A stretch of 64,000 nt of DNA from Bacteroidota bacterium. Lineage in GTDB: Bacteria > Bacteroidota > Bacteroidia > Chitinophagales > Chitinophagaceae. Made by a program: the position numbers and the translations under genes. Shown piece by piece: positions 1-64,000 of the stretch. Under the pieces are notes generated by a model that saw nothing but the letters and a program-made list of their open reading frames with translations, made no database searches and was not told the DNA's origin. The number at the start of each line of letters is the position of its first letter. The first letter of the stretch is position 1. The stretch is taken from the NCBI GenBank assembly GCA_016868775.1, contig VGFT01000001.1, forward strand, positions 434,001 through 498,000, read 5' to 3'.

Positions 1-2
1 TG

Positions 3-446
3 TACAATCCGCACCTGCAAGAGATGTTCTTTGCCGAGAAGGGAATAGGTGCTTTTCTGAATGATAAGCCCATCCGAGTGAGCAATGAAAAAAAAGTAAT
101 CAAGTCGTGCTTGGTCACCGGGTTTCCATACATATACCTTGATCAGCCCAATGGCCCGCTCGAAGTTTTTGCTCGCTTTGTGAGAAAAGGAGTTCCGGTT
201 CGTCGGATCGGTTCGGCAGCAATCGATCTGTGTTGGGTGGCGGCGGGTCGATTCGATGGATTTTATGAGCACAAGCTCGAACCGTGGGATAGTGCCGCCG
301 GCTCGCTGATCGTTACCGAAGCGGGTGGAATGATCACCAATCACCAAGGAAACGAATTTAGCATCTATCAACATGCAGTTTTAGCCAGCAATGGTTGGAT
401 ACACGATGAATTGGTTGGCGTACTTAATAATACACACGAGCTATGA
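3..446 (+). CDS. Inositol monophosphatase family protein, C-terminal part (5' end outside window)
   Basis: Frame open from base 3 (YNPHLQEMFFAEKGIGAFLN); WDSAAGSLIVTEAGG motif of the IMPase family. Confidence 0.9.
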   Translation, partial: YNPHLQEMFFAEKGIGAFLNDKPIRVSNEKKVIKSCLVTGFPYIYLDQPNGPLEVFARFVRKGVPVRRIGSAAIDLCWVAAGRFDGFYEHKLEPWDSAAGSLIVTEAGGMITNHQGNEFSIYQHAVLASNGWIHDELVGVLNNTHEL

Positions 447-1477
447 GTCAGGAACGCACCGCAATCGGTCAGCTAGGAGAATTTGGACTGATCGAACACC
501 TTACGAAAAATATTGAACTGAAAAACGCTTCCTCCATTGTGGGCGTAGGCGACGACGCCGCCGTAATCGATCATTTTGGAAAGCAAACCGTGATCTCTAC
601 CGATCTGCTGCTCGAGGGCGTTCACTTCGATCTTATGTACACGCCGCTCAAACACCTCGGGTACAAAAGCGTCGTAGTAAACCTTTCCGATATCTATGCG
701 ATGAATGCCACCCCCACGCAGATCCTGATGAGCATTGGAATAAGCAACCGGTTCAGCGTGGAAGCCGTTGCTGAATTTTATGAAGGCGTCTATGCCGCGT
801 GTGAAAAATATGGGGTTGATCTGGTTGGTGGCGACACCACCGCCTCTCAAAAAGGATTCATCATCTCCGTTACCGCCATTGGCGAAGTAGCACCCGACAA
901 GTTTGTAAAAAGAGATGGGGCGCAAAAAGGAGATCTGGTCTGTGTCAGCGGGGATCTGGGTGGGGCGTATGTGGGACTCCTGTTTCTCGAGCGCGAAAAA
1001 AAGATCTTTTTGGAGGCCCCCGGGGTTCAGCCCGATCTGGAAGGAGAATCTTACGTGGTGGGTCGGTTGCTAAAGCCGGAAGCCAGAAAAGATATCATTG
1101 AATTTTTGGATGATGCAGAGGTTCGCCCAACCGCCCTGATGGATATCAGCGATGGATTGAGCTCTGAGATCCTGCACCTCTGCAAACAAAGTAATCTGGG
1201 CTGTGTGCTCTATGAAGAAAAACTCCCCATCGCAGAGGCGATGCGCAACGCCGCTTTCAAATTTGAGATCGATCCGACCGCCTGCGCCCTTAGCGGCGGC
1301 GAGGATTATGAGTTGCTGTTCACCGTATCACAAGCCGATTACGAAAAGCTGACCCTGAACGAACAGATCAGTGTGGTTGGCTATCTTACCGAGCCCGAGC
1401 AGGGAACACATATCGTAACCAATGGCGGCAGTAAACATACAATTACGGCGCAGGGGTGGAATCATTATAAAAAGTAA
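443..1477 (+). CDS. thiL: Thiamine-monophosphate kinase
   Basis: GVGDDAAVI, STDLLLEGVHFDL, VGGDTTAS, MDISDGLSSE motifs; 4-bp overlap with upstream gene. Confidence 0.93.
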   Translation: MSQERTAIGQLGEFGLIEHLTKNIELKNASSIVGVGDDAAVIDHFGKQTVISTDLLLEGVHFDLMYTPLKHLGYKSVVVNLSDIYAMNATPTQILMSIGISNRFSVEAVAEFYEGVYAACEKYGVDLVGGDTTASQKGFIISVTAIGEVAPDKFVKRDGAQKGDLVCVSGDLGGAYVGLLFLEREKKIFLEAPGVQPDLEGESYVVGRLLKPEARKDIIEFLDDAEVRPTALMDISDGLSSEILHLCKQSNLGCVLYEEKLPIAEAMRNAAFKFEIDPTACALSGGEDYELLFTVSQADYEKLTLNEQISVVGYLTEPEQGTHIVTNGGSKHTITAQGWNHYKK

Positions 1478-2962
1478 ATGAACCGCCCTCTTTTCTTTCT
1501 TATTTGTTTGGTTGTGTTATCGGGCTGCCGAACGGGCCGTATCAATTTTAGTCCGGATAAAACCTATGATCCGGATGTCTTAAAAAAAGATCTGAATATT
1601 TTAACGGGTGCGTTGGAGGCACATCACCCCGGTCTGTATTGGTATCAATCAAAAGAAGATTGGAAAAAACAGGTAAACCTGGCTATCACAGCGCTGAATC
1701 AGCCCCTTTCGGAACCGGAGTTTCGTAAAATACTTCGTCCGCTTGTCGCTTCCATCCGCTGTGGACACACCAGCATCCGCGCATCAAAACAATGGCAGCG
1801 GTATAGCGACACCTTGCCGATAAAAAAACTTTTTCCCATAAGCGTTAAGTGCTGGGCGGATACAATGTTGGTGTTGGGAAGTCTGGAGCCGAAGGATTCC
1901 ATATTGATTCGCGGGGCTCAAATTTTGTCGATAAACGGAGATCCTCCTCGGACGCTTTACGAAAAATTGTTTCCTTATGTATTCGGGGACGGATTCAACG
2001 AAACCCACAAGTATCAATTGTTGAGCGGGTGGGGCAGTTTTGGGAATTATTACCGTCAATTTGTAGATACAACCAGTACTCTTCGGATGGAGGTGCTGGA
2101 CTCACTGGGTAACCGGCATTCGATCACCCGAACATTATATACGCCGGTGAAGGACACCACGAAGCGCGCACCCGCACCGTTGCTGACCAAAAAACAAAAA
2201 CGGGCACGGCGGCTGGAAGGAGTAAGGAGTTTGCTGATCGATCGCTCCGATAAGCAAGCCTTGCTGCGCATCAACAGTTTTGGTCAGGGCAGTAAATTAC
2301 GAAAATTTTTCCGGCAGGGATTTAATTTACTAAAAAAGACTGGGGTAAGCGATCTGATCATAGACGTTCGAAACAATGGGGGTGGGCGCGTGGGGAATTC
2401 AACTGCACTGACACGCTATTTGGTAAATCGTCCATTCAAAATTGCAGACAGTCTTTATGCGGTGCGACGAGCATCCTGCTATGGTAGGTATATTCAAAAT
2501 AATCTTGGGATACAGCTTTCTCTTCCTTTTCTGACACGGAAAAACAAAAACTTTTATCACTTCGGTTATTTTGAGCGACATGCTTTGACGCCCAAAAGAA
2601 AAAAACATTTCTCCGGAAGCGTATATGTGTTAACCGGAGGGAACAGCTTTTCGGCAACCACGCTGTTCGTCAATAGTATTAAAGAACAAGAAAATGTTAC
2701 GGTAATCGGAGAAGAGACCGGTGGGGGCGCCTATGGCAACTCGGCTTGGATGATTCCCGACCTTACCTTGCCGCATACGGGTGTCCGAATGCGCCTGCCC
2801 TTGTTTCGGATGGTCATGAATAAGAATTTACCCAACAACGGAAGGGGTATTGAGCCGGAAGTAGAAATAGGACCAACCGTTGAATCGGTTCGGCGTAATT
2901 ACGACAACAAGATGCTAAAAGCATCTCACCTTATTCTGAAAAATCGTCGGAAAGGATCATAA
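1478..2962 (+). CDS. S41 family peptidase, lipoprotein-like
   Basis: Signal/lipobox (VVLSGCRTG), DLIIDVRNNGGG and GNSFSATTLFVNSIKE S41/tail-specific protease motifs. Confidence 0.85.
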   Translation: MNRPLFFLICLVVLSGCRTGRINFSPDKTYDPDVLKKDLNILTGALEAHHPGLYWYQSKEDWKKQVNLAITALNQPLSEPEFRKILRPLVASIRCGHTSIRASKQWQRYSDTLPIKKLFPISVKCWADTMLVLGSLEPKDSILIRGAQILSINGDPPRTLYEKLFPYVFGDGFNETHKYQLLSGWGSFGNYYRQFVDTTSTLRMEVLDSLGNRHSITRTLYTPVKDTTKRAPAPLLTKKQKRARRLEGVRSLLIDRSDKQALLRINSFGQGSKLRKFFRQGFNLLKKTGVSDLIIDVRNNGGGRVGNSTALTRYLVNRPFKIADSLYAVRRASCYGRYIQNNLGIQLSLPFLTRKNKNFYHFGYFERHALTPKRKKHFSGSVYVLTGGNSFSATTLFVNSIKEQENVTVIGEETGGGAYGNSAWMIPDLTLPHTGVRMRLPLFRMVMNKNLPNNGRGIEPEVEIGPTVESVRRNYDNKMLKASHLILKNRRKGS

Positions 2963-3752
2963 ACCCGTCAGCGTCGCGCAAAAACGGAAATCGGTCGCGG
3001 GTGTCTTTTACTAGTTGGGGGTTGAGCGTGGTGGAGTAGCGTTCAGCCCGGCTTTCGCAAGAGTGAAGAATGTTTCCGCCCGGGTCGATCACTTGGCTAT
3101 CGCCTGCGTGTTCGTTGCCGTTCCCGTCGGCTCCGATCCGGTTTACTCCGATCACATACGATTGATTCTCGATGGCCCGAGCCCGCAATAGTGTTTTCCA
3201 GGCCTCCGCGCGTCGGGCGGGCCAATTGGCCACATAGATAAGGATGTCGTATTCGGGTTGAAAATTTCCTTCCTCGTCGTAGGCGGATCGTTGACGCGAC
3301 CAGACCGGGAAACGCAGATCGTAACAGACTTGAAGGTTGATGCGCCAGCCGTTGACGGAAGTGATGAGTCTTTTTTGTCCCGGCGTATAATGCTGGTCTT
3401 CTCCGGCATATGCAAACAGATGACGCTTGTCGTATTGCCCGACCTGCCCGTTCGGCAGCACCCACAGGAGTCGGTTGAAATATTTTTCACCCTCCTTGAT
3501 CATCACTGATCCCACCAGAATGGTTTTTTTTTCGGCTGCCTTTTTTTTCATCCACTGAACGGTTTCGCCATCCATGGTTTCCGCATGGGCTTTCGGATTC
3601 ATGGAAAATCCAGTAGTGAACATTTCGGGAAGAATCGTAAGGTGTGTGTGAGGTGGAAGAGTTTTCAGCTGCTCTTCAATTTGAAGGATGTTTTGTTGGG
3701 GATCTTCCCAAAACAAATGGGTTTGGAGCAGGCTGATGGATAGCGGTTGCAT
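2931..3752 (-). CDS. Nitrilase/omega-amidase family hydrolase
   Basis: LPEMFTTGFSM, KRHLFAYAGE, QVCYDLRFPVWSR (E-K-C triad); start taken at MQPLSIS. Confidence 0.9.
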   Translation of the reverse strand: MQPLSISLLQTHLFWEDPQQNILQIEEQLKTLPPHTHLTILPEMFTTGFSMNPKAHAETMDGETVQWMKKKAAEKKTILVGSVMIKEGEKYFNRLLWVLPNGQVGQYDKRHLFAYAGEDQHYTPGQKRLITSVNGWRINLQVCYDLRFPVWSRQRSAYDEEGNFQPEYDILIYVANWPARRAEAWKTLLRARAIENQSYVIGVNRIGADGNGNEHAGDSQVIDPGGNILHSCESRAERYSTTLNPQLVKDTRDRFPFLRDADGFMILSDDFSE

Positions 3753-3786
3753 GTGCCCGGTAAAATTAGGTAATGCCGGAAACAAA

Positions 3787-3810
3787 AACAGCAACCCGAA
3801 AGTTGCTGTT
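3787..3810 (-). terminator. Rho-independent terminator downstream of the PorP-like remnant
   Basis: AACAGCAAC-N6-GTTGCTGTT stem followed by a U-rich stretch on the minus strand. Confidence 0.6.
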
Positions 3811-3817
3811 GATTAGT

Positions 3818-4440
3818 TTATTTTTTGAGTTTTAGTCGAAGCATCAACTCGTGTGCGTTTCCGCCGGCATCAAACAAACTTAGAGGTGTTCGGTAAATAT
3901 CAAAGGAATAGCCGAGGTTCAGGCGCTGTTGAATATTCACCCCACTGGAGATAATAAAACTTTGTTTTGCGCGAAAGGAAACACCCCACCAAAATACCTT
4001 TTGGTGTTCCACCTTTACACCTCCCTGTATCTAGTAAGGAGCGTTAGGGAGGTAGATGAACAAAAAGTTGGGGGTGATCTCAATATTTTTATTGGTCGTC
4101 CAGCTATACGATCCGTGCAAATAATAGTGACGATACAGCCGCGCCTCCTCGGACAATGTTGTGGTTCCGTTGTAAAATTCGAGCTTAGATTGTACCAGTT
4201 GTGATACGGATGCGCCCAGGCGCAATTTGTTCTTTTGATACGCCAAGCCGAAGCCTGCATCAAATTTGAATCGGTTGTCGGCAGTGCCCAAGGCTGGGTC
4301 TGCCCCCAGCGTTGCACTCAGCTTGGCTCGGTCGATTGCAAATTGTAATCCCCTCGCTTCAATACCGACTGACCATACAGAACCGTCTTTCATTTTGAGG
4401 TGCTTGGCATAAGAGGCGGAGAGACCTGTGCGCGACGTGC
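3818..4440 (-). pseudogene. PorP/SprF-like type IX secretion-associated membrane protein; N-terminus missing and one in-frame TAG
   Basis: ORFs 4031..4498 and 3818..4012 are in the same frame separated by one TAG; TGLSASYAKHLKM...FDAGFGLAYQKNKLRLGASVSQL; homologous part begins near 4440. Confidence 0.7.
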
Positions 4441-5724
4441 TTGCAGACGGAACGCTTTCGTTTCCTTCGATGGATGGGCTGCTATGGGTCAGCCCCAAAA
4501 CCGCTAAACCGCTTCTGCCCGATGGACCAATTTACATAGATGAAATACGAATCGATGATGAACGGATCAGCGAAGCGTCATTCGAAAAAAATATCGTTCC
4601 GCGCTCGCATCGCTCGCTTTTTCTGCGCATTGGATTTTCGGCCTGGTGCAATCCTGAAAACATTTATTTAGATTATCAGTTAAACGATTCCACAAAATGG
4701 ATCCCCTTGTCGGTTGCGGAAGGGCCCAATATTCGGCTAAACAATTTACCCCCCGGCGAATACACACTACGCATCCGAAAAAGCAATGGGTTTGGAGAAA
4801 ATAATTTTTCGATCAAAACAATTCGCTTTGTGGTCGGTCGGGCCTGGTATGATCCGCCCCTTTTCTATTTGCTCTGCACCATCGGCCTGATTGTGGTGAT
4901 CAATCAGTTCAGCCGATACCAAAACCGGCGATTGCTCAAGCGGCAAAAAGAATTAGAGGTGCTGGTCGGCGAAAAAACAAGCGACCTGAAAGAACAAAAC
5001 ACGTTGCTGGAAAAAAACAATCGAATTAAAAGTAGGCTTATCTCCATCATAAGTCACGACATCATTACCCCCCTGAAATTCCTGACGGTTGCAGGTCGGG
5101 GATTAAAAGAGAATAAAAAACAACTCTCTGAAGAGGAACAACAGGAAACAATTTATGACATCACCGATACCGCACAGGAATTACAACTGCTATCAACCAA
5201 CATTCTGAATTGGATCAAATACCAAAATGAAAACAGCCTACTGCTTCCCGAAGCGGTATCACCCCACCAGCTTACCGAGCAGGTGTTTGGTCTACTACGA
5301 ACACTAGCCAAAGAAAAAAATTTGGGACTGGTCAATGAGATCGACCCGGGCTAAACTGGTTCAATTTTCGGAGCCCCTGAGGATCTTGATCTACAACCTG
5401 GTAAGTAACGCAATCCGCTATTCGGACAAGGGGACAATTCGGGTGGGCGCCGAGGTAACACCTCAAAACGATTCAAGACTTTGGGTGTTGGATGTGGGAA
5501 TTGGTATGAGCCAAGAAACGATAGATCATCTGCTGAAAAAAGATGCGGTTGTACATTTTAAGTCAAACGAAAGCCGAAGTGGTCACGGCCTGGGCTTTTT
5601 GATCATCAAAGATCTGGTTCGCTGGATAGGCGGTCGCATCAAAATCCAGTCCGAACCCGAAAAGGGGGCTCGGGTTTCTGTCCTCATTCGCCCTCGCTCA
5701 AAGCCGAATGCAATGCCGTCTTGA
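4435..5724 (+). pseudogene. Two-component sensor histidine kinase (Y_Y_Y + HisKA/HATPase), N-terminal sensor truncated and internally frameshifted
   Basis: MDGLLWVSP..PPGEYTLRIRKSNGFG (Y_Y_Y-like), TM, RLISIISHDIITPLKFL H-box; N/G boxes continue in another frame (LVSNAIRYSDKG, GLGFLIIKDLV). Confidence 0.72.
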
Positions 5725-6172
5725 TTAATTCTGGCTCAAAGCCCCTTCCCATTAAATAAACCTGCGTTTTTTGGCGGCGCATAGCATCGGGGCCCGTTAA
5801 GGCCTTATACTTTCCGGCGGCTAGTCGGACCAGAACTTTTTCATATTCTTCCTCGTCGATCTCCTCCAGTCCCTTTCGAATGCAATAGTCGCTGACTCGT
5901 TTTTGCTTAAGCTCATAACGGATGCGGTTGCGCCCCCATTTATTCACCCGAAATTTTCCGCCTGAAAAAAGCCGCGCAAATCGCTCTTCATTCAGATAAT
6001 CCTCCTCAATAAGCTTGGAAAGGATTTCCTCCTGATCCGCGCCCCAGATTCCGATCGATCTCAATTTCTCGCGAACCTCTTTATGACACCTTTCCCGAAA
6101 ACCACAAAAATGCTTTAGTTGCTGAAGGGCTTGTTCCGGGGTGGCTTTTTTGGTGGGGCGAATGGGCGACAT
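5684..6172 (-). CDS. recX: Regulatory protein RecX
   Basis: RecX-type helical repeats (IRYELKQKRVSDYCIRKGLEEI; YLMGRGFEPELIKTAL). Confidence 0.85.
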   Translation of the reverse strand: MSPIRPTKKATPEQALQQLKHFCGFRERCHKEVREKLRSIGIWGADQEEILSKLIEEDYLNEERFARLFSGGKFRVNKWGRNRIRYELKQKRVSDYCIRKGLEEIDEEEYEKVLVRLAAGKYKALTGPDAMRRQKTQVYLMGRGFEPELIKTALHSALSEGE

Positions 6173-6246
6173 GGGGTGTTATTCACGGCCAGGGTTGGGT
6201 AATCCACTAGTAATCCCCCACCCCCTGGGAACGGGCCAAAAATATG

Positions 6247-6254
6247 TAGTTTCG
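6247..6254 (+). promoter_or_regulatory. Possible Bacteroidota -7 box (TAGTTTCG) upstream of dnaN
   Basis: One mismatch to TAnnTTTG, 30 bp before the dnaN start. Confidence 0.35.
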
Positions 6255-6283
6255 TGGCCTAGGTTAATCCCCAAATCGTCCAC

Positions 6284-7399
6284 ATGAAATTCCTTGTAAA
6301 CTCTGCGACCCTACTCCGACAACTTCAACACATTTCCGGCGTCATCAATGCCAACACCGTCCTTCCCATTTTGGAGGATTTCCTGTTTGAAATAAACAAG
6401 AATCAGCTCACCGTGGTGGCAACCGACCTCGAAACCGTGATGCGGGTGCAGGTGAACATCGAGGCGAAAGAGACTGGACGGGTCTGTATTCCGGCCAAGA
6501 TTTTGATCGACTCCCTAAAAAATCTTTCAGACCAACCCCTCACCTTCAACATCGATAAAAACTTCGGGATCGAGATCACGAGCGACAATGGAAAATATAA
6601 GGTCATGGGTGAAAACCCCGACAATTTCCCCAAGGAACCCGTGGCCGACGATACCACCAGCTTTACCACTACGGCCAACGCGCTGGTTACCGCGATCAAC
6701 AAAACCCTGTTCGCCACGAGCACCGATGACTTGCGTCCGGCGATGACCGGCGTATTTTTTGAATTGGATAAAAAAGGCATGCAGTGTGTCGCTACCGACG
6801 CACACCGGCTGGTTCGTTACAAGCGCACCGATGTGAAGTGTTCTAAAAGCGATTCGTTTATCGTTCCTCGAAAGCCGCTCAGCCTGCTGAAGGCCGCCAT
6901 CCCGGACTCGAACGACGAAATCACCATCAGCTACAACAGCAACCACCTTTTTGTAAAGCAAGGCGGTACCCAAATGAGTTGTCGGCTCATCGATGCCCGC
7001 TTCCCCGATTATAAAGTGGTGATCCCTGCCGAAAATCCGTATACCCTTACGGTCGACCGGAATGAATTTCAGTCCGCCCTGCGCCGCGTTAATGTCTTCA
7101 GTAATAAGAGCACCAACCAGGTGGCACTCAATATTTCGGGCAGCGAACTCCAGTTGGCCTCCCAGGATGTTGATTTTAGTCAGGAGGGAAACGAACGAAT
7201 GAAATGTCAATACACCGGAGAAGACATGATGATCGCCTTCAACGCGAAATTCCTGATTGAAATGCTCGGAGCGCTCGAATGTGATACCGTGGTGGTCTCC
7301 CTCTCTACCCCCACGAAAGCGGGTATCATTCGTCCCAGCAGCCAAGAAGACAGTGAAGAGGTGCTGATGCTGGTAATGCCACTCATGTTAAATCAATAA
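6284..7399 (+). CDS. dnaN: DNA polymerase III subunit beta (sliding clamp)
   Basis: Full-length 371 aa; CIPAKILIDSLKNL, GENPDNFP, ATDAHRLV, terminal LMLVMPLMLNQ. Confidence 0.97.
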   Translation: MKFLVNSATLLRQLQHISGVINANTVLPILEDFLFEINKNQLTVVATDLETVMRVQVNIEAKETGRVCIPAKILIDSLKNLSDQPLTFNIDKNFGIEITSDNGKYKVMGENPDNFPKEPVADDTTSFTTTANALVTAINKTLFATSTDDLRPAMTGVFFELDKKGMQCVATDAHRLVRYKRTDVKCSKSDSFIVPRKPLSLLKAAIPDSNDEITISYNSNHLFVKQGGTQMSCRLIDARFPDYKVVIPAENPYTLTVDRNEFQSALRRVNVFSNKSTNQVALNISGSELQLASQDVDFSQEGNERMKCQYTGEDMMIAFNAKFLIEMLGALECDTVVVSLSTPTKAGIIRPSSQEDSEEVLMLVMPLMLNQ

Positions 7400-7415
7400 G
7401 AAATTCATTAAGCAG

Positions 7416-7441
7416 AAATCCCCTCCGACTCGAGGGGATTT
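7416..7441 (+). terminator. Rho-independent terminator after dnaN
   Basis: AAATCCCCTC-CGACTC-GAGGGGATTT stem-loop followed by T-run. Confidence 0.85.
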
Positions 7442-7455
7442 TTTATTTTTAGTAA

Positions 7456-7686
7456 ATGGCCTTTGTTTGCATCCGCCGATATAATACCTATGTGCCCGCG
7501 CACATCTCCTTGGCGAAATTGCGCGAAGCCGGACTCGAAGCCCATCTTCAGGATGAACACACCGTTACCGTCGACCCGCTGTTGAACCTGGCAGTCGGGG
7601 GGATCAAGCTGTTTGTTCCCAACGAACAAGTCGAGGCGGCAGAAAAGATATTGAACGAACTCCCCAAAACCGATAATATCTGCTAA
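7456..7686 (+). CDS. DUF2007-like small protein (putative signal-transducing protein)
   Basis: 76 aa; EAGLEAHLQDEHTV...GGIKLFVPNEQVEAAEKIL. Confidence 0.75.
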   Translation: MAFVCIRRYNTYVPAHISLAKLREAGLEAHLQDEHTVTVDPLLNLAVGGIKLFVPNEQVEAAEKILNELPKTDNIC

Positions 7687-7688
7687 AC

Positions 7689-8507
7689 ATGAAATGGATC
7701 GAATACTTTCAAACACTCGAACAACGGCCTTTGGAGCGGTTGGGGTTATTGGTGGGCGGACTTCTTTTTTTCTGGATCCTCGAAGGAGCGATCCCGTTGA
7801 CTAAGCTTTCCTACAAACGCAACAAATTGAATCACGCCGGGGTCAATTTCACCTTTACGGTGTTACACCTCATCTTGCACGCCGGTTTGGCTGTGTTAAT
7901 CGTTCAGCTATCCGATTGGTGCCGCAGTTCTGGTGTTGGGTTGGTGTACTGGACGGGCGCAGGTGTCGGACTTACCGTCCTGATCGGAATTGCCGCACTT
8001 GATTTCAGCAGCTGGCTGGTGCACTGGGTGATGCACAATCAACCCTTTCTCTGGCGTTTTCATGTGATTCACCACAGCGATCGAAAGGTAGATGTAACAA
8101 CCGGGCTGCGACACCATCCGGGTGACAGTCTCCTGCGCGGAATATTTTTTTTGCTCCTGATCGTGGTTTCCGGCGCCCCGATGTATTCAGTAATGATCTA
8201 TCAAACGCTCGTGGTCGTATCAACCGCCTTTACACACGCCAACATCTCGTTGCCTTCACAAATCGATCGAACTTTGTCGTGGATTCTGGTATCGCCAAAC
8301 ATGCATAAGGTGCACCACCATTGGAAACAGCCGTATTCCGACACGAACTATGGTGCGGTATTCTCGGTGTGGGATCGGCTCTTTGGCACCTGGTCGCACT
8401 TGCCCGCCGAACAGATCCAATACGGACTGGATCGATACTACCCGGCTGAAAAAGATGAATCGATAGCCGATCTGATGGCTTATCCCTTCCAAAAAAGAGG
8501 CGATTGA
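7689..8507 (+). CDS. Sterol desaturase / fatty acid hydroxylase family protein
   Basis: Histidine clusters HWVMH, HVIHHSD, HKVHHH plus TM segments. Confidence 0.9.
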   Translation: MKWIEYFQTLEQRPLERLGLLVGGLLFFWILEGAIPLTKLSYKRNKLNHAGVNFTFTVLHLILHAGLAVLIVQLSDWCRSSGVGLVYWTGAGVGLTVLIGIAALDFSSWLVHWVMHNQPFLWRFHVIHHSDRKVDVTTGLRHHPGDSLLRGIFFLLLIVVSGAPMYSVMIYQTLVVVSTAFTHANISLPSQIDRTLSWILVSPNMHKVHHHWKQPYSDTNYGAVFSVWDRLFGTWSHLPAEQIQYGLDRYYPAEKDESIADLMAYPFQKRGD

Positions 8508-8550
8508 CCAGATTCGTTGTTTTTTCTCCGGATCGTTGCCCGGTTACCAA

Positions 8551-8558
8551 TAGTTTTG
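8551..8558 (+). promoter_or_regulatory. Bacteroidota -7 promoter box (TAGTTTTG) upstream of kdsB
   Basis: Exact TAnnTTTG just before start at 8563. Confidence 0.5.
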
Positions 8559-8562
8559 CAAC

Positions 8563-9279
8563 ATGTTCATCACCGCCCTGATCCCCGCACGATACGGAGC
8601 CATTCGTTTTCCGGGTAAGCTCATGCAATCACTAGGGGGGCGCTCCGTCATTCGACGAACTTACGAAGCTGCGCGCGACACCGATTTGTTTCAAGAAGTA
8701 ATTGTTGCCACCGACAGCGACGAAATAGAAAATGAAATTTTATCGGTAGGTGGGAACGTGTTCAGAAGCAAACAGCCACACGAAAGCGGAACCGATCGCA
8801 TCGCAGAAGCAACCGAAGACTTAACCACAGATCTGATCATCAACATTCAGGGCGACACCCCCTTTATCAAAAAAGAGCCGCTGGAAAAACTGATTGCCTT
8901 GTTTCAAGATCCAACCGTTTCCGTGGCGTCTATGATGCAGGTGTTGGAAAAAAATGAAGAGATCGACGATCCCAATTTTGTTAAGGTCGCCATCGACCGA
9001 AAAAGCAACGCCCTTTTTTTCAGTCGCAGCCGGATCCCTTTTCCGCGCGATCCGGATCAGTCCGCCACATACTACGAACACATCGGCGTATATGCCTTTC
9101 GGAAGCGGGCCTTGCTGGATTTTATCAGCTGGCCCATGGGCGAATTGGAGTCTGTGGAAAAAGTAGAATGTCTTCGTTTTTTGGAAAACGGTGTTCCGAT
9201 CCGCATGCTTGCGGTTGATTACATCGGCGTGGAGATCGATACGCCCGATGATTTGAAAAAAGCCGAAAAACTTTTATAA
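8563..9279 (+). CDS. kdsB: 3-deoxy-manno-octulosonate cytidylyltransferase
   Basis: ALIPARYGAIRFPGKLM, VATDSDEI, SGTDRIAEA, NIQGDTPFI. Confidence 0.95.
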   Translation: MFITALIPARYGAIRFPGKLMQSLGGRSVIRRTYEAARDTDLFQEVIVATDSDEIENEILSVGGNVFRSKQPHESGTDRIAEATEDLTTDLIINIQGDTPFIKKEPLEKLIALFQDPTVSVASMMQVLEKNEEIDDPNFVKVAIDRKSNALFFSRSRIPFPRDPDQSATYYEHIGVYAFRKRALLDFISWPMGELESVEKVECLRFLENGVPIRMLAVDYIGVEIDTPDDLKKAEKLL

Positions 9280-9288
9280 GGCCCGATC

Positions 9289-10362
9289 ATGAAATTCAGA
9301 AACTTCAAGCTGGTAGGATATGTGGTGTATGGTCGCGGTTGCTTCAATCATCTCGATGAGATCCTTTCGCCCCACCGAAAGAATGGGCTGCCGATGGTCT
9401 TTCTGGTAGATCATTTTTTTGAAGGAAAAGAATTAACCAATCAGATTCCGCTTCGAGATAACGATGTGGTCTTGTTCGCAGATGTCACCACCGAGCCCAA
9501 AACCGTATATGTAGATGAGCTGGCGAGCCGACTGAAACAGGAATATGGTTCGGTTAGCGGAGTAATCGGAATCGGCGGGGGTTCCACGCTGGATCTGGCG
9601 AAGGCGGTTTCGTTGATGATGAACAATCCCGGTTCTTCGGCCGATTATCAGGGGTGGGATTTGGTAAAGCTTCCTGGTGTGTACAAGGTTGGTATTCCCA
9701 CGCTGAGCGGCACCGGTGCGGAGGTGTCAAGGACAACGGTATTGACCGGCCCTACCAAAAAACTGGGAATGAATTCTGACTTCACCCCGTTCGATCAGAT
9801 CGTATTAGATCCCGAACTGACCCGAGAGGCTCCCGTCAATCAACGCTTTTACACCGGAATGGACTGCTATATTCATTGTATTGAAAGTTTGGAGGGAACC
9901 TTTCTGAATGAATTCAGTAAGAGCTATGGTGAAAAGGCGCTGGAGCTGTGTAGAATGGTTTTTGTGGAAAAAGATCGGTGGGATGAGGAATCCGACGATC
10001 AGCTCATGATGGCCTCTTATGCGGGTGGAATGAGCATTGCGTACTCACAAGTTGGGGTTGCGCATGCGGTCAGTTACGGGCTAAGTTATTTACTGGGCAC
10101 CAAACATGGCATTGGAAATTGTATCGTGATGGATCATTTAGAGGAGTTCTATCCGGCCGGGGTTCGAGAATTTAAATACATGGTTGAAAAAAACCGGATC
10201 GATATTCCGAGGGGGATTTGCGGTGGGCTGACCGACGAGCAGTTCGATAAAATGATCGACGTGTCGCTGGGCATGAAACCACTCTGGGAAAATGCGCTGG
10301 GAAAAAATTGGGAATCACAAATGACAAGAAGCCGGTTGCGGACCTTGTACGAAAAACTCTAG
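9289..10362 (+). CDS. kdnB: Iron-containing alcohol dehydrogenase, probable 3-deoxy-alpha-D-manno-octulosonate 8-oxidase (KdnB-like)
   Basis: GIGGGSTLDLAKAVS, PTLSGTGAEVSRTTVLT, GMDCYIHCIES; located directly after kdsB. Confidence 0.72.
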   Translation: MKFRNFKLVGYVVYGRGCFNHLDEILSPHRKNGLPMVFLVDHFFEGKELTNQIPLRDNDVVLFADVTTEPKTVYVDELASRLKQEYGSVSGVIGIGGGSTLDLAKAVSLMMNNPGSSADYQGWDLVKLPGVYKVGIPTLSGTGAEVSRTTVLTGPTKKLGMNSDFTPFDQIVLDPELTREAPVNQRFYTGMDCYIHCIESLEGTFLNEFSKSYGEKALELCRMVFVEKDRWDEESDDQLMMASYAGGMSIAYSQVGVAHAVSYGLSYLLGTKHGIGNCIVMDHLEEFYPAGVREFKYMVEKNRIDIPRGICGGLTDEQFDKMIDVSLGMKPLWENALGKNWESQMTRSRLRTLYEKL

Positions 10363-10389
10363 CAGGCCGAACAATTTTTTTCGCACAAA

Positions 10390-10419
10390 AAACGGGGGTG
10401 GATTTTACCACCCCCGTTT
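10390..10419. terminator. Bidirectional terminator between convergent kdnB and VPS10-like gene
   Basis: AAACGGGGGTGG-ATTTTA-CCACCCCCGTTT hairpin with A/T runs on both sides. Confidence 0.85.
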
Positions 10420-10437
10420 GCATATTTCCTGTTTGTA

Positions 10438-13400
10438 TTACGATCTCTCCGAAAGAAATACTTCCCGGCTCTTCAGTTTTGGGTCGGCGCTAGACCCCTT
10501 CTCCTCCACTTTTTTCGCAAAGGGTTTCCAGTCTTTTTCCATCAGCATCCGAAACGCTTCCATTACTTTTTTAGTTTGCTCTGCAAGTAGTGCAATGTTT
10601 TCAACTTCAGTAGCGCTGGGTGTCCCGGGATAGCCGGCGACCTCATTATACAAAGAAGCTAATTTTTCTTTTAGTTGGGGTGGGGCGGTTCCGACATAGT
10701 TGTCGCCGGTCGTGACTACCAGGGTTGACTTTAGTTTATCCAGCTTCTTTTTTATTGACAGGGCTGACTTGCTGAATTCTTTTTGTTTGGCGAGCGTGTC
10801 GCAAGTAGCCAGCAGCTGATCGACCTGATAGGTTGTATAGGCAACATCCTCGTTTATGTTATATAGCTGCATTGAATAGTGGTAGTTCATCTGTTTATCG
10901 GACAGCGAGAATCCCGATGTCGGGCTGTGTTCGTATGATACCGATCCGGTATAGGTCTGGTTTCCTTTGGTCAAAACAACCTTGTAGGTGCCGGGCAATA
11001 CGCGGGGACCGAAAAATCCGCCCCGGGCAAACGTTTTTGCTTTGGCGAGTTTTGGTGCTTGCATGCGGCCATCCCAATAAACCATATTGATCCCTTTTCT
11101 TTTTCCGGGGGCAATGGAGGCAAGTTTTTTTCCGGAAGAGTCCTGAACCTCCAGATTCATTTTTCCGAAGGTGTGTCGGTTTTTCAGATAATAAACAATT
11201 CGGGCGTCCCGATTTGGGTTTGCGCCAACAAATTGACCGGCATCTGCGGGTTTACCAAATCCAGTCTCGTCGTTGAAGCGTGCAGTGGGGGTTGGGAACA
11301 ACACAACCTCTTGTTGAAGAACCGTCGCATTAATCGACCGAAGGGGGGAAATATCATCCAGAATAATTATCCCTCTGCCGTGTGTTGCCAGAATGATGTC
11401 ACTGGTTGTGCGGTCCTGAGCGATATAGTGAACGGGCACCGGTGGCATATTATTGGTAAATGCCAGCCAATCCTGCCCGCCATTCAGCGAAATATAGAGT
11501 CCCATTTCGGTTCCGAGGAATAACAGGTTCGGTGATTGAAGATCCTCGTGAATATGACGAACAAAACCCTTCACCCCGTTCATGGGTAGGCGTTTCCACG
11601 TTTTCCCTCCATCTGTTGTTTTTATTGCGTAGGGGGTTTGATCGTTTTGGGCATGTCCTTCCAGTGCGGCATACGCGGTCTGTTTATCGAATCGGCTTGG
11701 TTCGATGTGATACACCCAGGTGTTGGAGGGAACAATAGCCGCCCCGGGCGTGCGGTTGTTCCAGCTCTTACCGCCATCTTCACTGATCTGAATGTTTCCG
11801 TCATCTGTTCCGGCCCAGATCATCTTTTCATCAAGCGGTGATTCGCAGATGGTGAATATCGTACAGTGATTTTCGGCGCCGCTGTTATCGGTAGAAAGTC
11901 CGCCCGATTTATCCTGTTGTTGTTTTTTAGGGTCGTTGGTGGTAAGGTCGGGAGAAATCCGCTGCCAGGTTTCTCCACGGTCATCCGATCGATGAATGAA
12001 CTGACTACCCACATAGAGGCGGTCATTCCGGTGCGGACTCAACGCCATGGGTGTATTCCAGTTGAATCGAAGCTTGGGATCTCCTACTTGTTGATAGGGC
12101 TTGATATTCTTCAGTGCTTTTTTATCAATTTCATATCGCCAGATCGATTCAGCTCCTTGCATTTCGCTATAGGTTATGTTTTCGGTGGGGTGCACCAATA
12201 CGCGAAAGCCATCCCCTTCTCCGACTCGTTTCCAGTCGCCGTTGGTGATTCCTCCCTGCGCGGAAGACGGGCCGTACCAAGACCCGTTGTCTTGAAGTCC
12301 GCCATATACATTATAGGGGACCTTGTTGTCGATGCTCACGTGATAATATTGGCCAATCGGCAACCCTTTTACGTGTTCGAAGGTGTTGCCGGCATCTCGA
12401 CTTCTCCAAACCCCTCCATCGTCGCCAAGAACAATTTCATCTGAGTTGTTTAATCCAAACCAGATGTCGTGAACGTCGGCATGAATGCCGGAGAAGGGCC
12501 GAAAGGTTTTTCCACCATCGCGGCTCATGGCTCCATTCAATCCGGCCTTAGTAATGATCTCCGGGTTTTGGGGATCAACGACAATGCGGGAAAAATAAAA
12601 GGGGCGAACCGATAATTCAAAGTCGGCATTGAGGTGTTTCCAGTTGGCTCCGCCATCTTCACTGCGATACAGTCCTTTTTGCTCGGGCTTTTCACACTCC
12701 AGCACCGCGTAGAGTAGGTTGGGCTTAGAAGGAGCAGCGGCTACCGCAATTCGTCCGAGTTTTCCGGCGGGGAATCCTCCATGTATTTTATTCCAGGTTT
12801 TTCCCGCATCGGTAGATTTATACAAAGCGCTTCCGTTTCCGCCACTGCTGAAGGAATACGCTGTTCGGCGAAACTCCCAAAAGGCCGCATACAAAATTTG
12901 CGGGTTGGTGGGGTCCATTATTAGTTCGGAACATCCGGTGCTGTCGTTGAGATAGAAGATCTTCTCCCAGTTCTTTCCGCCGTCTGTTGTTTTATAAACA
13001 CCGCGTTCGGCACTGTTGCCCCAAAGGTTTCCGAGTACGCCCACGAACACCTCCTGGTTGTTTTTGGGGTTTACGCGAATGGCGCTGATACGTTCAGATT
13101 TTTCAAGGCCGGTCTTATTCCAGTTTTGTCCGCCATCGGTCGACTTATAAATTCCATCGCCTACCGATACGCTGTTTCGAGTCCAAACCTCTCCGGTTCC
13201 CACCCAAATGGTTTTATCCGTGTCGGTGGGGTCGAGTGTGATGGCTCCGATGGATTGATTGTGCTTATCAAAAAGCGGCAGAAAGCTCACGCCCCCATTC
13301 TCTGATTTCCAAACACCGCCTCCGGCGGTACCCACCCAAAGTATCCTGGGGTTGGTAGGGTGTCCTTCCAGGTCGGTGACCCGTCCGCTCATTACGGCCG

Positions 13401-13512
13401 GACCGATCTGCCGTGCACGGATATCCCCAAATACATCCTCTCCGGTGAGCCCGTTTTGGGCGAAAGAAAAAAGGGCAGCCAACAAGGTGGCTGCCAGAAA
13501 AATAGATCTCAT
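10438..13512 (-). CDS. Large exported BNR/VPS10 (sortilin-like) beta-propeller protein
   Basis: Signal peptide; repeated SxDGGKxW motifs (STDGGQNWNKTG, TTDGGKNWEK, SEDGGANWK). Confidence 0.88.
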   Translation of the reverse strand: MRSIFLAATLLAALFSFAQNGLTGEDVFGDIRARQIGPAVMSGRVTDLEGHPTNPRILWVGTAGGGVWKSENGGVSFLPLFDKHNQSIGAITLDPTDTDKTIWVGTGEVWTRNSVSVGDGIYKSTDGGQNWNKTGLEKSERISAIRVNPKNNQEVFVGVLGNLWGNSAERGVYKTTDGGKNWEKIFYLNDSTGCSELIMDPTNPQILYAAFWEFRRTAYSFSSGGNGSALYKSTDAGKTWNKIHGGFPAGKLGRIAVAAAPSKPNLLYAVLECEKPEQKGLYRSEDGGANWKHLNADFELSVRPFYFSRIVVDPQNPEIITKAGLNGAMSRDGGKTFRPFSGIHADVHDIWFGLNNSDEIVLGDDGGVWRSRDAGNTFEHVKGLPIGQYYHVSIDNKVPYNVYGGLQDNGSWYGPSSAQGGITNGDWKRVGEGDGFRVLVHPTENITYSEMQGAESIWRYEIDKKALKNIKPYQQVGDPKLRFNWNTPMALSPHRNDRLYVGSQFIHRSDDRGETWQRISPDLTTNDPKKQQQDKSGGLSTDNSGAENHCTIFTICESPLDEKMIWAGTDDGNIQISEDGGKSWNNRTPGAAIVPSNTWVYHIEPSRFDKQTAYAALEGHAQNDQTPYAIKTTDGGKTWKRLPMNGVKGFVRHIHEDLQSPNLLFLGTEMGLYISLNGGQDWLAFTNNMPPVPVHYIAQDRTTSDIILATHGRGIIILDDISPLRSINATVLQQEVVLFPTPTARFNDETGFGKPADAGQFVGANPNRDARIVYYLKNRHTFGKMNLEVQDSSGKKLASIAPGKRKGINMVYWDGRMQAPKLAKAKTFARGGFFGPRVLPGTYKVVLTKGNQTYTGSVSYEHSPTSGFSLSDKQMNYHYSMQLYNINEDVAYTTYQVDQLLATCDTLAKQKEFSKSALSIKKKLDKLKSTLVVTTGDNYVGTAPPQLKEKLASLYNEVAGYPGTPSATEVENIALLAEQTKKVMEAFRMLMEKDWKPFAKKVEEKGSSADPKLKSREVFLSERS

Positions 13513-13524
13513 GAAAGAGTTGGT

Positions 13525-14265
13525 TTAGTTTGCTTCGAAAGAGAATTCACTGTCGCTGATCAATACGTTGGCTTCGGCTTTTTCAAACTTAATGGTTTGT
13601 CCGGGTGCGCCCGACATGCGGACTGTCATGGAAAAGGGAACAAAAATTCCGCCCGCCTCCTGATAGTCGCTGAACAGTGTTTCAACTACCACCCCCTTCA
13701 TGGTTGCCTCCTGAGAAACTGAGCGGGTCATTACCAGCGCGCTGGTAGATTTATCAATGAAGTACGTTGATATGTTGTCAACTGGTTTTCCTTCTGACAT
13801 TTTTTGCTTTTTAGTCATCTTGATCGCATAACAATCAGCACCATCAACCTTTTCATCGGCTACTTTTTCTACTTTGTATCCGAGCGTTTTATAGGTGATC
13901 ATCACATCGGGTTCCTCCAATAGGTCCAGCGCAAGATTTTCAGCCTCCTCGGTGGTTGACTTTTCCGCCTTCATGGTCATCTGGTTGGTTTTCCAGGCGG
14001 TTTTTCCATCGTATGCCTGCTGTACAAAATTCATTCCTTGGAAGGTTGCGTAAACTTTCATCTTATTGGGGGCCTTCAGGAAATAAACCGGCAGCTCCAT
14101 GCCACCCATATCTACCTTGGCGGTCATTTTCCAGGTGGTGTTCTTGCGAATAGCCTCTTCGCCACCAATAGCTTTTACGTAGCCGGCGATGATCTCTTCG
14201 GCTGTCTGTGAAAATCCTTGTGCAACGAGGGTCAGCGCAAACAAAAGGGTTGCGATCTTTTTCAT
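13525..14265 (-). CDS. Exported LolA-like outer-membrane lipoprotein-sorting family protein
   Basis: Signal peptide; AEEIIAGYVKAIGGEEAIRKNTTWKMTAKVDMGG and terminal beta-rich fold. Confidence 0.7.
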   Translation of the reverse strand: MKKIATLLFALTLVAQGFSQTAEEIIAGYVKAIGGEEAIRKNTTWKMTAKVDMGGMELPVYFLKAPNKMKVYATFQGMNFVQQAYDGKTAWKTNQMTMKAEKSTTEEAENLALDLLEEPDVMITYKTLGYKVEKVADEKVDGADCYAIKMTKKQKMSEGKPVDNISTYFIDKSTSALVMTRSVSQEATMKGVVVETLFSDYQEAGGIFVPFSMTVRMSGAPGQTIKFEKAEANVLISDSEFSFEAN

Positions 14266-14271
14266 GAGTGT

Positions 14272-14781
14272 TTATTTGGGTTTTTTATAAATAGGAACAG
14301 TACTACAGGGTTCTCCGTACATGATGCTCTTGGCCACCGGCTGCAGGATGCGGGTGATCTCCAGATACGCATCGGGACCAACAGGCAACTCTCCGCAACC
14401 CTTTACAACGACTCGCTGATCCGTAAAATGTTTTGGGTCGATCTGCTGAATTCGCCGATGAAAAAGCGTGTTTCGAAACTCCTCTGCCGTTCCTTGAAAA
14501 ATGCCCGTGGCTACAGGGGATAAATAGGAGGCCACCAACATGTAGGCCCAGGCTGGTATGATCGCGTCGGCAGAACAGGTGACAGATACGTATTGGTTTT
14601 GGTAAACAGACCAATCGGTGTGCTTGAGCGCCTCTCGGAACTCTTTTTCTTTTAGGATAAGTCCCATGAAAAGATGTTCCTTTAGATCAAAAACGCGAAT
14701 CTCCTCTTTCGGAAACCAATCCTCTAAATTCAGGGTGATCAATCCACTTTCAGCTACCTTATTTACGATTGTCTCCGTCAT
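14272..14781 (-). CDS. DUF2480 family protein
   Basis: LITLNLEDWFP..., DWSVYQNQYVSVTCSADAIIPAWAYMLVASYL; resembles Bacteroidota DUF2480. Confidence 0.75.
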   Translation of the reverse strand: MTETIVNKVAESGLITLNLEDWFPKEEIRVFDLKEHLFMGLILKEKEFREALKHTDWSVYQNQYVSVTCSADAIIPAWAYMLVASYLSPVATGIFQGTAEEFRNTLFHRRIQQIDPKHFTDQRVVVKGCGELPVGPDAYLEITRILQPVAKSIMYGEPCSTVPIYKKPK

Positions 14782-14837
14782 GTTTCGCGAAAATACAACC
14801 GCACGGTCGGATTTTTTATGGGGTCTTGTTAAAATAA

Positions 14838-14861
14838 ACCCGCCCCTAAAAAGGGGCGGGT
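14838..14861 (-). terminator. Rho-independent terminator of the PpiC/SurA-like gene
   Basis: ACCCGCCCCT-aaaa-AGGGGCGGGT stem with U-rich trailer on minus strand. Confidence 0.8.
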
Positions 14862-14882
14862 GTGCAGTTAGTATTGGTACGA

Positions 14883-17015
14883 CTAATAGCGTCTAGACCG
14901 ATTATCTTTTATTTCCGCTGCATCGCGAAGGGTGGAAATTGGGTTATTGGGGTTGTATTGGCTTTTTGCCTGCTCCGTAAGGGCTTTTCGCTGATCCTGA
15001 ACACTTCCGGCTGTGACCGGGGTGGTGCTCTGTTGGTCGACCCGCACCACAAAAACCCCGCTCATTCCCGCCAAGGCCGTCTTAACCACCTTGCCCAGGT
15101 TGGCGGGATTAAACGCTGCTCCCAGGATCCGGGGCTCAAAACCAAGCGTACTGCTTGGGGCCGAAATTCTTAAGCTATCAGCCTCCTCAATTGCTTTTCC
15201 GCCGAGCTTGGCTGCCGCCTCTTCCAGGGTGTTGACGGCACCAATCTTTTCTTTAATTAGTCTTGCCTTTTTCTTTTTTCGCAAAATGGGCTCAACGCCC
15301 GCGCGCGCTTTTTCAACCGACATGGTTCCCTCTTTTAAAACTTCCGTTACCGCGGCCACCACATAATTATTATCTACGCGCTCGGGCTTTAAAACCTCGC
15401 CAAGGTCGGCATCATAAACGGCGCGCACCAGGCTTCTGGAGATACCAACCCCGGTAATTTCTGAGGCCCACGGAACAATGTTTGCTGCCTGGTTCCGCAC
15501 AACACCTTTCGCCTTCCACCTTTGTTCATAATTATTCTCAAAGGCCTTATGGTCGGGGCTTTCACTGGCAAACTCTGTTGCTTGCGCAAAGGCGGTATTC
15601 TCCGTCTCTTCGCTCGCAACAATCTCTTTGGGCAAATAAGCAACCTTATAGTGGGTGGTTGGCTTTATGAAAGACATAATTTCAATGTAATGGTAGCCAA
15701 ATGAGGTTTTAACAACCTTGCGCTCTCCGGGCCTTCCGTCAAATAAAATAAACTTGGCAAACTCTGGCGCAAATCCCTCGTCTTGAATTTGCGTGGAACT
15801 AAACGTCATTTCTCCCGCCTTTTGGCGGCTTCCATCAGAAACGGGGTTGTATTTATTTACCATTTCTCCCCAGTTTGCGCCACCCTCAATCGCTTTTTTT
15901 ACGCTGTCGATCTTGGAAGAAGCAACGCTGTCTACAAATCCCCCATTGGCGATGTCGTTGGAGATAAGTACGTGGCGACACACCACGCTGTCGGGTAAAA
16001 TTTTTGAACCCATCATTCTGGCTAAAACATAGCTTCCTCCATCGAGATAGGGACCAAACACCCCTCCTACAGGAAGGCGGAAGATCGAATCTTTCACGGG
16101 AATTTGAACGGTGTTTCCGTTTATGTATCCATCAAAAAAAGAAGCGCCCGCGCTGGCTAAAAACATGGGCACGCTGTCGGCCTTGGCCAAGCCATCCTTA
16201 AGTTGCTCAATCTCCGCCAAGGCCGCAGCACTGTCCTTGGCAGAGGGGGCGGCCGAAAAGCTAACATATACGATCGATCGAGACTCCTGCTGCTTATATT
16301 GCTTCGGGTATTTATTTATGTATTTAGAAATTTCAGCGTCGGTTATTTTTATCGTGCTGTCGGCAATGCTGGTATAGCTCTCCCTTACAAAAGAGATCTT
16401 CGCCATTCGGCTGCTTTCCGTGTTTTGCTTTTCAACCAACCACCTCGGCACGTTAATGCTGTTGGAAAAAAGAGAAATAAATTTTTCATACTGCCGCTCC
16501 AAAACAATGTTTTCTAGTAATTGGTTGAGCTGGGCCTTTTCTGCGGCGGTTCCGCTTTTGTTTATTCTATTAATTAATTTTTTTACCTCGGCAGGGTTAT
16601 ATGGCTGTTGGGGATTACTTAAGTATTGCCTGGCGGTGTTGGATGGGTTGGGTCCGTATAAAAGATCGCTTAACTCTTTTTTTCCAACAGTAATTCCCAA
16701 CTCATCAAACGCCTGCTCTAAAATAATTCTGCTTATTTCCTGGTTCCATGCACGATCAAGCGCCTGTTGAGATGGCGCGGCCGTTTGCGGATAGCCCTGT
16801 GACTTTAAATTTTCCTCCTCTTGCAACACCTTATTATTAAATTCATCAAACAAAATGCTCGCTCCATTTACCGATCCAATTTTATTGGGCAAGGAGCTCA
16901 TCCCGCGAGACTGACCAGAGAAATAGTCGGTAAGAATAAAACCAACCAACGCCAGCGCAATCAAAACCACCGTCAGCTTTGCATACTTTTCCCGGATATC
17001 TTGTATAACAGACAT
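14883..17015 (-). CDS. Membrane-anchored peptidylprolyl isomerase, SurA/PpiD-like
   Basis: N-terminal TM anchor (LTVVLIALALVGFILTDYFSG), SurA_N-like region, PpiC segment VCRHVLISND...FSSTQIQDEGFAPEFAKFILFDGRPGERKVVKTSFGYHYIEI. Confidence 0.88.
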   Translation of the reverse strand: MSVIQDIREKYAKLTVVLIALALVGFILTDYFSGQSRGMSSLPNKIGSVNGASILFDEFNNKVLQEEENLKSQGYPQTAAPSQQALDRAWNQEISRIILEQAFDELGITVGKKELSDLLYGPNPSNTARQYLSNPQQPYNPAEVKKLINRINKSGTAAEKAQLNQLLENIVLERQYEKFISLFSNSINVPRWLVEKQNTESSRMAKISFVRESYTSIADSTIKITDAEISKYINKYPKQYKQQESRSIVYVSFSAAPSAKDSAAALAEIEQLKDGLAKADSVPMFLASAGASFFDGYINGNTVQIPVKDSIFRLPVGGVFGPYLDGGSYVLARMMGSKILPDSVVCRHVLISNDIANGGFVDSVASSKIDSVKKAIEGGANWGEMVNKYNPVSDGSRQKAGEMTFSSTQIQDEGFAPEFAKFILFDGRPGERKVVKTSFGYHYIEIMSFIKPTTHYKVAYLPKEIVASEETENTAFAQATEFASESPDHKAFENNYEQRWKAKGVVRNQAANIVPWASEITGVGISRSLVRAVYDADLGEVLKPERVDNNYVVAAVTEVLKEGTMSVEKARAGVEPILRKKKKARLIKEKIGAVNTLEEAAAKLGGKAIEEADSLRISAPSSTLGFEPRILGAAFNPANLGKVVKTALAGMSGVFVVRVDQQSTTPVTAGSVQDQRKALTEQAKSQYNPNNPISTLRDAAEIKDNRSRRY

Positions 17016-17036
17016 AAAAACAGTTATTTAGGGGGG

Positions 17037-17044
17037 CAAAAATA
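17037..17044 (-). promoter_or_regulatory. Bacteroidota -7 box (TATTTTTG on minus) upstream of PpiC/SurA-like gene
   Basis: CAAAAATA on plus strand = TAnnTTTG on minus, about 20 bp before the start codon. Confidence 0.5.
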
Positions 17045-17406
17045 GGTTATTATAGCATAAAATAAGGAGAAATCCGCCACCCAATTAATTAATATATTTT
17101 TAATATTTAATTAATTATCAAATAGTAAAACAGAAGGGGGTAAACTTCTTAAAACAGCGCAAGTTTTTAAAAAAGAAGAGTGATTTCTCCCCAAATCCAC
17201 TGTTAATATCTTGTGGATTGTGTTAGTCTCTTGTTTTGTCTCTCTTTTCTTGTTGTTTCTTTTTTGTGGGTTTTTGGGGAGTATTTGGTGGGTAGGGGTT
17301 TTCGAGTTAATACTTTTTTCGTTATTAACAACTTATCTCTTTTGTGATATGAGATGTTTATTTTTTTATTGTGCGGGTTTTCAGGGTGTTGAGAAAATTA
17401 AAAAAA

Positions 17407-17443
17407 TTAGAGGTGTGAGATATTAACATATCCACACCTCTAA
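17407..17443. other. Long stem-loop in AT-rich divergent intergenic region
   Basis: TTAGAGGTGTG-A-GATAT-TAAC-ATATC-CACACCTCTAA: 16 paired bases with one bulged A. Confidence 0.85.
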
Positions 17444-17704
17444 TAATAATAGAGTTTATTTAAATAATTAGTTGTTTTTATTATTAAAGACATTAAAAAA
17501 GAAAACTTTGTTTTTTAGTTTTTTTAAAAAATATTTGTGGAATGATAAAGTCCACCCCTCTATTTTTATTTTTTTATTTATGATATTTTCTATCAAACCC
17601 AATCGATAATTATAAAAGAAGAATTATGCGCCGGGCAACACCGGGCTTTCTAAAAAAGATATATAAAAAAACAAAAGAAAAAGACAATAAAAAAATAGTA
17701 AAAA

Positions 17705-18274
17705 ATGAAAAAATACCACCTACAACAAACAGCGTTCATTTTATTCTTACTTCTAACGACCGCCTCCTATTCCCAAAGCAATAAAATAAAATATCCCGAA
17801 GCGTCTCCTCGCCAAAACATCTTTATTGAATTAGGAGGAAACGGTGTTGCGTTTAACGCGATGTACGAAAGCCGATTTCACAAGTCATCAGATGGAATGG
17901 GATTTAAAGTAGGACTCGGCGGATTTACCGGATCATACACGAAGGTTTTTACACTTCCGGTTGGGATAAACTGGCTTCTTACAAAAGACAACAAGCACTT
18001 CTTTGAAATGGGCGTAGGGACGACCTTTCTACACTATGAAGACACATATTTTGTGCCCTGCGGAATCCCCACCAGCCACTATCCGGTTGATGTCGCGGGA
18101 CTCACTGTTGACCAAAAAAACTCAGTATTTGGTCACCTTACCCTCGGCTATCGGCGACAACCCAGCGCCGGCGGAATCATGTGGGGAATTGCTGTTACTC
18201 CCCATTTTAATGAGAATGGATTTTGGCCTGTTTGGTTTGGAATAAAATTCGGCTATTCATTTGCGAGAAAATAA
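17705..18274 (+). CDS. Exported outer-membrane beta-barrel-like hypothetical protein
   Basis: Signal peptide; FIELGGNGVAFNAMYESRF, alternating beta pattern, terminal aromatic FGIKFGYSFARK. Confidence 0.7.
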   Translation: MKKYHLQQTAFILFLLLTTASYSQSNKIKYPEASPRQNIFIELGGNGVAFNAMYESRFHKSSDGMGFKVGLGGFTGSYTKVFTLPVGINWLLTKDNKHFFEMGVGTTFLHYEDTYFVPCGIPTSHYPVDVAGLTVDQKNSVFGHLTLGYRRQPSAGGIMWGIAVTPHFNENGFWPVWFGIKFGYSFARK

Positions 18275-18278
18275 AAAG

Positions 18279-19931
18279 CTACCTCCCTCCCAACTCCACC
18301 AACATTAGGTTTGTGCAAACCCCATCTCTTTTTTTTGGATTCAAAAACGGTAGCGTCAGCTTTGTGATTTCATAATCCAAAACAGAGAACCGGCTTTTCC
18401 AAACGACACCAGTCTGATTTAATTCTCCAATCTGTTTTTTATCCAACAACACGAAACCGGACTTGTCTTTTAGCTCCTCGGCCGAAACCTCCTCCCGCAA
18501 GCTGCGGGCATAGAAATAAAAAGAGGAACTATAACACCCCTTAAGGGAATATATTTTTCCTGGAAGCGCGCGCGCGTCGGACAGCTTTGCCAGCTGGTTT
18601 CCCCCTTGATATAAAAGAAGACGATTATAAAAAGCACCATTTAAGATCCAAAATACAACCAACACGGCGGCAAACAAATGCACCACCCGATCGACTTCCT
18701 CCACTTCGCCCCGCTTCCGAATAGAATAAAAAAGAAAGAAGAAAAAAACAAACAATCCCGCCCAAAACCAAAGCGGCTGTTCTGGAAACCACCAAACTAA
18801 TACCAGCCCGGCCGCCACACCAATCAACAACCACACAAACCAACCCACCCAGCGCGAATAACGAATAAAAGCAGACGAGCGCCGCTGTGCAACCGCCGCC
18901 AGCCACAAGGAAGAAATGGGAAGGATTACGTTTAGATAATGGGGCAGCTTAAAGCTAGAAAAACCAACCAACAACCCGAAGAGGACCAATACCAACAGGG
19001 AGGAACGGGAAACAACCCCCGGGGCGGCAGATTCTTTTTTTCCAAAAAAACAAAAAATACCCAGCAAACTCCAGGGGGCAAATACCCACAAGAAGGTATG
19101 AAAGAAGAAAAATTTATCCCCCCCCGAATCCCCGCCCATCGCTCCTGAATATCTTCCCAAAGATTGTTCCCATAGAATAAAACGAACCCCGTCGATCTGA
19201 TCCCTTCCCCGCACCACCAACTCCGGATGAAGATTATACTGCAAATAATAACAATAAACAACCGGAGAGATAAACAAAAAGAAAAGAAAGACACCAAATA
19301 GCAGCTTCGTGTTTAATAATGGCCCCCAGTTTTTAGAAAAAAAAGAATAAGAAACGGTAAACAGCAGGGGAACCAGCTCGCCCACGTGACCCTTTGTGCA
19401 AAAACCAAGCGCTAACCCCAACGCCGCCCCAAAAACATACCGGATGTGTTGGGTTGACCAATACCCCGCGATCTGCCAAACCGAGATTGCCACACAAGCG
19501 GTTAAGATCGCATCCATCCGAACATCGTTCAGCGACAATAAAAACGAGGCAGACGAGGCGTAAATAATTGCCGCCAAGAGCCCCCCCGCGCGACTGATCA
19601 ATACCCCACCTGCGCGGTACACCGCCCAAATACCAATCAAAGAGAAAAGAAAGGAAGGAAATTTATAAGCAAAGCCCGAAACACCAAAGACTTGATAAGA
19701 GAGCGCAGATAGCCAAAAATGAAGATGGGGCTTGTCCAGGTACGGCCCATCATAATCGACCAGATTTACATAATCACCGGTTAGATACATCCGCAAAGCA
19801 ATGTTTGCGTGGTGGGCTGAATCATTGTCCATAAGCGGAACAAACAGCCCCACACCCACCACCCCCAACCAGGCGGCCACCAACAATCCAATCCACCGAG
19901 TTCCAACCGCGGTCATTTTATTCATTGACAC
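18279..19931 (-). CDS. Glycosyltransferase family 39 (ArnT/PMT-like) membrane protein
   Basis: MDNDSAHHANIALRMYLTGDYVNLVDYDGPYLDKPHLHFWLSALSYQVFG, many TM helices. Confidence 0.85.
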   Translation of the reverse strand: MSMNKMTAVGTRWIGLLVAAWLGVVGVGLFVPLMDNDSAHHANIALRMYLTGDYVNLVDYDGPYLDKPHLHFWLSALSYQVFGVSGFAYKFPSFLFSLIGIWAVYRAGGVLISRAGGLLAAIIYASSASFLLSLNDVRMDAILTACVAISVWQIAGYWSTQHIRYVFGAALGLALGFCTKGHVGELVPLLFTVSYSFFSKNWGPLLNTKLLFGVFLFFLFISPVVYCYYLQYNLHPELVVRGRDQIDGVRFILWEQSLGRYSGAMGGDSGGDKFFFFHTFLWVFAPWSLLGIFCFFGKKESAAPGVVSRSSLLVLVLFGLLVGFSSFKLPHYLNVILPISSLWLAAVAQRRSSAFIRYSRWVGWFVWLLIGVAAGLVLVWWFPEQPLWFWAGLFVFFFFLFYSIRKRGEVEEVDRVVHLFAAVLVVFWILNGAFYNRLLLYQGGNQLAKLSDARALPGKIYSLKGCYSSSFYFYARSLREEVSAEELKDKSGFVLLDKKQIGELNQTGVVWKSRFSVLDYEITKLTLPFLNPKKRDGVCTNLMLVELGGR

Positions 19932-20070
19932 AAATTAATCATGTTGGCAAACCAAATTCAAAGGAGCCGGCACCTACGAAAACTAGTTTTAATTCACTCG
20001 CAAACCACCCTGCAAAAAAACAATTAACCAACCACATATCGCAATCTATCTCCTAATAAAAAAAACAAAA

Positions 20071-20363
20071 ATGAAAAAACGCTTCTTTTTGGAATGGTTC
20101 TGTTGTTCTTACTAAACTCTTGTGATGGAGACAATGATATTATTACCTATGCACGAATCAATGTTGTACACGCAAGCCCCGACGCCCCCGGGGTTGATCT
20201 CTTGGCCGACATCGCCGAACGCTTTCTGGTAAAAGGAAAAGAGGCGGCGATCGAGGGCAAGTTGGTCAACCGCTCTTATCAAGATCGCGAAGGCAACAAG
20301 CGCTACTTCACCGAAATACAGGTGAACGAGTTGTTGTTGTTGGGAAGTAAGGTGGCGGATTAA
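20071..20363 (+). pseudogene. Chimeric remnant: DUF4397-type lipoprotein N-terminus joined to the C-terminal half of an SSB
   Basis: ITYARINVVHASPDAPGVDLL (DUF4397) then AERFLVKGKEAAIEGKLVNRSYQDREGNKRYFTEIQVNELLLLGSK (SSB); ATG at 20071 is out of frame, one extra A in A6 restores MKKTLLFGMVLLFLLNSCDGD. Confidence 0.7.
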
Positions 20364-20410
20364 TGCGCGAGCGCGTAAAGGGGGTCGGCATGCAGGCCCT
20401 CTTTATTTGT

Positions 20411-22273
20411 TCATCGTCCCATGTAAACCATTAATATTTGTACATCGCAGGGATTGATGCCCGAAATGCGACTGGCTTGCCCGAGTGTACGCGGACGAAC
20501 ACGCTCTAATTTCTCGCGCGCCTCATTTCCAAGCGAAGCAATGCGCGCGTAGTCGAAACGTTCAGGAATCTCCAAAGATTCCATTTGCGCCATTCGGGAA
20601 ACCAACTCCCGCTCTTTATCTAGATAAACCTGATACTTAATTTGTATACCCGCCTGCTCGATGGATTCATCCTCGTGATGCCCCAACAGCGTTTTTAATT
20701 TCGGACTTGATTCGATCAAGTCTTTCAATTCCACATCCGGGCGCAACACAATTCGGGCGGCCTTCAGTTTTTCGGATACAGGCGCAGACCCTAATCCGAT
20801 TAACCAACCATTAATCTCTGCCGGCTCCATCGAAGTGTTTTGTAACACCTCTTTAATTTCTGCAACCGAAATTTTTTTCTTTTCAACCCGATCCATTCGC
20901 GCTTGATCTGCCAAACCAAAGCGGTGGCTCATCTCGGTTAATCTTAAATCTGCATTGTCTTGCCGCAACAACGTTCGATACTCTGCGCGCGAGGTGAACA
21001 TACGATAGGGCTCTTTTGTGCCCTTGCTGATCAGGTCGTCGATCAGCACCCCGATATAAGCATCACTCCTCTTTAAAATAATGGGACCCTCCTGTTTTGA
21101 TTTGCGATGTGCGTTGATGCCCGCCATTAATCCCTGGCAGGCCGCCTCCTCATATCCGGTGGTCCCATTGATCTGTCCCGCAAAGAAGAGATTTCTTAAC
21201 CCCCTGGTTTCCAACGAGTAATCAAGTTGCGTGGGCGGAAAATAGTCGTATTCAATTGCATATCCCGGACGAAACATCCGAACATTTTCAAACCCGGGAA
21301 TCTTCTTCAAAGCCGCATACTGCACCTCTTCGGGCAGAGACGTAGAAAATCCGTTTACATAGATCTCCACCGTATTCCACCCCTCCGGCTCAATGAAAAG
21401 CTGGTGCCGGTCGCGGTCGGCAAAACGATTGATCTTGTCCTCTATACTAGGACAATATCTCGGTCCCACCCCATCGATTCGCCCAGCAAACATAGGACTC
21501 CTATCAAAACCGGTTTTTAGGATATCGTGTACGCCCGAATCGGTGTAAGCGATCCAACAACTTCGCTGTTCTTTAGGCTTCGGCACATCCATAAAAGAGA
21601 ATCCAAACAACTGATTATCACCCGGTTGTTCTTCCAATTTTGAATAATCCAGGCTCCTTCCATCGATTCGGGGCGGGGTGCCCGTCTTCAACCGATCACT
21701 CTCAAATCCCAACCCCACCAGCTGCTCCGTAATACCCGAAGCTGCCCGCTCTGCCATCCGACCACCCCCAAAATTCTTCTCTCCAATGTGTACCACACCA
21801 TTTAAAAATGTGCCGTTCGTCAATACCACCGCATCCGCCAACACCTCATGCCCCATTCCCGTAACCACCCCCATGCACCTGCCATCCCTCACAACCAAAC
21901 CCCTGACCATATCCTGGTAGAAATCGAGATCGGGCGTTTGCTCCAACAACTCCCGCCATTTTTGAGCAAAAAGCATTCGGTCGTTCTGCGCACGCGGACT
22001 CCACATGGCCGGACCCTTACTTCGGTTCAACATCCTGAACTGTATCATCGAAAGATCAGTGACAATCCCCGAATACCCACCCATTGCGTCTATCTCCCTC
22101 AAAATCTGTCCCTTAGCAATCCCCCCCATAGCCGGATTACAGCTCATCTGGGCAATGGTCTGCATGTTCATCGTGATCAAAAGGGTCTTTGACCCCAAAT
22201 TAGCCGCCGCCGCCGCCGCTTCACAGCCAGCATGACCTGCACCAACCACAATTACATTGTATCTGGGAAACAT
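20411..22273 (-). CDS. mnmG: tRNA uridine-5-carboxymethylaminomethyl modification enzyme MnmG (GidA)
   Basis: YNVIVVGAGHAGCEAAAAAANLG, CNPAMGGIAKGQI, GTTGYEEAACQGLMAGINA; start taken at MFPRYN. Confidence 0.97.
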   Translation of the reverse strand: MFPRYNVIVVGAGHAGCEAAAAAANLGSKTLLITMNMQTIAQMSCNPAMGGIAKGQILREIDAMGGYSGIVTDLSMIQFRMLNRSKGPAMWSPRAQNDRMLFAQKWRELLEQTPDLDFYQDMVRGLVVRDGRCMGVVTGMGHEVLADAVVLTNGTFLNGVVHIGEKNFGGGRMAERAASGITEQLVGLGFESDRLKTGTPPRIDGRSLDYSKLEEQPGDNQLFGFSFMDVPKPKEQRSCWIAYTDSGVHDILKTGFDRSPMFAGRIDGVGPRYCPSIEDKINRFADRDRHQLFIEPEGWNTVEIYVNGFSTSLPEEVQYAALKKIPGFENVRMFRPGYAIEYDYFPPTQLDYSLETRGLRNLFFAGQINGTTGYEEAACQGLMAGINAHRKSKQEGPIILKRSDAYIGVLIDDLISKGTKEPYRMFTSRAEYRTLLRQDNADLRLTEMSHRFGLADQARMDRVEKKKISVAEIKEVLQNTSMEPAEINGWLIGLGSAPVSEKLKAARIVLRPDVELKDLIESSPKLKTLLGHHEDESIEQAGIQIKYQVYLDKERELVSRMAQMESLEIPERFDYARIASLGNEAREKLERVRPRTLGQASRISGINPCDVQILMVYMGR

Positions 22274-22277
22274 TACG

Positions 22278-22285
22278 CAAATATA
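22278..22285 (-). promoter_or_regulatory. Bacteroidota -7 box (TATATTTG on minus) for mnmG
   Basis: CAAATATA on plus strand directly upstream of the ATG at 22273. Confidence 0.5.
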
Positions 22286-22299
22286 GTTGAGCCCCATCC

Positions 22300-22314
22300 G
22301 CTAACGCTTCGGCG
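22300..22314 (+). repeat. 15-bp inverted repeat, left arm (GCTAACGCTTCGGCG)
   Basis: Perfect reverse complement of 22497-22511. Confidence 0.9.
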
Positions 22315-22375
22315 GACAAAGGGATGAGCAGGTGATCGTTGCGGAGGTTATTGATTTTTGGAGTGGGGATTAATG

Positions 22376-22391
22376 TGTTTCACGTGAAACG
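22376..22391. promoter_or_regulatory. parS-like ParB-binding site 1
   Basis: TGTTTCACGTGAAACG: exact 14-bp core GTTTCACGTGAAAC, fits GTTNCACGTGAAAC. Confidence 0.9.
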
Positions 22392-22413
22392 TCAAATCCT
22401 CCAAAAGGCTAAA

Positions 22414-22429
22414 CGTTCCACGTGAAACG
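22414..22429. promoter_or_regulatory. parS-like ParB-binding site 2
   Basis: CGTTCCACGTGAAACG contains GTTCCACGTGAAAC, 38 bp from site 1. Confidence 0.9.
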
Positions 22430-22496
22430 CCCTCTTTTTTAAACGAAACAACTCCTATCAATAAACCCTCAACCCCTAAACCGTCCATCGCTCTCT

Positions 22497-22511
22497 CGCC
22501 GAAGCGTTAGC
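22497..22511 (-). repeat. 15-bp inverted repeat, right arm (CGCCGAAGCGTTAGC)
   Basis: Perfect reverse complement of 22300-22314. Confidence 0.9.
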
Positions 22512-22522
22512 TAAGGGGGCAT

Positions 22523-22966
22523 TCAACGCTGAGCCGATTTTTCAACCGCCCTCAGGTATTGTTTCTCCTTCTCACGCATGACCAAGATCTCAGCCCTGGT
22601 CTTATCGCCATACCCGCAAAGATGAAGGGCGCCGTGTAGGATGACGCGGTGGAGTTCGGATTTTAGTGTGGTTTTATGGGTTTTGGCGTTCTCACGCACG
22701 CGTTCTAGGCTTATATAGATTTCTGCACAGAGGCGGTTAGACCCGGACAGGTCGAATGTGATGATGTCGGTATAATAGTCGTGCTTGAGGAATTGTCGGT
22801 TAATTTCCAGAAGTCTTTTATCGGAGCAGAAGATATAATTAATGGATTCGATTCGTTTCCCCTCCTTCTTAAACAGGGAGAGCAGAATCTTTTTGAGTTG
22901 GGTTCGATCCCTTAAGCTAACTGACTTATTCTCAAAGAAGAACCGAATTGTGTGGGAGGCCGGCAT
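22523..22966 (-). CDS. ybeY: Endoribonuclease YbeY (rRNA maturation)
   Basis: ITFDLS..., HGALHLCGYGDKT (H-x3-H-x5-[HD]-like metal motif); start taken at MPASHT. Confidence 0.9.
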   Translation of the reverse strand: MPASHTIRFFFENKSVSLRDRTQLKKILLSLFKKEGKRIESINYIFCSDKRLLEINRQFLKHDYYTDIITFDLSGSNRLCAEIYISLERVRENAKTHKTTLKSELHRVILHGALHLCGYGDKTRAEILVMREKEKQYLRAVEKSAQR

Positions 22967-23018
22967 TATTTCAAAAATCGTAAAGAAAAGCGGACCGTCA
23001 AGGGTGTAGATTTGCGGG

Positions 23019-23243
23019 GTGAAATTATCTGAATTAAAACCAGGCCAGGAGGCCGTGATTTTGGCATTCAGCGGAGAGGAGGTTTCCATCAAATTAATGG
23101 AGATGGGTTTGGTGCCCGGGGAAACCATTTTACTGGAGCAGGTTGCGCCGATGGGGGATCCGATCTCGGTGAATGTTTCGGGCTATCACCTAAGCCTTCG
23201 AAAGAGCGAGGCGGATCAAATTGTTGTTGATGTAAAACACTGA
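23019..23243 (+). CDS. feoA: Ferrous iron transport protein A
   Basis: KLMEMGLVPGETILLEQVAPMGDPISVNVSGYHLSLRKSEA. Confidence 0.9.
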   Translation: MKLSELKPGQEAVILAFSGEEVSIKLMEMGLVPGETILLEQVAPMGDPISVNVSGYHLSLRKSEADQIVVDVKH

Positions 23244-23261
23244 TGGTCAAATTTTTATAAA

Positions 23262-23834
23262 ATGAAGGTCGGACTTTTCTTTGGTTCTTTCAATCCCATC
23301 CATATTGGTCATTTGATCATTGCCAACCATTTTTTGAACGAGACGGATTTGGACAGGGCGTGGATGGTGATAAGTCCACACAACCCACTTAAGGCGGAGC
23401 AATCGCTATTGAACGAGTATGATCGGCTGCATTTGGTTCGTTTGGCAACAGAGAACGATAATCGGATTCGGGTGTCGGATATAGAGTTTTCCTTATCTCG
23501 TCCCTCGTACACATCTGATACGCTGGTTCATTTGCAGGAAAAATATCCAACACATGAATGGGCGATCATTATGGGTGCAGATAGTTTTCAAAACATTCAT
23601 CGCTGGAAGAATTATACGTTCATCACCAAGCATTTTCCGATCTATCTATATGACCGCCCGGGCCACACCATAGAGGAAACGCACGGGGCGAACATTAAAA
23701 GACTGGAGGCGCCGCAACTTCCAATATCTGCCACCCAGATACGAGCCTTGTTGCGAGCCGGCAAATCAATTCGCTATTTGGTTCCCGACAAGGTCTTGGA
23801 AGAGATTGAACGCGGGGGGTATTACAAAAAATAG
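23262..23834 (+). CDS. nadD: Nicotinate-nucleotide adenylyltransferase
   Basis: [30 protein letters not shown]. Confidence 0.93.
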
Positions 23835-25051
23835 CCCAAGGCCAAACACGCCCCCACCAAAACGGGGGCCGGAATTTTGGTAAACTGAAGTAAGCCCACC
23901 GTAGCAACAAAAACCAGCAGGGGACATTGTTGAATGTTGGTGGGCGGCCCCACGACATCCTTCAAAATAAAAAATAGGGATCCGACCAACACGCCCATCA
24001 CCACAGCGTTGACCCCTTCAATGGATTGATAGATCACGGCATATTTTTTCAGGTTGTGCCAAAGGGGATAAAAAAATAAAACCAGCAATGCGCTGGGAAG
24101 GAAGATGGCAATCATTCCGATAATACATCCGAGCAGTTGCCAGAGGACCCCCTCCGATTTCATGGCCATTCCACCGGTGAATGCACCGATGGAAAAAACG
24201 GGACCGGGAACGGCGCGCACCATCCCCATGCCCACCAGCATATCTTTTTGATCGATGCGGATGGCTCCGGGATTGTTTTCTTGGACACGACTTGGACGAA
24301 TGCTCCATTGCTCATACATGAGTGGAAGCAGGACTTGCCCTCCTCCAAAAACCAGACTTCCCATTCGATAGGTGTTCTCGAAAAGATTAATGGGTTTTCT
24401 GTCGGGCCAATCTTGTTTTCGAGAGAGCTCACTAAAAAATCCTGCCAACAAAAAAAGAATTCCAAACAACCAAAAATTCCACCAGCGGATGGTTTTGGGT
24501 TTGTCGCTTTGTTGCGGAATTCGTTTGTTGTTGAAGTTGGTGACGATGCCACCGGCGACCATTAGAACCGGGATCATCCAGGGGCTTCCGAAAAACCAAA
24601 AGCAGATCACTTCGGAAACGAAAAAGATGATCCAGGTGATCGTGTTCTTGATGGCTAATGGAAAAAGCTGAAGGGCCGCATATCCCAAAAATCCGGCAGC
24701 CATCGGAGCCACATATTCGAAAGAAGAATGTCCGATCCCCCAACCTCGATCGATCAGAAAGGTTAATCCCCCCATCAACAAGCAGGCGGGAAAAATCCAG
24801 ACCAACAGGGTTAGCACCGCCAGGGGCACCCCGCCTCTTTTGTACCCGATCAGGGTGAGGGTTTGAGTGGAGGAGGCGCCCGGAAGCAATTGGCAGAAAG
24901 AGTTGTAGTCCATCAACTCCTCTTCGGTCACATAGGGACGGTTGCGGACAAACCGCCGAAGCATCAATCCCAGATGGGCCTGGGGACCACCAAAGGCTGT
25001 GAGGCTATGCCAGGCCACGGACCGCAAAAAGGGGATGTGCCGAAGGAACAT
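23822..25051 (-). CDS. chrA: Chromate transporter, CHR family
   Basis: [50 protein letters not shown]; duplicated CHR domain architecture. Confidence 0.92.
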
Positions 25052-25099
25052 TTTTAAATATAGCGGAAAAACAAAGTATTTTGAGCCAAATCTACATCT

Positions 25100-26404
25100 A
25101 TGCGTGGCGGATACATCCTTTTATTGTTATTCTGTTTCTCCTCTTTTGTAAGTGGACAGGATAAAAAAGAACAGCTTCGTCAACGGGTGTTTCAAAAAGT
25201 AGAGGCCGTGATTCCAAGGGCTAATGCCTGGAGAGAAGACATTCACCAAAACCCCGAGTTGGGTAACCGCGAGTTTCGAACCTCCAAACTGATTGCTGCC
25301 CACCTTCGGTCGTTGGGCATGGAGGTGCATGAGGGAATTGCCTTTACGGGCGTGGTTGGTTTGCTGAAGGGTGCAAAACCTGGTCCCTGTATTGCCCTTC
25401 GGGCCGACATGGACGCCTTACCGGTAACCGAGCGCGTGAATATTCCTTTCGCATCCAAGGCGCGCACCACGTACAACGGACAAGAAGTAGGGGTTATGCA
25501 CGCCTGTGGTCACGACGCACACGTGGCCATGCTGATGGCCACGGCAGAAGTATTTTCTTCTTTTAAAGCGGAGCTCTCCGGATCGGTAAAATTTATTTTC
25601 CAACCGGCAGAGGAGGGCCCTCCCGAGGGCGAAGAGGGGGGTGCATCCCTAATGGTGAAGCAAGGAGTAATGGAAAACCCCAAAGTAGATATGACCTTTG
25701 GTTTTCATATTGAGTCAGACATTGAGGCGGGGGAGATTCATTATAAACCCGGCGCCTTCATGGCCGCGGCAGATTGGTTTTCCACTTTGGTGAGAGGAAA
25801 GGGAAGCCACGGCTCACAGCCCTGGAAGGGGATTGATCCGGTACAGGTTTCAGCACAAATAATCGATGGGCTTCAAGCCATTGTTAGCCGACAGTCGGAA
25901 TTGACAAAAGCCCCGGTGGTCATAACCGTTGGAAAAATTAATGGGGGCGTTCGGCAAAACATTATTCCCGAAACCTGCCAGATGGCGGGCACCATCCGAA
26001 CGCTGGATGCTGACATGCAAAAAGAGGTTCACGAGAAGATCAAACACACGGCGAAATATATTGCCGAAGCCTCGGGCGCAACAGCAGAGGTTACCATTGA
26101 AACCAAGGCGCTGGTCACCTACAACGACCCCGACCTACTAAAAAAGGTTTTGCCCTCGCTGGAAAAAGCAGCCGGAGCCGACCGAGTGAAGCCGCGCGAA
26201 TGGGTTACCGGCGCAGAGGATTTTTCCTATTATGGAACAAAGGCCCCCGCAGTTTTTTTATATCTGGGAGGAATGCCAAAGGGAAACGACCCAAACAAGG
26301 CACCCCCTCACCACACAGCCGATTTTTATATTGATAACAGCGGAATGCCAACCGGTATTCGGGCATTTTGTAGTTTGGTGTTGGATATGATGCAAACCAA
26401 GTAA
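25100..26404 (+). CDS. M20 family amidohydrolase (hippurate/aminoacylase-like), exported
   Basis: Signal peptide; [41 protein letters not shown]. Confidence 0.93.
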
Positions 26405-26405
26405 T

Positions 26406-27293
26406 ATGGTTCGTTTTTTGTTACCCCTATTTCTCTTGCTGGTCACCGTCACCAGGGCACAGGAAACCGATTGGGCGCTTCAAGAAGAGATAAAAAAAAC
26501 CGTATTAGGATTTGCGGGCGATGTGGGTGTTTATGTGAAAGATATCCGCTCCGGGAAAGTCGCTCTCTATCAGTCAGACACCCTTTTCCCTACCGCGAGC
26601 ATTGTAAAAGTGCCCATTTTGCTGGGCGTGATGGATCGCCTTCATCGAGGAGAACTTCGATACGATTCCATTTTTATTTATACCGACTCGCTTTTGTATG
26701 CCGGTGAAGACATCTTGGGCTCTTTCAAGTCAAATGAGAAAATAGAACTGAAAAAGGTCATTATGCTCATGATGACCACCAGCGATAATACCGCCAGCCT
26801 TTGGTTACAAAGCATCGCCGGAACCGGAACGCGGATCAATCAAATTTTGGATAGTATTGGATTTAAATACACCCGGGTAAACTCCCGAACCCCGGGAAGG
26901 GAAGAAAACAGAACACAGTATGGGTGGGGACAAACCACCCCCCGCGAAATGGGGGAACTGCTCGAGCGAATCTATCGACAACAACTTTTTTCGCCCGCGA
27001 CAGACCAACGCATACTCCGCTGTATGGGAAGAAATTTTTGGGACGAGGATGAAGCCCTCTCCCGCATTCCCCCCTACGTTGAGGTGTTCAGCAAAAACGG
27101 TTGTGTCAACGCCTCCAGAAGCGAGGCGATGATCGTGAATGCCCCCCACCGACCCTTTGTTTTCTGCGTTTTTACCAATAACAATAAAGACCAGCGGTGG
27201 ACACACGACAATGAAGCCTGGGCGCTGGCGAGAAATCTAGCAGATTTATTGTGGAATCATTTTGAACCGACCGAACTAAACCCGCGTCAATAG
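26406..27293 (+). CDS. Serine beta-lactamase class A-like protein
   Basis: Signal peptide; SIVK (SxxK), SDN, TTPREM; KTG replaced by KNG. Confidence 0.85.
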   Translation: MVRFLLPLFLLLVTVTRAQETDWALQEEIKKTVLGFAGDVGVYVKDIRSGKVALYQSDTLFPTASIVKVPILLGVMDRLHRGELRYDSIFIYTDSLLYAGEDILGSFKSNEKIELKKVIMLMMTTSDNTASLWLQSIAGTGTRINQILDSIGFKYTRVNSRTPGREENRTQYGWGQTTPREMGELLERIYRQQLFSPATDQRILRCMGRNFWDEDEALSRIPPYVEVFSKNGCVNASRSEAMIVNAPHRPFVFCVFTNNNKDQRWTHDNEAWALARNLADLLWNHFEPTELNPRQ

Positions 27294-27402
27294 AACACAG
27301 GGATAGCGGAGCCGGCGAAGGAGACCAATTAGAAAGAAAGCAGCATTAAAAAAACACATAAAAGAGAATAATATTTGTGTGAAATGATTGAAATTTGAAA
27401 AT

Positions 27403-28917
27403 ATGAAGAGAAAGAATCTTGCAACCAATCAATGGCTCGTTCTATTGTTATTCGTATCCTTTATGGGTACGACCTGTACCAAGGTTTCCGACCCACTCCA
27501 AGGCTGGGGGAACAAAGTAACGCTCACAACGGGAACCGCGGCCAACCCTATTACCAGTAATGTTCAGATAACCAACTCTACCATTTCCTGCAACGTAAGC
27601 GCATTGACGGGCAAAGAGCGGGGTGTTTGTTGGAGCGAAAACAGCAGCGCTGTTTCTGTAACCGGAAGCAAGGTTGCTTCCAACTCAGGAACCGGCACCT
27701 ACAACGCAACACTCACGAACCTGCTACCCGGCAAAACCTATTATTACTGCTCATACATTATTTTATCTGCTCCCTCTTCCGCGCTTTATGGTCCGATCTC
27801 CTCTTTTAGCGTACCGGCTTGTCCCACCCTCAACACCACCGCCGCCACTTCCATAACAACAAGCACGGCCACAACGGGGGGTAATATTATCAATTCGGGA
27901 GGCTCCACCGTATTGGCTCGTGGTGTAGTTTTTAGCAGCAGCACAACTACTCCTACACTGACTACGGGAACCAATGTTCCTGGCGGATCAGGAACGGGGT
28001 CTTTTACTTCTAATCTAACAGGCCTAACCGCTGGCGTAACTTATCATGTCCGCGCCTATGCCACCAATGCTGTTTGTACGTGGTATGGTGATACAAAATC
28101 ATTTACCACCACCCCAATTGTCTGCCCCACCATAACTACATCACCAACCACTTCGATTACAAACACCACAGCTACCTTAAACGGAAGCATTTCAGCCACT
28201 GGCGGTGCTACAATAATTGAACAAGGATTCGTGTATAGCAACACCAATAGTAACCCAACAGTGGGCGGTACGGGCTGCACCTTTGTCTCTCATACTCCGG
28301 TTGGTTTGGGAAACTACCCTAGAAGCATTACAGGGCTAACACCTTCATCTACCTATTATGTAAAAGCGTGCGCACGAAATACTTCGTCCTGGTGTTATGG
28401 AAACATGCTGCCATTCCAAACCCCCGGGGGAAGCACCGTTTCCGGCTCAAATACTACCTCGGTACCTGTTCCCGATAACAGTGCAACAGGGGCAAGCAGT
28501 TCAATAAACATTATCGTACCATCGGGTAGATCCATTTCTGCAATTAGTGTAACTTTTAATATGACACATTCCTATCCTAGCGATATGGCGTTTAACCTCA
28601 GAGCACCAAATGGGCAGATCTTAAACCTTTTTAATAGACACGGCGGTACTTCTGGGGGAAACTTTGTTAATACAACGATCAGCTCAACCGGTACTGCAAA
28701 TTTGTCTGCGGCAGTGGGACCATTTACCAATAATTATGCCCCGACAAGCACTGTTGGGGTTGGCCCAACTGGCGGCGTTTCAGCTGCAACAACGTATTCG
28801 GCCCTGTATTCCACCGGAACAGGAGGAGCTCAAACATGGACCCTATTAATGCGTGATTATGTTTCACTAGATATAGGGACATTAACCAGCTGGTCTATAA
28901 CGATTACACATAATTAA
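27403..28917 (+). CDS. Surface lipoprotein with Fn3-like repeats and C-terminal proprotein convertase P-domain-like region
   Basis: Lipobox-like MGTTCTK; three repeats (RGVCWSENSS.., RGVVFSSSTTTPT.., QGFVYSNTNSNPT..); NIIVPSGRSISAISVTFNMTHSYPSDMAFNLRAPNGQ P-domain. Confidence 0.78.
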   Translation: MKRKNLATNQWLVLLLFVSFMGTTCTKVSDPLQGWGNKVTLTTGTAANPITSNVQITNSTISCNVSALTGKERGVCWSENSSAVSVTGSKVASNSGTGTYNATLTNLLPGKTYYYCSYIILSAPSSALYGPISSFSVPACPTLNTTAATSITTSTATTGGNIINSGGSTVLARGVVFSSSTTTPTLTTGTNVPGGSGTGSFTSNLTGLTAGVTYHVRAYATNAVCTWYGDTKSFTTTPIVCPTITTSPTTSITNTTATLNGSISATGGATIIEQGFVYSNTNSNPTVGGTGCTFVSHTPVGLGNYPRSITGLTPSSTYYVKACARNTSSWCYGNMLPFQTPGGSTVSGSNTTSVPVPDNSATGASSSINIIVPSGRSISAISVTFNMTHSYPSDMAFNLRAPNGQILNLFNRHGGTSGGNFVNTTISSTGTANLSAAVGPFTNNYAPTSTVGVGPTGGVSAATTYSALYSTGTGGAQTWTLLMRDYVSLDIGTLTSWSITITHN

Positions 28918-28953
28918 ACACCAGCAATTCTTATTGTTTTTAAATAAAAGGTA

Positions 28954-31065
28954 TTAGCGCAACAATAAATACGCCACCCAGCTCATGATCCAGGCCAAGC
29001 CGGTCATGTAAACAAGCTGCACCATTGGCCATTTCCAGCTACGGGTTTCGCGACGCACCACCGCAAGGGTGCTCATGCATTGCATTGCCAGCGCATAAAA
29101 GATTAGCAGCGACACGCCGGTTGCCAATGTGAAAACAATGGAACCATCGGGTCGCGTAGCGCTCCTCATTTTGTCTTTAAGTACTCGGCTGTTCGGCTCG
29201 TCCTCCCCAACACTATACAACGTGGCCATCGTGCCCACAAACACCTCTCGCGCAGCAAACGAGGTGATCAACGCAATGCCGATCTTCCAATCAAACCCAA
29301 GCGGAGCGATCGCGGGCTCGATCGCATGACCCAACAGACCGGCGTAGGAAGATTCCAGCTTTTCGCTGTGATATTCTCGCTCAATTTGCTCGGCCGGTTT
29401 GACCGAAGCCGCTTTGGCGTCCAGGTAACGCTGCTCAACGGCTTGCATGTGGTTAGCGGGACCAAAAGAGGAAAGTCCCCACAACAATAAACTGATGATC
29501 ATGATCACTTTTCCGGCATCAAACAAAAATATCTTTGCTTTATTTAACATTACCGTTACCATATTTCCCCAGCGGGGCATACGATACTCGGGAAGCTCCA
29601 GAATAAAAAAGCTTTTTTCCTGAATGCGAATAAACCACTTGGCGATGTTGGCAACGATCAGGGCCATGACCACACCAAACACATACAACCCCATCATCAC
29701 CAATCCTTGCAGACTGAGCAAACCAAATAGATATTTTTCGGGGATCACCAATCCGGTTAGAATGGAATAAACCGGTAAGCGCGCCGAACAACTCATCAGC
29801 GGGGTGATGAGGATGGTGAGCAGCCGCTCTTTTCTATTCTCAATGTTGCGGGCGCTCATGATCGCGGGAACGGCGCAAGCAAAGCCACTGATCATGGGCA
29901 TCACACTTTTACCATTTAGCCCAACGCTTCGCATCAGACGGTCGGTCAAAAAACTGATTCGCGCCATGTAACCAGAGTCTTCTAAAAGTGTGATGATCCC
30001 AAACAAGATCATAATCTGGGGGACGAATACGAGTATTCCCCCAAGACCTGCCACCACGCCATTTATCAGCAGATCGCTCCAAGCATTTACAGGAAGGGTT
30101 TCTCCTAGCCATCCCGAGAAAAGACCAAACCATCCCTCAATCCAGTCCATCGGATATTTTGCCAACCAGAAGACGGCCTGGAACATCAAAAATAAAACCG
30201 TCAACAAGATCAGATTTCCCCAGCGGCGATGGAGAAATAAATTATCCAGTCGCTCCGTAATCATTTTCTTTTTCAGCGGATCGGGTTCTGATACGGCCAC
30301 TTGCATTATCTCCCGAATACGCGTATAGCGTTGCAAGATCTCTTCGGCTTGAGTTTTAGTGGCGTTAAATTTATTTTTTTCCACTACAGCCAACAAATCC
30401 TCTTGATGAGCCAGCGAAAGCGATTTGTGGTGGATCAAATAGTGAATGGCTTTGTAGTCTGCGATGTCAGGAAACAGCGCCTGCGTTTGTGCTACTGCCA
30501 CAAGCGCCAAGGAAGTTGCGGGAATGATCGGGCGAGCCGCGGTTTTTACGGGCTGTTTTGTCCAGAGCTGAATGGTTTTTTTAAGCTCGCTGATGCCTTT
30601 GTTTTTTCGGGGATTTACGGCTACGGCGGGTACCCCGAGTTCGCGCTCCAGCGCAGGGATGTCGATTTGGATGCCTTTTTTTCGAGCCAGGTCCATCATC
30701 GTCAGCGCGATCACCACCGGCACGTTCAGGTCAATCAGCTGGGAACAAAGCAGCAGGTTGCGTTTCAGGTTGCTGGCGTCGGCAACGGCGATTATCAAGT
30801 CGGGCTGAAATCCATCCTCCCCTCCGATAACAACCCGATAACTTACCCACTCATCCATTCTAGTTGGGTAAAGCGAGTAGGTGCCGGGCAGGTCAATTGC
30901 CTCAGCAGTCAGTTCGCCCAGCTGAAACTGTCCGGTGGTCTTATCCACCGTAACCCCGGGAAAGTTTCCGACCTGCTGGCTCATTCCTGTAAGACAGTTG
31001 AACAGCGAACTTTTTCCGCTATTCGGGTTGCCAACCAGGGCGATATGTAGGGGGGCGGAATTCAA
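28954..31065 (-). CDS. feoB: Ferrous iron transport protein B
   Basis: GNPNSGKSSLFNCLTG, VDKTTGQF, DLPGTYSL; GATE/TM region. Confidence 0.96.
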   Translation of the reverse strand: MNSAPLHIALVGNPNSGKSSLFNCLTGMSQQVGNFPGVTVDKTTGQFQLGELTAEAIDLPGTYSLYPTRMDEWVSYRVVIGGEDGFQPDLIIAVADASNLKRNLLLCSQLIDLNVPVVIALTMMDLARKKGIQIDIPALERELGVPAVAVNPRKNKGISELKKTIQLWTKQPVKTAARPIIPATSLALVAVAQTQALFPDIADYKAIHYLIHHKSLSLAHQEDLLAVVEKNKFNATKTQAEEILQRYTRIREIMQVAVSEPDPLKKKMITERLDNLFLHRRWGNLILLTVLFLMFQAVFWLAKYPMDWIEGWFGLFSGWLGETLPVNAWSDLLINGVVAGLGGILVFVPQIMILFGIITLLEDSGYMARISFLTDRLMRSVGLNGKSVMPMISGFACAVPAIMSARNIENRKERLLTILITPLMSCSARLPVYSILTGLVIPEKYLFGLLSLQGLVMMGLYVFGVVMALIVANIAKWFIRIQEKSFFILELPEYRMPRWGNMVTVMLNKAKIFLFDAGKVIMIISLLLWGLSSFGPANHMQAVEQRYLDAKAASVKPAEQIEREYHSEKLESSYAGLLGHAIEPAIAPLGFDWKIGIALITSFAAREVFVGTMATLYSVGEDEPNSRVLKDKMRSATRPDGSIVFTLATGVSLLIFYALAMQCMSTLAVVRRETRSWKWPMVQLVYMTGLAWIMSWVAYLLLR

Positions 31066-31132
31066 TTCGGCAAAAGTAGAACGGATTTGCGAACTCCCCG
31101 TATCAATTCCCGATTTTGAATCCGTTACCCTG

Positions 31133-31140
31133 TAACTTTG
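31133..31140 (+). promoter_or_regulatory. Bacteroidota -7 box (TAACTTTG) upstream of M28 peptidase
   Basis: Exact TAnnTTTG 18 bp before ATG, upstream TTTG at 31115. Confidence 0.5.
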
Positions 31141-31157
31141 CAGCCAATTCTATATCC

Positions 31158-32807
31158 ATGTACAAGCAATCCACCCTTTTTGTTTCCCTTTCTCTGCTTT
31201 TGCTCTCTTGTGTGCCCCAGGTAAAAAAAATGATGCGGGCCGATCAAGGCTTCCAAAATCGGTTTCAACAACATGTTTCCTACCTCGCCTCCGACTCATT
31301 GGAGGGAAGGCGCACCGGCACCCGGGGAGAGGTGTTGGCAAGCAAGTATATAACCGAACAGTTTCGCCGTGTCGGGTTGATGCCATTGGGGGTCGACGGA
31401 TTTGTGCAGCCCTTCGAGGTGAATGAGGGCAAAAAGCCGCAGCCCGACTCTTATCTGCTTTTTCAAGGAGATACCTTAAAAGCAGATAAGGATTATTTCT
31501 TTTTTCCCTGGAGCGCGAAAGCGGAGGTTAAAGACAAATCCCTTGCCGGGGTTCGGGAAGTGAACACGCTGTGGATCATCGACCTGAAAGAAGGAATCAG
31601 CGACAATGCGGGCAACCCACATTTTGATCTGGGTACCTATATATATGCACAAAGTAAAAAAGCCGCCACCGTCGGCGCTACTGCATTGTTGTTGTACAAT
31701 ACCCACCCTTCGGGAGATAAACTCTCTTTTCAACCCAAAGACCGAACCGAAACACTTTCTATTCCGGTTGCGTATCTGCGCAAAGAGTCGGCCGTTCAAA
31801 ACATCCAGGCTTCCAAGGGACCCATCTATGTGGAAGCTCACATTGCCTTCAAAGAGAATATCCGCCGCGGATATAATGTGATCGGATATCTGGATAATAA
31901 ATCCGAGAAAACCATCGTATTGGGCGCACACTATGATCATTTGGGATACGGAGAGGACAACAACTCTCGTCACACCGGCGCCCCCGATATACACAACGGG
32001 GCCGATGACAATGCCAGCGGCACCGCCATGCTGATCGAACTGGCCCGAGTTCTTAAAGGAAAATCCGCCCAAAAAAATAATTATCTCTTCATTGCCTTTT
32101 CCGGAGAGGAACTGGGTCTGTATGGCTCAAAATATTTTACGGAGAAACCTACAGTTGATCTGAAGTCGATCAATTACATGATCAATATGGATATGGTGGG
32201 AAGACTTCCCGATAGCAGCAAGACAATTACACTGGGCGGTTATGGCACCTCACCGACTTGGTCCAAGGTGATCGACCCCCAAAAAAACGAACTCTTGGGC
32301 ATCCGCATCGATTCCAGCGGCACCGGCCCGAGCGACCATTCCTCTTTTTACAGAAAAGATATTCCGGTGCTATTCTATTTTACCGGACTACATACAGATT
32401 ATCACAAACCTTCGGATGATGCCGATCGGATCAACTATTCTGGAATGGTCCGCATCCTTCGACACATCGAAAACACGATCGGAGGATTGAACGAAGAACC
32501 CAAGTTGGCCTTTTTAAAGACGCGGGAAGCACAAACCACTACGACGGCACGATTTAGTGTAACGATGGGTATCATGCCCGACTACACCTATTCCGGAAAA
32601 GGAGTACGCGCCGATGGGGTGGGTGAGGGCAAGCCGGCACAGAAAGCCGGACTCAAAGCGGGAGATGTGGTATTACAGATCGGAGAATACAGCATTAGCT
32701 CGATGGAGAGCTATATGCAGACCCTGGGGAAGTTCAAAAAGGGGGATACGGTAAAAGTTGTTTATCTGCGCGGCGATAAAACCGAAGAAGTCAACGTAAC
32801 TTTCTAG
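31158..32807 (+). CDS. M28 family zinc peptidase with C-terminal PDZ domain, lipoprotein
   Basis: LLLLSCVPQ lipobox; LGAHYDHLGYG, HNGADDNASGTA, FSGEELGLYGS; PDZ GKPAQKAGLKAGDVVLQIG. Confidence 0.93.
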   Translation: MYKQSTLFVSLSLLLLSCVPQVKKMMRADQGFQNRFQQHVSYLASDSLEGRRTGTRGEVLASKYITEQFRRVGLMPLGVDGFVQPFEVNEGKKPQPDSYLLFQGDTLKADKDYFFFPWSAKAEVKDKSLAGVREVNTLWIIDLKEGISDNAGNPHFDLGTYIYAQSKKAATVGATALLLYNTHPSGDKLSFQPKDRTETLSIPVAYLRKESAVQNIQASKGPIYVEAHIAFKENIRRGYNVIGYLDNKSEKTIVLGAHYDHLGYGEDNNSRHTGAPDIHNGADDNASGTAMLIELARVLKGKSAQKNNYLFIAFSGEELGLYGSKYFTEKPTVDLKSINYMINMDMVGRLPDSSKTITLGGYGTSPTWSKVIDPQKNELLGIRIDSSGTGPSDHSSFYRKDIPVLFYFTGLHTDYHKPSDDADRINYSGMVRILRHIENTIGGLNEEPKLAFLKTREAQTTTTARFSVTMGIMPDYTYSGKGVRADGVGEGKPAQKAGLKAGDVVLQIGEYSISSMESYMQTLGKFKKGDTVKVVYLRGDKTEEVNVTF

Positions 32808-32817
32808 AAACAACCTC

Positions 32818-33264
32818 ATGGCGGAAAGGGGACAAAAGCTCATTCTCGACACGGCGGCACTCAACGAGATGTTTTACGATGAGGCCTGTTTGTTGGGGAT
32901 CATGGCCCCCATTCGCGACTATCAATTTGTGTGGCACCTGAATGCACAAATGCAATTGGATTTTCGCATCAACGACCTGGAGATCGAACTGATCCGAAAG
33001 AAGCGCAAGTATTTTTTCAAGGTTTATGAATACCGCCGCCGCGATTCCATGCTCGAACACTATTTATACGTAAACCAATTTGATGGAGAATATCTCCTTC
33101 CTGAATTAAAGCACATGGACTATCTGTGGCTGATGAAGGGCGATGAGATCGATCCGGCCTGGCTCGACGAAACCCTGCAAGCCATCCGGGGCACCCATTC
33201 CGTTCAGATGGTTGTGAATCTCGCCATCGACCAAGTCAAACACCGCGAAAATCTTTTATTCTGA
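32818..33264 (+). CDS. IPExxxVDY family protein
   Basis: 148 aa; [15 protein letters not shown] and overall pattern of the Bacteroidota family. Confidence 0.7.
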
Positions 33265-33268
33265 TTGT

Positions 33269-33499
33269 ATGTGGACGGAAACCGATAACACGCTCTATCG
33301 AAAATTTCAATTCCGCGACTTCTCCGAAGCCTTTGCCTTCATGACCCGCGTGGCCATGCTGGCCGAGCAGCAGCAACACCACCCGCGCTGGAGCAATGTT
33401 TGGAATACCGTAGAAATTTGGCTCAATACGCACGATGCGGGTAATGTGATCACCGAAAAAGATCATGCATTGGCGAAGGCGATTGACGGGTTGGTTTGA
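33269..33499 (+). CDS. Pterin-4a-carbinolamine dehydratase
   Basis: [51 protein letters not shown]. Confidence 0.93.
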
Positions 33500-34570
33500 T
33501 TATTCTGCAGATAGTCCAATTACCATCCGCTTCTCGCCCAATTCTGTCAACCGACCGATAGGTAAAAGATGATCGGACAGCCCGAATGCTTTCAGCCTTT
33601 CTTCCAATTCCGATACAGCTGATTCTGCTACGGCAATCAGTAATCCGCCATTGGTTTGCGGGTCGGGCAGTAAGGTGAAGGCCTCGGCAACCGGCACACC
33701 TTTTTCAAACTTGACATCCGCTTGGTATCGACCCCAATTCCGTGTAGTCGAATCCGGAAAGATCCGCTGCTGAATATATCCCGATACACCGGGCAATAAT
33801 TTTAATCGGTCATACCAGATCTCTGCACCGCAACCGCTTCCATTCGTCAGCTCGCCTATATGACCCAGCAAGCCAAAGCCGGTTACATCCGTAAGCGCAT
33901 GCACGCTGGGCATCGTACCCAAATCTGCTCCGATCTTATTCAACGAACCCATTGTTTTTAAAAGCGCTTCGTCATGAGATGGATTTAGCAGACCTCTTTT
34001 TCTTGCCGTCGATAATATTCCGCTTCCCAGAGGTTTGGTTAGAAAAAGCAGGTCGTTGATTTTTCCGCCGTTGTTTTTTTTGATCTCATTTATGTTGATG
34101 CGTCCGTTGACCGATAATCCAAATATCGGATCGGTGGAATCAATGCTATGTCCGCCCGCCAACGGAATATTCGCTTCCCGGCAAACAGCGCGGGCGCCCT
34201 CAATTACTTCGGAAGCCAGTTCGGCAGGAAGTTTATTAACCGGCCACCCCAACATAGCCAGGGCCATCAAGGGTGTTCCGCCCATGGCATAAACATCGCT
34301 GATGGCATTGGCCGCAGCGATCCGTCCGTATTCAAACGGTTCATCTACTATGGGAGTAAAAAAATCGGTGGTAGAGATCAGGGCGGTTCCGTCGCCTAAG
34401 TCCAGCACGGCGGCATCGTCGAGCGATTCATTCCCTACCAACAACCCCGGGGAAAAATCGGTGTGAGTGCCGGGTTTTATGATCTGCTCTAACTGTTGAG
34501 GCGAGATCTTGCAGCTACAACCCGTATTGCGGGTAAAAGCCGTGAGTGGGGTCTGGGTTGGCTGGTCCAT
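33500..34570 (-). CDS. selD: Selenide, water dikinase (selenophosphate synthetase), Cys form
   Basis: NTGCSCKISP, AISTTDFFTPIVDEP, AANAISDVYAMGGTPLMALAMLGWP. Confidence 0.95.
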   Translation of the reverse strand: MDQPTQTPLTAFTRNTGCSCKISPQQLEQIIKPGTHTDFSPGLLVGNESLDDAAVLDLGDGTALISTTDFFTPIVDEPFEYGRIAAANAISDVYAMGGTPLMALAMLGWPVNKLPAELASEVIEGARAVCREANIPLAGGHSIDSTDPIFGLSVNGRININEIKKNNGGKINDLLFLTKPLGSGILSTARKRGLLNPSHDEALLKTMGSLNKIGADLGTMPSVHALTDVTGFGLLGHIGELTNGSGCGAEIWYDRLKLLPGVSGYIQQRIFPDSTTRNWGRYQADVKFEKGVPVAEAFTLLPDPQTNGGLLIAVAESAVSELEERLKAFGLSDHLLPIGRLTELGEKRMVIGLSAE

Positions 34571-34575
34571 AAGAC

Positions 34576-35604
34576 TTATCGGTTCAATAAAAAAGTGGTA
34601 TTCCATTCTTGTACATCGGTTGTTTCGATCAGGCGAATAAGATCGTCCGCATGCTCCCGGTTGTACAATGATTTATTATAGAGCTTGTCGTAATAACGCA
34701 GCAGGATCTCAAAGGCTTCAGCGATCTGTCCGTTTTCAATGAACCCGATCGCTTCGGTCGCATTTTTGTCCCCCAATTTTTTCCGGATTCGATCGGTTGC
34801 ACCAATAAGCTTTTGTTTGTCGAGCGACCCATACCCCTCGATAATATATTCTAATCTTTTTTCGAAGGGGATATTAAGAAAATATACAGGGGAGCGACGA
34901 AGCTGTTCCCACAGCACGTGGGGAATGTTCACCCGTCCGATACGCTGCGATTCATCTTCTACCCAAATGCGTTTGGGATTTTTTTGTTGGATGTGATGAA
35001 GCGCGCGCGCCAATTTATTTTCAAACTGTTCCTGGGTGGGCTGTGCGGGCTGACCAATGTTTCCGAAAGCGGATCCTTTGTGATGGGCTAGATTTTCCAA
35101 ATCCAATACCGCTTCTTCTTTTTTGGATAAAGCCACGAGTAGATCTGTTTTGCCCGATCCCGTATATCCGCCTACCAGTTGCAGCGGGTATTCTTTTTCA
35201 AACTGCGCGAGCGACCAGCGACGAAAACTTTTGTATCCGCCAATAAGCGTGTACACTTCAAACCCATAGAGATTCAACAACCAGGCCACGCCTCCGCTGC
35301 GCATCCCGCCGCGCCAGCAGTGCACCAATACTGTTTTGGATCCGTATGTTGAAGTGACCTGCTCGGTCGTTTCTACGAGCGAGCGCATTTTGGGACCAAA
35401 AAAATCCAACCCTACCTTGATCGCTTGCTCCCGGCTCTGTTGTTTATAGGTAGTGCCCACGACTTTTCTCTCTTCATCTGAGAAAAGGGGAAGGGAGAAT
35501 GCACCTGGGAGGTGTGCGTGAAGAAATTCACCCGGACTCCTCACATCCAACACAGGATGTTGGTCCGACAATTCGAGGAATTTTTCGATGTCGATCGGTC
35601 GCAC
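34576..35604 (-). CDS. mnmH: tRNA 2-selenouridine synthase
   Basis: Rhodanese VLVHCWRGGMRSGGVAWLL, Walker A GGYTGSGKTDLL, WVEDESQRIGRV. Confidence 0.95.
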   Translation of the reverse strand: MRPIDIEKFLELSDQHPVLDVRSPGEFLHAHLPGAFSLPLFSDEERKVVGTTYKQQSREQAIKVGLDFFGPKMRSLVETTEQVTSTYGSKTVLVHCWRGGMRSGGVAWLLNLYGFEVYTLIGGYKSFRRWSLAQFEKEYPLQLVGGYTGSGKTDLLVALSKKEEAVLDLENLAHHKGSAFGNIGQPAQPTQEQFENKLARALHHIQQKNPKRIWVEDESQRIGRVNIPHVLWEQLRRSPVYFLNIPFEKRLEYIIEGYGSLDKQKLIGATDRIRKKLGDKNATEAIGFIENGQIAEAFEILLRYYDKLYNKSLYNREHADDLIRLIETTDVQEWNTTFLLNR

Positions 35605-35608
35605 CGGT

Positions 35609-36979
<1,371 letters not shown>

Positions 36980-37216
36980 TTTTTCTTTTTTAGGATTCTT
37001 GATGTGTCGGTCGACACGGCTTTAAGAGAGAAGATTAATAAGAAATGATAAGGGTTGTGGGGGATTGTGCGGATCGAAAAGGAATGAACTGCCGTCTTTC
37101 AGCGGCGATCTAACATACTGGTAAGAGGGGGTTCAACATTATTCCGAAACCCTACTTGTGAATTGAAAAGATTGATGAAGGGAGGAAAGCCGGATAAATA
37201 GGTTGCTTTCTGAAGG

Positions 37217-37224
37217 CAAATATA
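37217..37224 (-). promoter_or_regulatory. Candidate Bacteroidota -7 box (TATATTTG on minus) far upstream of rho
   Basis: CAAATATA on plus strand, about 240 bp before the rho ATG. Confidence 0.4.
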
Positions 37225-37314
37225 AGGCGGGGCGCCCAACATAAAAAAAGTTCCGAACCGGCGGGACCAAAACAAAGCGTGATCAACTGATAAACAGGCG
37301 TTTATATAGTAAAA

Positions 37315-38814
37315 TCATTTGGTTGCAAAAATCTTAATGATACCATCGTTTTCGCTGCTAACCACCAGGAGGCTGCGACCGAGCTTATTATCCTTGGCCC
37401 CAATAAACAGGAGGCCTTCGGGCGCATCCCCGCAAGCCAGCAGTTTAAGATACACCGGTTGGCGGGGGTTACTCACATCATAAACGGCTACGGCATCTGA
37501 CCTCTCTAGTCCTACAAAAAGAGTTTTCTTCCCGCCAACCGTACCGAGTGCCACACCTTCGGGTTCCGACCCCTTATCATCGCTGCGGGCATCGTCGTAA
37601 GAAAACCAAAGGTTGCACTTGGTGTCCAGTTCATTTTTACTGTCAAAGACCAATGCGCCGGTTTGACCATTCCAAACACTGAAAGATCGGGAGTTGAGCG
37701 TGTAGAGGGAATCGTAGTCGCCATCAAAATCGATGTCTCCGGCCGTGCGCGTCACATTCAGTCTGCCGAGTTGAGCATCGGTACGCAGCAGGGCGGCGTT
37801 CGGAAATCGCGCGGGGTCGAGCGTCAAAGTGTTGACACGTCTCATTTCATTGAAGGCACTATACTCTCTGGCATCTCCTTCGTTGGCGGTAAAAAGGAAT
37901 GTTTCTCCTTCGTATTCCATGCTGGCGATACCGTCGGGCATAAAGTAGCCGCGGACGGGCCAGCTGGCGAATGCTATCCGCCCGTCACGATCGCTGAAAT
38001 CGGCCTCGTAACCGGGTTTACTAAAGTCGATCGAACCCAGCGGAAAAACAGACTCGATGGTCTTTGAGGCAATATCGATGCGGGCGATCGCATTGTTCTC
38101 TTGTAGTGTTACAAAGGCTTTTTTAGAATCTTCACTTATGGCAACATATTCCGGCTCGATGTCCTTTTCAAAATTTCCATTCGGCCCCGATATGCGCATA
38201 CCTCTGCTGACCAAGTTGTTTCGTTGACTCACAAAAGATTTGAAGTCCAAGGAAGAGACGAGAAATCCGTTTCGAACATCTATGATCGAAATCGTTCCTT
38301 CCGGGTCGATCTGATAATCATTCGACGGCTCTCCTTCGTTGGCTGTCAGAATCCAGTTCCCGTCGGGCGAGAAAGTTACCATGTCGGGTAGGGCACCCAC
38401 GGTCACCGCTTTGATTTCAAATAGTAGGCGGGTGTCGAAAATGACTACTTTTCCCGGGTCCTGTTTAACAGCTGCCTCGATCGCTACCGCCAGCCGTCCG
38501 CCTGAAACATCCAAGCTGTTGGCAAACCCTCCGTATGGCGCCATAGGGATCGAGCGGGTTAGCTTTGGATTGGTGGGGTCCTCCAAATCAATCACATCAA
38601 TTTTATTGACGATTCCATGGTTTACGGCGAATAAGCGTTTGGTTATCGGATCGTAGGCTGATATTTCGGCTGCTCCAGCATCTCCGATATCAATGCTCCC
38701 TACCTCTACGAAACTGTCTGCTTGTTCGCTGAGCGAAGGCGACAGATCCGTTTTTTTACAGCCAACTCCCAGAAAAACAAGGGAGAATAGACCAATAACA
38801 AGCGACTTGTTCAT
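37315..38814 (-). CDS. Choice-of-anchor I family lipoprotein (beta-propeller)
   Basis: Lipobox FLGVGCKK; LFAVNHGIVNKIDVIDLEDPTNP, PDMVTFSPDGNWILTANEGEPS, EPEYVAISEDSKKAFVTLQENNAIA. Confidence 0.85.
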   Translation of the reverse strand: MNKSLVIGLFSLVFLGVGCKKTDLSPSLSEQADSFVEVGSIDIGDAGAAEISAYDPITKRLFAVNHGIVNKIDVIDLEDPTNPKLTRSIPMAPYGGFANSLDVSGGRLAVAIEAAVKQDPGKVVIFDTRLLFEIKAVTVGALPDMVTFSPDGNWILTANEGEPSNDYQIDPEGTISIIDVRNGFLVSSLDFKSFVSQRNNLVSRGMRISGPNGNFEKDIEPEYVAISEDSKKAFVTLQENNAIARIDIASKTIESVFPLGSIDFSKPGYEADFSDRDGRIAFASWPVRGYFMPDGIASMEYEGETFLFTANEGDAREYSAFNEMRRVNTLTLDPARFPNAALLRTDAQLGRLNVTRTAGDIDFDGDYDSLYTLNSRSFSVWNGQTGALVFDSKNELDTKCNLWFSYDDARSDDKGSEPEGVALGTVGGKKTLFVGLERSDAVAVYDVSNPRQPVYLKLLACGDAPEGLLFIGAKDNKLGRSLLVVSSENDGIIKIFATK

Positions 38815-38939
38815 TAGGATAATTTTCGCGAAGGTGTTAATGAGTCTTTACCTTAATATGAACGGGCGGTTAACAAAATGTTACCGGCCGGCAGTTTCGA
38901 GGGCATAAAACCCTCTCCTTCAGTATCTTTACACCCGTT

Positions 38940-40382
38940 ATGTTCAACCAACGCGTCAAGATCAGCGACCTGTTGAAACAGGAGCCGGCCGGACAGTCCG
39001 TTACCGTCATGGGTTGGGTGCGGACCTTCCGCAACAATCAGTTCATTGCCCTGAATGATGGAAGCACCAATACCAATATCCAGGTAGTAGTGGAACTGTT
39101 TAAATTCGACGAAACACTGCTGAAGCGGATCACCACATCGGCCTCCCTGAAAGTGACCGGCATCATTGAACCATCGTTGGGTAAGGGACAAAAAATGGAT
39201 CTCAAAGCAGAAACCATCGAGATCCTGGGCGACAGCGATGCGGAAAAATATCCGCTCCAACCCAAAAAACACAGCCTCGAATTCCTTCGCGAAAAAGCAC
39301 ACTTGCGTTTTCGCACCAATACATTCGGCGCGGTATTCCGCGTGCGCCATGCATTGGCCTTTGCGGTGCACAAATTTTTCAACGAGAAAGGCTTTGTGTA
39401 TATGCATACGCCCATCATCACCTCCAGCGATGCGGAGGGAGCGGGCGAGATGTTTCGGGTTACGACATTACCGATCGATGGCTCCGCACCGAAGAATGAT
39501 GATGGTTCCGTCAGCTTCAAAGAAGATTTCTTCGGACGGTCAACCAATCTTACCGTAAGCGGACAACTCGAAGGGGAACTCGGAGCTACGGCATTCGGAG
39601 AGATCTATACTTTTGGTCCAACGTTTCGCGCCGAAAACAGCAACACCGCCCGCCACCTCGCCGAGTTTTGGATGATCGAACCCGAAATGGCTTTCTATGA
39701 TTTGGAAGATAACATGAACTTGGCGGAAGCGTTCATCAAATACATCGTTCGCTATGCGATGGAGCACAACCGCGAGGACCTTGAATTTTTAGCCACCCGA
39801 CTTGCCGATGAAGAGAAGCAGTTGCCGCAGGACAAGCGAAGCGAAATGGGACTCATCGAGAAACTGGAATTTGTGATGAACAACGAGTTTCAACGACTGA
39901 CCTATACGGAGGCCATCGACATCCTATGCGAGAGCAATTACAACAAGAAAAAGAAATTCCAATACGAGATCACGGGCTGGGGAATGGATTTGCAAAGTGA
40001 ACACGAACGCTACCTGGTCGAAAAGCATTTCAAGAAGCCCGTCACACTCTCGAATTATCCTGCTGCCATCAAAGCGTTTTATATGCGTCAAAACGACGAC
40101 GGAAAAACCGTTGCGGCCATGGATATTCTCGCTCCCAGCATTGGGGAGATCGTTGGTGGATCACAACGCGAAGAGCGACTCGACCGACTCACCGCCCGCA
40201 TGAAAGAGATGCACATTCCGGAAGAAGAATTGTGGTGGTATTTGGACACACGTCGATTTGGTACTGTACCGCACGCCGGATTCGGATTGGGATTTGAACG
40301 CATGGTTCAATTTGTAACCGGCATGTCAAATATTCGTGACGTAATCGCATTCCCGCGCACACCAGGATCGGCCGAATTTTAA
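38940..40382 (+). CDS. asnS: Asparaginyl-tRNA synthetase
   Basis: Class II aaRS motifs: [54 protein letters not shown]. Confidence 0.96.
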
Positions 40383-41273
40383 TTAAGCTACTTCTCTTAA
40401 CGGAGGTGTTTCCAGGTCCTCTTCTTGCAAACGCATTCGATGTAGAATGTCTTTCAAGGCAGATAGTCGCTGTACCGTGTAGGGAATGGTGTCCATCCCG
40501 CTAACAAATCGCTGGATATAACTGTATATACCGATCAGGCTTCCGGCCTCCATTTCTGTTCCCATTGTTTTGTTGGTTACCAATAACGACACACCAATAA
40601 CGACCATCACCAAAAATTCCATCACCCCGAAATTCCAGGCCTCCTGATCGCTGATCCGTACTTGCCATTTGCGGAGATTGTCGTAGTGCTGACGGATCAA
40701 GTGTCCGTTTCCGCTCGTGATCACATCCACCTGTTTTTCCAATTCATCATTTTTCATCCGATTCAAGCTCCGCATTCTGCGGCCATATTGATAGCTGATG
40801 AGCGATACGGGTAACAGTATGCTAAGGCAAACCAATACCACCGATGTATCATAGAAGAATAACAAGATGAGCGAACCAAAAATATTATAGAACGCTTCCA
40901 TCACATATACCAGATCAAATTCTAGAAAATCTACTAGATCCCGGGCCAATGTGGAATGTGCGCTTAGCTTGGAGATCTCTCCCTGTTGATATCGACGCGC
41001 CAAAAATCTCGTAACCATCGACGTATAGATGGCTGAATAGGTACGGGTGTCTATCCGGTGCCGGATAGTTCCGATCGTTAACCAGGCCAGGTGAACCACA
41101 CAGAGCCAGATCAATCCGGCGTAAGAGCCCTTGATCAGGTTGTTCACGGCCATCCCCAGAAAAAGGGGACGAAGCAGGTTTCCGGCCGTTTCCAATAAAA
41201 ACAAAAAATACGTTAGCCCCAGCCGGTTTCGGTGTTGCAGAATCAATTGGCTTAAGGCAGCAAGGCGTGACAT
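40383..41273 (-). CDS. Stand-alone ABC transporter six-transmembrane domain protein (no NBD)
   Basis: 296 aa, TM helices with ABC exporter-type coupling pattern; no Walker A/B in the ORF. Confidence 0.75.
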   Translation of the reverse strand: MSRLAALSQLILQHRNRLGLTYFLFLLETAGNLLRPLFLGMAVNNLIKGSYAGLIWLCVVHLAWLTIGTIRHRIDTRTYSAIYTSMVTRFLARRYQQGEISKLSAHSTLARDLVDFLEFDLVYVMEAFYNIFGSLILLFFYDTSVVLVCLSILLPVSLISYQYGRRMRSLNRMKNDELEKQVDVITSGNGHLIRQHYDNLRKWQVRISDQEAWNFGVMEFLVMVVIGVSLLVTNKTMGTEMEAGSLIGIYSYIQRFVSGMDTIPYTVQRLSALKDILHRMRLQEEDLETPPLREVA

Positions 41274-41374
41274 AATATATATATGTTAGGACCCGAAAGT
41301 CCGAGGTGAAGGAAAGATCAGTAAGTAGAACGCAATGGGGTAGCGGAGTTGAGACTTGAGTAGAAGCCTCGTGT

Positions 41375-42802
41375 TTAACCTCGGAGGGCTTGTTCCCGCA
41401 AATTTAACGTATTGGCCTCGGGGCCGCGGATTAACTTTTTGCAAATTGATGAACCGCATTGACAATCAAAGGGTTCCATGTGGTGGTCCAGGAAATGGGC
41501 ATAGTCGAGGGTTAGTTCCTCTCCCTCCTGAATATTGCGCAGGGCGCGTACGTCCAGTCCGTCGAAGGCCGTATTCGCCTCACAGGAATGGTTCTGCGGG
41601 GCCCATTCGGAAGGCTCCTCGTCCCACAGAATAAACACCTCTTCGCTGATGGGGTATGCGTACCGGCGGAAGTTCAATTTTTCTTCCTCGTTCCAGTATT
41701 CTTCGACGTGACGTTTCGTGATCACGCGTTGTGATTTTCCTTCGCCTTTGAAGATCACTTCTCCTTTAGAAATGTTTCGAACTGCGTAGATGCCGTAGCC
41801 GGCGATGGAATTGCCACGCATCTCATAGCATTTCTTTTTTCGCTGGTGACGCGCGATGCCTTCGGCGATCATGTGTTTCAGGAATCCGGCCTGACCGATC
41901 CCATCAAACTTCAAAATGAAATCAGCCGAGCCCTCGAATCCATCCCGATAAAAAACCGAGCATGTGAAATTGATCTCCAGAAAATAGATCTTTTGCGCCG
42001 CATCTACACGAAAATCCAATCGTGCATAGCCAACCCCTTGAAAGGCTAGAAAAATTTTTTCTGCTGCTTCGCGAAGTTGATTCTCGAGCACTGGATCCGA
42101 GCAGGGAATATTGGCATCCGGATGCAGTTCGGATGTTTTTAGCGCATAGGTTTTGAATAAACGACCTGTCGGGAAAATATATTCTACCGGCTTGAACGCG
42201 GTGCAGGTTTTTCCGTCGGCGTTGGCGGCCACCAGCACGGTAAACTCCCGCCCTTCAATATATTCTTCAGCCAGCAGCGGTCCGTACTCTTCAATGATCG
42301 TATTCACTTTTTTCAACAACTCCTCTTCGTTCGAAACACGCGAGTGCTCATCAATACCCAAACTATCGCCTGCCTTGGCGGGCTTTACGAATAGCGGATA
42401 TTTCAAAAGTTGTGAGGCAGTTTTTGCGGCCTCCGGTTTATCGATCCGCACAAAGCCAGGAGTGTTCACGCCCACACAGTAGGCCACATACTTCATCAAC
42501 TCCTTGGAGGGATCGTAGAGGTTGGTGGTGGGACCAGTGAACGGGAGGCCAAGCAACTCCAACGTATAGATCACATCAATGCTGGGAACTTCCCATTCGA
42601 GATATCCCTCACAGAGGTTGACGAATACGTCAAACCCCTGCTTGCTCAATTCTTTGATCTGTTTGTAGGTGGTGAGTTTGTTCAGCGAAATGTGATGTAC
42701 TTCCGCATCCGGCAGAAGGCGGGAAAGATCACGCGGGGGGTCGTAATTCTGATAATCGACTCCGGAAGTGGAATAGTCGGGTTGTAATACACAAACCTTC
42801 AT
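41375..42802 (-). CDS. ATP-grasp (D-Ala-D-Ala ligase-like) fused to C-terminal SET domain with post-SET Cys motif
   Basis: ATP-grasp: FVKPAKAGDSLGI, AEEYIEGREFTV, YARLDFRVDAAQKIYFLEINFTC; SET: GYGIYAVRNISKGEVIF, NHSCEANT, EELTLDYA, CQCGSSICKK. Confidence 0.88.
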   Translation of the reverse strand: MKVCVLQPDYSTSGVDYQNYDPPRDLSRLLPDAEVHHISLNKLTTYKQIKELSKQGFDVFVNLCEGYLEWEVPSIDVIYTLELLGLPFTGPTTNLYDPSKELMKYVAYCVGVNTPGFVRIDKPEAAKTASQLLKYPLFVKPAKAGDSLGIDEHSRVSNEEELLKKVNTIIEEYGPLLAEEYIEGREFTVLVAANADGKTCTAFKPVEYIFPTGRLFKTYALKTSELHPDANIPCSDPVLENQLREAAEKIFLAFQGVGYARLDFRVDAAQKIYFLEINFTCSVFYRDGFEGSADFILKFDGIGQAGFLKHMIAEGIARHQRKKKCYEMRGNSIAGYGIYAVRNISKGEVIFKGEGKSQRVITKRHVEEYWNEEEKLNFRRYAYPISEEVFILWDEEPSEWAPQNHSCEANTAFDGLDVRALRNIQEGEELTLDYAHFLDHHMEPFDCQCGSSICKKLIRGPEANTLNLREQALRG

Positions 42803-42829
42803 GGTTTCGAAAATAGGATAAAGCCCTTG

Positions 42830-43921
42830 TTATTTTACCAATTGAGGACTCTTAGGATCGATTCTTTTGGCCACGCGTTTTTTAGAGGGAGCTTTTTCCT
42901 TTCGATGAAGGGCGTCCAATAAAATGGCTTCAATGGCTTTGGTAAACGAAACCTTTGATTTCTTTAGAATGGCACCGATGGAGGTGTAATTCTCATCCTC
43001 ACTAAGTCCGCATTGTGCATTGGCCTCCAGCATATATAATTTTCCACTTTTGGCGTCTTGTCGGATGTCGATCCGGGTATATCCCTTCCCGCCGCAGGCT
43101 TTATAGGCCTGCATACTGAGTTCTTTGATGGCGGGGATCAATTTTTTAGGAGCTGCGGTGTATTCATAAAAATTCGCCTGCTCCGGCATTGGCGCCTCTT
43201 CTTCATAGATCTCCCAAAGACGGTCGAACGAAAGGAATTTTTCCGTTTTTGGGAGCGATTCATGAAATACCCGTTGAACGGGTTCGTACACCACACAATG
43301 TTCCGGGTCGTCCGCCGACCCTGTGATAAAGGTGGTGAACTCCGGTCCCGATATGAACTGCTCTACAAATAATCCATCCGCCAATAAATTCCATCCTCGG
43401 TATCCATTTCGGATCTCTTCCACTCGGGCGATCAGATCCTCTTCGGTCTGAACCACATTTTTTACACTCACCCCCATGCTTCCGCCGGAAACGGCCGGTT
43501 TGATGATCATGGGTAGTCCGACCCGCTTGCCCAACCGCTTCAGGGAACCTTTCTTTTCGGTGATGACCCGCCAGTTGGCGGTCGATACCCCGTGTTTGTC
43601 GAAGGCTTTTTTCATCGGAATCTTCGACGTGGTGATCCGGTAAAAATGTTCATCCGATCCCGTATACGTGAGTCCGAGCCGGTCCATTTCCTGAATCACG
43701 GAAACTCCTGGAGCGCCATTTAATTCGTCGCCGTCACACAGGTTCAGTATAATTGACGGACCTGGTGTGGCCGCGATCTTCCCCAGCACTTCCTGGAAAC
43801 TTTGTAGTGTTACCGGTTGCCAAGTCCATTCCACCCCCAACTCCGAAAACACCTTGGTGTATTCCTGAATGGATTGGGTGAAGTCGTAGTAGCACGACAG
43901 GTTGGGATCGTTTGATTCCAA
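42830..43921 (-). CDS. ATP-grasp ligase (D-Ala-D-Ala ligase-like)
   Basis: MIIKPAVSGGSMGVSVKN, FVEQFISGPEFTTFI, YTRIDIRQDAKSGKLYMLEANAQCGLSEDEN. Confidence 0.88.
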   Translation of the reverse strand: MESNDPNLSCYYDFTQSIQEYTKVFSELGVEWTWQPVTLQSFQEVLGKIAATPGPSIILNLCDGDELNGAPGVSVIQEMDRLGLTYTGSDEHFYRITTSKIPMKKAFDKHGVSTANWRVITEKKGSLKRLGKRVGLPMIIKPAVSGGSMGVSVKNVVQTEEDLIARVEEIRNGYRGWNLLADGLFVEQFISGPEFTTFITGSADDPEHCVVYEPVQRVFHESLPKTEKFLSFDRLWEIYEEEAPMPEQANFYEYTAAPKKLIPAIKELSMQAYKACGGKGYTRIDIRQDAKSGKLYMLEANAQCGLSEDENYTSIGAILKKSKVSFTKAIEAILLDALHRKEKAPSKKRVAKRIDPKSPQLVK

Positions 43922-43947
43922 CTGTGGGGCTAGGACCCAAATGTGAG

Positions 43948-43980
43948 AAGTTTGGATAGTTTGGATAGTTTGGGTAGTTG
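43948..43980 (+). repeat. Short tandem repeat (TTTGGATAG)n, site 1
   Basis: agtttggatagtttggatagtttgggtagttgg, 9-nt period. Confidence 0.8.
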
Positions 43981-43984
43981 GTTT

Positions 43985-44464
43985 CTAGTTTCCCAGTTTT
44001 TGTTGGATATAGGGACTTAGTTGGTAGTTGGCGAGTTGGGTTGTGGAGAGTGCGTAGGCGCCGGAAATGATACCGATGCATTTTTTAGAACCGCAGTGAC
44101 AGGCAAAAGGCCGGTCCATTTTCCATTCGGTAGACGGATAAAAGAAATGAAGCTCCTCCCCCTCCCGAATGGGTTTCAGGGCCACCAGGGTAAAGTTGTT
44201 AAGATCAAGGTGAACATTAGGGTCACAATGGTGATTCATATATTGTAAAAACTCAGGCTCGAACTCAAAATGCGTTTTCTCATCGATCTGTACGGTCAGG
44301 TACGTTGGCTTTTGGTGCAGCGACCGAACACTGAATGTAAAAAGCTCTTCGCCCTCATCGAATGATTGATTCGAGAACAACCCCTTAAATCCGGTGGCGG
44401 GATTTAAGCGAACCCCAAAGAGGTCCGTTCCCGTCGTAAGGGTTTGATAGGTGGGTGTAATCAT
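43985..44464 (-). CDS. Stand-alone SET domain protein
   Basis: GFKGLFSNQSFDEGEELFTF, NHHCDPNV, KPIREGEELHFFYPS, CHCGSKKCIG. Confidence 0.85.
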   Translation of the reverse strand: MITPTYQTLTTGTDLFGVRLNPATGFKGLFSNQSFDEGEELFTFSVRSLHQKPTYLTVQIDEKTHFEFEPEFLQYMNHHCDPNVHLDLNNFTLVALKPIREGEELHFFYPSTEWKMDRPFACHCGSKKCIGIISGAYALSTTQLANYQLSPYIQQKLGN

Positions 44465-44604
44465 AATCGGTTAGTGGATGTAAAGTATATAATAATAAGT
44501 ATTTGATGGGGGTATTAATTCAGAAGTTATCCATACTAATGACTGGTTGGATGATCCATCATACCCCTCGCTCTTTCCCAACCCCGTAAAGCAATTCAAT
44601 TGTC

Positions 44605-44612
44605 TATTTTTG
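44605..44612 (+). promoter_or_regulatory. Bacteroidota -7 box (TATTTTTG) upstream of PfkB kinase
   Basis: Exact TAnnTTTG 5 bp before ATG at 44617. Confidence 0.45.
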
Positions 44613-44616
44613 GTGT

Positions 44617-45549
44617 ATGTCCACCCGCCCCGTCATTTGCATCGGTGCTGCCCTCGTTGATAAGTTGTTTCACTCTACCGATGAAGTCCTGATCGCCACC
44701 ACTACCGATGCCACCGTCACCAAAACCGCCGGCGGCGTGGCCCGAAACATCGCCCATCAATTAGCCCTGCTCGATGTGCAGGTCCAATTGATCACAGCTG
44801 TGGGTAGCGACAGCGATGGGGATTGGATCAAACAGGTTTGCCGCGCCGCGGGGGTGGGACTTGATGCCATCATTACCAAAGACGGACTGAACGGGAAATA
44901 CACGGGTATTCTCAATCCGGATGGATCGCTGTTCACTGCCTTTCTGACCAATGCCGAGAATCATCTCATCACCCCCGAACACTTAGCCGCCAACCGTGAG
45001 TTGCTATTGACGGCTTCTTATTTATTGGCAGATGCCAATATCCGGGTTGACACCGGCGAGTGGCTGGTTCGTTTCAGTCGGGAAACCGGTATCCCCTTCA
45101 TCCTCGAGCCCGTATCTGTACCCCCCGCCAGGAAATTCAAAACAGCCGACCTGGAGGGACTTTACTTACTGACCCCCAATGAAGATGAATTGCCGGTTTT
45201 GTGCACCACGGAATCTTCTCTCATCCCCCATCAGATCGAAGAGTTGCTCAACCGGGGCGTACAGCAGATCTGGTTGCACAATGGAAAGAATGGATCGGCG
45301 CTTAATACCAAAGAAAAAGTAACGAACCTGCACGCTCCTGCCATTGAGGTGGTGGATTGTACCGGAGCCGGTGATGGTTCCTTGTCGGGATTTTTATTAG
45401 GGAAACACTTAGGAAGGAATGATCTCGATTGTATGCGACTGGCACATAGTTTATCGGCCGAGATTTTACAGGTGAACGGCGCCATTGCCACGCATCTCGA
45501 TCAAAAAACATTATTGTCCCGGGTCGATCATTATTTTCCATTGACATGA
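44617..45549 (+). CDS. psuK: PfkB family sugar kinase, probable pseudouridine kinase
   Basis: GGVARNIAHQLALL, VVDCTGAGDGSLSGFL; 4-bp overlap with psuG. Confidence 0.82.
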   Translation: MSTRPVICIGAALVDKLFHSTDEVLIATTTDATVTKTAGGVARNIAHQLALLDVQVQLITAVGSDSDGDWIKQVCRAAGVGLDAIITKDGLNGKYTGILNPDGSLFTAFLTNAENHLITPEHLAANRELLLTASYLLADANIRVDTGEWLVRFSRETGIPFILEPVSVPPARKFKTADLEGLYLLTPNEDELPVLCTTESSLIPHQIEELLNRGVQQIWLHNGKNGSALNTKEKVTNLHAPAIEVVDCTGAGDGSLSGFLLGKHLGRNDLDCMRLAHSLSAEILQVNGAIATHLDQKTLLSRVDHYFPLT

Positions 45550-46448
45550 ATGAATATCTCCACATAAATCCTTCAGTTGCTGCCGCACTGGAATCCAACC
45601 GCCCCATAGTGGCGTTGGAATCAACCATCATTTCACATGGCATGCCGTATCCGAAAAATGTGGAGACGGCGCTGTTGGTTGAGCAGATTGTAAGACAGAA
45701 CGGTGCCATACCCGCCACCATTGGCGTGATGAATGGAAAATGTGTGGTGGGAATGACCAACGAAGAGATCGAAACGTTCGGTAAAGCTTCGGATGTTTGG
45801 AAGGTGAGTCTGCGTGATCTCCCTTACGTTGTTTCTCAAAAATGCATGGGCGCAACTACAGTCGCCGCAACCATGCGGATCGCCTCCATGGCGGGGATTA
45901 AAATATTTGTGACGGGGGGAATCGGCGGGGTGCATCGGGGGGCGGAGACAACGATGGATATTTCGGCTGACTTAACCGAAATGGCGCAAACCAATGTGGC
46001 AGTAGTGTCGGCAGGTGTTAAATCGATCTTGGATATCGGATTAACTCTTGAATATTTAGAAACACTGGGCATTCCCGTGGTAACGTTCGGATCGGATTCT
46101 TTTCCGAGTTTTTATTCGAGAGAGAGTGGTCATTGTTCACCCTTGCGCATGGATTCGGAAAAAGAGATCGCAGAGATGCTTTCGGCGAAGTGGTCGATGG
46201 GACTAAACGGATCGGTCCTCATTGCCAATCCGATTTCTCCGGACGACGCTATTGACCCCCAAGTAATGGAGAAATATATTCAGGCAGCTCTTGCCGCAGC
46301 CGCTGCTGCCGGCATTACGGGTAAAGAAGTAACGCCTTTCTTATTAAAATACATTGCCGATCATACGAAAGGGGGAAGCCTTGAGGCCAATATCGCACTG
46401 ATCTGTTCTAATGCCGCCCTCGGATCGAGGATTAGTTTTGGGGTTTAG
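45546..46448 (+). CDS. psuG: Pseudouridine-5'-phosphate glycosidase
   Basis: VALESTIISHGMPYPKNVETA, FVTGGIGGVHRGAETTMDISADLTE. Confidence 0.95.
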   Translation: MNEYLHINPSVAAALESNRPIVALESTIISHGMPYPKNVETALLVEQIVRQNGAIPATIGVMNGKCVVGMTNEEIETFGKASDVWKVSLRDLPYVVSQKCMGATTVAATMRIASMAGIKIFVTGGIGGVHRGAETTMDISADLTEMAQTNVAVVSAGVKSILDIGLTLEYLETLGIPVVTFGSDSFPSFYSRESGHCSPLRMDSEKEIAEMLSAKWSMGLNGSVLIANPISPDDAIDPQVMEKYIQAALAAAAAAGITGKEVTPFLLKYIADHTKGGSLEANIALICSNAALGSRISFGV

Positions 46449-46449
46449 G

Positions 46450-46475
46450 AGTTTGGATAGTTTGGAAGTTTGAGC
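46450..46475 (+). repeat. Short tandem repeat (TTTGGATAG)n, site 2
   Basis: agtttggatagtttggaagtttgagcgg immediately after psuG stop. Confidence 0.75.
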
Positions 46476-46517
46476 GGTTGGGTGAATTTGATACCTTGTA
46501 CACATATTTAGAGCACC

Positions 46518-47864
46518 ATGAACAAACGAGATTTTATACGCACTACGGCACTTACGGGCCTGGGTCTTACTTTAGGATGGGAAGCACTGGCCCGGGAATT
46601 CAAAAGCGTTTCCCACAGATCAGCGGCTTCGCTGGCTACTGATGAGGAGTTTTGGAAAAGAATCCGAGAGAAATATCTGCTGAAGCCGGACTATATCAAC
46701 CTGGAGAACGGCTATTACAATTTCATCCCGCAACCCACGCTGGAGCGATATATCCAACACATACGAGACATTAATTACCAAGGCTCCTATTATATGCGTA
46801 CGGTACAGTGGGAAAACAAAAAGAAAATGGCTGCAAAACTATCAGCCATTGCTGGGTGCGAAGCCGACGAACTGATCGTTACACGAAATACGACCGAATC
46901 GCTGGATCTGGTGATTGCCGGGCAATCCTGGCAACGAGGCGACGAAGCCGTGATGGCCATTCAAGACTACGGCGCCATGCTCGACATGTTCGATCAGGTG
47001 GCTGAACGATACGGAGTGGTCTTGAAAAAAATCTCTGTGCCCAACCACCCCCAATCCGACGAAGAAATCGTTTCCCTATACGAGCAAGCGATTACGCCCA
47101 AGACCAAGTTGTTGATGGTCTGTCATATGATCAACATAACCGGACAGATCTTGCCCATCCGAAAGATCTCGGACATGGCGCATGCCAAAGGCGTGAAGGT
47201 TATGGTCGACGGCGCTCACGCCTTCGCTCATATTCAATACTGGATCAGTGAACTGAATTGCGATTACTACGGCACATCATTACACAAATGGATGAGCGTT
47301 CCGCTAGGTGCCGGATTTCTTTATGTCAAAAAAGGAGAAGCCTCCTCTCTCTGGCCACTGTTGGGCGACCGAACGCCAAAAGATGATGTTTACCGACTCA
47401 ATCACACCGGCACACATCCTTGTGCCACCGATCTTGCTATTTCCGATGCGATCGATTTTTTTAATCTGATTGGAGCGGATAAAAAAGAGGCGCGGCTGCG
47501 GTTTTTGAAAGACTACTGGACGAGCCGAGTAAAAGACAATCCAAAGATCATATTAAATACGCCGCTTTCATCGGGTCGTTCTTGCGGAATCGCAAACGTC
47601 GGCATCAAGGGCATGAGTCCTGGCACGTTGGGTAAAAGACTGAATGAAGAACACCGGGTATACACCGTACCTATTGATTATGCGAATGTTCAAGGCTGTC
47701 GCATTACCCCAAATGTTTATACCACCACCGCAGAGCTCGATCACTTCGTAAATGCCCTACACCAACTAACGAACCCCCCAAACTATCCAAACTGCCCAAA
47801 CTCCCAAACTGGCGGGGATTTCCGCCTGCGATCACAGGTTGACCAACAACCACGCCAAGATTGA
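46518..47864 (+). CDS. Exported class V aminotransferase (isopenicillin-N epimerase-like), Tat-like signal
   Basis: MNKRDFIRTTALTGLGLTLGW; TRNTTESLD, HMINITGQILPI, VDGAHAFAHI, YYGTSLHKWM PLP-Lys region. Confidence 0.88.
   Translation: MNKRDFIRTTALTGLGLTLGWEALAREFKSVSHRSAASLATDEEFWKRIREKYLLKPDYINLENGYYNFIPQPTLERYIQHIRDINYQGSYYMRTVQWENKKKMAAKLSAIAGCEADELIVTRNTTESLDLVIAGQSWQRGDEAVMAIQDYGAMLDMFDQVAERYGVVLKKISVPNHPQSDEEIVSLYEQAITPKTKLLMVCHMINITGQILPIRKISDMAHAKGVKVMVDGAHAFAHIQYWISELNCDYYGTSLHKWMSVPLGAGFLYVKKGEASSLWPLLGDRTPKDDVYRLNHTGTHPCATDLAISDAIDFFNLIGADKKEARLRFLKDYWTSRVKDNPKIILNTPLSSGRSCGIANVGIKGMSPGTLGKRLNEEHRVYTVPIDYANVQGCRITPNVYTTTAELDHFVNALHQLTNPPNYPNCPNSQTGGDFRLRSQVDQQPRQD
47777..47812 (-). 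repeat. Short tandem repeat (TTTGGATAG)n, site 3, opposite orientation, inside aminotransferase 3' end
   Basis: ccccccaaactatccaaactgcccaaactcccaaactg. Confidence 0.75.
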
Positions 47865-48110
47865 CGATCCTCATTCATCCACCCCACCCCGCCTCCCTAG
47901 TTTTTCAATACATTAAACCATTGTAAGTCAACCATTCTATCACCCTGGCATTTTCCCGTTTGAGTCATACAATATCACACTAGTCCTTATATAACATATA
48001 CGTTATACCTAATAGTAGTATTAATAAGTTATATATAAAATATACTTTTAGTGTACACACACGGCAGATTTGCCCTTGAGCAGATAATACTTCTGTAGCA
48101 CATTTGTTAT

Positions 48111-48344
48111 ATGTCAATGAAACGAGAGGAGGTGAGTAAAAAAATAGGAGAACGGATTCGTGAGATCCGTTTGGACAAAGGTTTATCGATCGAGAAGGTA
48201 GCTAATGGCTCGAATATTGACTACACGCAGTTGAGTCGGATTGAATTGGGAAAGATCAACACCAGTATTTATCAGATCTATTGTATTTCTCGTTCGTTGG
48301 ATGTTCCCGTACCGCATATCTTTCACGTGTTGGATCAGGAGTAG
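48111..48344 (+). CDS. XRE-family helix-turn-helix regulator
   Basis: GERIREIRLDKGLSIEKVANGSNIDYTQLSRIELGKINTSIYQIYCISRSLDV. Confidence 0.9.
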   Translation: MSMKREEVSKKIGERIREIRLDKGLSIEKVANGSNIDYTQLSRIELGKINTSIYQIYCISRSLDVPVPHIFHVLDQE

Positions 48345-48366
48345 TGAGAAATTTGGGATTATTTGT

Positions 48367-49698
48367 TTACGGTTGCGGCATCAGAAAATCGCGCAAGCTC
48401 ATTCTTTTGGTTTGTAGGGTCACGTCTTTGGAGCCGGATTCCAGGGCTTGTTGGATCGAGGCATTATCGACCAATACTACTTGCTCTTTGGGTAGTAGAA
48501 CGATCAGTCGCATAGCCTTTCCCTTTTGCAGGTAGATGGATGATCCTTTTTCTTCTCGCTTGTATTGCATAACGGAATTTTCTTCATCGTAAAGTGCGAT
48601 TATACTGCCCTTTTTTTCTGAGTCGGGCAGCGATTTCTCAAAGTCAAAGTGAACGACTACGGGGATACAGTCCTCCACTTTCATCAGCCGGTCTACGTTC
48701 CAGATGCCCAATCGGTCGGCGGAAAAAAATTGTAGGAGGTCGGATTCTTTTTGACTGCGGACCAGCTGCTCCAACCGCTCTTTTCTTTTTCGGTCGAGTT
48801 CGGCCACCTCTTCCTCATACTCTTTCATGCGTTTTTTCATGTTGGCGTTGGAGGTGAGTGGACTCGCCAGCAACGTCTTCTGCATTCCTTTATTGACGGA
48901 TGGGTTGTCTGAATCAAATTGTGAAAAGGTCAACGCGTATAGGTTTCCCCTTTTATCTACTTGTTTGATCGATACTTTTTGCCAATTGATTCGACTATCT
49001 GTTAGAAGTCTCTCAATGGGTTCAGAATCATCGAGTCTCCATTTTAGATTTTGATATGCTTTCAGGTAGGGCGCTGCTTCCAGGTTTCCAACCAATTCAA
49101 AAACTCTCGCATCTTCTTTCGGAGGAATTGTTGCATCATCCAGTGAGTCGGTAAGGGCGCGAATGGTTTGCCATTTAATTCGATTGCTGTCCGTTCGAAA
49201 ATTTCCCCGAATATTCCAATCGGCATCTTCTTCCATATACCAGAGGTCGTATCCGTTGGCATCTCGGAAGCCAGCCAGGCCAACCCCGATCGATTTTCCG
49301 GAAGCAACGCTCAATTCTTCCTGTCCAAAATAGGCGCGCATTTCCATCATTCCGGCCGATTGTAGCTGCTGATTTCCGTTGGCGCGAGTATTTAAGGGGA
49401 TGCCGGCCCGGAACATATCTTCTGCCCGGTGAAACTCTCTGATCCGAAAGTCAACCAATCCGTGTACAGGATTTCCCTTGCTGTCGACCAACGTGCCCGG
49501 ATCGATCCGAATTTCGGTTCCCGTGGCCAGTCGGATGTTGATCCCGCTGTCGGCATGAAAACGGTGCGACTCAAAAGGAATGTCCAGCGTCCGGTCTGGC
49601 GGATGGATCCTGGATTTTCGATTTGCTGAACAGGCGGTCAGCAACAGCAGCAGTCCAACAGCAGCGGAGGTGAATCGGAGAGCAAGGAGTTTATGCAT
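48367..49698 (-). CDS. Hypothetical lipoprotein
   Basis: Lipobox LLLLTACSANR; 443 aa, beta-rich N-terminal region. Confidence 0.6.
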   Translation of the reverse strand: MHKLLALRFTSAAVGLLLLLTACSANRKSRIHPPDRTLDIPFESHRFHADSGINIRLATGTEIRIDPGTLVDSKGNPVHGLVDFRIREFHRAEDMFRAGIPLNTRANGNQQLQSAGMMEMRAYFGQEELSVASGKSIGVGLAGFRDANGYDLWYMEEDADWNIRGNFRTDSNRIKWQTIRALTDSLDDATIPPKEDARVFELVGNLEAAPYLKAYQNLKWRLDDSEPIERLLTDSRINWQKVSIKQVDKRGNLYALTFSQFDSDNPSVNKGMQKTLLASPLTSNANMKKRMKEYEEEVAELDRKRKERLEQLVRSQKESDLLQFFSADRLGIWNVDRLMKVEDCIPVVVHFDFEKSLPDSEKKGSIIALYDEENSVMQYKREEKGSSIYLQKGKAMRLIVLLPKEQVVLVDNASIQQALESGSKDVTLQTKRMSLRDFLMPQP

Positions 49699-49704
49699 GG
49701 CGGA

Positions 49705-51078
49705 TCAATATTTGGGGAGTTCGTAACAATAGAGGTATCCGTCGTAACTGGATATCAGGATATCGAGATTTCCATCTTGATTTACGTCTCGAATTACCGG
49801 TGGCATTTCAGCTCCGCCGGGATAAGAAATTCGATCGACAACAGTTTGATCCTCTAACGAAACGATCTCTAAAAACCCCATTTTATAATTCCCCATATCC
49901 CATTGGTTCAATACGACTGCTGCTTTTTTTCCGTTTGCGAGCGTAATTGTCTGGTTGGCAAAAAGAGGCGCATAGCCATTTCTAAAATCCGGTTCTAGCC
50001 GAAAATATCCCGAGTCGATAAAGGGTTGTGATCGATCAATGGTAGTGATACTACCATTCCCATCCACCTGGTATGTTTTGATTCGATCGTTCAGAAGCAA
50101 CTTTCCTCCCCCCGCGTCCAAGACATTCAATCCACCGCCTCCATTATTTCCGACGAGGGGAATTTTTTTAGCCAATTGGCCGGTAAGATCTAAATAGATC
50201 ATCTCTTTTGTTACGGTATAGTTTTCTCCGTACTTTGTTATTGACCCAACGATAAATCTTTCTTTTCCCGCTCCAGCTAGGCCAACGGCATCAAAACTGT
50301 AGCTTTCGTCTTTTGTCGACCACAGTTCTTTTCCGGTTCGTCCGTTCAGGGCCAGCAAGCTTCCATTGAACAAGCAATAGACCAGATCTTCTGCGCCGTC
50401 GCGATTAACATCCACTAGGATCGGTTTTGTAAAAAAGGTGTTTCCGTTGCTAAACCAGGCTTTCACCTTAAATAACGTTCGATTATCACCGGGCTTCCAG
50501 CCCGAAAAATCAGGGACGTAATACGACCAGCGACTCTTTCCGGTTTGTGGATCCACCGCGTTTACTTCGCCCGATTCGGCGGCATAAACAATCATGTCGC
50601 CATTTTTTGTTTTCAGCAACACGGGCTCATGTTCAATATCGCCGGATGTGGGATTTCTCCAGCGGATCTTTCCATCCAGGTCGGTGCAAAGAAATTCTTC
50701 GTTGTCATTTCCAAAATAGAGTTTATTGTTATACGGGAGCAACCCATTTACATCCATATCGCCAAACAATTCGCCGGCAAAGTGACGAATCTTCTTTCCC
50801 GTTTTTCGATCAATTGCATACACACCGCTGTTGGGCTCAATCATTCCATAGTCCCTAAAATTATCCCCGTTCGATCCTATGTATAACCGATCGCCCACGA
50901 AAATCACATTACTCCGAAAGCTGGCCGCACCCATCTGAGTTTTCCAGATCAGCTTAGATCGACTTTCGATAGTTGGGTATGCGGCCTGATTATTTTTGGG
51001 TACGGTAAGCGCTACGCTTGCTGCGCTTACGGCTACAACGGCTAGAGGTTTGAGCATCTTGGATCGTTTTGAGGTCAA
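49705..51078 (-). CDS. Exported PQQ-like/FG-GAP beta-propeller protein
   Basis: Repeats GVYAIDRKTGKKIRHF, NAVDPQTGKSRWSYYV, LALNGRTGKELWST, VNRDGAEDLVY, VNQDGNLDILI. Confidence 0.82.
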   Translation of the reverse strand: MTSKRSKMLKPLAVVAVSAASVALTVPKNNQAAYPTIESRSKLIWKTQMGAASFRSNVIFVGDRLYIGSNGDNFRDYGMIEPNSGVYAIDRKTGKKIRHFAGELFGDMDVNGLLPYNNKLYFGNDNEEFLCTDLDGKIRWRNPTSGDIEHEPVLLKTKNGDMIVYAAESGEVNAVDPQTGKSRWSYYVPDFSGWKPGDNRTLFKVKAWFSNGNTFFTKPILVDVNRDGAEDLVYCLFNGSLLALNGRTGKELWSTKDESYSFDAVGLAGAGKERFIVGSITKYGENYTVTKEMIYLDLTGQLAKKIPLVGNNGGGGLNVLDAGGGKLLLNDRIKTYQVDGNGSITTIDRSQPFIDSGYFRLEPDFRNGYAPLFANQTITLANGKKAAVVLNQWDMGNYKMGFLEIVSLEDQTVVDRISYPGGAEMPPVIRDVNQDGNLDILISSYDGYLYCYELPKY

Positions 51079-51171
51079 CGTTCAAACGTGCTCGAATCCT
51101 AAAAAAGTGTCTGGATTATTATCTGAATACAGGCTTTAACGCCGTCATAACAAATATAAATGCTCAAATCA

Positions 51172-51909
51172 TTAAAGAGCGCGGTTGAAGAAAATCAGGT
51201 TCTCCCAGCGCGTTTCGCAAGAGAAATCGTAATTCGCCATGGCTTCAAATAGGGCTTTGGAGCATCCCGGAATCGTTCGATCGTGTAGTTCCACTATTAG
51301 TAAACGGGTGTGGGGTAGCCAGGAAGCATAGTCGGTTCGGAAAATCTCCCTTTCGGCCCCTTCAATATCAAGCTTGACGAGATCTAATGTTTTGCGGCCG
51401 CTGTTTTTCAGGATTTCACCGATCGACAGGGCCTTCATGGTATCGGAGGAAGGATGATCGGTCCACTCTACCTGATAAGAATTGGCATCGGCGGATTTGT
51501 CTTTTATTCGAAGGTGACCGGAGGCAGACCAAAGTCCGCCTTGTATGCACTCCACTTTTGGAATGTCGCGGATGTTGTGCTCTAGCAATGCATAATTGGC
51601 CGCATCGGGTTCGATGGCAATGATCTTGGCTCCCGGAAAACGCCGGGCGAAATAAAGAGCAGACATTCCAATGTTGGCACCCCCGTCAAGGATGAGTTCG
51701 GGTTCAAACGGGATGGGGAAATCGTATTCGCGCAGGACAAACACGTGCTCATAGGTGTCGTAGTCGGTTGTATGCGGACGCAGTCGGAAACTCGTATTCC
51801 ACCGAGTTGCTCGTATCTCCCCAAACGTTTTTCGCTTGGCTTTCCACCAGAAAGCGAATCCGTCGGCCAGGCCCAGGGTCCGGGTCATATTTTTTAGTCT
51901 GGAATTCAA
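51172..51909 (-). CDS. FkbM family methyltransferase
   Basis: ELILDGGANIGMSALYFARRFPGAKIIAIEPDAANYALLEHN, DLVKLDIEGAEREIF. Confidence 0.9.
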   Translation of the reverse strand: MNSRLKNMTRTLGLADGFAFWWKAKRKTFGEIRATRWNTSFRLRPHTTDYDTYEHVFVLREYDFPIPFEPELILDGGANIGMSALYFARRFPGAKIIAIEPDAANYALLEHNIRDIPKVECIQGGLWSASGHLRIKDKSADANSYQVEWTDHPSSDTMKALSIGEILKNSGRKTLDLVKLDIEGAEREIFRTDYASWLPHTRLLIVELHDRTIPGCSKALFEAMANYDFSCETRWENLIFFNRAL

Positions 51910-51977
51910 CGTTCGGAGTTCAGGGTTTATCTATTGGTTTATGGTCTGGGGCGAAAATAGTTCGTTATTTTGGAGTT

Positions 51978-53165
51978 ATGCATTTGGGATTTGTGTCGTA
52001 CGAGTTTCCGCCGGATACGGGTTTTGGGGGGATAGCCACCTATGTTCAGCAGATGAGTGCTGCTATGGCGGGATTGAATATAGAGGTGGATGTATTTGTA
52101 GGGAGTCCGTCGCGTTTCGGGGTGGAACACCTTCAGCCCAACTACCGGATCCATTACATACGGTGTCTGTCGCGTGAGGCGTTCATTCGATTGTCGCCCG
52201 TAGCCGTTCGATCGATTCATCTGATCCGGCCCTTTGACGGATTGGAATATCCCGAATACGGCGGGGAGGCGCGGTTTATACGCGAGCAATTACCCAACGT
52301 GCCCTTGTGGATCAAGTTGCATACGCCATCTTATTTGGTGAAACAGTTGAACGACCGTTATTACGATCGTCTGCTTTGGCGCCGGGTCAAAAAAGCTTTT
52401 TTCCCTTATAAAAAAGAAAATGATCCCGAGTATTTGTCTTTGCAAATGGCCGATCGGGTGTTCGCTCCTTGTCATTCGCTGCGTGCGATTGCTATTCGCG
52501 ATTGGCAGATAAAATCCGATCGCATTCAGATCGTTCCATATCCGTATCGAGTGGCCAGTGCATTTACCAACATGGAGTTGCCGGATGGTTCGCCAACGGC
52601 GATTTTTGTAGGCCGACTCGAAACCCGCAAAGGCGTTTGGAATCTGGCCAAGGCGATTCCGCTGGTTTTGCAAGAGATTCCCAATGCCCGATTTATTTTT
52701 TTGGGGAAGGATAGTCAAGGTCCCCTTCGCCAACGATCCATGAAAAAGGTATTATTGCGAACGCTGGGCCCTTCAGTAACAGCTGTGGAATTCATAGATG
52801 CCGTACCCTTACAGGAGGTTCCTACTGTTTTATCTCGCGCTTCGGTGGCGGTATTCCCAAGTTTGTGGGAAAACTTTCCAAATGTTTGTCTCGAAGCCAT
52901 GGCCGCCGGACGCGCGATCGTGGCTTCCCGGGGGGGAGGGATGGTGGATATGCTAACGCCTAACTCCGGTGGCGTGTTTGTTGATCCCGAAGATCCCCGA
53001 TCGATCGCTGACGGGTTGTTGGAGTTATTCCGCGACCCTGCCCGCATCCGCGAAATGGGCATCCGAAACCGCGAACGCGCCGTTCAGTATTATGGTAAGG
53101 AACTGATTCAGGAGTTGTTGTATTTATTGTCCGATGCAGCCCTACCTCGCCCGCCGAAGCTTTAG
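51978..53165 (+). CDS. Glycosyltransferase family 4 (GT-B)
   Basis: SYEFPPDTGFGGIATYVQQM, FVGRLETRKGVWNLAKAIP, FPSLWENFPNVCLEAMAAGRAIVAS; start taken at MHLGF. Confidence 0.92.
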   Translation: MHLGFVSYEFPPDTGFGGIATYVQQMSAAMAGLNIEVDVFVGSPSRFGVEHLQPNYRIHYIRCLSREAFIRLSPVAVRSIHLIRPFDGLEYPEYGGEARFIREQLPNVPLWIKLHTPSYLVKQLNDRYYDRLLWRRVKKAFFPYKKENDPEYLSLQMADRVFAPCHSLRAIAIRDWQIKSDRIQIVPYPYRVASAFTNMELPDGSPTAIFVGRLETRKGVWNLAKAIPLVLQEIPNARFIFLGKDSQGPLRQRSMKKVLLRTLGPSVTAVEFIDAVPLQEVPTVLSRASVAVFPSLWENFPNVCLEAMAAGRAIVASRGGGMVDMLTPNSGGVFVDPEDPRSIADGLLELFRDPARIREMGIRNRERAVQYYGKELIQELLYLLSDAALPRPPKL

Positions 53166-53175
53166 CGTAGGAGGG
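53141..53175. repeat. Dispersed GC-rich element CGCCGAAGCTTTAGCG in CCTAC...GTAGG context
   Basis: cctacctcgcccgccgaagctttagcgtaggaggg; shares CGCCGAAGCKTTAGC with both arms of the 22.3/22.5 kb repeat. Confidence 0.7.
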
Positions 53176-53254
53176 AATCTTAGATAAATCACACATACAG
53201 GTAAATGAAACCCCGTTTTATTTACCGACCTTCGCGAATATTATAAACAAGCCT

Positions 53255-53584
53255 ATGCAGTTGAATGCTAAATTAATTTCGCTTTTACCGTTACAGACCG
53301 GAAATGGCAAGAATGGTACTTGGAAGAAACAAGACATTATCGTGGAAACGGATGGACAGTATCCCAAAAAAGTATGTATTTCCATTTGGGGAGATAAGAT
53401 CGATGAAAAAAAACTCGTGCCGGGCAATCGGTTGAAGATCGACTTTGATGTAGAGAGCCGGGAGTACAACGGTCGCTGGTATACGGATGTCAAGGCCTGG
53501 CGGATAGACACAGAAGGGGAGCAAGCACCGGAAGCCGCGAGTTCCATCGATACGCCGCATCCGGAGGACGATTTACCTTTTTGA
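53255..53584 (+). CDS. DUF3127 family protein with acidic SSB-like tail
   Basis: KNGTWKKQDIIVETDGQYPKKVCISIWGDK...LKIDFDVESREYNGRWYTDVKAWRID...HPEDDLPF. Confidence 0.82.
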   Translation: MQLNAKLISLLPLQTGNGKNGTWKKQDIIVETDGQYPKKVCISIWGDKIDEKKLVPGNRLKIDFDVESREYNGRWYTDVKAWRIDTEGEQAPEAASSIDTPHPEDDLPF

Positions 53585-53622
53585 TGGGAACAATCTATTC
53601 TCAACCGATTGCAATAAATGGA

Positions 53623-54264
53623 TTATTTAAAATCCAAAACGGCGTTCCAGCGATATTTTTTGTGTGGCTGAATAGAGACACCCAGTTTTGTGTAGGGGTT
53701 GAACATAATCAGGCGATGGCCCAGGTCGGGGATGTCTTCGTCAATTAGCAGGTCCATGACGATTGAAAGCGGATCGTCGTATCCATAATCGCAGCATTCT
53801 CCAAGGAAGGATTCTACTTTTTTACAGGCCTGGGTTCTTCGCTTATGGCCAACGTAGCTTGTTTCACCGGAGGTGAGGGCATGGCATCGGGCACTTTCAT
53901 AAAGCGTTTGATCCGGATACAGAATGGGTTGGGGATTTTTTTGCTTTAGATAGGTCACCAGGCTTTTATAATAAGGGGATTGACGCAGGTTTTCTTCGCC
54001 GATGTATTCGGGATATTTTTCTATGACGGTAGTTAAAAAAAGACGGGGGTGTTGGCGTGCCAAATTGAGGATATAGAAGACGTTTTTTTCCTTTGAAGTC
54101 AAATAATCGGTTTGGGCTGCGGTATGACAGTTGCTAAATCTTGCATGATTCCATTCGGCAGAAAAGCTGGCCAATGGAGAGGCGGTGTCATTAGTGGGGT
54201 GATTGGGAAATGATCGAGCCTGACCGATTAGGGGAAAAAGCAACAAAGCGAATAATAGATGCAT
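53623..54264 (-). CDS. Exported CAP (SCP/PR-1-like) domain protein
   Basis: Signal peptide; FYILNLARQHPRLF, SARCHALTSGETSYVGHKRR. Confidence 0.7.
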   Translation of the reverse strand: MHLLFALLLFPLIGQARSFPNHPTNDTASPLASFSAEWNHARFSNCHTAAQTDYLTSKEKNVFYILNLARQHPRLFLTTVIEKYPEYIGEENLRQSPYYKSLVTYLKQKNPQPILYPDQTLYESARCHALTSGETSYVGHKRRTQACKKVESFLGECCDYGYDDPLSIVMDLLIDEDIPDLGHRLIMFNPYTKLGVSIQPHKKYRWNAVLDFK

Positions 54265-54363
54265 AATGATTACTCTAACGCGTGTAACCGCGATTTATAT
54301 ACATGGCAAGAAGAAAATTTTGATTTTCGCCCGGCTGAGGAGGCTTTAAAGCCTGCTATCAAC

Positions 54364-55068
54364 TTATTGCTTGCAGGGGCAATACTCCGTTTTTTGTCGC
54401 TCACTAAGTTGAAGGGCGGGATCCGGCGTAAAGTTCAGGATTCGGCTTTTTAACTTGCCAAATCCGTTATCATTTCCATCGGTATTTTTTCGCCAGTATT
54501 CCCAGGCTTGGGGGCCGCTAAAGGCACAGAATTGCATAAGGGCATACGCGGAGACCAACCCGGACATATGCCATCCGTTCCAGCAGTGAATTAAAATCGG
54601 TCCCGCTTCGGGCGATTCGATTGTTTGGTAAATCGAGCGTAGGAGTAGGCGGGCTATAGAGTCGTTGGTGGGGACGATCGAGCGGTATTCAATCCCAACC
54701 TGATCAAGCAGATCTAAGAGGGGTTCCGGGTATTGAGTAGAGAATCGAGATGCGTACAAGTAATACACCTTATCGAATCCCCGTTCGTACAGATTCAGAA
54801 GGCCTTGAAAGGTCATGGGACTATCGTTGGGCCTGGGGAGCAGGTTGTTATAGCTACCGTTTCCGCCACTACGATATAGTATACCCGGTAAAACGGCCCG
54901 AATATTGCGGATGCCATTCCATTCGGCTTCCCCCCGTCCTCTGTTATCGGTGTATTTAAATGACAGCAGACTATCGCACCCAACCGTATCTACCCGGTAA
55001 TCTAATTCCGCCTTGGCAGATTTATGCAAGGCAAATAGGATAAACAAAACATACGCGGATCGGATCAT
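54364..55068 (-). CDS. Dual-specificity/tyrosine phosphatase-fold protein with degenerate CX5R loop
   Basis: ILIHCWNGWHMSGLVSAYALMQF: PTP loop with Arg replaced by Met. Confidence 0.72.
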   Translation of the reverse strand: MIRSAYVLFILFALHKSAKAELDYRVDTVGCDSLLSFKYTDNRGRGEAEWNGIRNIRAVLPGILYRSGGNGSYNNLLPRPNDSPMTFQGLLNLYERGFDKVYYLYASRFSTQYPEPLLDLLDQVGIEYRSIVPTNDSIARLLLRSIYQTIESPEAGPILIHCWNGWHMSGLVSAYALMQFCAFSGPQAWEYWRKNTDGNDNGFGKLKSRILNFTPDPALQLSERQKTEYCPCKQ

Positions 55069-58000
55069 TTTTGTTTTTTTAGTTCCTCCTCAAGGGCTTT
55101 TTCCCAATTTGTGTTTTCACCCAGTTCGGTGAATTTTTGCAACAGGGCCTTACTAAAGTTTTTTACTCTTGCGGCGGGATCGGTGGGGGTGGGACAAAGA
55201 TTTTCTAACACAAACCCCTTCGGGTCGGGAAGTCCGTCTGACTGAACGATCGCAGAAGCAAGAATGGAGCAAGTTCGACAACGCAGCTGCCAAAAATAAA
55301 AACCACCGGTAGCGCCCAATACGGCGCCTGGCGTTCGCTCGTCAGCCGATAAGACCGGATTGATCAGTGGGTAATACCAAGACTCTAACCCATTGGTATG
55401 TTCAATCCGGGCGAGATATAATTTCCTTGTGGTGTCAATCAAAAAAAATTCTTTTTTTACTCCTGCGATCCAGCAAGAAGCGGTGCGGCCAATAAACTTC
55501 ATGTGTCGTACGCTAAATGGATCAGTAGCTAATTCCTTGAGTGTTTGAACCGTATAAGCGTTATGCCAATCACCAACCGCTAGTGATTCGGAGGGAAAGG
55601 GCGCAATCCAGATAAGCGGCGGAGCGATCGGTTTATACAATCTGTAAAAACCCGATTGCTGCTGCACTTCCTGGGGCCCCCTGAACAAGAGTGGTGATTG
55701 CCTTAGCACATCAACGTCTACCTGTCGGTACTTTGTTGGATTGCCGTCTCCGTTTTGTGCCCAGGCAAATTGTATTGAAGCAAACAGGACCAACAAAAGG
55801 ACATTGCTGCTTAATCGGCTTCGCCGCTTTCTATACATAATAACTATGCCCGAAAAGGCGAGCAGAGCCAGTGCTCCAATAATCATCCAACGTTTTAGAT
55901 TCGGATATCCGGTCGCCTTCGCCAACGAGAACGTGGGTGCTTTTTGGCTAACAACCAATTTTCCATCTTCGGCACGAACCCAATAGGGTTTATTGCGATG
56001 AAGGGTATCCCAGGGAAGTAGGTCAACGGAGTCAATCCACTCGCCCGATGCTTCTAATAGGTAAAGGGTTTTTCCAAACTGCTTCAGACTCAGGGGGGCG
56101 ATCTGCAGTAGCGTTGCCGTTGCATCCGGAAACAGTTTTCGGAAGGCGGAAGTGTCTTCTACGATAACAAGGGGCAGGGAGGCTGAAGAAATGGTAAGAG
56201 TAAAGAATTTATGAGAATCGACCAGCCACAAACTGTCGGCCTGTTTGTCCCACGCATTGATTTCAATAAATCGAGGTTGATCTTTTTTTCCGTGTCCGAT
56301 GCTGTTGATCCATATTTTCCCTTTCCGCGGAGAGGCGGGTATTTCCAGAATTTTAGCGGCAAGGGTTACCACGGAATCGGATGGCTCGAAAAGAGTTTGA
56401 ATCGGATTGACTTCTCCATTGTCCCAGCCTATAAATCGGTATCGGGGATGAAGTATGTGCGCTTGAATGTGCACACGGGCCTCTTTGAAAAATGTTCCTT
56501 GATAAGGAAGAGTCGGTATAGGAATACGTTCAATGGTGTATTTAAGTTTTTCGGAAGGAAGGGGCGATTGTACCGCCAAGGTATAGGTTTCATTAAGGCC
56601 GAAGGCAGCCCTCAGGTGTTCGTATGCCAAAGGCATTCGGGCGTTGGCGAAGAAAAGAAGGTTATCGATTTTTTTTTGCCAACTTGCTTTGGACTGGTTG
56701 AAGTTTTTTCTTTTCAGGTGTCTTTCTATTTCAGGCTCCAGCAACGATTTAAAAAACTGGATCCGTTGACTTATTGTATCGGCGTGTAACCAGGTAGAAA
56801 GCAAAAAGCAATATTGACTAATAAATCGTTCACGAAGCGTAGGATTTTCGGTGAGGCGACGCAGTAAAAAGGTGGTAGCAGGCGGGTTATACCAGTAGGT
56901 TTCGGTGGGACTCAGTCGGTCCTTCAAATAATTTCCTTCTGCTTTGGTAAACGCCAGGTCGCCATCATAAAAAATCCATCGAAACCGGTTATCCAGATTT
57001 TTTGCTTGCCAATACCGAATGTTACCGCGAGAGTCAACATTTCGGATATGAATCTGCAGGCTGAGAAATTTAAAGTAGTTATCGATATCTAACCGTTTTT
57101 CAACCGAGTCAATAAATCCGGTTTCGTCTGGAGAATGGGTTGATAGAAATGTAAATAGTTCTTTGTATCCGGCCGCGGTTCCCTTGCTGGCGCTGGCGCC
57201 TAATCCTTGTATCAAACTTGTTTGCTCAGGGGCGGCACCATGATTTTCTTCCAGGTAGGAAAGGTTGATTTTTTCTCGTATGTTATGAATCCCCCAGTAC
57301 ACGCCATTTACAAAAAGAACGGATGGTTGATAGGCCATGTAGTCGATATTCAGGTCTTTGGCCAGGGAGGAGATCATCATGTCCTGAAAACGAGTCGCCA
57401 TCCAATCGTTGCCGCTGGTGCGAAGTACTAGGCTATTAAATTCATCCAACTCTTTTGTAGGGAACACGCGGTATTTGAATTTCCCCTTTCCATATTCTTT
57501 TCGGGCAATGACCCGAAGCGATTTTTCCGGACCCTGTCGGCTCATTCCACCGAAAATCCGAAGTCCTACCCCTTGGGATAAAACCACTTCATTTTCTTTT
57601 ATCAACTCAAAAAAAGCTTGCCTTTCTTGTTCTCCCCAACAATTTCCCCACCGCTCTCCGGACGGGGTAAGTCCGCCTACATAAATGCCCCTTGCCGGAT
57701 CGAACAGGTCGGCTGGCGGCAAGATCAGGGTGGTAAGGGGCAGCGTAGAAGAAAATCCAATGATATAGGTACCGGAATACAGCGTGTCGCTCCGCCGGTT
57801 ATTTTCCATTAGGGCAATGGTAACCGGAGTATTTTTCGACAGTGTGATTGCCTCTGCGAAGGTTTGTGAATCGGTTGGGATGTTTCCGTCCAGTGAAATC
57901 AAAAGTTGTATCCCGGCGGGCGTCTGGGCACTAAGGGTAACTGATTGCTTATGTATACCGGGGAGCGCGGAAAGTTGAATACCTCTTTCTTGCAGTTTTG

Positions 58001-58085
58001 ACAGGGGCATCCCCACATGTGCTTGCCCAAAAAAGGGAAAGAGGAGCCATAGAAACAGAAATAATTTCGATGGTAAACGGTTCAT
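55065..58085 (-). CDS. CotH kinase family protein fused to a second exported-type module
   Basis: GLRIFGGMSRQGPEKSLRVIARKEYGKGKFKYRVFP, SLVLRTSGNDW, VNGVYWGIHNIREKI, WIFYDGDLAF; C-terminal module starts near 55838. Confidence 0.82.
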   Translation of the reverse strand: MNRLPSKLFLFLWLLFPFFGQAHVGMPLSKLQERGIQLSALPGIHKQSVTLSAQTPAGIQLLISLDGNIPTDSQTFAEAITLSKNTPVTIALMENNRRSDTLYSGTYIIGFSSTLPLTTLILPPADLFDPARGIYVGGLTPSGERWGNCWGEQERQAFFELIKENEVVLSQGVGLRIFGGMSRQGPEKSLRVIARKEYGKGKFKYRVFPTKELDEFNSLVLRTSGNDWMATRFQDMMISSLAKDLNIDYMAYQPSVLFVNGVYWGIHNIREKINLSYLEENHGAAPEQTSLIQGLGASASKGTAAGYKELFTFLSTHSPDETGFIDSVEKRLDIDNYFKFLSLQIHIRNVDSRGNIRYWQAKNLDNRFRWIFYDGDLAFTKAEGNYLKDRLSPTETYWYNPPATTFLLRRLTENPTLRERFISQYCFLLSTWLHADTISQRIQFFKSLLEPEIERHLKRKNFNQSKASWQKKIDNLLFFANARMPLAYEHLRAAFGLNETYTLAVQSPLPSEKLKYTIERIPIPTLPYQGTFFKEARVHIQAHILHPRYRFIGWDNGEVNPIQTLFEPSDSVVTLAAKILEIPASPRKGKIWINSIGHGKKDQPRFIEINAWDKQADSLWLVDSHKFFTLTISSASLPLVIVEDTSAFRKLFPDATATLLQIAPLSLKQFGKTLYLLEASGEWIDSVDLLPWDTLHRNKPYWVRAEDGKLVVSQKAPTFSLAKATGYPNLKRWMIIGALALLAFSGIVIMYRKRRSRLSSNVLLLVLFASIQFAWAQNGDGNPTKYRQVDVDVLRQSPLLFRGPQEVQQQSGFYRLYKPIAPPLIWIAPFPSESLAVGDWHNAYTVQTLKELATDPFSVRHMKFIGRTASCWIAGVKKEFFLIDTTRKLYLARIEHTNGLESWYYPLINPVLSADERTPGAVLGATGGFYFWQLRCRTCSILASAIVQSDGLPDPKGFVLENLCPTPTDPAARVKNFSKALLQKFTELGENTNWEKALEEELKKQK

Positions 58086-58161
58086 AAGCGGGCTGACCAA
58101 GGTCTTCGTGAAGATAGTAGGATAGTGTGTAATTTCATATTCTCCAGCAGGGGAAATTCAG

Positions 58162-59009
58162 ATGCGTGTATCGATTTTACCAATCCTTAACAGCCTTTTT
58201 AGTTTTGGCTGTTTCTTCGGAATCATTCAGTCGCCGGAGCCTTCGGTTGTACCCCGAAAAACGGAGAATGAAGCATCGATTTCTGTACATCGATCTCTGC
58301 GCGACTCGACCGATACCACCGCTCGTATTTATCTCACGTTCGATGATGGTCCGTATAAATACACTCCGCCCCTGACAGCCCTTCTGTCGGAAAAAGGCAT
58401 TCGCGCCAGTTTTTTATCATAGGAACGCACATTGATCTATCTGCTTGGCATGACAGTGTATATCAAACGGTTGTTTCCCATCCGAACTTCAAAGTATACA
58501 ATCATACCTATTTACACGATATCAATAAGGGCCGCATTCACCAATACTATCAAAACCCCCAACGGGTTTGGCAGGACATTTTACGGAATCGCGCGTATTT
58601 ACCGCCTGGTGTCACCATCACTCGCTTACCCGGAAAGAGTGCCTGGCGCATTCCGGGGCGAATCACTCGTATGGAGCCACAATCCGATCCGTTGTTTCAC
58701 CTATTGGACTCCTTGCGTCAACCGGAGTTCATCGTTGGGTGGAATTATGAGTGGACAAGCAAAACAAGTCAAGATCGGGATACCATGAAATCGCTGATCA
58801 CACCAGTTGAAAAGAAATTATCGCGTGCGCCTATACATAAGCGAGATGTAGTGATTCTTTTGCACGACTATCAGTTTAAAACGACTCAGTCGCTTACATT
58901 GCTTGGTGAGTTCATTGATCACTTCTTGCAAAAAGGAGCGGTTCGGTTTGATTGGATCGAACAGTTGCCCGGGCTTGAATCGGGCGCTGCGAATCGTTTT
59001 GGGGAATGA
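58162..59009 (+). pseudogene. Polysaccharide deacetylase (NodB-like), frameshifted at a T6 run
   Basis: RIYLTFDDGPYKYTPPLTALLSEKGIRASF then frame change; restoring T7 gives ASFFIIGTHIDLSAWHDSVYQTVVSHPNFKVYNHTYLHDINKGR...VVILLHDYQ. Confidence 0.82.
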
Positions 59010-59039
59010 TCCAAAAGAACAGATTCGATCGATGCCAAT

Positions 59040-61472
59040 CTACCGTTTCATTACTTGCAGGTTGCCTTCGCCGTAAGCCGCCGTGTATCCAATTTGAAAA
59101 GGAAGTCGGGGTACAGAGTCGTTCCGATAGGCAGCTGCCAATTCGGGACGGAATCGCTCGGCAAACAGCGGAATCGTTCGGGTGTAGGTGCCATACAATC
59201 GGTAAGCCCTTCCTGATTTTTTCAGGTAGTCGTAGCCGATACCGCTGTCATCCTGTATGTGTAGGTCGGCTTTTTTGACCAAAAAGTCGCGAATGATAGA
59301 AAAGCCAGACCGATCCATGAGATAAGAGGCCGATTTGGTCATGGAATGCAGTTCACGTGCGCCTTGTATTTTTTGAACCCACGTAAGCCAGGCGCTGTCT
59401 TTCGACAGCCCTTCGTCCGACAAGTCTTTAGAAAAATAAACAACATCTCCTGTTTTTCCGTTGGCGTCTTGAAATCGAAGGTGACAAAAATCGGGGGTGT
59501 CACTGATTTTTCGAACCGTATCTCCGCGGACAGGATCCCAGTTTCCGATGTATACGTCGCCCAACTGACAATTAAGTTTTTTCAAATAATATGCCAGTAT
59601 GTCAACCACGCCTCTTTCCAAAAACTGTTTTTCCATGTCAAGCGTTCGGAAGTATCCGTAACGGCTACTAAAATAGAAATAGCGCTGGGCGTTTTTCAGA
59701 AATACTCCGTAATCGGGTTGAGACTGCAGCATCAAGGACTTGGTGCTGCCGGCTTTTTCCAAACCGACTAATACAAATGTGTTTGCTTCCGGGTAAAACG
59801 ATTTCGCAAAGGGAATATCGGGGCCGCTAAACGGATAAAATACAAATCCCCCGTTATCTCGCGCACTGCCGTATTTTTCTTGTATTGACCAATTTTGGAT
59901 CCTTTGTAAGATAGAGGTATCGTGGATGGTCCAGTCACGGTTTAGTCCTTTTACCACCCGCCAATCGGCGTCGGAGAGCGCAGCAGAATCACCTCCGGCC
60001 AGAATGGTCGCATGTTTATCTACCATCGCGTTGGGGGTAAAGGGTTCTATTGCCGGTTGCTCTTGAACACCTTTTTTATCCGCTGCTTGCTCAGGATTGC
60101 CGGATGGCTTGCTTTCGCACGCGATCAAAAAGATCGATACAATCCAAAAGCCGGTAAAGGGCTTTAGAATTTTTTTATGTAAGGCAATGCGGAGGAAGAG
60201 AAGGCCGATCAGTAAAAAGCTGATGCCGAAGAGAACTTCCATTGTTTTTTCTTTTGCGACGTATATCATAATCCAAATATTAAAGATGATGTAAACCAGT
60301 GGCGGGATTGGGTAGAAGGGAATTCGTACGGGGCGCGGCTGATCGGGATACTTTTTTCGTAGGATCAGGGTGCTGGCGGCCGTAAGGGTCGTGAACAGGG
60401 CCAGTACAAACCCGATAGCCGTTACAATGAATTGAAAACCGCTGGTGTGCAGCAATACCAGTGCTATGAGTGTTTGTAGCCAGATGGCACGAAGCGGTGT
60501 GGCGTGGCTAGATTGTTGTGAGAGAAATTTCAGTTCAGGATTATCTTCTGCGATGCGGTATATGACTCGTGGTCCTACCATGATCATGGAACTGATCGTG
60601 GAGATCAGGAAAAAGGCGATTAAGGAGCTCAAGATAACGGCTGCATTGTTACCGAACAAGCGATTTGCTGCACCAAAGGCCACATCCTCTTTTCCGACCA
60701 GTTCTTCTGCGGGTGCGGAAACCAAAAAGGTGAAATTGAGGGTGGTGTAGAGCACCATTACTAAAATTGTACCCAGAATGATTGAACGAGGAACAAAGCG
60801 AACGGGGTTTCGGATCTCATCGATCATATATGCCGAAGCGTTCCAGCCGGAATAGGCATAGGAGACAAAAATCAATCCCACCCAAAATCCGGATTGGTTA
60901 ATTTCTTTGTATAGATCACCGGTTTGCAGATACCCTGAACCGGCCGCCTCGGGCGGCATCAAAGAGAGATAAAGTCCGGTGCCGATAAAACCGATGAGCA
61001 AAATAATTTTCCCGAGCGTGAACAGTATTTGAAATCGGGCTCCCGTTTCCAGGCTAACCGAATGAATAACAGAAATCAGGAGGATGACCGCAGTCGATAG
61101 AATGAGTGGATGAATGTCAAAGGGAATGACATGTGAGAAATAAGTCGCGAAGGCATGTGCGGCTGCGGCGATGGGTGCCGCAAATCCGAGAACAGCGGAT
61201 GTCCACCCAGATAAAAAACCGACTGTTCGGCCCATTGATAAATTAAGAAAGTGGTACTCGCCGCCTGATTTGGGGAAACTGCTGCTCAATTCTGCGTAAC
61301 AAAAGGATCCCAAAAGCGCTAATATTCCCCCAATGATCCAAAGCAACAAGATGGCTCGGTAGTCGCTTAAATCAATGAGCTGAAAGCCCAGGCTGGTGAA
61401 TACGCCAGTACCGATCATGTTTGCTACAACGATGGAGATGGCTGCCAGCAATCCCAGTTTTCGATTAGACAT
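59040..61472 (-). CDS. APC-family amino acid permease fused to C-terminal lipoprotein-like domain
   Basis: IVVANMIGTGVFTSLGF, APC TM helices; mid-ORF FWIVSIFLIACESKPSGN lipobox followed by a soluble ~360-aa domain. Confidence 0.82.
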   Translation of the reverse strand: MSNRKLGLLAAISIVVANMIGTGVFTSLGFQLIDLSDYRAILLLWIIGGILALLGSFCYAELSSSFPKSGGEYHFLNLSMGRTVGFLSGWTSAVLGFAAPIAAAAHAFATYFSHVIPFDIHPLILSTAVILLISVIHSVSLETGARFQILFTLGKIILLIGFIGTGLYLSLMPPEAAGSGYLQTGDLYKEINQSGFWVGLIFVSYAYSGWNASAYMIDEIRNPVRFVPRSIILGTILVMVLYTTLNFTFLVSAPAEELVGKEDVAFGAANRLFGNNAAVILSSLIAFFLISTISSMIMVGPRVIYRIAEDNPELKFLSQQSSHATPLRAIWLQTLIALVLLHTSGFQFIVTAIGFVLALFTTLTAASTLILRKKYPDQPRPVRIPFYPIPPLVYIIFNIWIMIYVAKEKTMEVLFGISFLLIGLLFLRIALHKKILKPFTGFWIVSIFLIACESKPSGNPEQAADKKGVQEQPAIEPFTPNAMVDKHATILAGGDSAALSDADWRVVKGLNRDWTIHDTSILQRIQNWSIQEKYGSARDNGGFVFYPFSGPDIPFAKSFYPEANTFVLVGLEKAGSTKSLMLQSQPDYGVFLKNAQRYFYFSSRYGYFRTLDMEKQFLERGVVDILAYYLKKLNCQLGDVYIGNWDPVRGDTVRKISDTPDFCHLRFQDANGKTGDVVYFSKDLSDEGLSKDSAWLTWVQKIQGARELHSMTKSASYLMDRSGFSIIRDFLVKKADLHIQDDSGIGYDYLKKSGRAYRLYGTYTRTIPLFAERFRPELAAAYRNDSVPRLPFQIGYTAAYGEGNLQVMKR

Positions 61473-61598
61473 GTCCAAAAATAGCAACCCATTTTCAATT
61501 ATGTGTTTTTATGACAAGCGATAGGGGACTGATTCCCAGTCTTTTTTGTAAAAACGTTATTTATTCCTGAAACAGCCCGATTCCTTCGATGGATTCCG

Positions 61599-61606
61599 TA
61601 ATTTTG
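61599..61606 (+). promoter_or_regulatory. Bacteroidota -7 box (TAATTTTG) upstream of 61657 gene
   Basis: Exact TAnnTTTG about 50 bp before start. Confidence 0.4.
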
Positions 61607-61656
61607 TCACCCCTTTTTCGAATTTCTTTTGAGCCTACCTTTTTCCGTTAAAATAA

Positions 61657-62214
61657 TTGTGTATGTGTCGGGTGTTTATTTTATTTTTTTTATTCCCGCT
61701 CGCTTCTCCAGGGCGAGTACTTGCGCAGGTAGATCCCTCTACCCAGAATTATTGTTATTGCCAGGAAGCGTCTTCTCTGCAGAAGGCGAAGCAATTGGAT
61801 TCGGCCAGTTTACAAGTATTGGAGATCGGCAAACAAATGGCATTGATCACAAAAACCATCATATTGGGTTCTTGTTGGGATTTTGTGAATGAGGTCTTTA
61901 ATAGGGCGGGGGTATCGGCATTTAAGCAGACAATTTTTAAATCCAAAAAGGCTGGTCCCTATGCAGATGCTCGTTTGGTTCAACCCGGAGATTGGATTTA
62001 TCATGTGAACCACAACAGCAATGGGGTTGACCACAGCGCCATATTTGTTTGTTGGAAAGATTATACCAAACGAGAGGCCGTTACGCTCAGCTATGCTGGC
62101 AGGAATAGAAATGTTCCGGGTCGTTATGGTGTGTATAACTTGCGCAGTATTTTTGCCATATTCCGTCCGCAATCCGCCAAGAAAGATGCACCCGAGAAGG
62201 TTAAGGGCAAGTAG
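61657..62214 (+). CDS. Exported hypothetical protein, possible NlpC/P60 or CHAP-like cysteine hydrolase
   Basis: Signal peptide; SCWDFVNEVF, VQPGDWIYHVN, DHSAIFVCW. Confidence 0.55.
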   Translation: MCMCRVFILFFLFPLASPGRVLAQVDPSTQNYCYCQEASSLQKAKQLDSASLQVLEIGKQMALITKTIILGSCWDFVNEVFNRAGVSAFKQTIFKSKKAGPYADARLVQPGDWIYHVNHNSNGVDHSAIFVCWKDYTKREAVTLSYAGRNRNVPGRYGVYNLRSIFAIFRPQSAKKDAPEKVKGK

Positions 62215-62220
62215 GCGTCT

Positions 62221-63855
62221 TTATTTAGTAAGAATTTTATAGCTCAGCACGGTACTCCCCCGGGTACCCACCACGATACGATCATTGTATATGATCGGGG
62301 AGGATTCCATCGTAAAACCCGATTTGGTTTTGTAAATCAATTGTCCGGTTACGCCATCGAGAAGGTATAGGGTTCCGTATACATCTGAGAAGGCGAGATA
62401 CATATTTCCCTCTTTATCGTAAAAATCGACGGGGGAGGCCCAGGTATACGAGTCAAGGCGAAAGGTATACAACTCCTTTCCGGTTTTTTTATCAACCGCG
62501 ACCAGGTCGGATTGCCGGGTTCTGGCCGACCGGGAGAAGATGGCGATGGCAATATCTTTTCCTTTTTGTTTTCCAATCAACGGAGTTGCGAGCATGCCAC
62601 CGCTGTTTTCTTTTCCATTCATTGGGTGGCCGGCGCATTCTCTACTTACCTCCCAAACAATGGAGCCATCGCGTGCGTCTAGTTTGCGTAAGCTGGAAAG
62701 CGCATAGGGTTGACGGTGATCTACCTCATTTCCTACATAGATGTAATATCGGTCGTCTTCTCTGTCAACCACGAGTGAGGCATCGATATCATCTTCGTTA
62801 TTGATTTGCCAAACCGGCTTCAGGGTACGCAGATCGATGCAAAGAACATTTCCACTGTTGTCTGCACAAAAGCCGTATGAACCAATCGCCGCCATACTGG
62901 CCTCAAGTCCGAGTCGCTGCATGCCGGGCCGATCATATTTAAGTTTCGCCTCTACGAAGGGTTTATTTTTATCCTGTACGTTAATGCGGTATACGAGTCC
63001 GTTCTCGCCGGGCCAGAAAAGGGTTCCGGAGGAATCTTCCAGGAGGGGGCTGCTGTCGAATGCGCCCCAGTCCCGTGAGGCATCCGAATCTCTTCCGTTT
63101 ACGTGTAGATTCACTTGACGCTTGGTCATGTCTATCAAGTACGCACCGAAGCGATTACCTTTTGGAATGCCTTGACCCACATACAGCATTCCATTTAAGC
63201 GGGGGTCGATGCTGATTGATCCCTTGATGGGACCGTCGATGGCCAGGGGATCCCGTGTGGCTTTTCCGGTAGCGAAGTCGATGAAATAAATTTCTCCGCT
63301 AAGAGATCCAATGATTATTTCTTGTGCCTGGTCGTTATTCAGAAAAGCAGGGTCTTTGATGCGCAGGGAGTCTTTCATTGCGCGTGGCCATTGGATCAGG
63401 GCGGGCTGTCCGGTCCAACCCGTACCTCCCCCCCAGTCAATTTTCGAATATTTGCTTCCGTCATTACCTCCTTGTACTGAGCTTTTACGGGTATTAAAAG
63501 ACCAAACCAGTTGGAGTCCAACAGGCTTTCCACTGATTTGTCCGCGTCCGGGAGAATTGCGAAAATTTCCTCCACGGAAAGCCGGGATATTATTTGCATT
63601 GGGCGTGTAAGGGCCGTAGAATGTTATTGTGGTGTCGAAACCGGGAGTAGTTGTATACACCTTCCAGGATAGAGATAGCTGGGTGTCAATCAAGGGGGAA
63701 AAACGAGGATCCGCTTCAACAATGATTGTGTCTTTTTTTGGATTTTTTTCGGGAGGGGGATTGTTGGGGGTATTGCAACCCGATAGGGAGGATTGTAATG
63801 TAAAATAACTACCGATCAGGCAGGTAGCGCGCACCAAAAAAATAGACGATTTCAT
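62221..63855 (-). CDS. PQQ-binding-like beta-propeller lipoprotein
   Basis: Lipobox LSGCNTP; repeats DLVAVDKKTGKELYTF, GTLYLLDGVTGQLIYKT, KLDARDGSIVWEV. Confidence 0.82.
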   Translation of the reverse strand: MKSSIFLVRATCLIGSYFTLQSSLSGCNTPNNPPPEKNPKKDTIIVEADPRFSPLIDTQLSLSWKVYTTTPGFDTTITFYGPYTPNANNIPAFRGGNFRNSPGRGQISGKPVGLQLVWSFNTRKSSVQGGNDGSKYSKIDWGGGTGWTGQPALIQWPRAMKDSLRIKDPAFLNNDQAQEIIIGSLSGEIYFIDFATGKATRDPLAIDGPIKGSISIDPRLNGMLYVGQGIPKGNRFGAYLIDMTKRQVNLHVNGRDSDASRDWGAFDSSPLLEDSSGTLFWPGENGLVYRINVQDKNKPFVEAKLKYDRPGMQRLGLEASMAAIGSYGFCADNSGNVLCIDLRTLKPVWQINNEDDIDASLVVDREDDRYYIYVGNEVDHRQPYALSSLRKLDARDGSIVWEVSRECAGHPMNGKENSGGMLATPLIGKQKGKDIAIAIFSRSARTRQSDLVAVDKKTGKELYTFRLDSYTWASPVDFYDKEGNMYLAFSDVYGTLYLLDGVTGQLIYKTKSGFTMESSPIIYNDRIVVGTRGSTVLSYKILTK

Positions 63856-63861
63856 GAAGTA

Positions 63862-64000
63862 TTACTCTTTTTCAGATTCTGCCGCATTCCCTTCGAAGAC
63901 GTTAAAACCAAACAGACTGCTGTTCATGTGTTGGGTTGTCTCCGTCCAAACTTGTTGAATTCTGGCTTGTTCGCGTGCATCGGGCGTATAGGCGATATGC
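63862..64000 (-). CDS. Partial CDS, C-terminal end of unknown protein (continues beyond window)
   Basis: Minus frame IAYTPDAREQARIQQVWTETTQHMNSSLFGFNVFEGNAAESEKE* open to window edge. Confidence 0.55.
   Translation of the reverse strand, partial: HIAYTPDAREQARIQQVWTETTQHMNSSLFGFNVFEGNAAESEKE

Follow-up and report, generated by a model that had tools for sequence, protein, structure and literature searches.

What could two SET methyltransferase domains and two peptide-ligase-like enzymes make together? The question is raised by three minus-strand genes, with their catalytic motifs intact, that form a single cluster in the 64,000-nucleotide stretch of Chitinophagaceae DNA analyzed here (the window). 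Our answer, held with somewhat more conviction than doubt, is that this cassette directs an orphan route to a small, methylated, nonribosomal di- or tripeptide-like metabolite. This reading is built on the observed gene content, folds, intact motifs, obligate co-occurrence, and tie to an ABC-type membrane protein.

Layout of the cassette

From upstream to downstream, the genes are SETsolo, GRASP2, and GRASPSET. SETsolo (43985-44464, minus strand) encodes a stand-alone SET methyltransferase of 159 amino acids with the motifs NHHCDPNV and CHCGSKKCIG (Pfam SET, 37.3 bits). GRASP2 (42830 to ~43942, minus strand) encodes an ATP-grasp ligase of ~370 amino acids with the D-Ala-D-Ala ligase (Ddl) fold, and it carries the segment LEANAQCGLSEDEN (Pfam Dala_Dala_lig_C, 63.3 bits). 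GRASPSET (41375-42802, minus strand) encodes 475 amino acids, in which an ATP-grasp region (residues ~1-320; Dala_Dala_lig_C, 78.8 bits) is joined to a C-terminal SET domain (residues 335-434, positions 41501-41800 on the minus strand; 43.8 bits) containing NHSCEANT and the post-SET Cys motif CQCGSSICKK. All of these Pfam matches exceed the curated cut-offs, in agreement with the original prediction, whose three minus-strand genes, paired ATP-grasp and SET domains, and quoted motifs were each found in place. NCBIfam, on the other hand, leaves the three proteins unnamed, and SETsolo matches none of its models.

The genes are closely spaced, with gaps of 42 nt between SETsolo and GRASP2 (measured from a proposed ATT start) and 27 nt between GRASP2 and GRASPSET. 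The start of GRASP2 is unusual, as there is no ATG, GTG, or TTG ahead of its first beta-strand (43921-43985). The first-listed start, a TTG at 43921, would remove that strand, and the SETsolo stop codon lies in the GRASP2 frame, 48 nt from the TGG of WVLAP. Because GRASP2 likewise has no ATG, GTG, or TTG start before the first strand in its two nearest relatives, L001 (where two in-frame stops occur) and L032, translation likely begins at a non-AUG codon (ATT or ATC) at or just upstream of 43942, coupled to SETsolo.

The next gene downstream (40383-41273, minus strand) encodes an accessory half ABC transporter of 296 amino acids (ABC_membrane_3, PF13748, 153 bits), which consists of the membrane part only and has no ATPase domain. 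On the other side, the window contains divergent neighbors (44617-46448), one that we take to be a PfkB-type kinase and another that is likely a pseudouridine-5'-phosphate glycosidase. Only some relatives have both of them close to the cassette.

Conservation, co-occurrence, and neighboring genes

When one genome per species was scanned, 169 related stretches were found, the best 80 of which were examined. By title, these 80 belonged mostly to Chitinophagaceae or Bacteroidota, with a few from Cyclobacteriaceae. The order SETsolo-GRASP2-GRASPSET was repeated in most of the best 80 that were sufficiently long, and recurrence of the cluster in most of these 80 loci is far beyond chance. In two loci, other genes lie between GRASP2 and GRASPSET: an ABC ATPase gene on the opposite strand (L064, 6967-7959) and a DNA methylase with its neighboring gene (L070, 5437-7037). 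Both insertions look incidental.

Gene content pointed the same way as gene order. Among 149 genomes of the family, each at least 90% complete, GRASPSET was found in 48, GRASP2 in 49, and SETsolo in 49, and 47 genomes held all three, with presences covering 34 of the 95 genera. The associations were strong (Fisher P = 1.5e-38 and 3.6e-35), with the proviso that kinship among the 149 genomes makes these values overstate independence. The three exceptions to the full set (G504, G506, and G510) are fragmented assemblies in which the matches lie near contig starts. Furthermore, SETsolo was retained in five genomes where it is not linked to the other genes (G290, 1.7 Mb away; G434; G469; G494; and G528), so linkage alone is insufficient to explain the co-occurrence. 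SETsolo, GRASP2, and GRASPSET are a real functional unit that is kept or lost jointly. The original prediction of an operon-like unit is thus borne out, both by the recurring cluster and by near-perfect co-occurrence, and the outcome that would have refuted it, a neighborhood not conserved in relatives, is not what these 149 genomes show. It had proposed a check of conservation across Bacteroidota; conservation was found, but that scope was too wide, as the carriers amount to about one-third of a single family and a small number of others, green sulfur bacteria among them.

In a sample of 395 genomes from across the phylum, full-length GRASPSET occurred in 16. One genus (f18/g61) has a cluster of SETsolo, GRASPSET, a complete ABC exporter located after GRASPSET, and a third small SET gene, with GRASP2 absent. 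We identify these bacteria as green sulfur bacteria because chlorosome proteins were present in the four genomes tested. Their third SET gene, of ~120 amino acids, follows the ABC exporter (L127, 3812-4174; L132, 9756-10112). Elsewhere, one genome (G212) has SETsolo and GRASP2 on one contig and GRASPSET on a different contig, and two (G211 and G341) have GRASPSET only. By gene content outside the family, GRASPSET, often accompanied by SETsolo, is therefore the wider core, and GRASP2 is limited to one branch. The GRASPSET of G211 (L128, 2041-7792) adjoins genes for a glutathione-synthetase-like ATP-grasp protein, a MATCAP (QEGLA) peptidase, and an N-formylglutamate amidohydrolase.

The half transporter is tied to the cassette as well. 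PF13748 was found in 20 of the 149 family genomes, all 20 of which carry cassette genes (Fisher P of about 9e-12), and it adjoins GRASPSET in 18 of these. Its gene follows the cassette in 42 of 81 loci and belongs to the gene group in about 40% of carriers. From this tie to an ABC-type transporter, and from the full exporter that follows GRASPSET in green sulfur bacteria, we infer that some members of the lineage probably export the product; counting against export, the half transporter has no ATPase and is missing from more than half of the carriers.

Apart from the cassette and the ABC gene, only drifting housekeeping neighbors were conserved within 8 kb in the 81 loci, and these loci contained no conserved precursor peptide (open reading frame of at least 35 amino acids). 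This bears on whether the ATP-grasp enzymes might act on a ribosomal precursor, as in graspetides, with the SET domains methylating its lysines. ATP-grasp clusters of this kind are known in Bacteroidota (PMC8939145) and, like some cassettes, at times include ABC exporters. However, graspetide clusters use another ATP-grasp family and dedicated precursor peptides, and the same survey makes no mention of a SET domain (PMC8939145). The cassette ligases match Ddl-type families, with graspetide-maturase models absent from the best matches. No conserved open reading frame of at least 35 amino acids lies by the cassette, where gaps are mostly <100 nt, and the unlinked SETsolo copies share no common small neighbor. 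We regard ribosomal peptide maturation as very improbable, and the missing precursor led us to reject a graspetide cluster as an identification.

Other identities were also considered. PADLOC models gave 0 matches for the three cassette proteins and the half transporter, on which ground an anti-phage defense system was ruled out. A viral or plasmid origin was rejected, since there was no relative in viral contigs and no full-length relative on plasmids.

The ligases

AlphaFold models of GRASP2 (pLDDT 86.6) and GRASPSET (pLDDT 83.3) both have the fold of a D-Ala-D-Ala ligase. For GRASP2, the best Foldseek matches were all D-Ala-D-Ala ligases, and in searches against the PDB, the best 50 matches listed were all of the Ddl/Van type. 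The fold libraries returned the Ddl fold alone, with no hint of a substrate for either enzyme. The cassette ligases share with Ddl and Van ligases the fold, the ATP- and metal-binding residues, and the Dala_Dala_lig_C domain. They differ in that both fall far short of all the curated NCBIfam cut-offs listed for Ddl/Van families (best match of 89 bits versus 243 for GRASP2 and 87 versus 246 for GRASPSET), one copy is fused to a SET domain, and a separate, ordinary Ddl is encoded in the same genome, on contig C5.

The substrate pocket is changed, too. The ATP and metal ligands (Lys, Arg, Asp, and Glu-x-Asn) are invariant in both ligases (alignments A1 and A3; A1 comprises 25 GRASPSET sequences with a mean column identity of 75%). 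In contrast, the Glu-Ser-Tyr substrate triad of Ddl is not kept in either enzyme. At the positions equivalent to Ser150 and Tyr216 of Escherichia coli DdlB, GRASPSET has Asp and Thr, and GRASP2 has Gly and Leu. Because the ATP and metal ligands are kept while the Ser and Tyr pocket positions are changed, both proteins are probably active ligases with a specificity other than that of Ddl.

In a tree of ATP-grasp domains, for which the program warns of long branches, GRASPSET (support 99/95) and GRASP2 (100/99) formed sister clades (100/99), which suggests duplication followed by specialization. It is plausible, from this relationship, that the two enzymes carry out related but distinct bond-forming steps.

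The nearest known ligases form the D-Ala-D-Ala unit of peptidoglycan, and with an ABC-type membrane partner, the cassette might serve in tailoring of the cell envelope. In that case, the ligases would supply additional or substitute amino acids for the precursors of peptidoglycan or for some comparable polymer, and the SET domains would methylate them. Yet just a third of the family has the cassette, the genes conserved near it in the 81 loci include no Mur, flippase, or cross-linking genes, and the genome carries its own Ddl. We consider an envelope role improbable.

GRASP2 and GRASPSET also stand apart in the tree from other Ddl-like tandem ligases. Other members of the same phylum (L119 to L126) have a cluster that is another orphan amino acid ligase pathway, consisting of tandem Ddl-like ligases, a GNAT acetyltransferase, and a lysine-2,3-aminomutase-like radical SAM enzyme; we know of no characterized pathway with this layout. 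It resembles the cassette in pairing two consecutive Ddl-like ligases with small modifying enzymes, and it differs in having acetylation and aminomutation in place of methylation. Since the ligases fall in separate clades, close shared ancestry was rejected and the cluster serves as an analogy only. A further Ddl-like ligase adjoins a small protein, starting MSFYPQP...CGPFALKYALVMLG, that is possibly a C39-like cysteine peptidase (L101, L103, L105, L106, L108 to L110, and L112 to L114).

SET domains and the putative product

To our knowledge, SET enzymes are known almost exclusively as protein-lysine methyltransferases. One SET enzyme of another kind, BurB, acts on free methionine, which it methylates on sulfur (PMC12542666, PMC7496086). 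According to the work on malleicyprol, classes I and III were the only ones in which methyltransferases of natural-product pathways had been found before BurB (PMC7496086).

Both SET domains of the cassette retain their catalytic motifs. In SETsolo (alignment A2, 23 sequences), the class V features are invariant, namely an NHxxxPN-type motif, the catalytic Tyr, and the post-SET Cys cluster; the family is further marked by a short SET-I region, NHxCxPN, an FFYPSTEWxM motif, and a post-SET CxC...C. In the fused SET domain, NHxC..N, Tyr434, and three post-SET Cys residues are invariant (A1).

Among solved structures, the best relative of SETsolo was BurB (9l4t), at 55.5 bits compared to 29.7 for the best histone enzyme when a single sequence was used. 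The preference persisted with a SETsolo profile (70 bits versus at most 41 for histone enzymes) and with the SETsolo of green sulfur bacteria (51 versus 27 bits). As a control, two other SET proteins from the same genome preferred MLL3 or SETD7-type enzymes, with BurB absent among the matches listed. These are encoded by two further, unrelated SET genes in the small, 2.03-Mb genome (G000 C1:44883-45176 and C5:97678-97974), one similar to MLL-type and the other to SETD7-type enzymes.

SETsolo shares with BurB (9l4t and 9l4v; malleicyprol/DMSP pathway) a small size, a short SET-I, and a Y-x-STE...F-x-C-x-CG segment, and the place of BurB in a small-molecule pathway is like the apparent setting of SETsolo. 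In contrast to BurB, however, SETsolo keeps the canonical Asn-His, has FFYPSTEWxM, and lies beside ATP-grasp ligases rather than a decarboxylase/transaminase/dehydrogenase set. In the SET tree, whose deep branches are weak or unresolved, SETsolo forms its own clade (99/99) outside that of BurB, which, represented by a 107-residue fragment, groups with SET proteins from Eleftheria, Rhizobium, and Sphingomonas. The tree gives no support for SETsolo as a true BurB orthologue, and methionine itself is therefore not implied as the substrate. Moreover, SETsolo has Asn77 and Phe108-Tyr109 at the positions of Leu92 and Asp123-Tyr124 of BurB, and the two enzymes may accordingly differ in substrate. Taken as sequence comparisons, these results support a BurB-like action of SETsolo on a small molecule but give no support to naming it a methionine methyltransferase.

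The fused SET domain is about equally near to MLL1 (40.5 bits) and BurB (36.0 bits), and its SET-I segment is clearly longer than that of SETsolo; a peptide or protein substrate is therefore possible. This marginal preference for MLL1 and the long SET-I, together with the fact that protein lysines are the substrate of most studied SET enzymes, would suit a tagging system in which a cellular protein has its lysines methylated by the SET domains and receives amino acids from the ligases at its C terminus or side chains. There is also a precedent for the domain combination. In the open full-text literature on SET and ATP-grasp domains, the sole relevant match was human TTLL12, whose domain order is opposite to that of GRASPSET; a prior in silico mention elsewhere is possible. 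TTLL12 combines SET-like and tubulin-tyrosine-ligase-like (TTL) domains within one protein, as GRASPSET joins SET and ATP-grasp, and neither activity was detected in vitro (PMC3520985). Its ATP-grasp domain is of the TTL type, a different family, and has lost critical residues, which makes the resemblance convergent at most.

Further points weigh against tagging. The ligases are of the Ddl type, which acts on free amino acids, and have no added recruitment domain; SETsolo prefers BurB, while other SET proteins of the same genome do not; and no protein partner gene is conserved nearby in the 81 loci. We therefore think protein or peptide tagging unlikely. The original prediction, that the enzymes make a methylated lysine-containing peptide or protein conjugate, fares poorly for similar reasons, namely the Ddl-type ligases, the missing conserved precursor, and a SETsolo nearer to BurB than to protein-lysine methyltransferases. 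Lysine as the methyl acceptor of the cassette SET domains is neither shown nor excluded. The original remark that no characterized pathway is recognizable in this layout held up, as none was found.

The evidence is consistent with a pathway in the cytosol whose end product is a small, methylated, peptide-like metabolite. We infer the following order of steps on small-molecule substrates. SETsolo would move the methyl group of SAM to a free amino acid or to a small amine or thioether, in the manner of BurB. GRASP2 and GRASPSET would then use ATP to convert a carboxylate to its acyl phosphate and link amino acids in two consecutive reactions, with the SET portion of GRASPSET, the second ligase, methylating the bound substrate or product in place. 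In many carriers, the product would be moved by the ABC-type membrane protein.

It is conceivable, at a little below even chances in our estimate, that the cassette represents an unrecognized class of metabolite or natural-product pathway whose SET-fold methyltransferases, including one fused to an ATP-grasp amino acid ligase, produce a small methylated peptide, and whose range takes in Chitinophagaceae and related groups, green sulfur bacteria, and a small number of further lineages. The cassette would add two further types of SET enzyme, apparently at work in a small-molecule pathway, one of which shares a polypeptide with a peptide-bond-forming enzyme; both are retained together in a third of a large environmental family and in phototrophic green sulfur bacteria. 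It is small enough to be expressed whole, so that the product can be searched for directly.

SETsolo-like SET genes on plasmids adjoin a decarboxylase; a transaminase/dehydrogenase set; a racemase and an SbnA-like enzyme; or a SAM decarboxylase. Three of them (L145, L147, and L149), annotated as "protein-lysine N-methyltransferase" or hypothetical, are placed in amino acid operons with a diaminopimelate-decarboxylase-like gene; GHMP kinase, SbnA-like, and alanine-racemase-like genes; or asparagine-synthase-like and SAM decarboxylase genes. The cassette cautions against the protein-lysine annotation that such plasmid genes now carry, and these three are candidate small-molecule methyltransferases.
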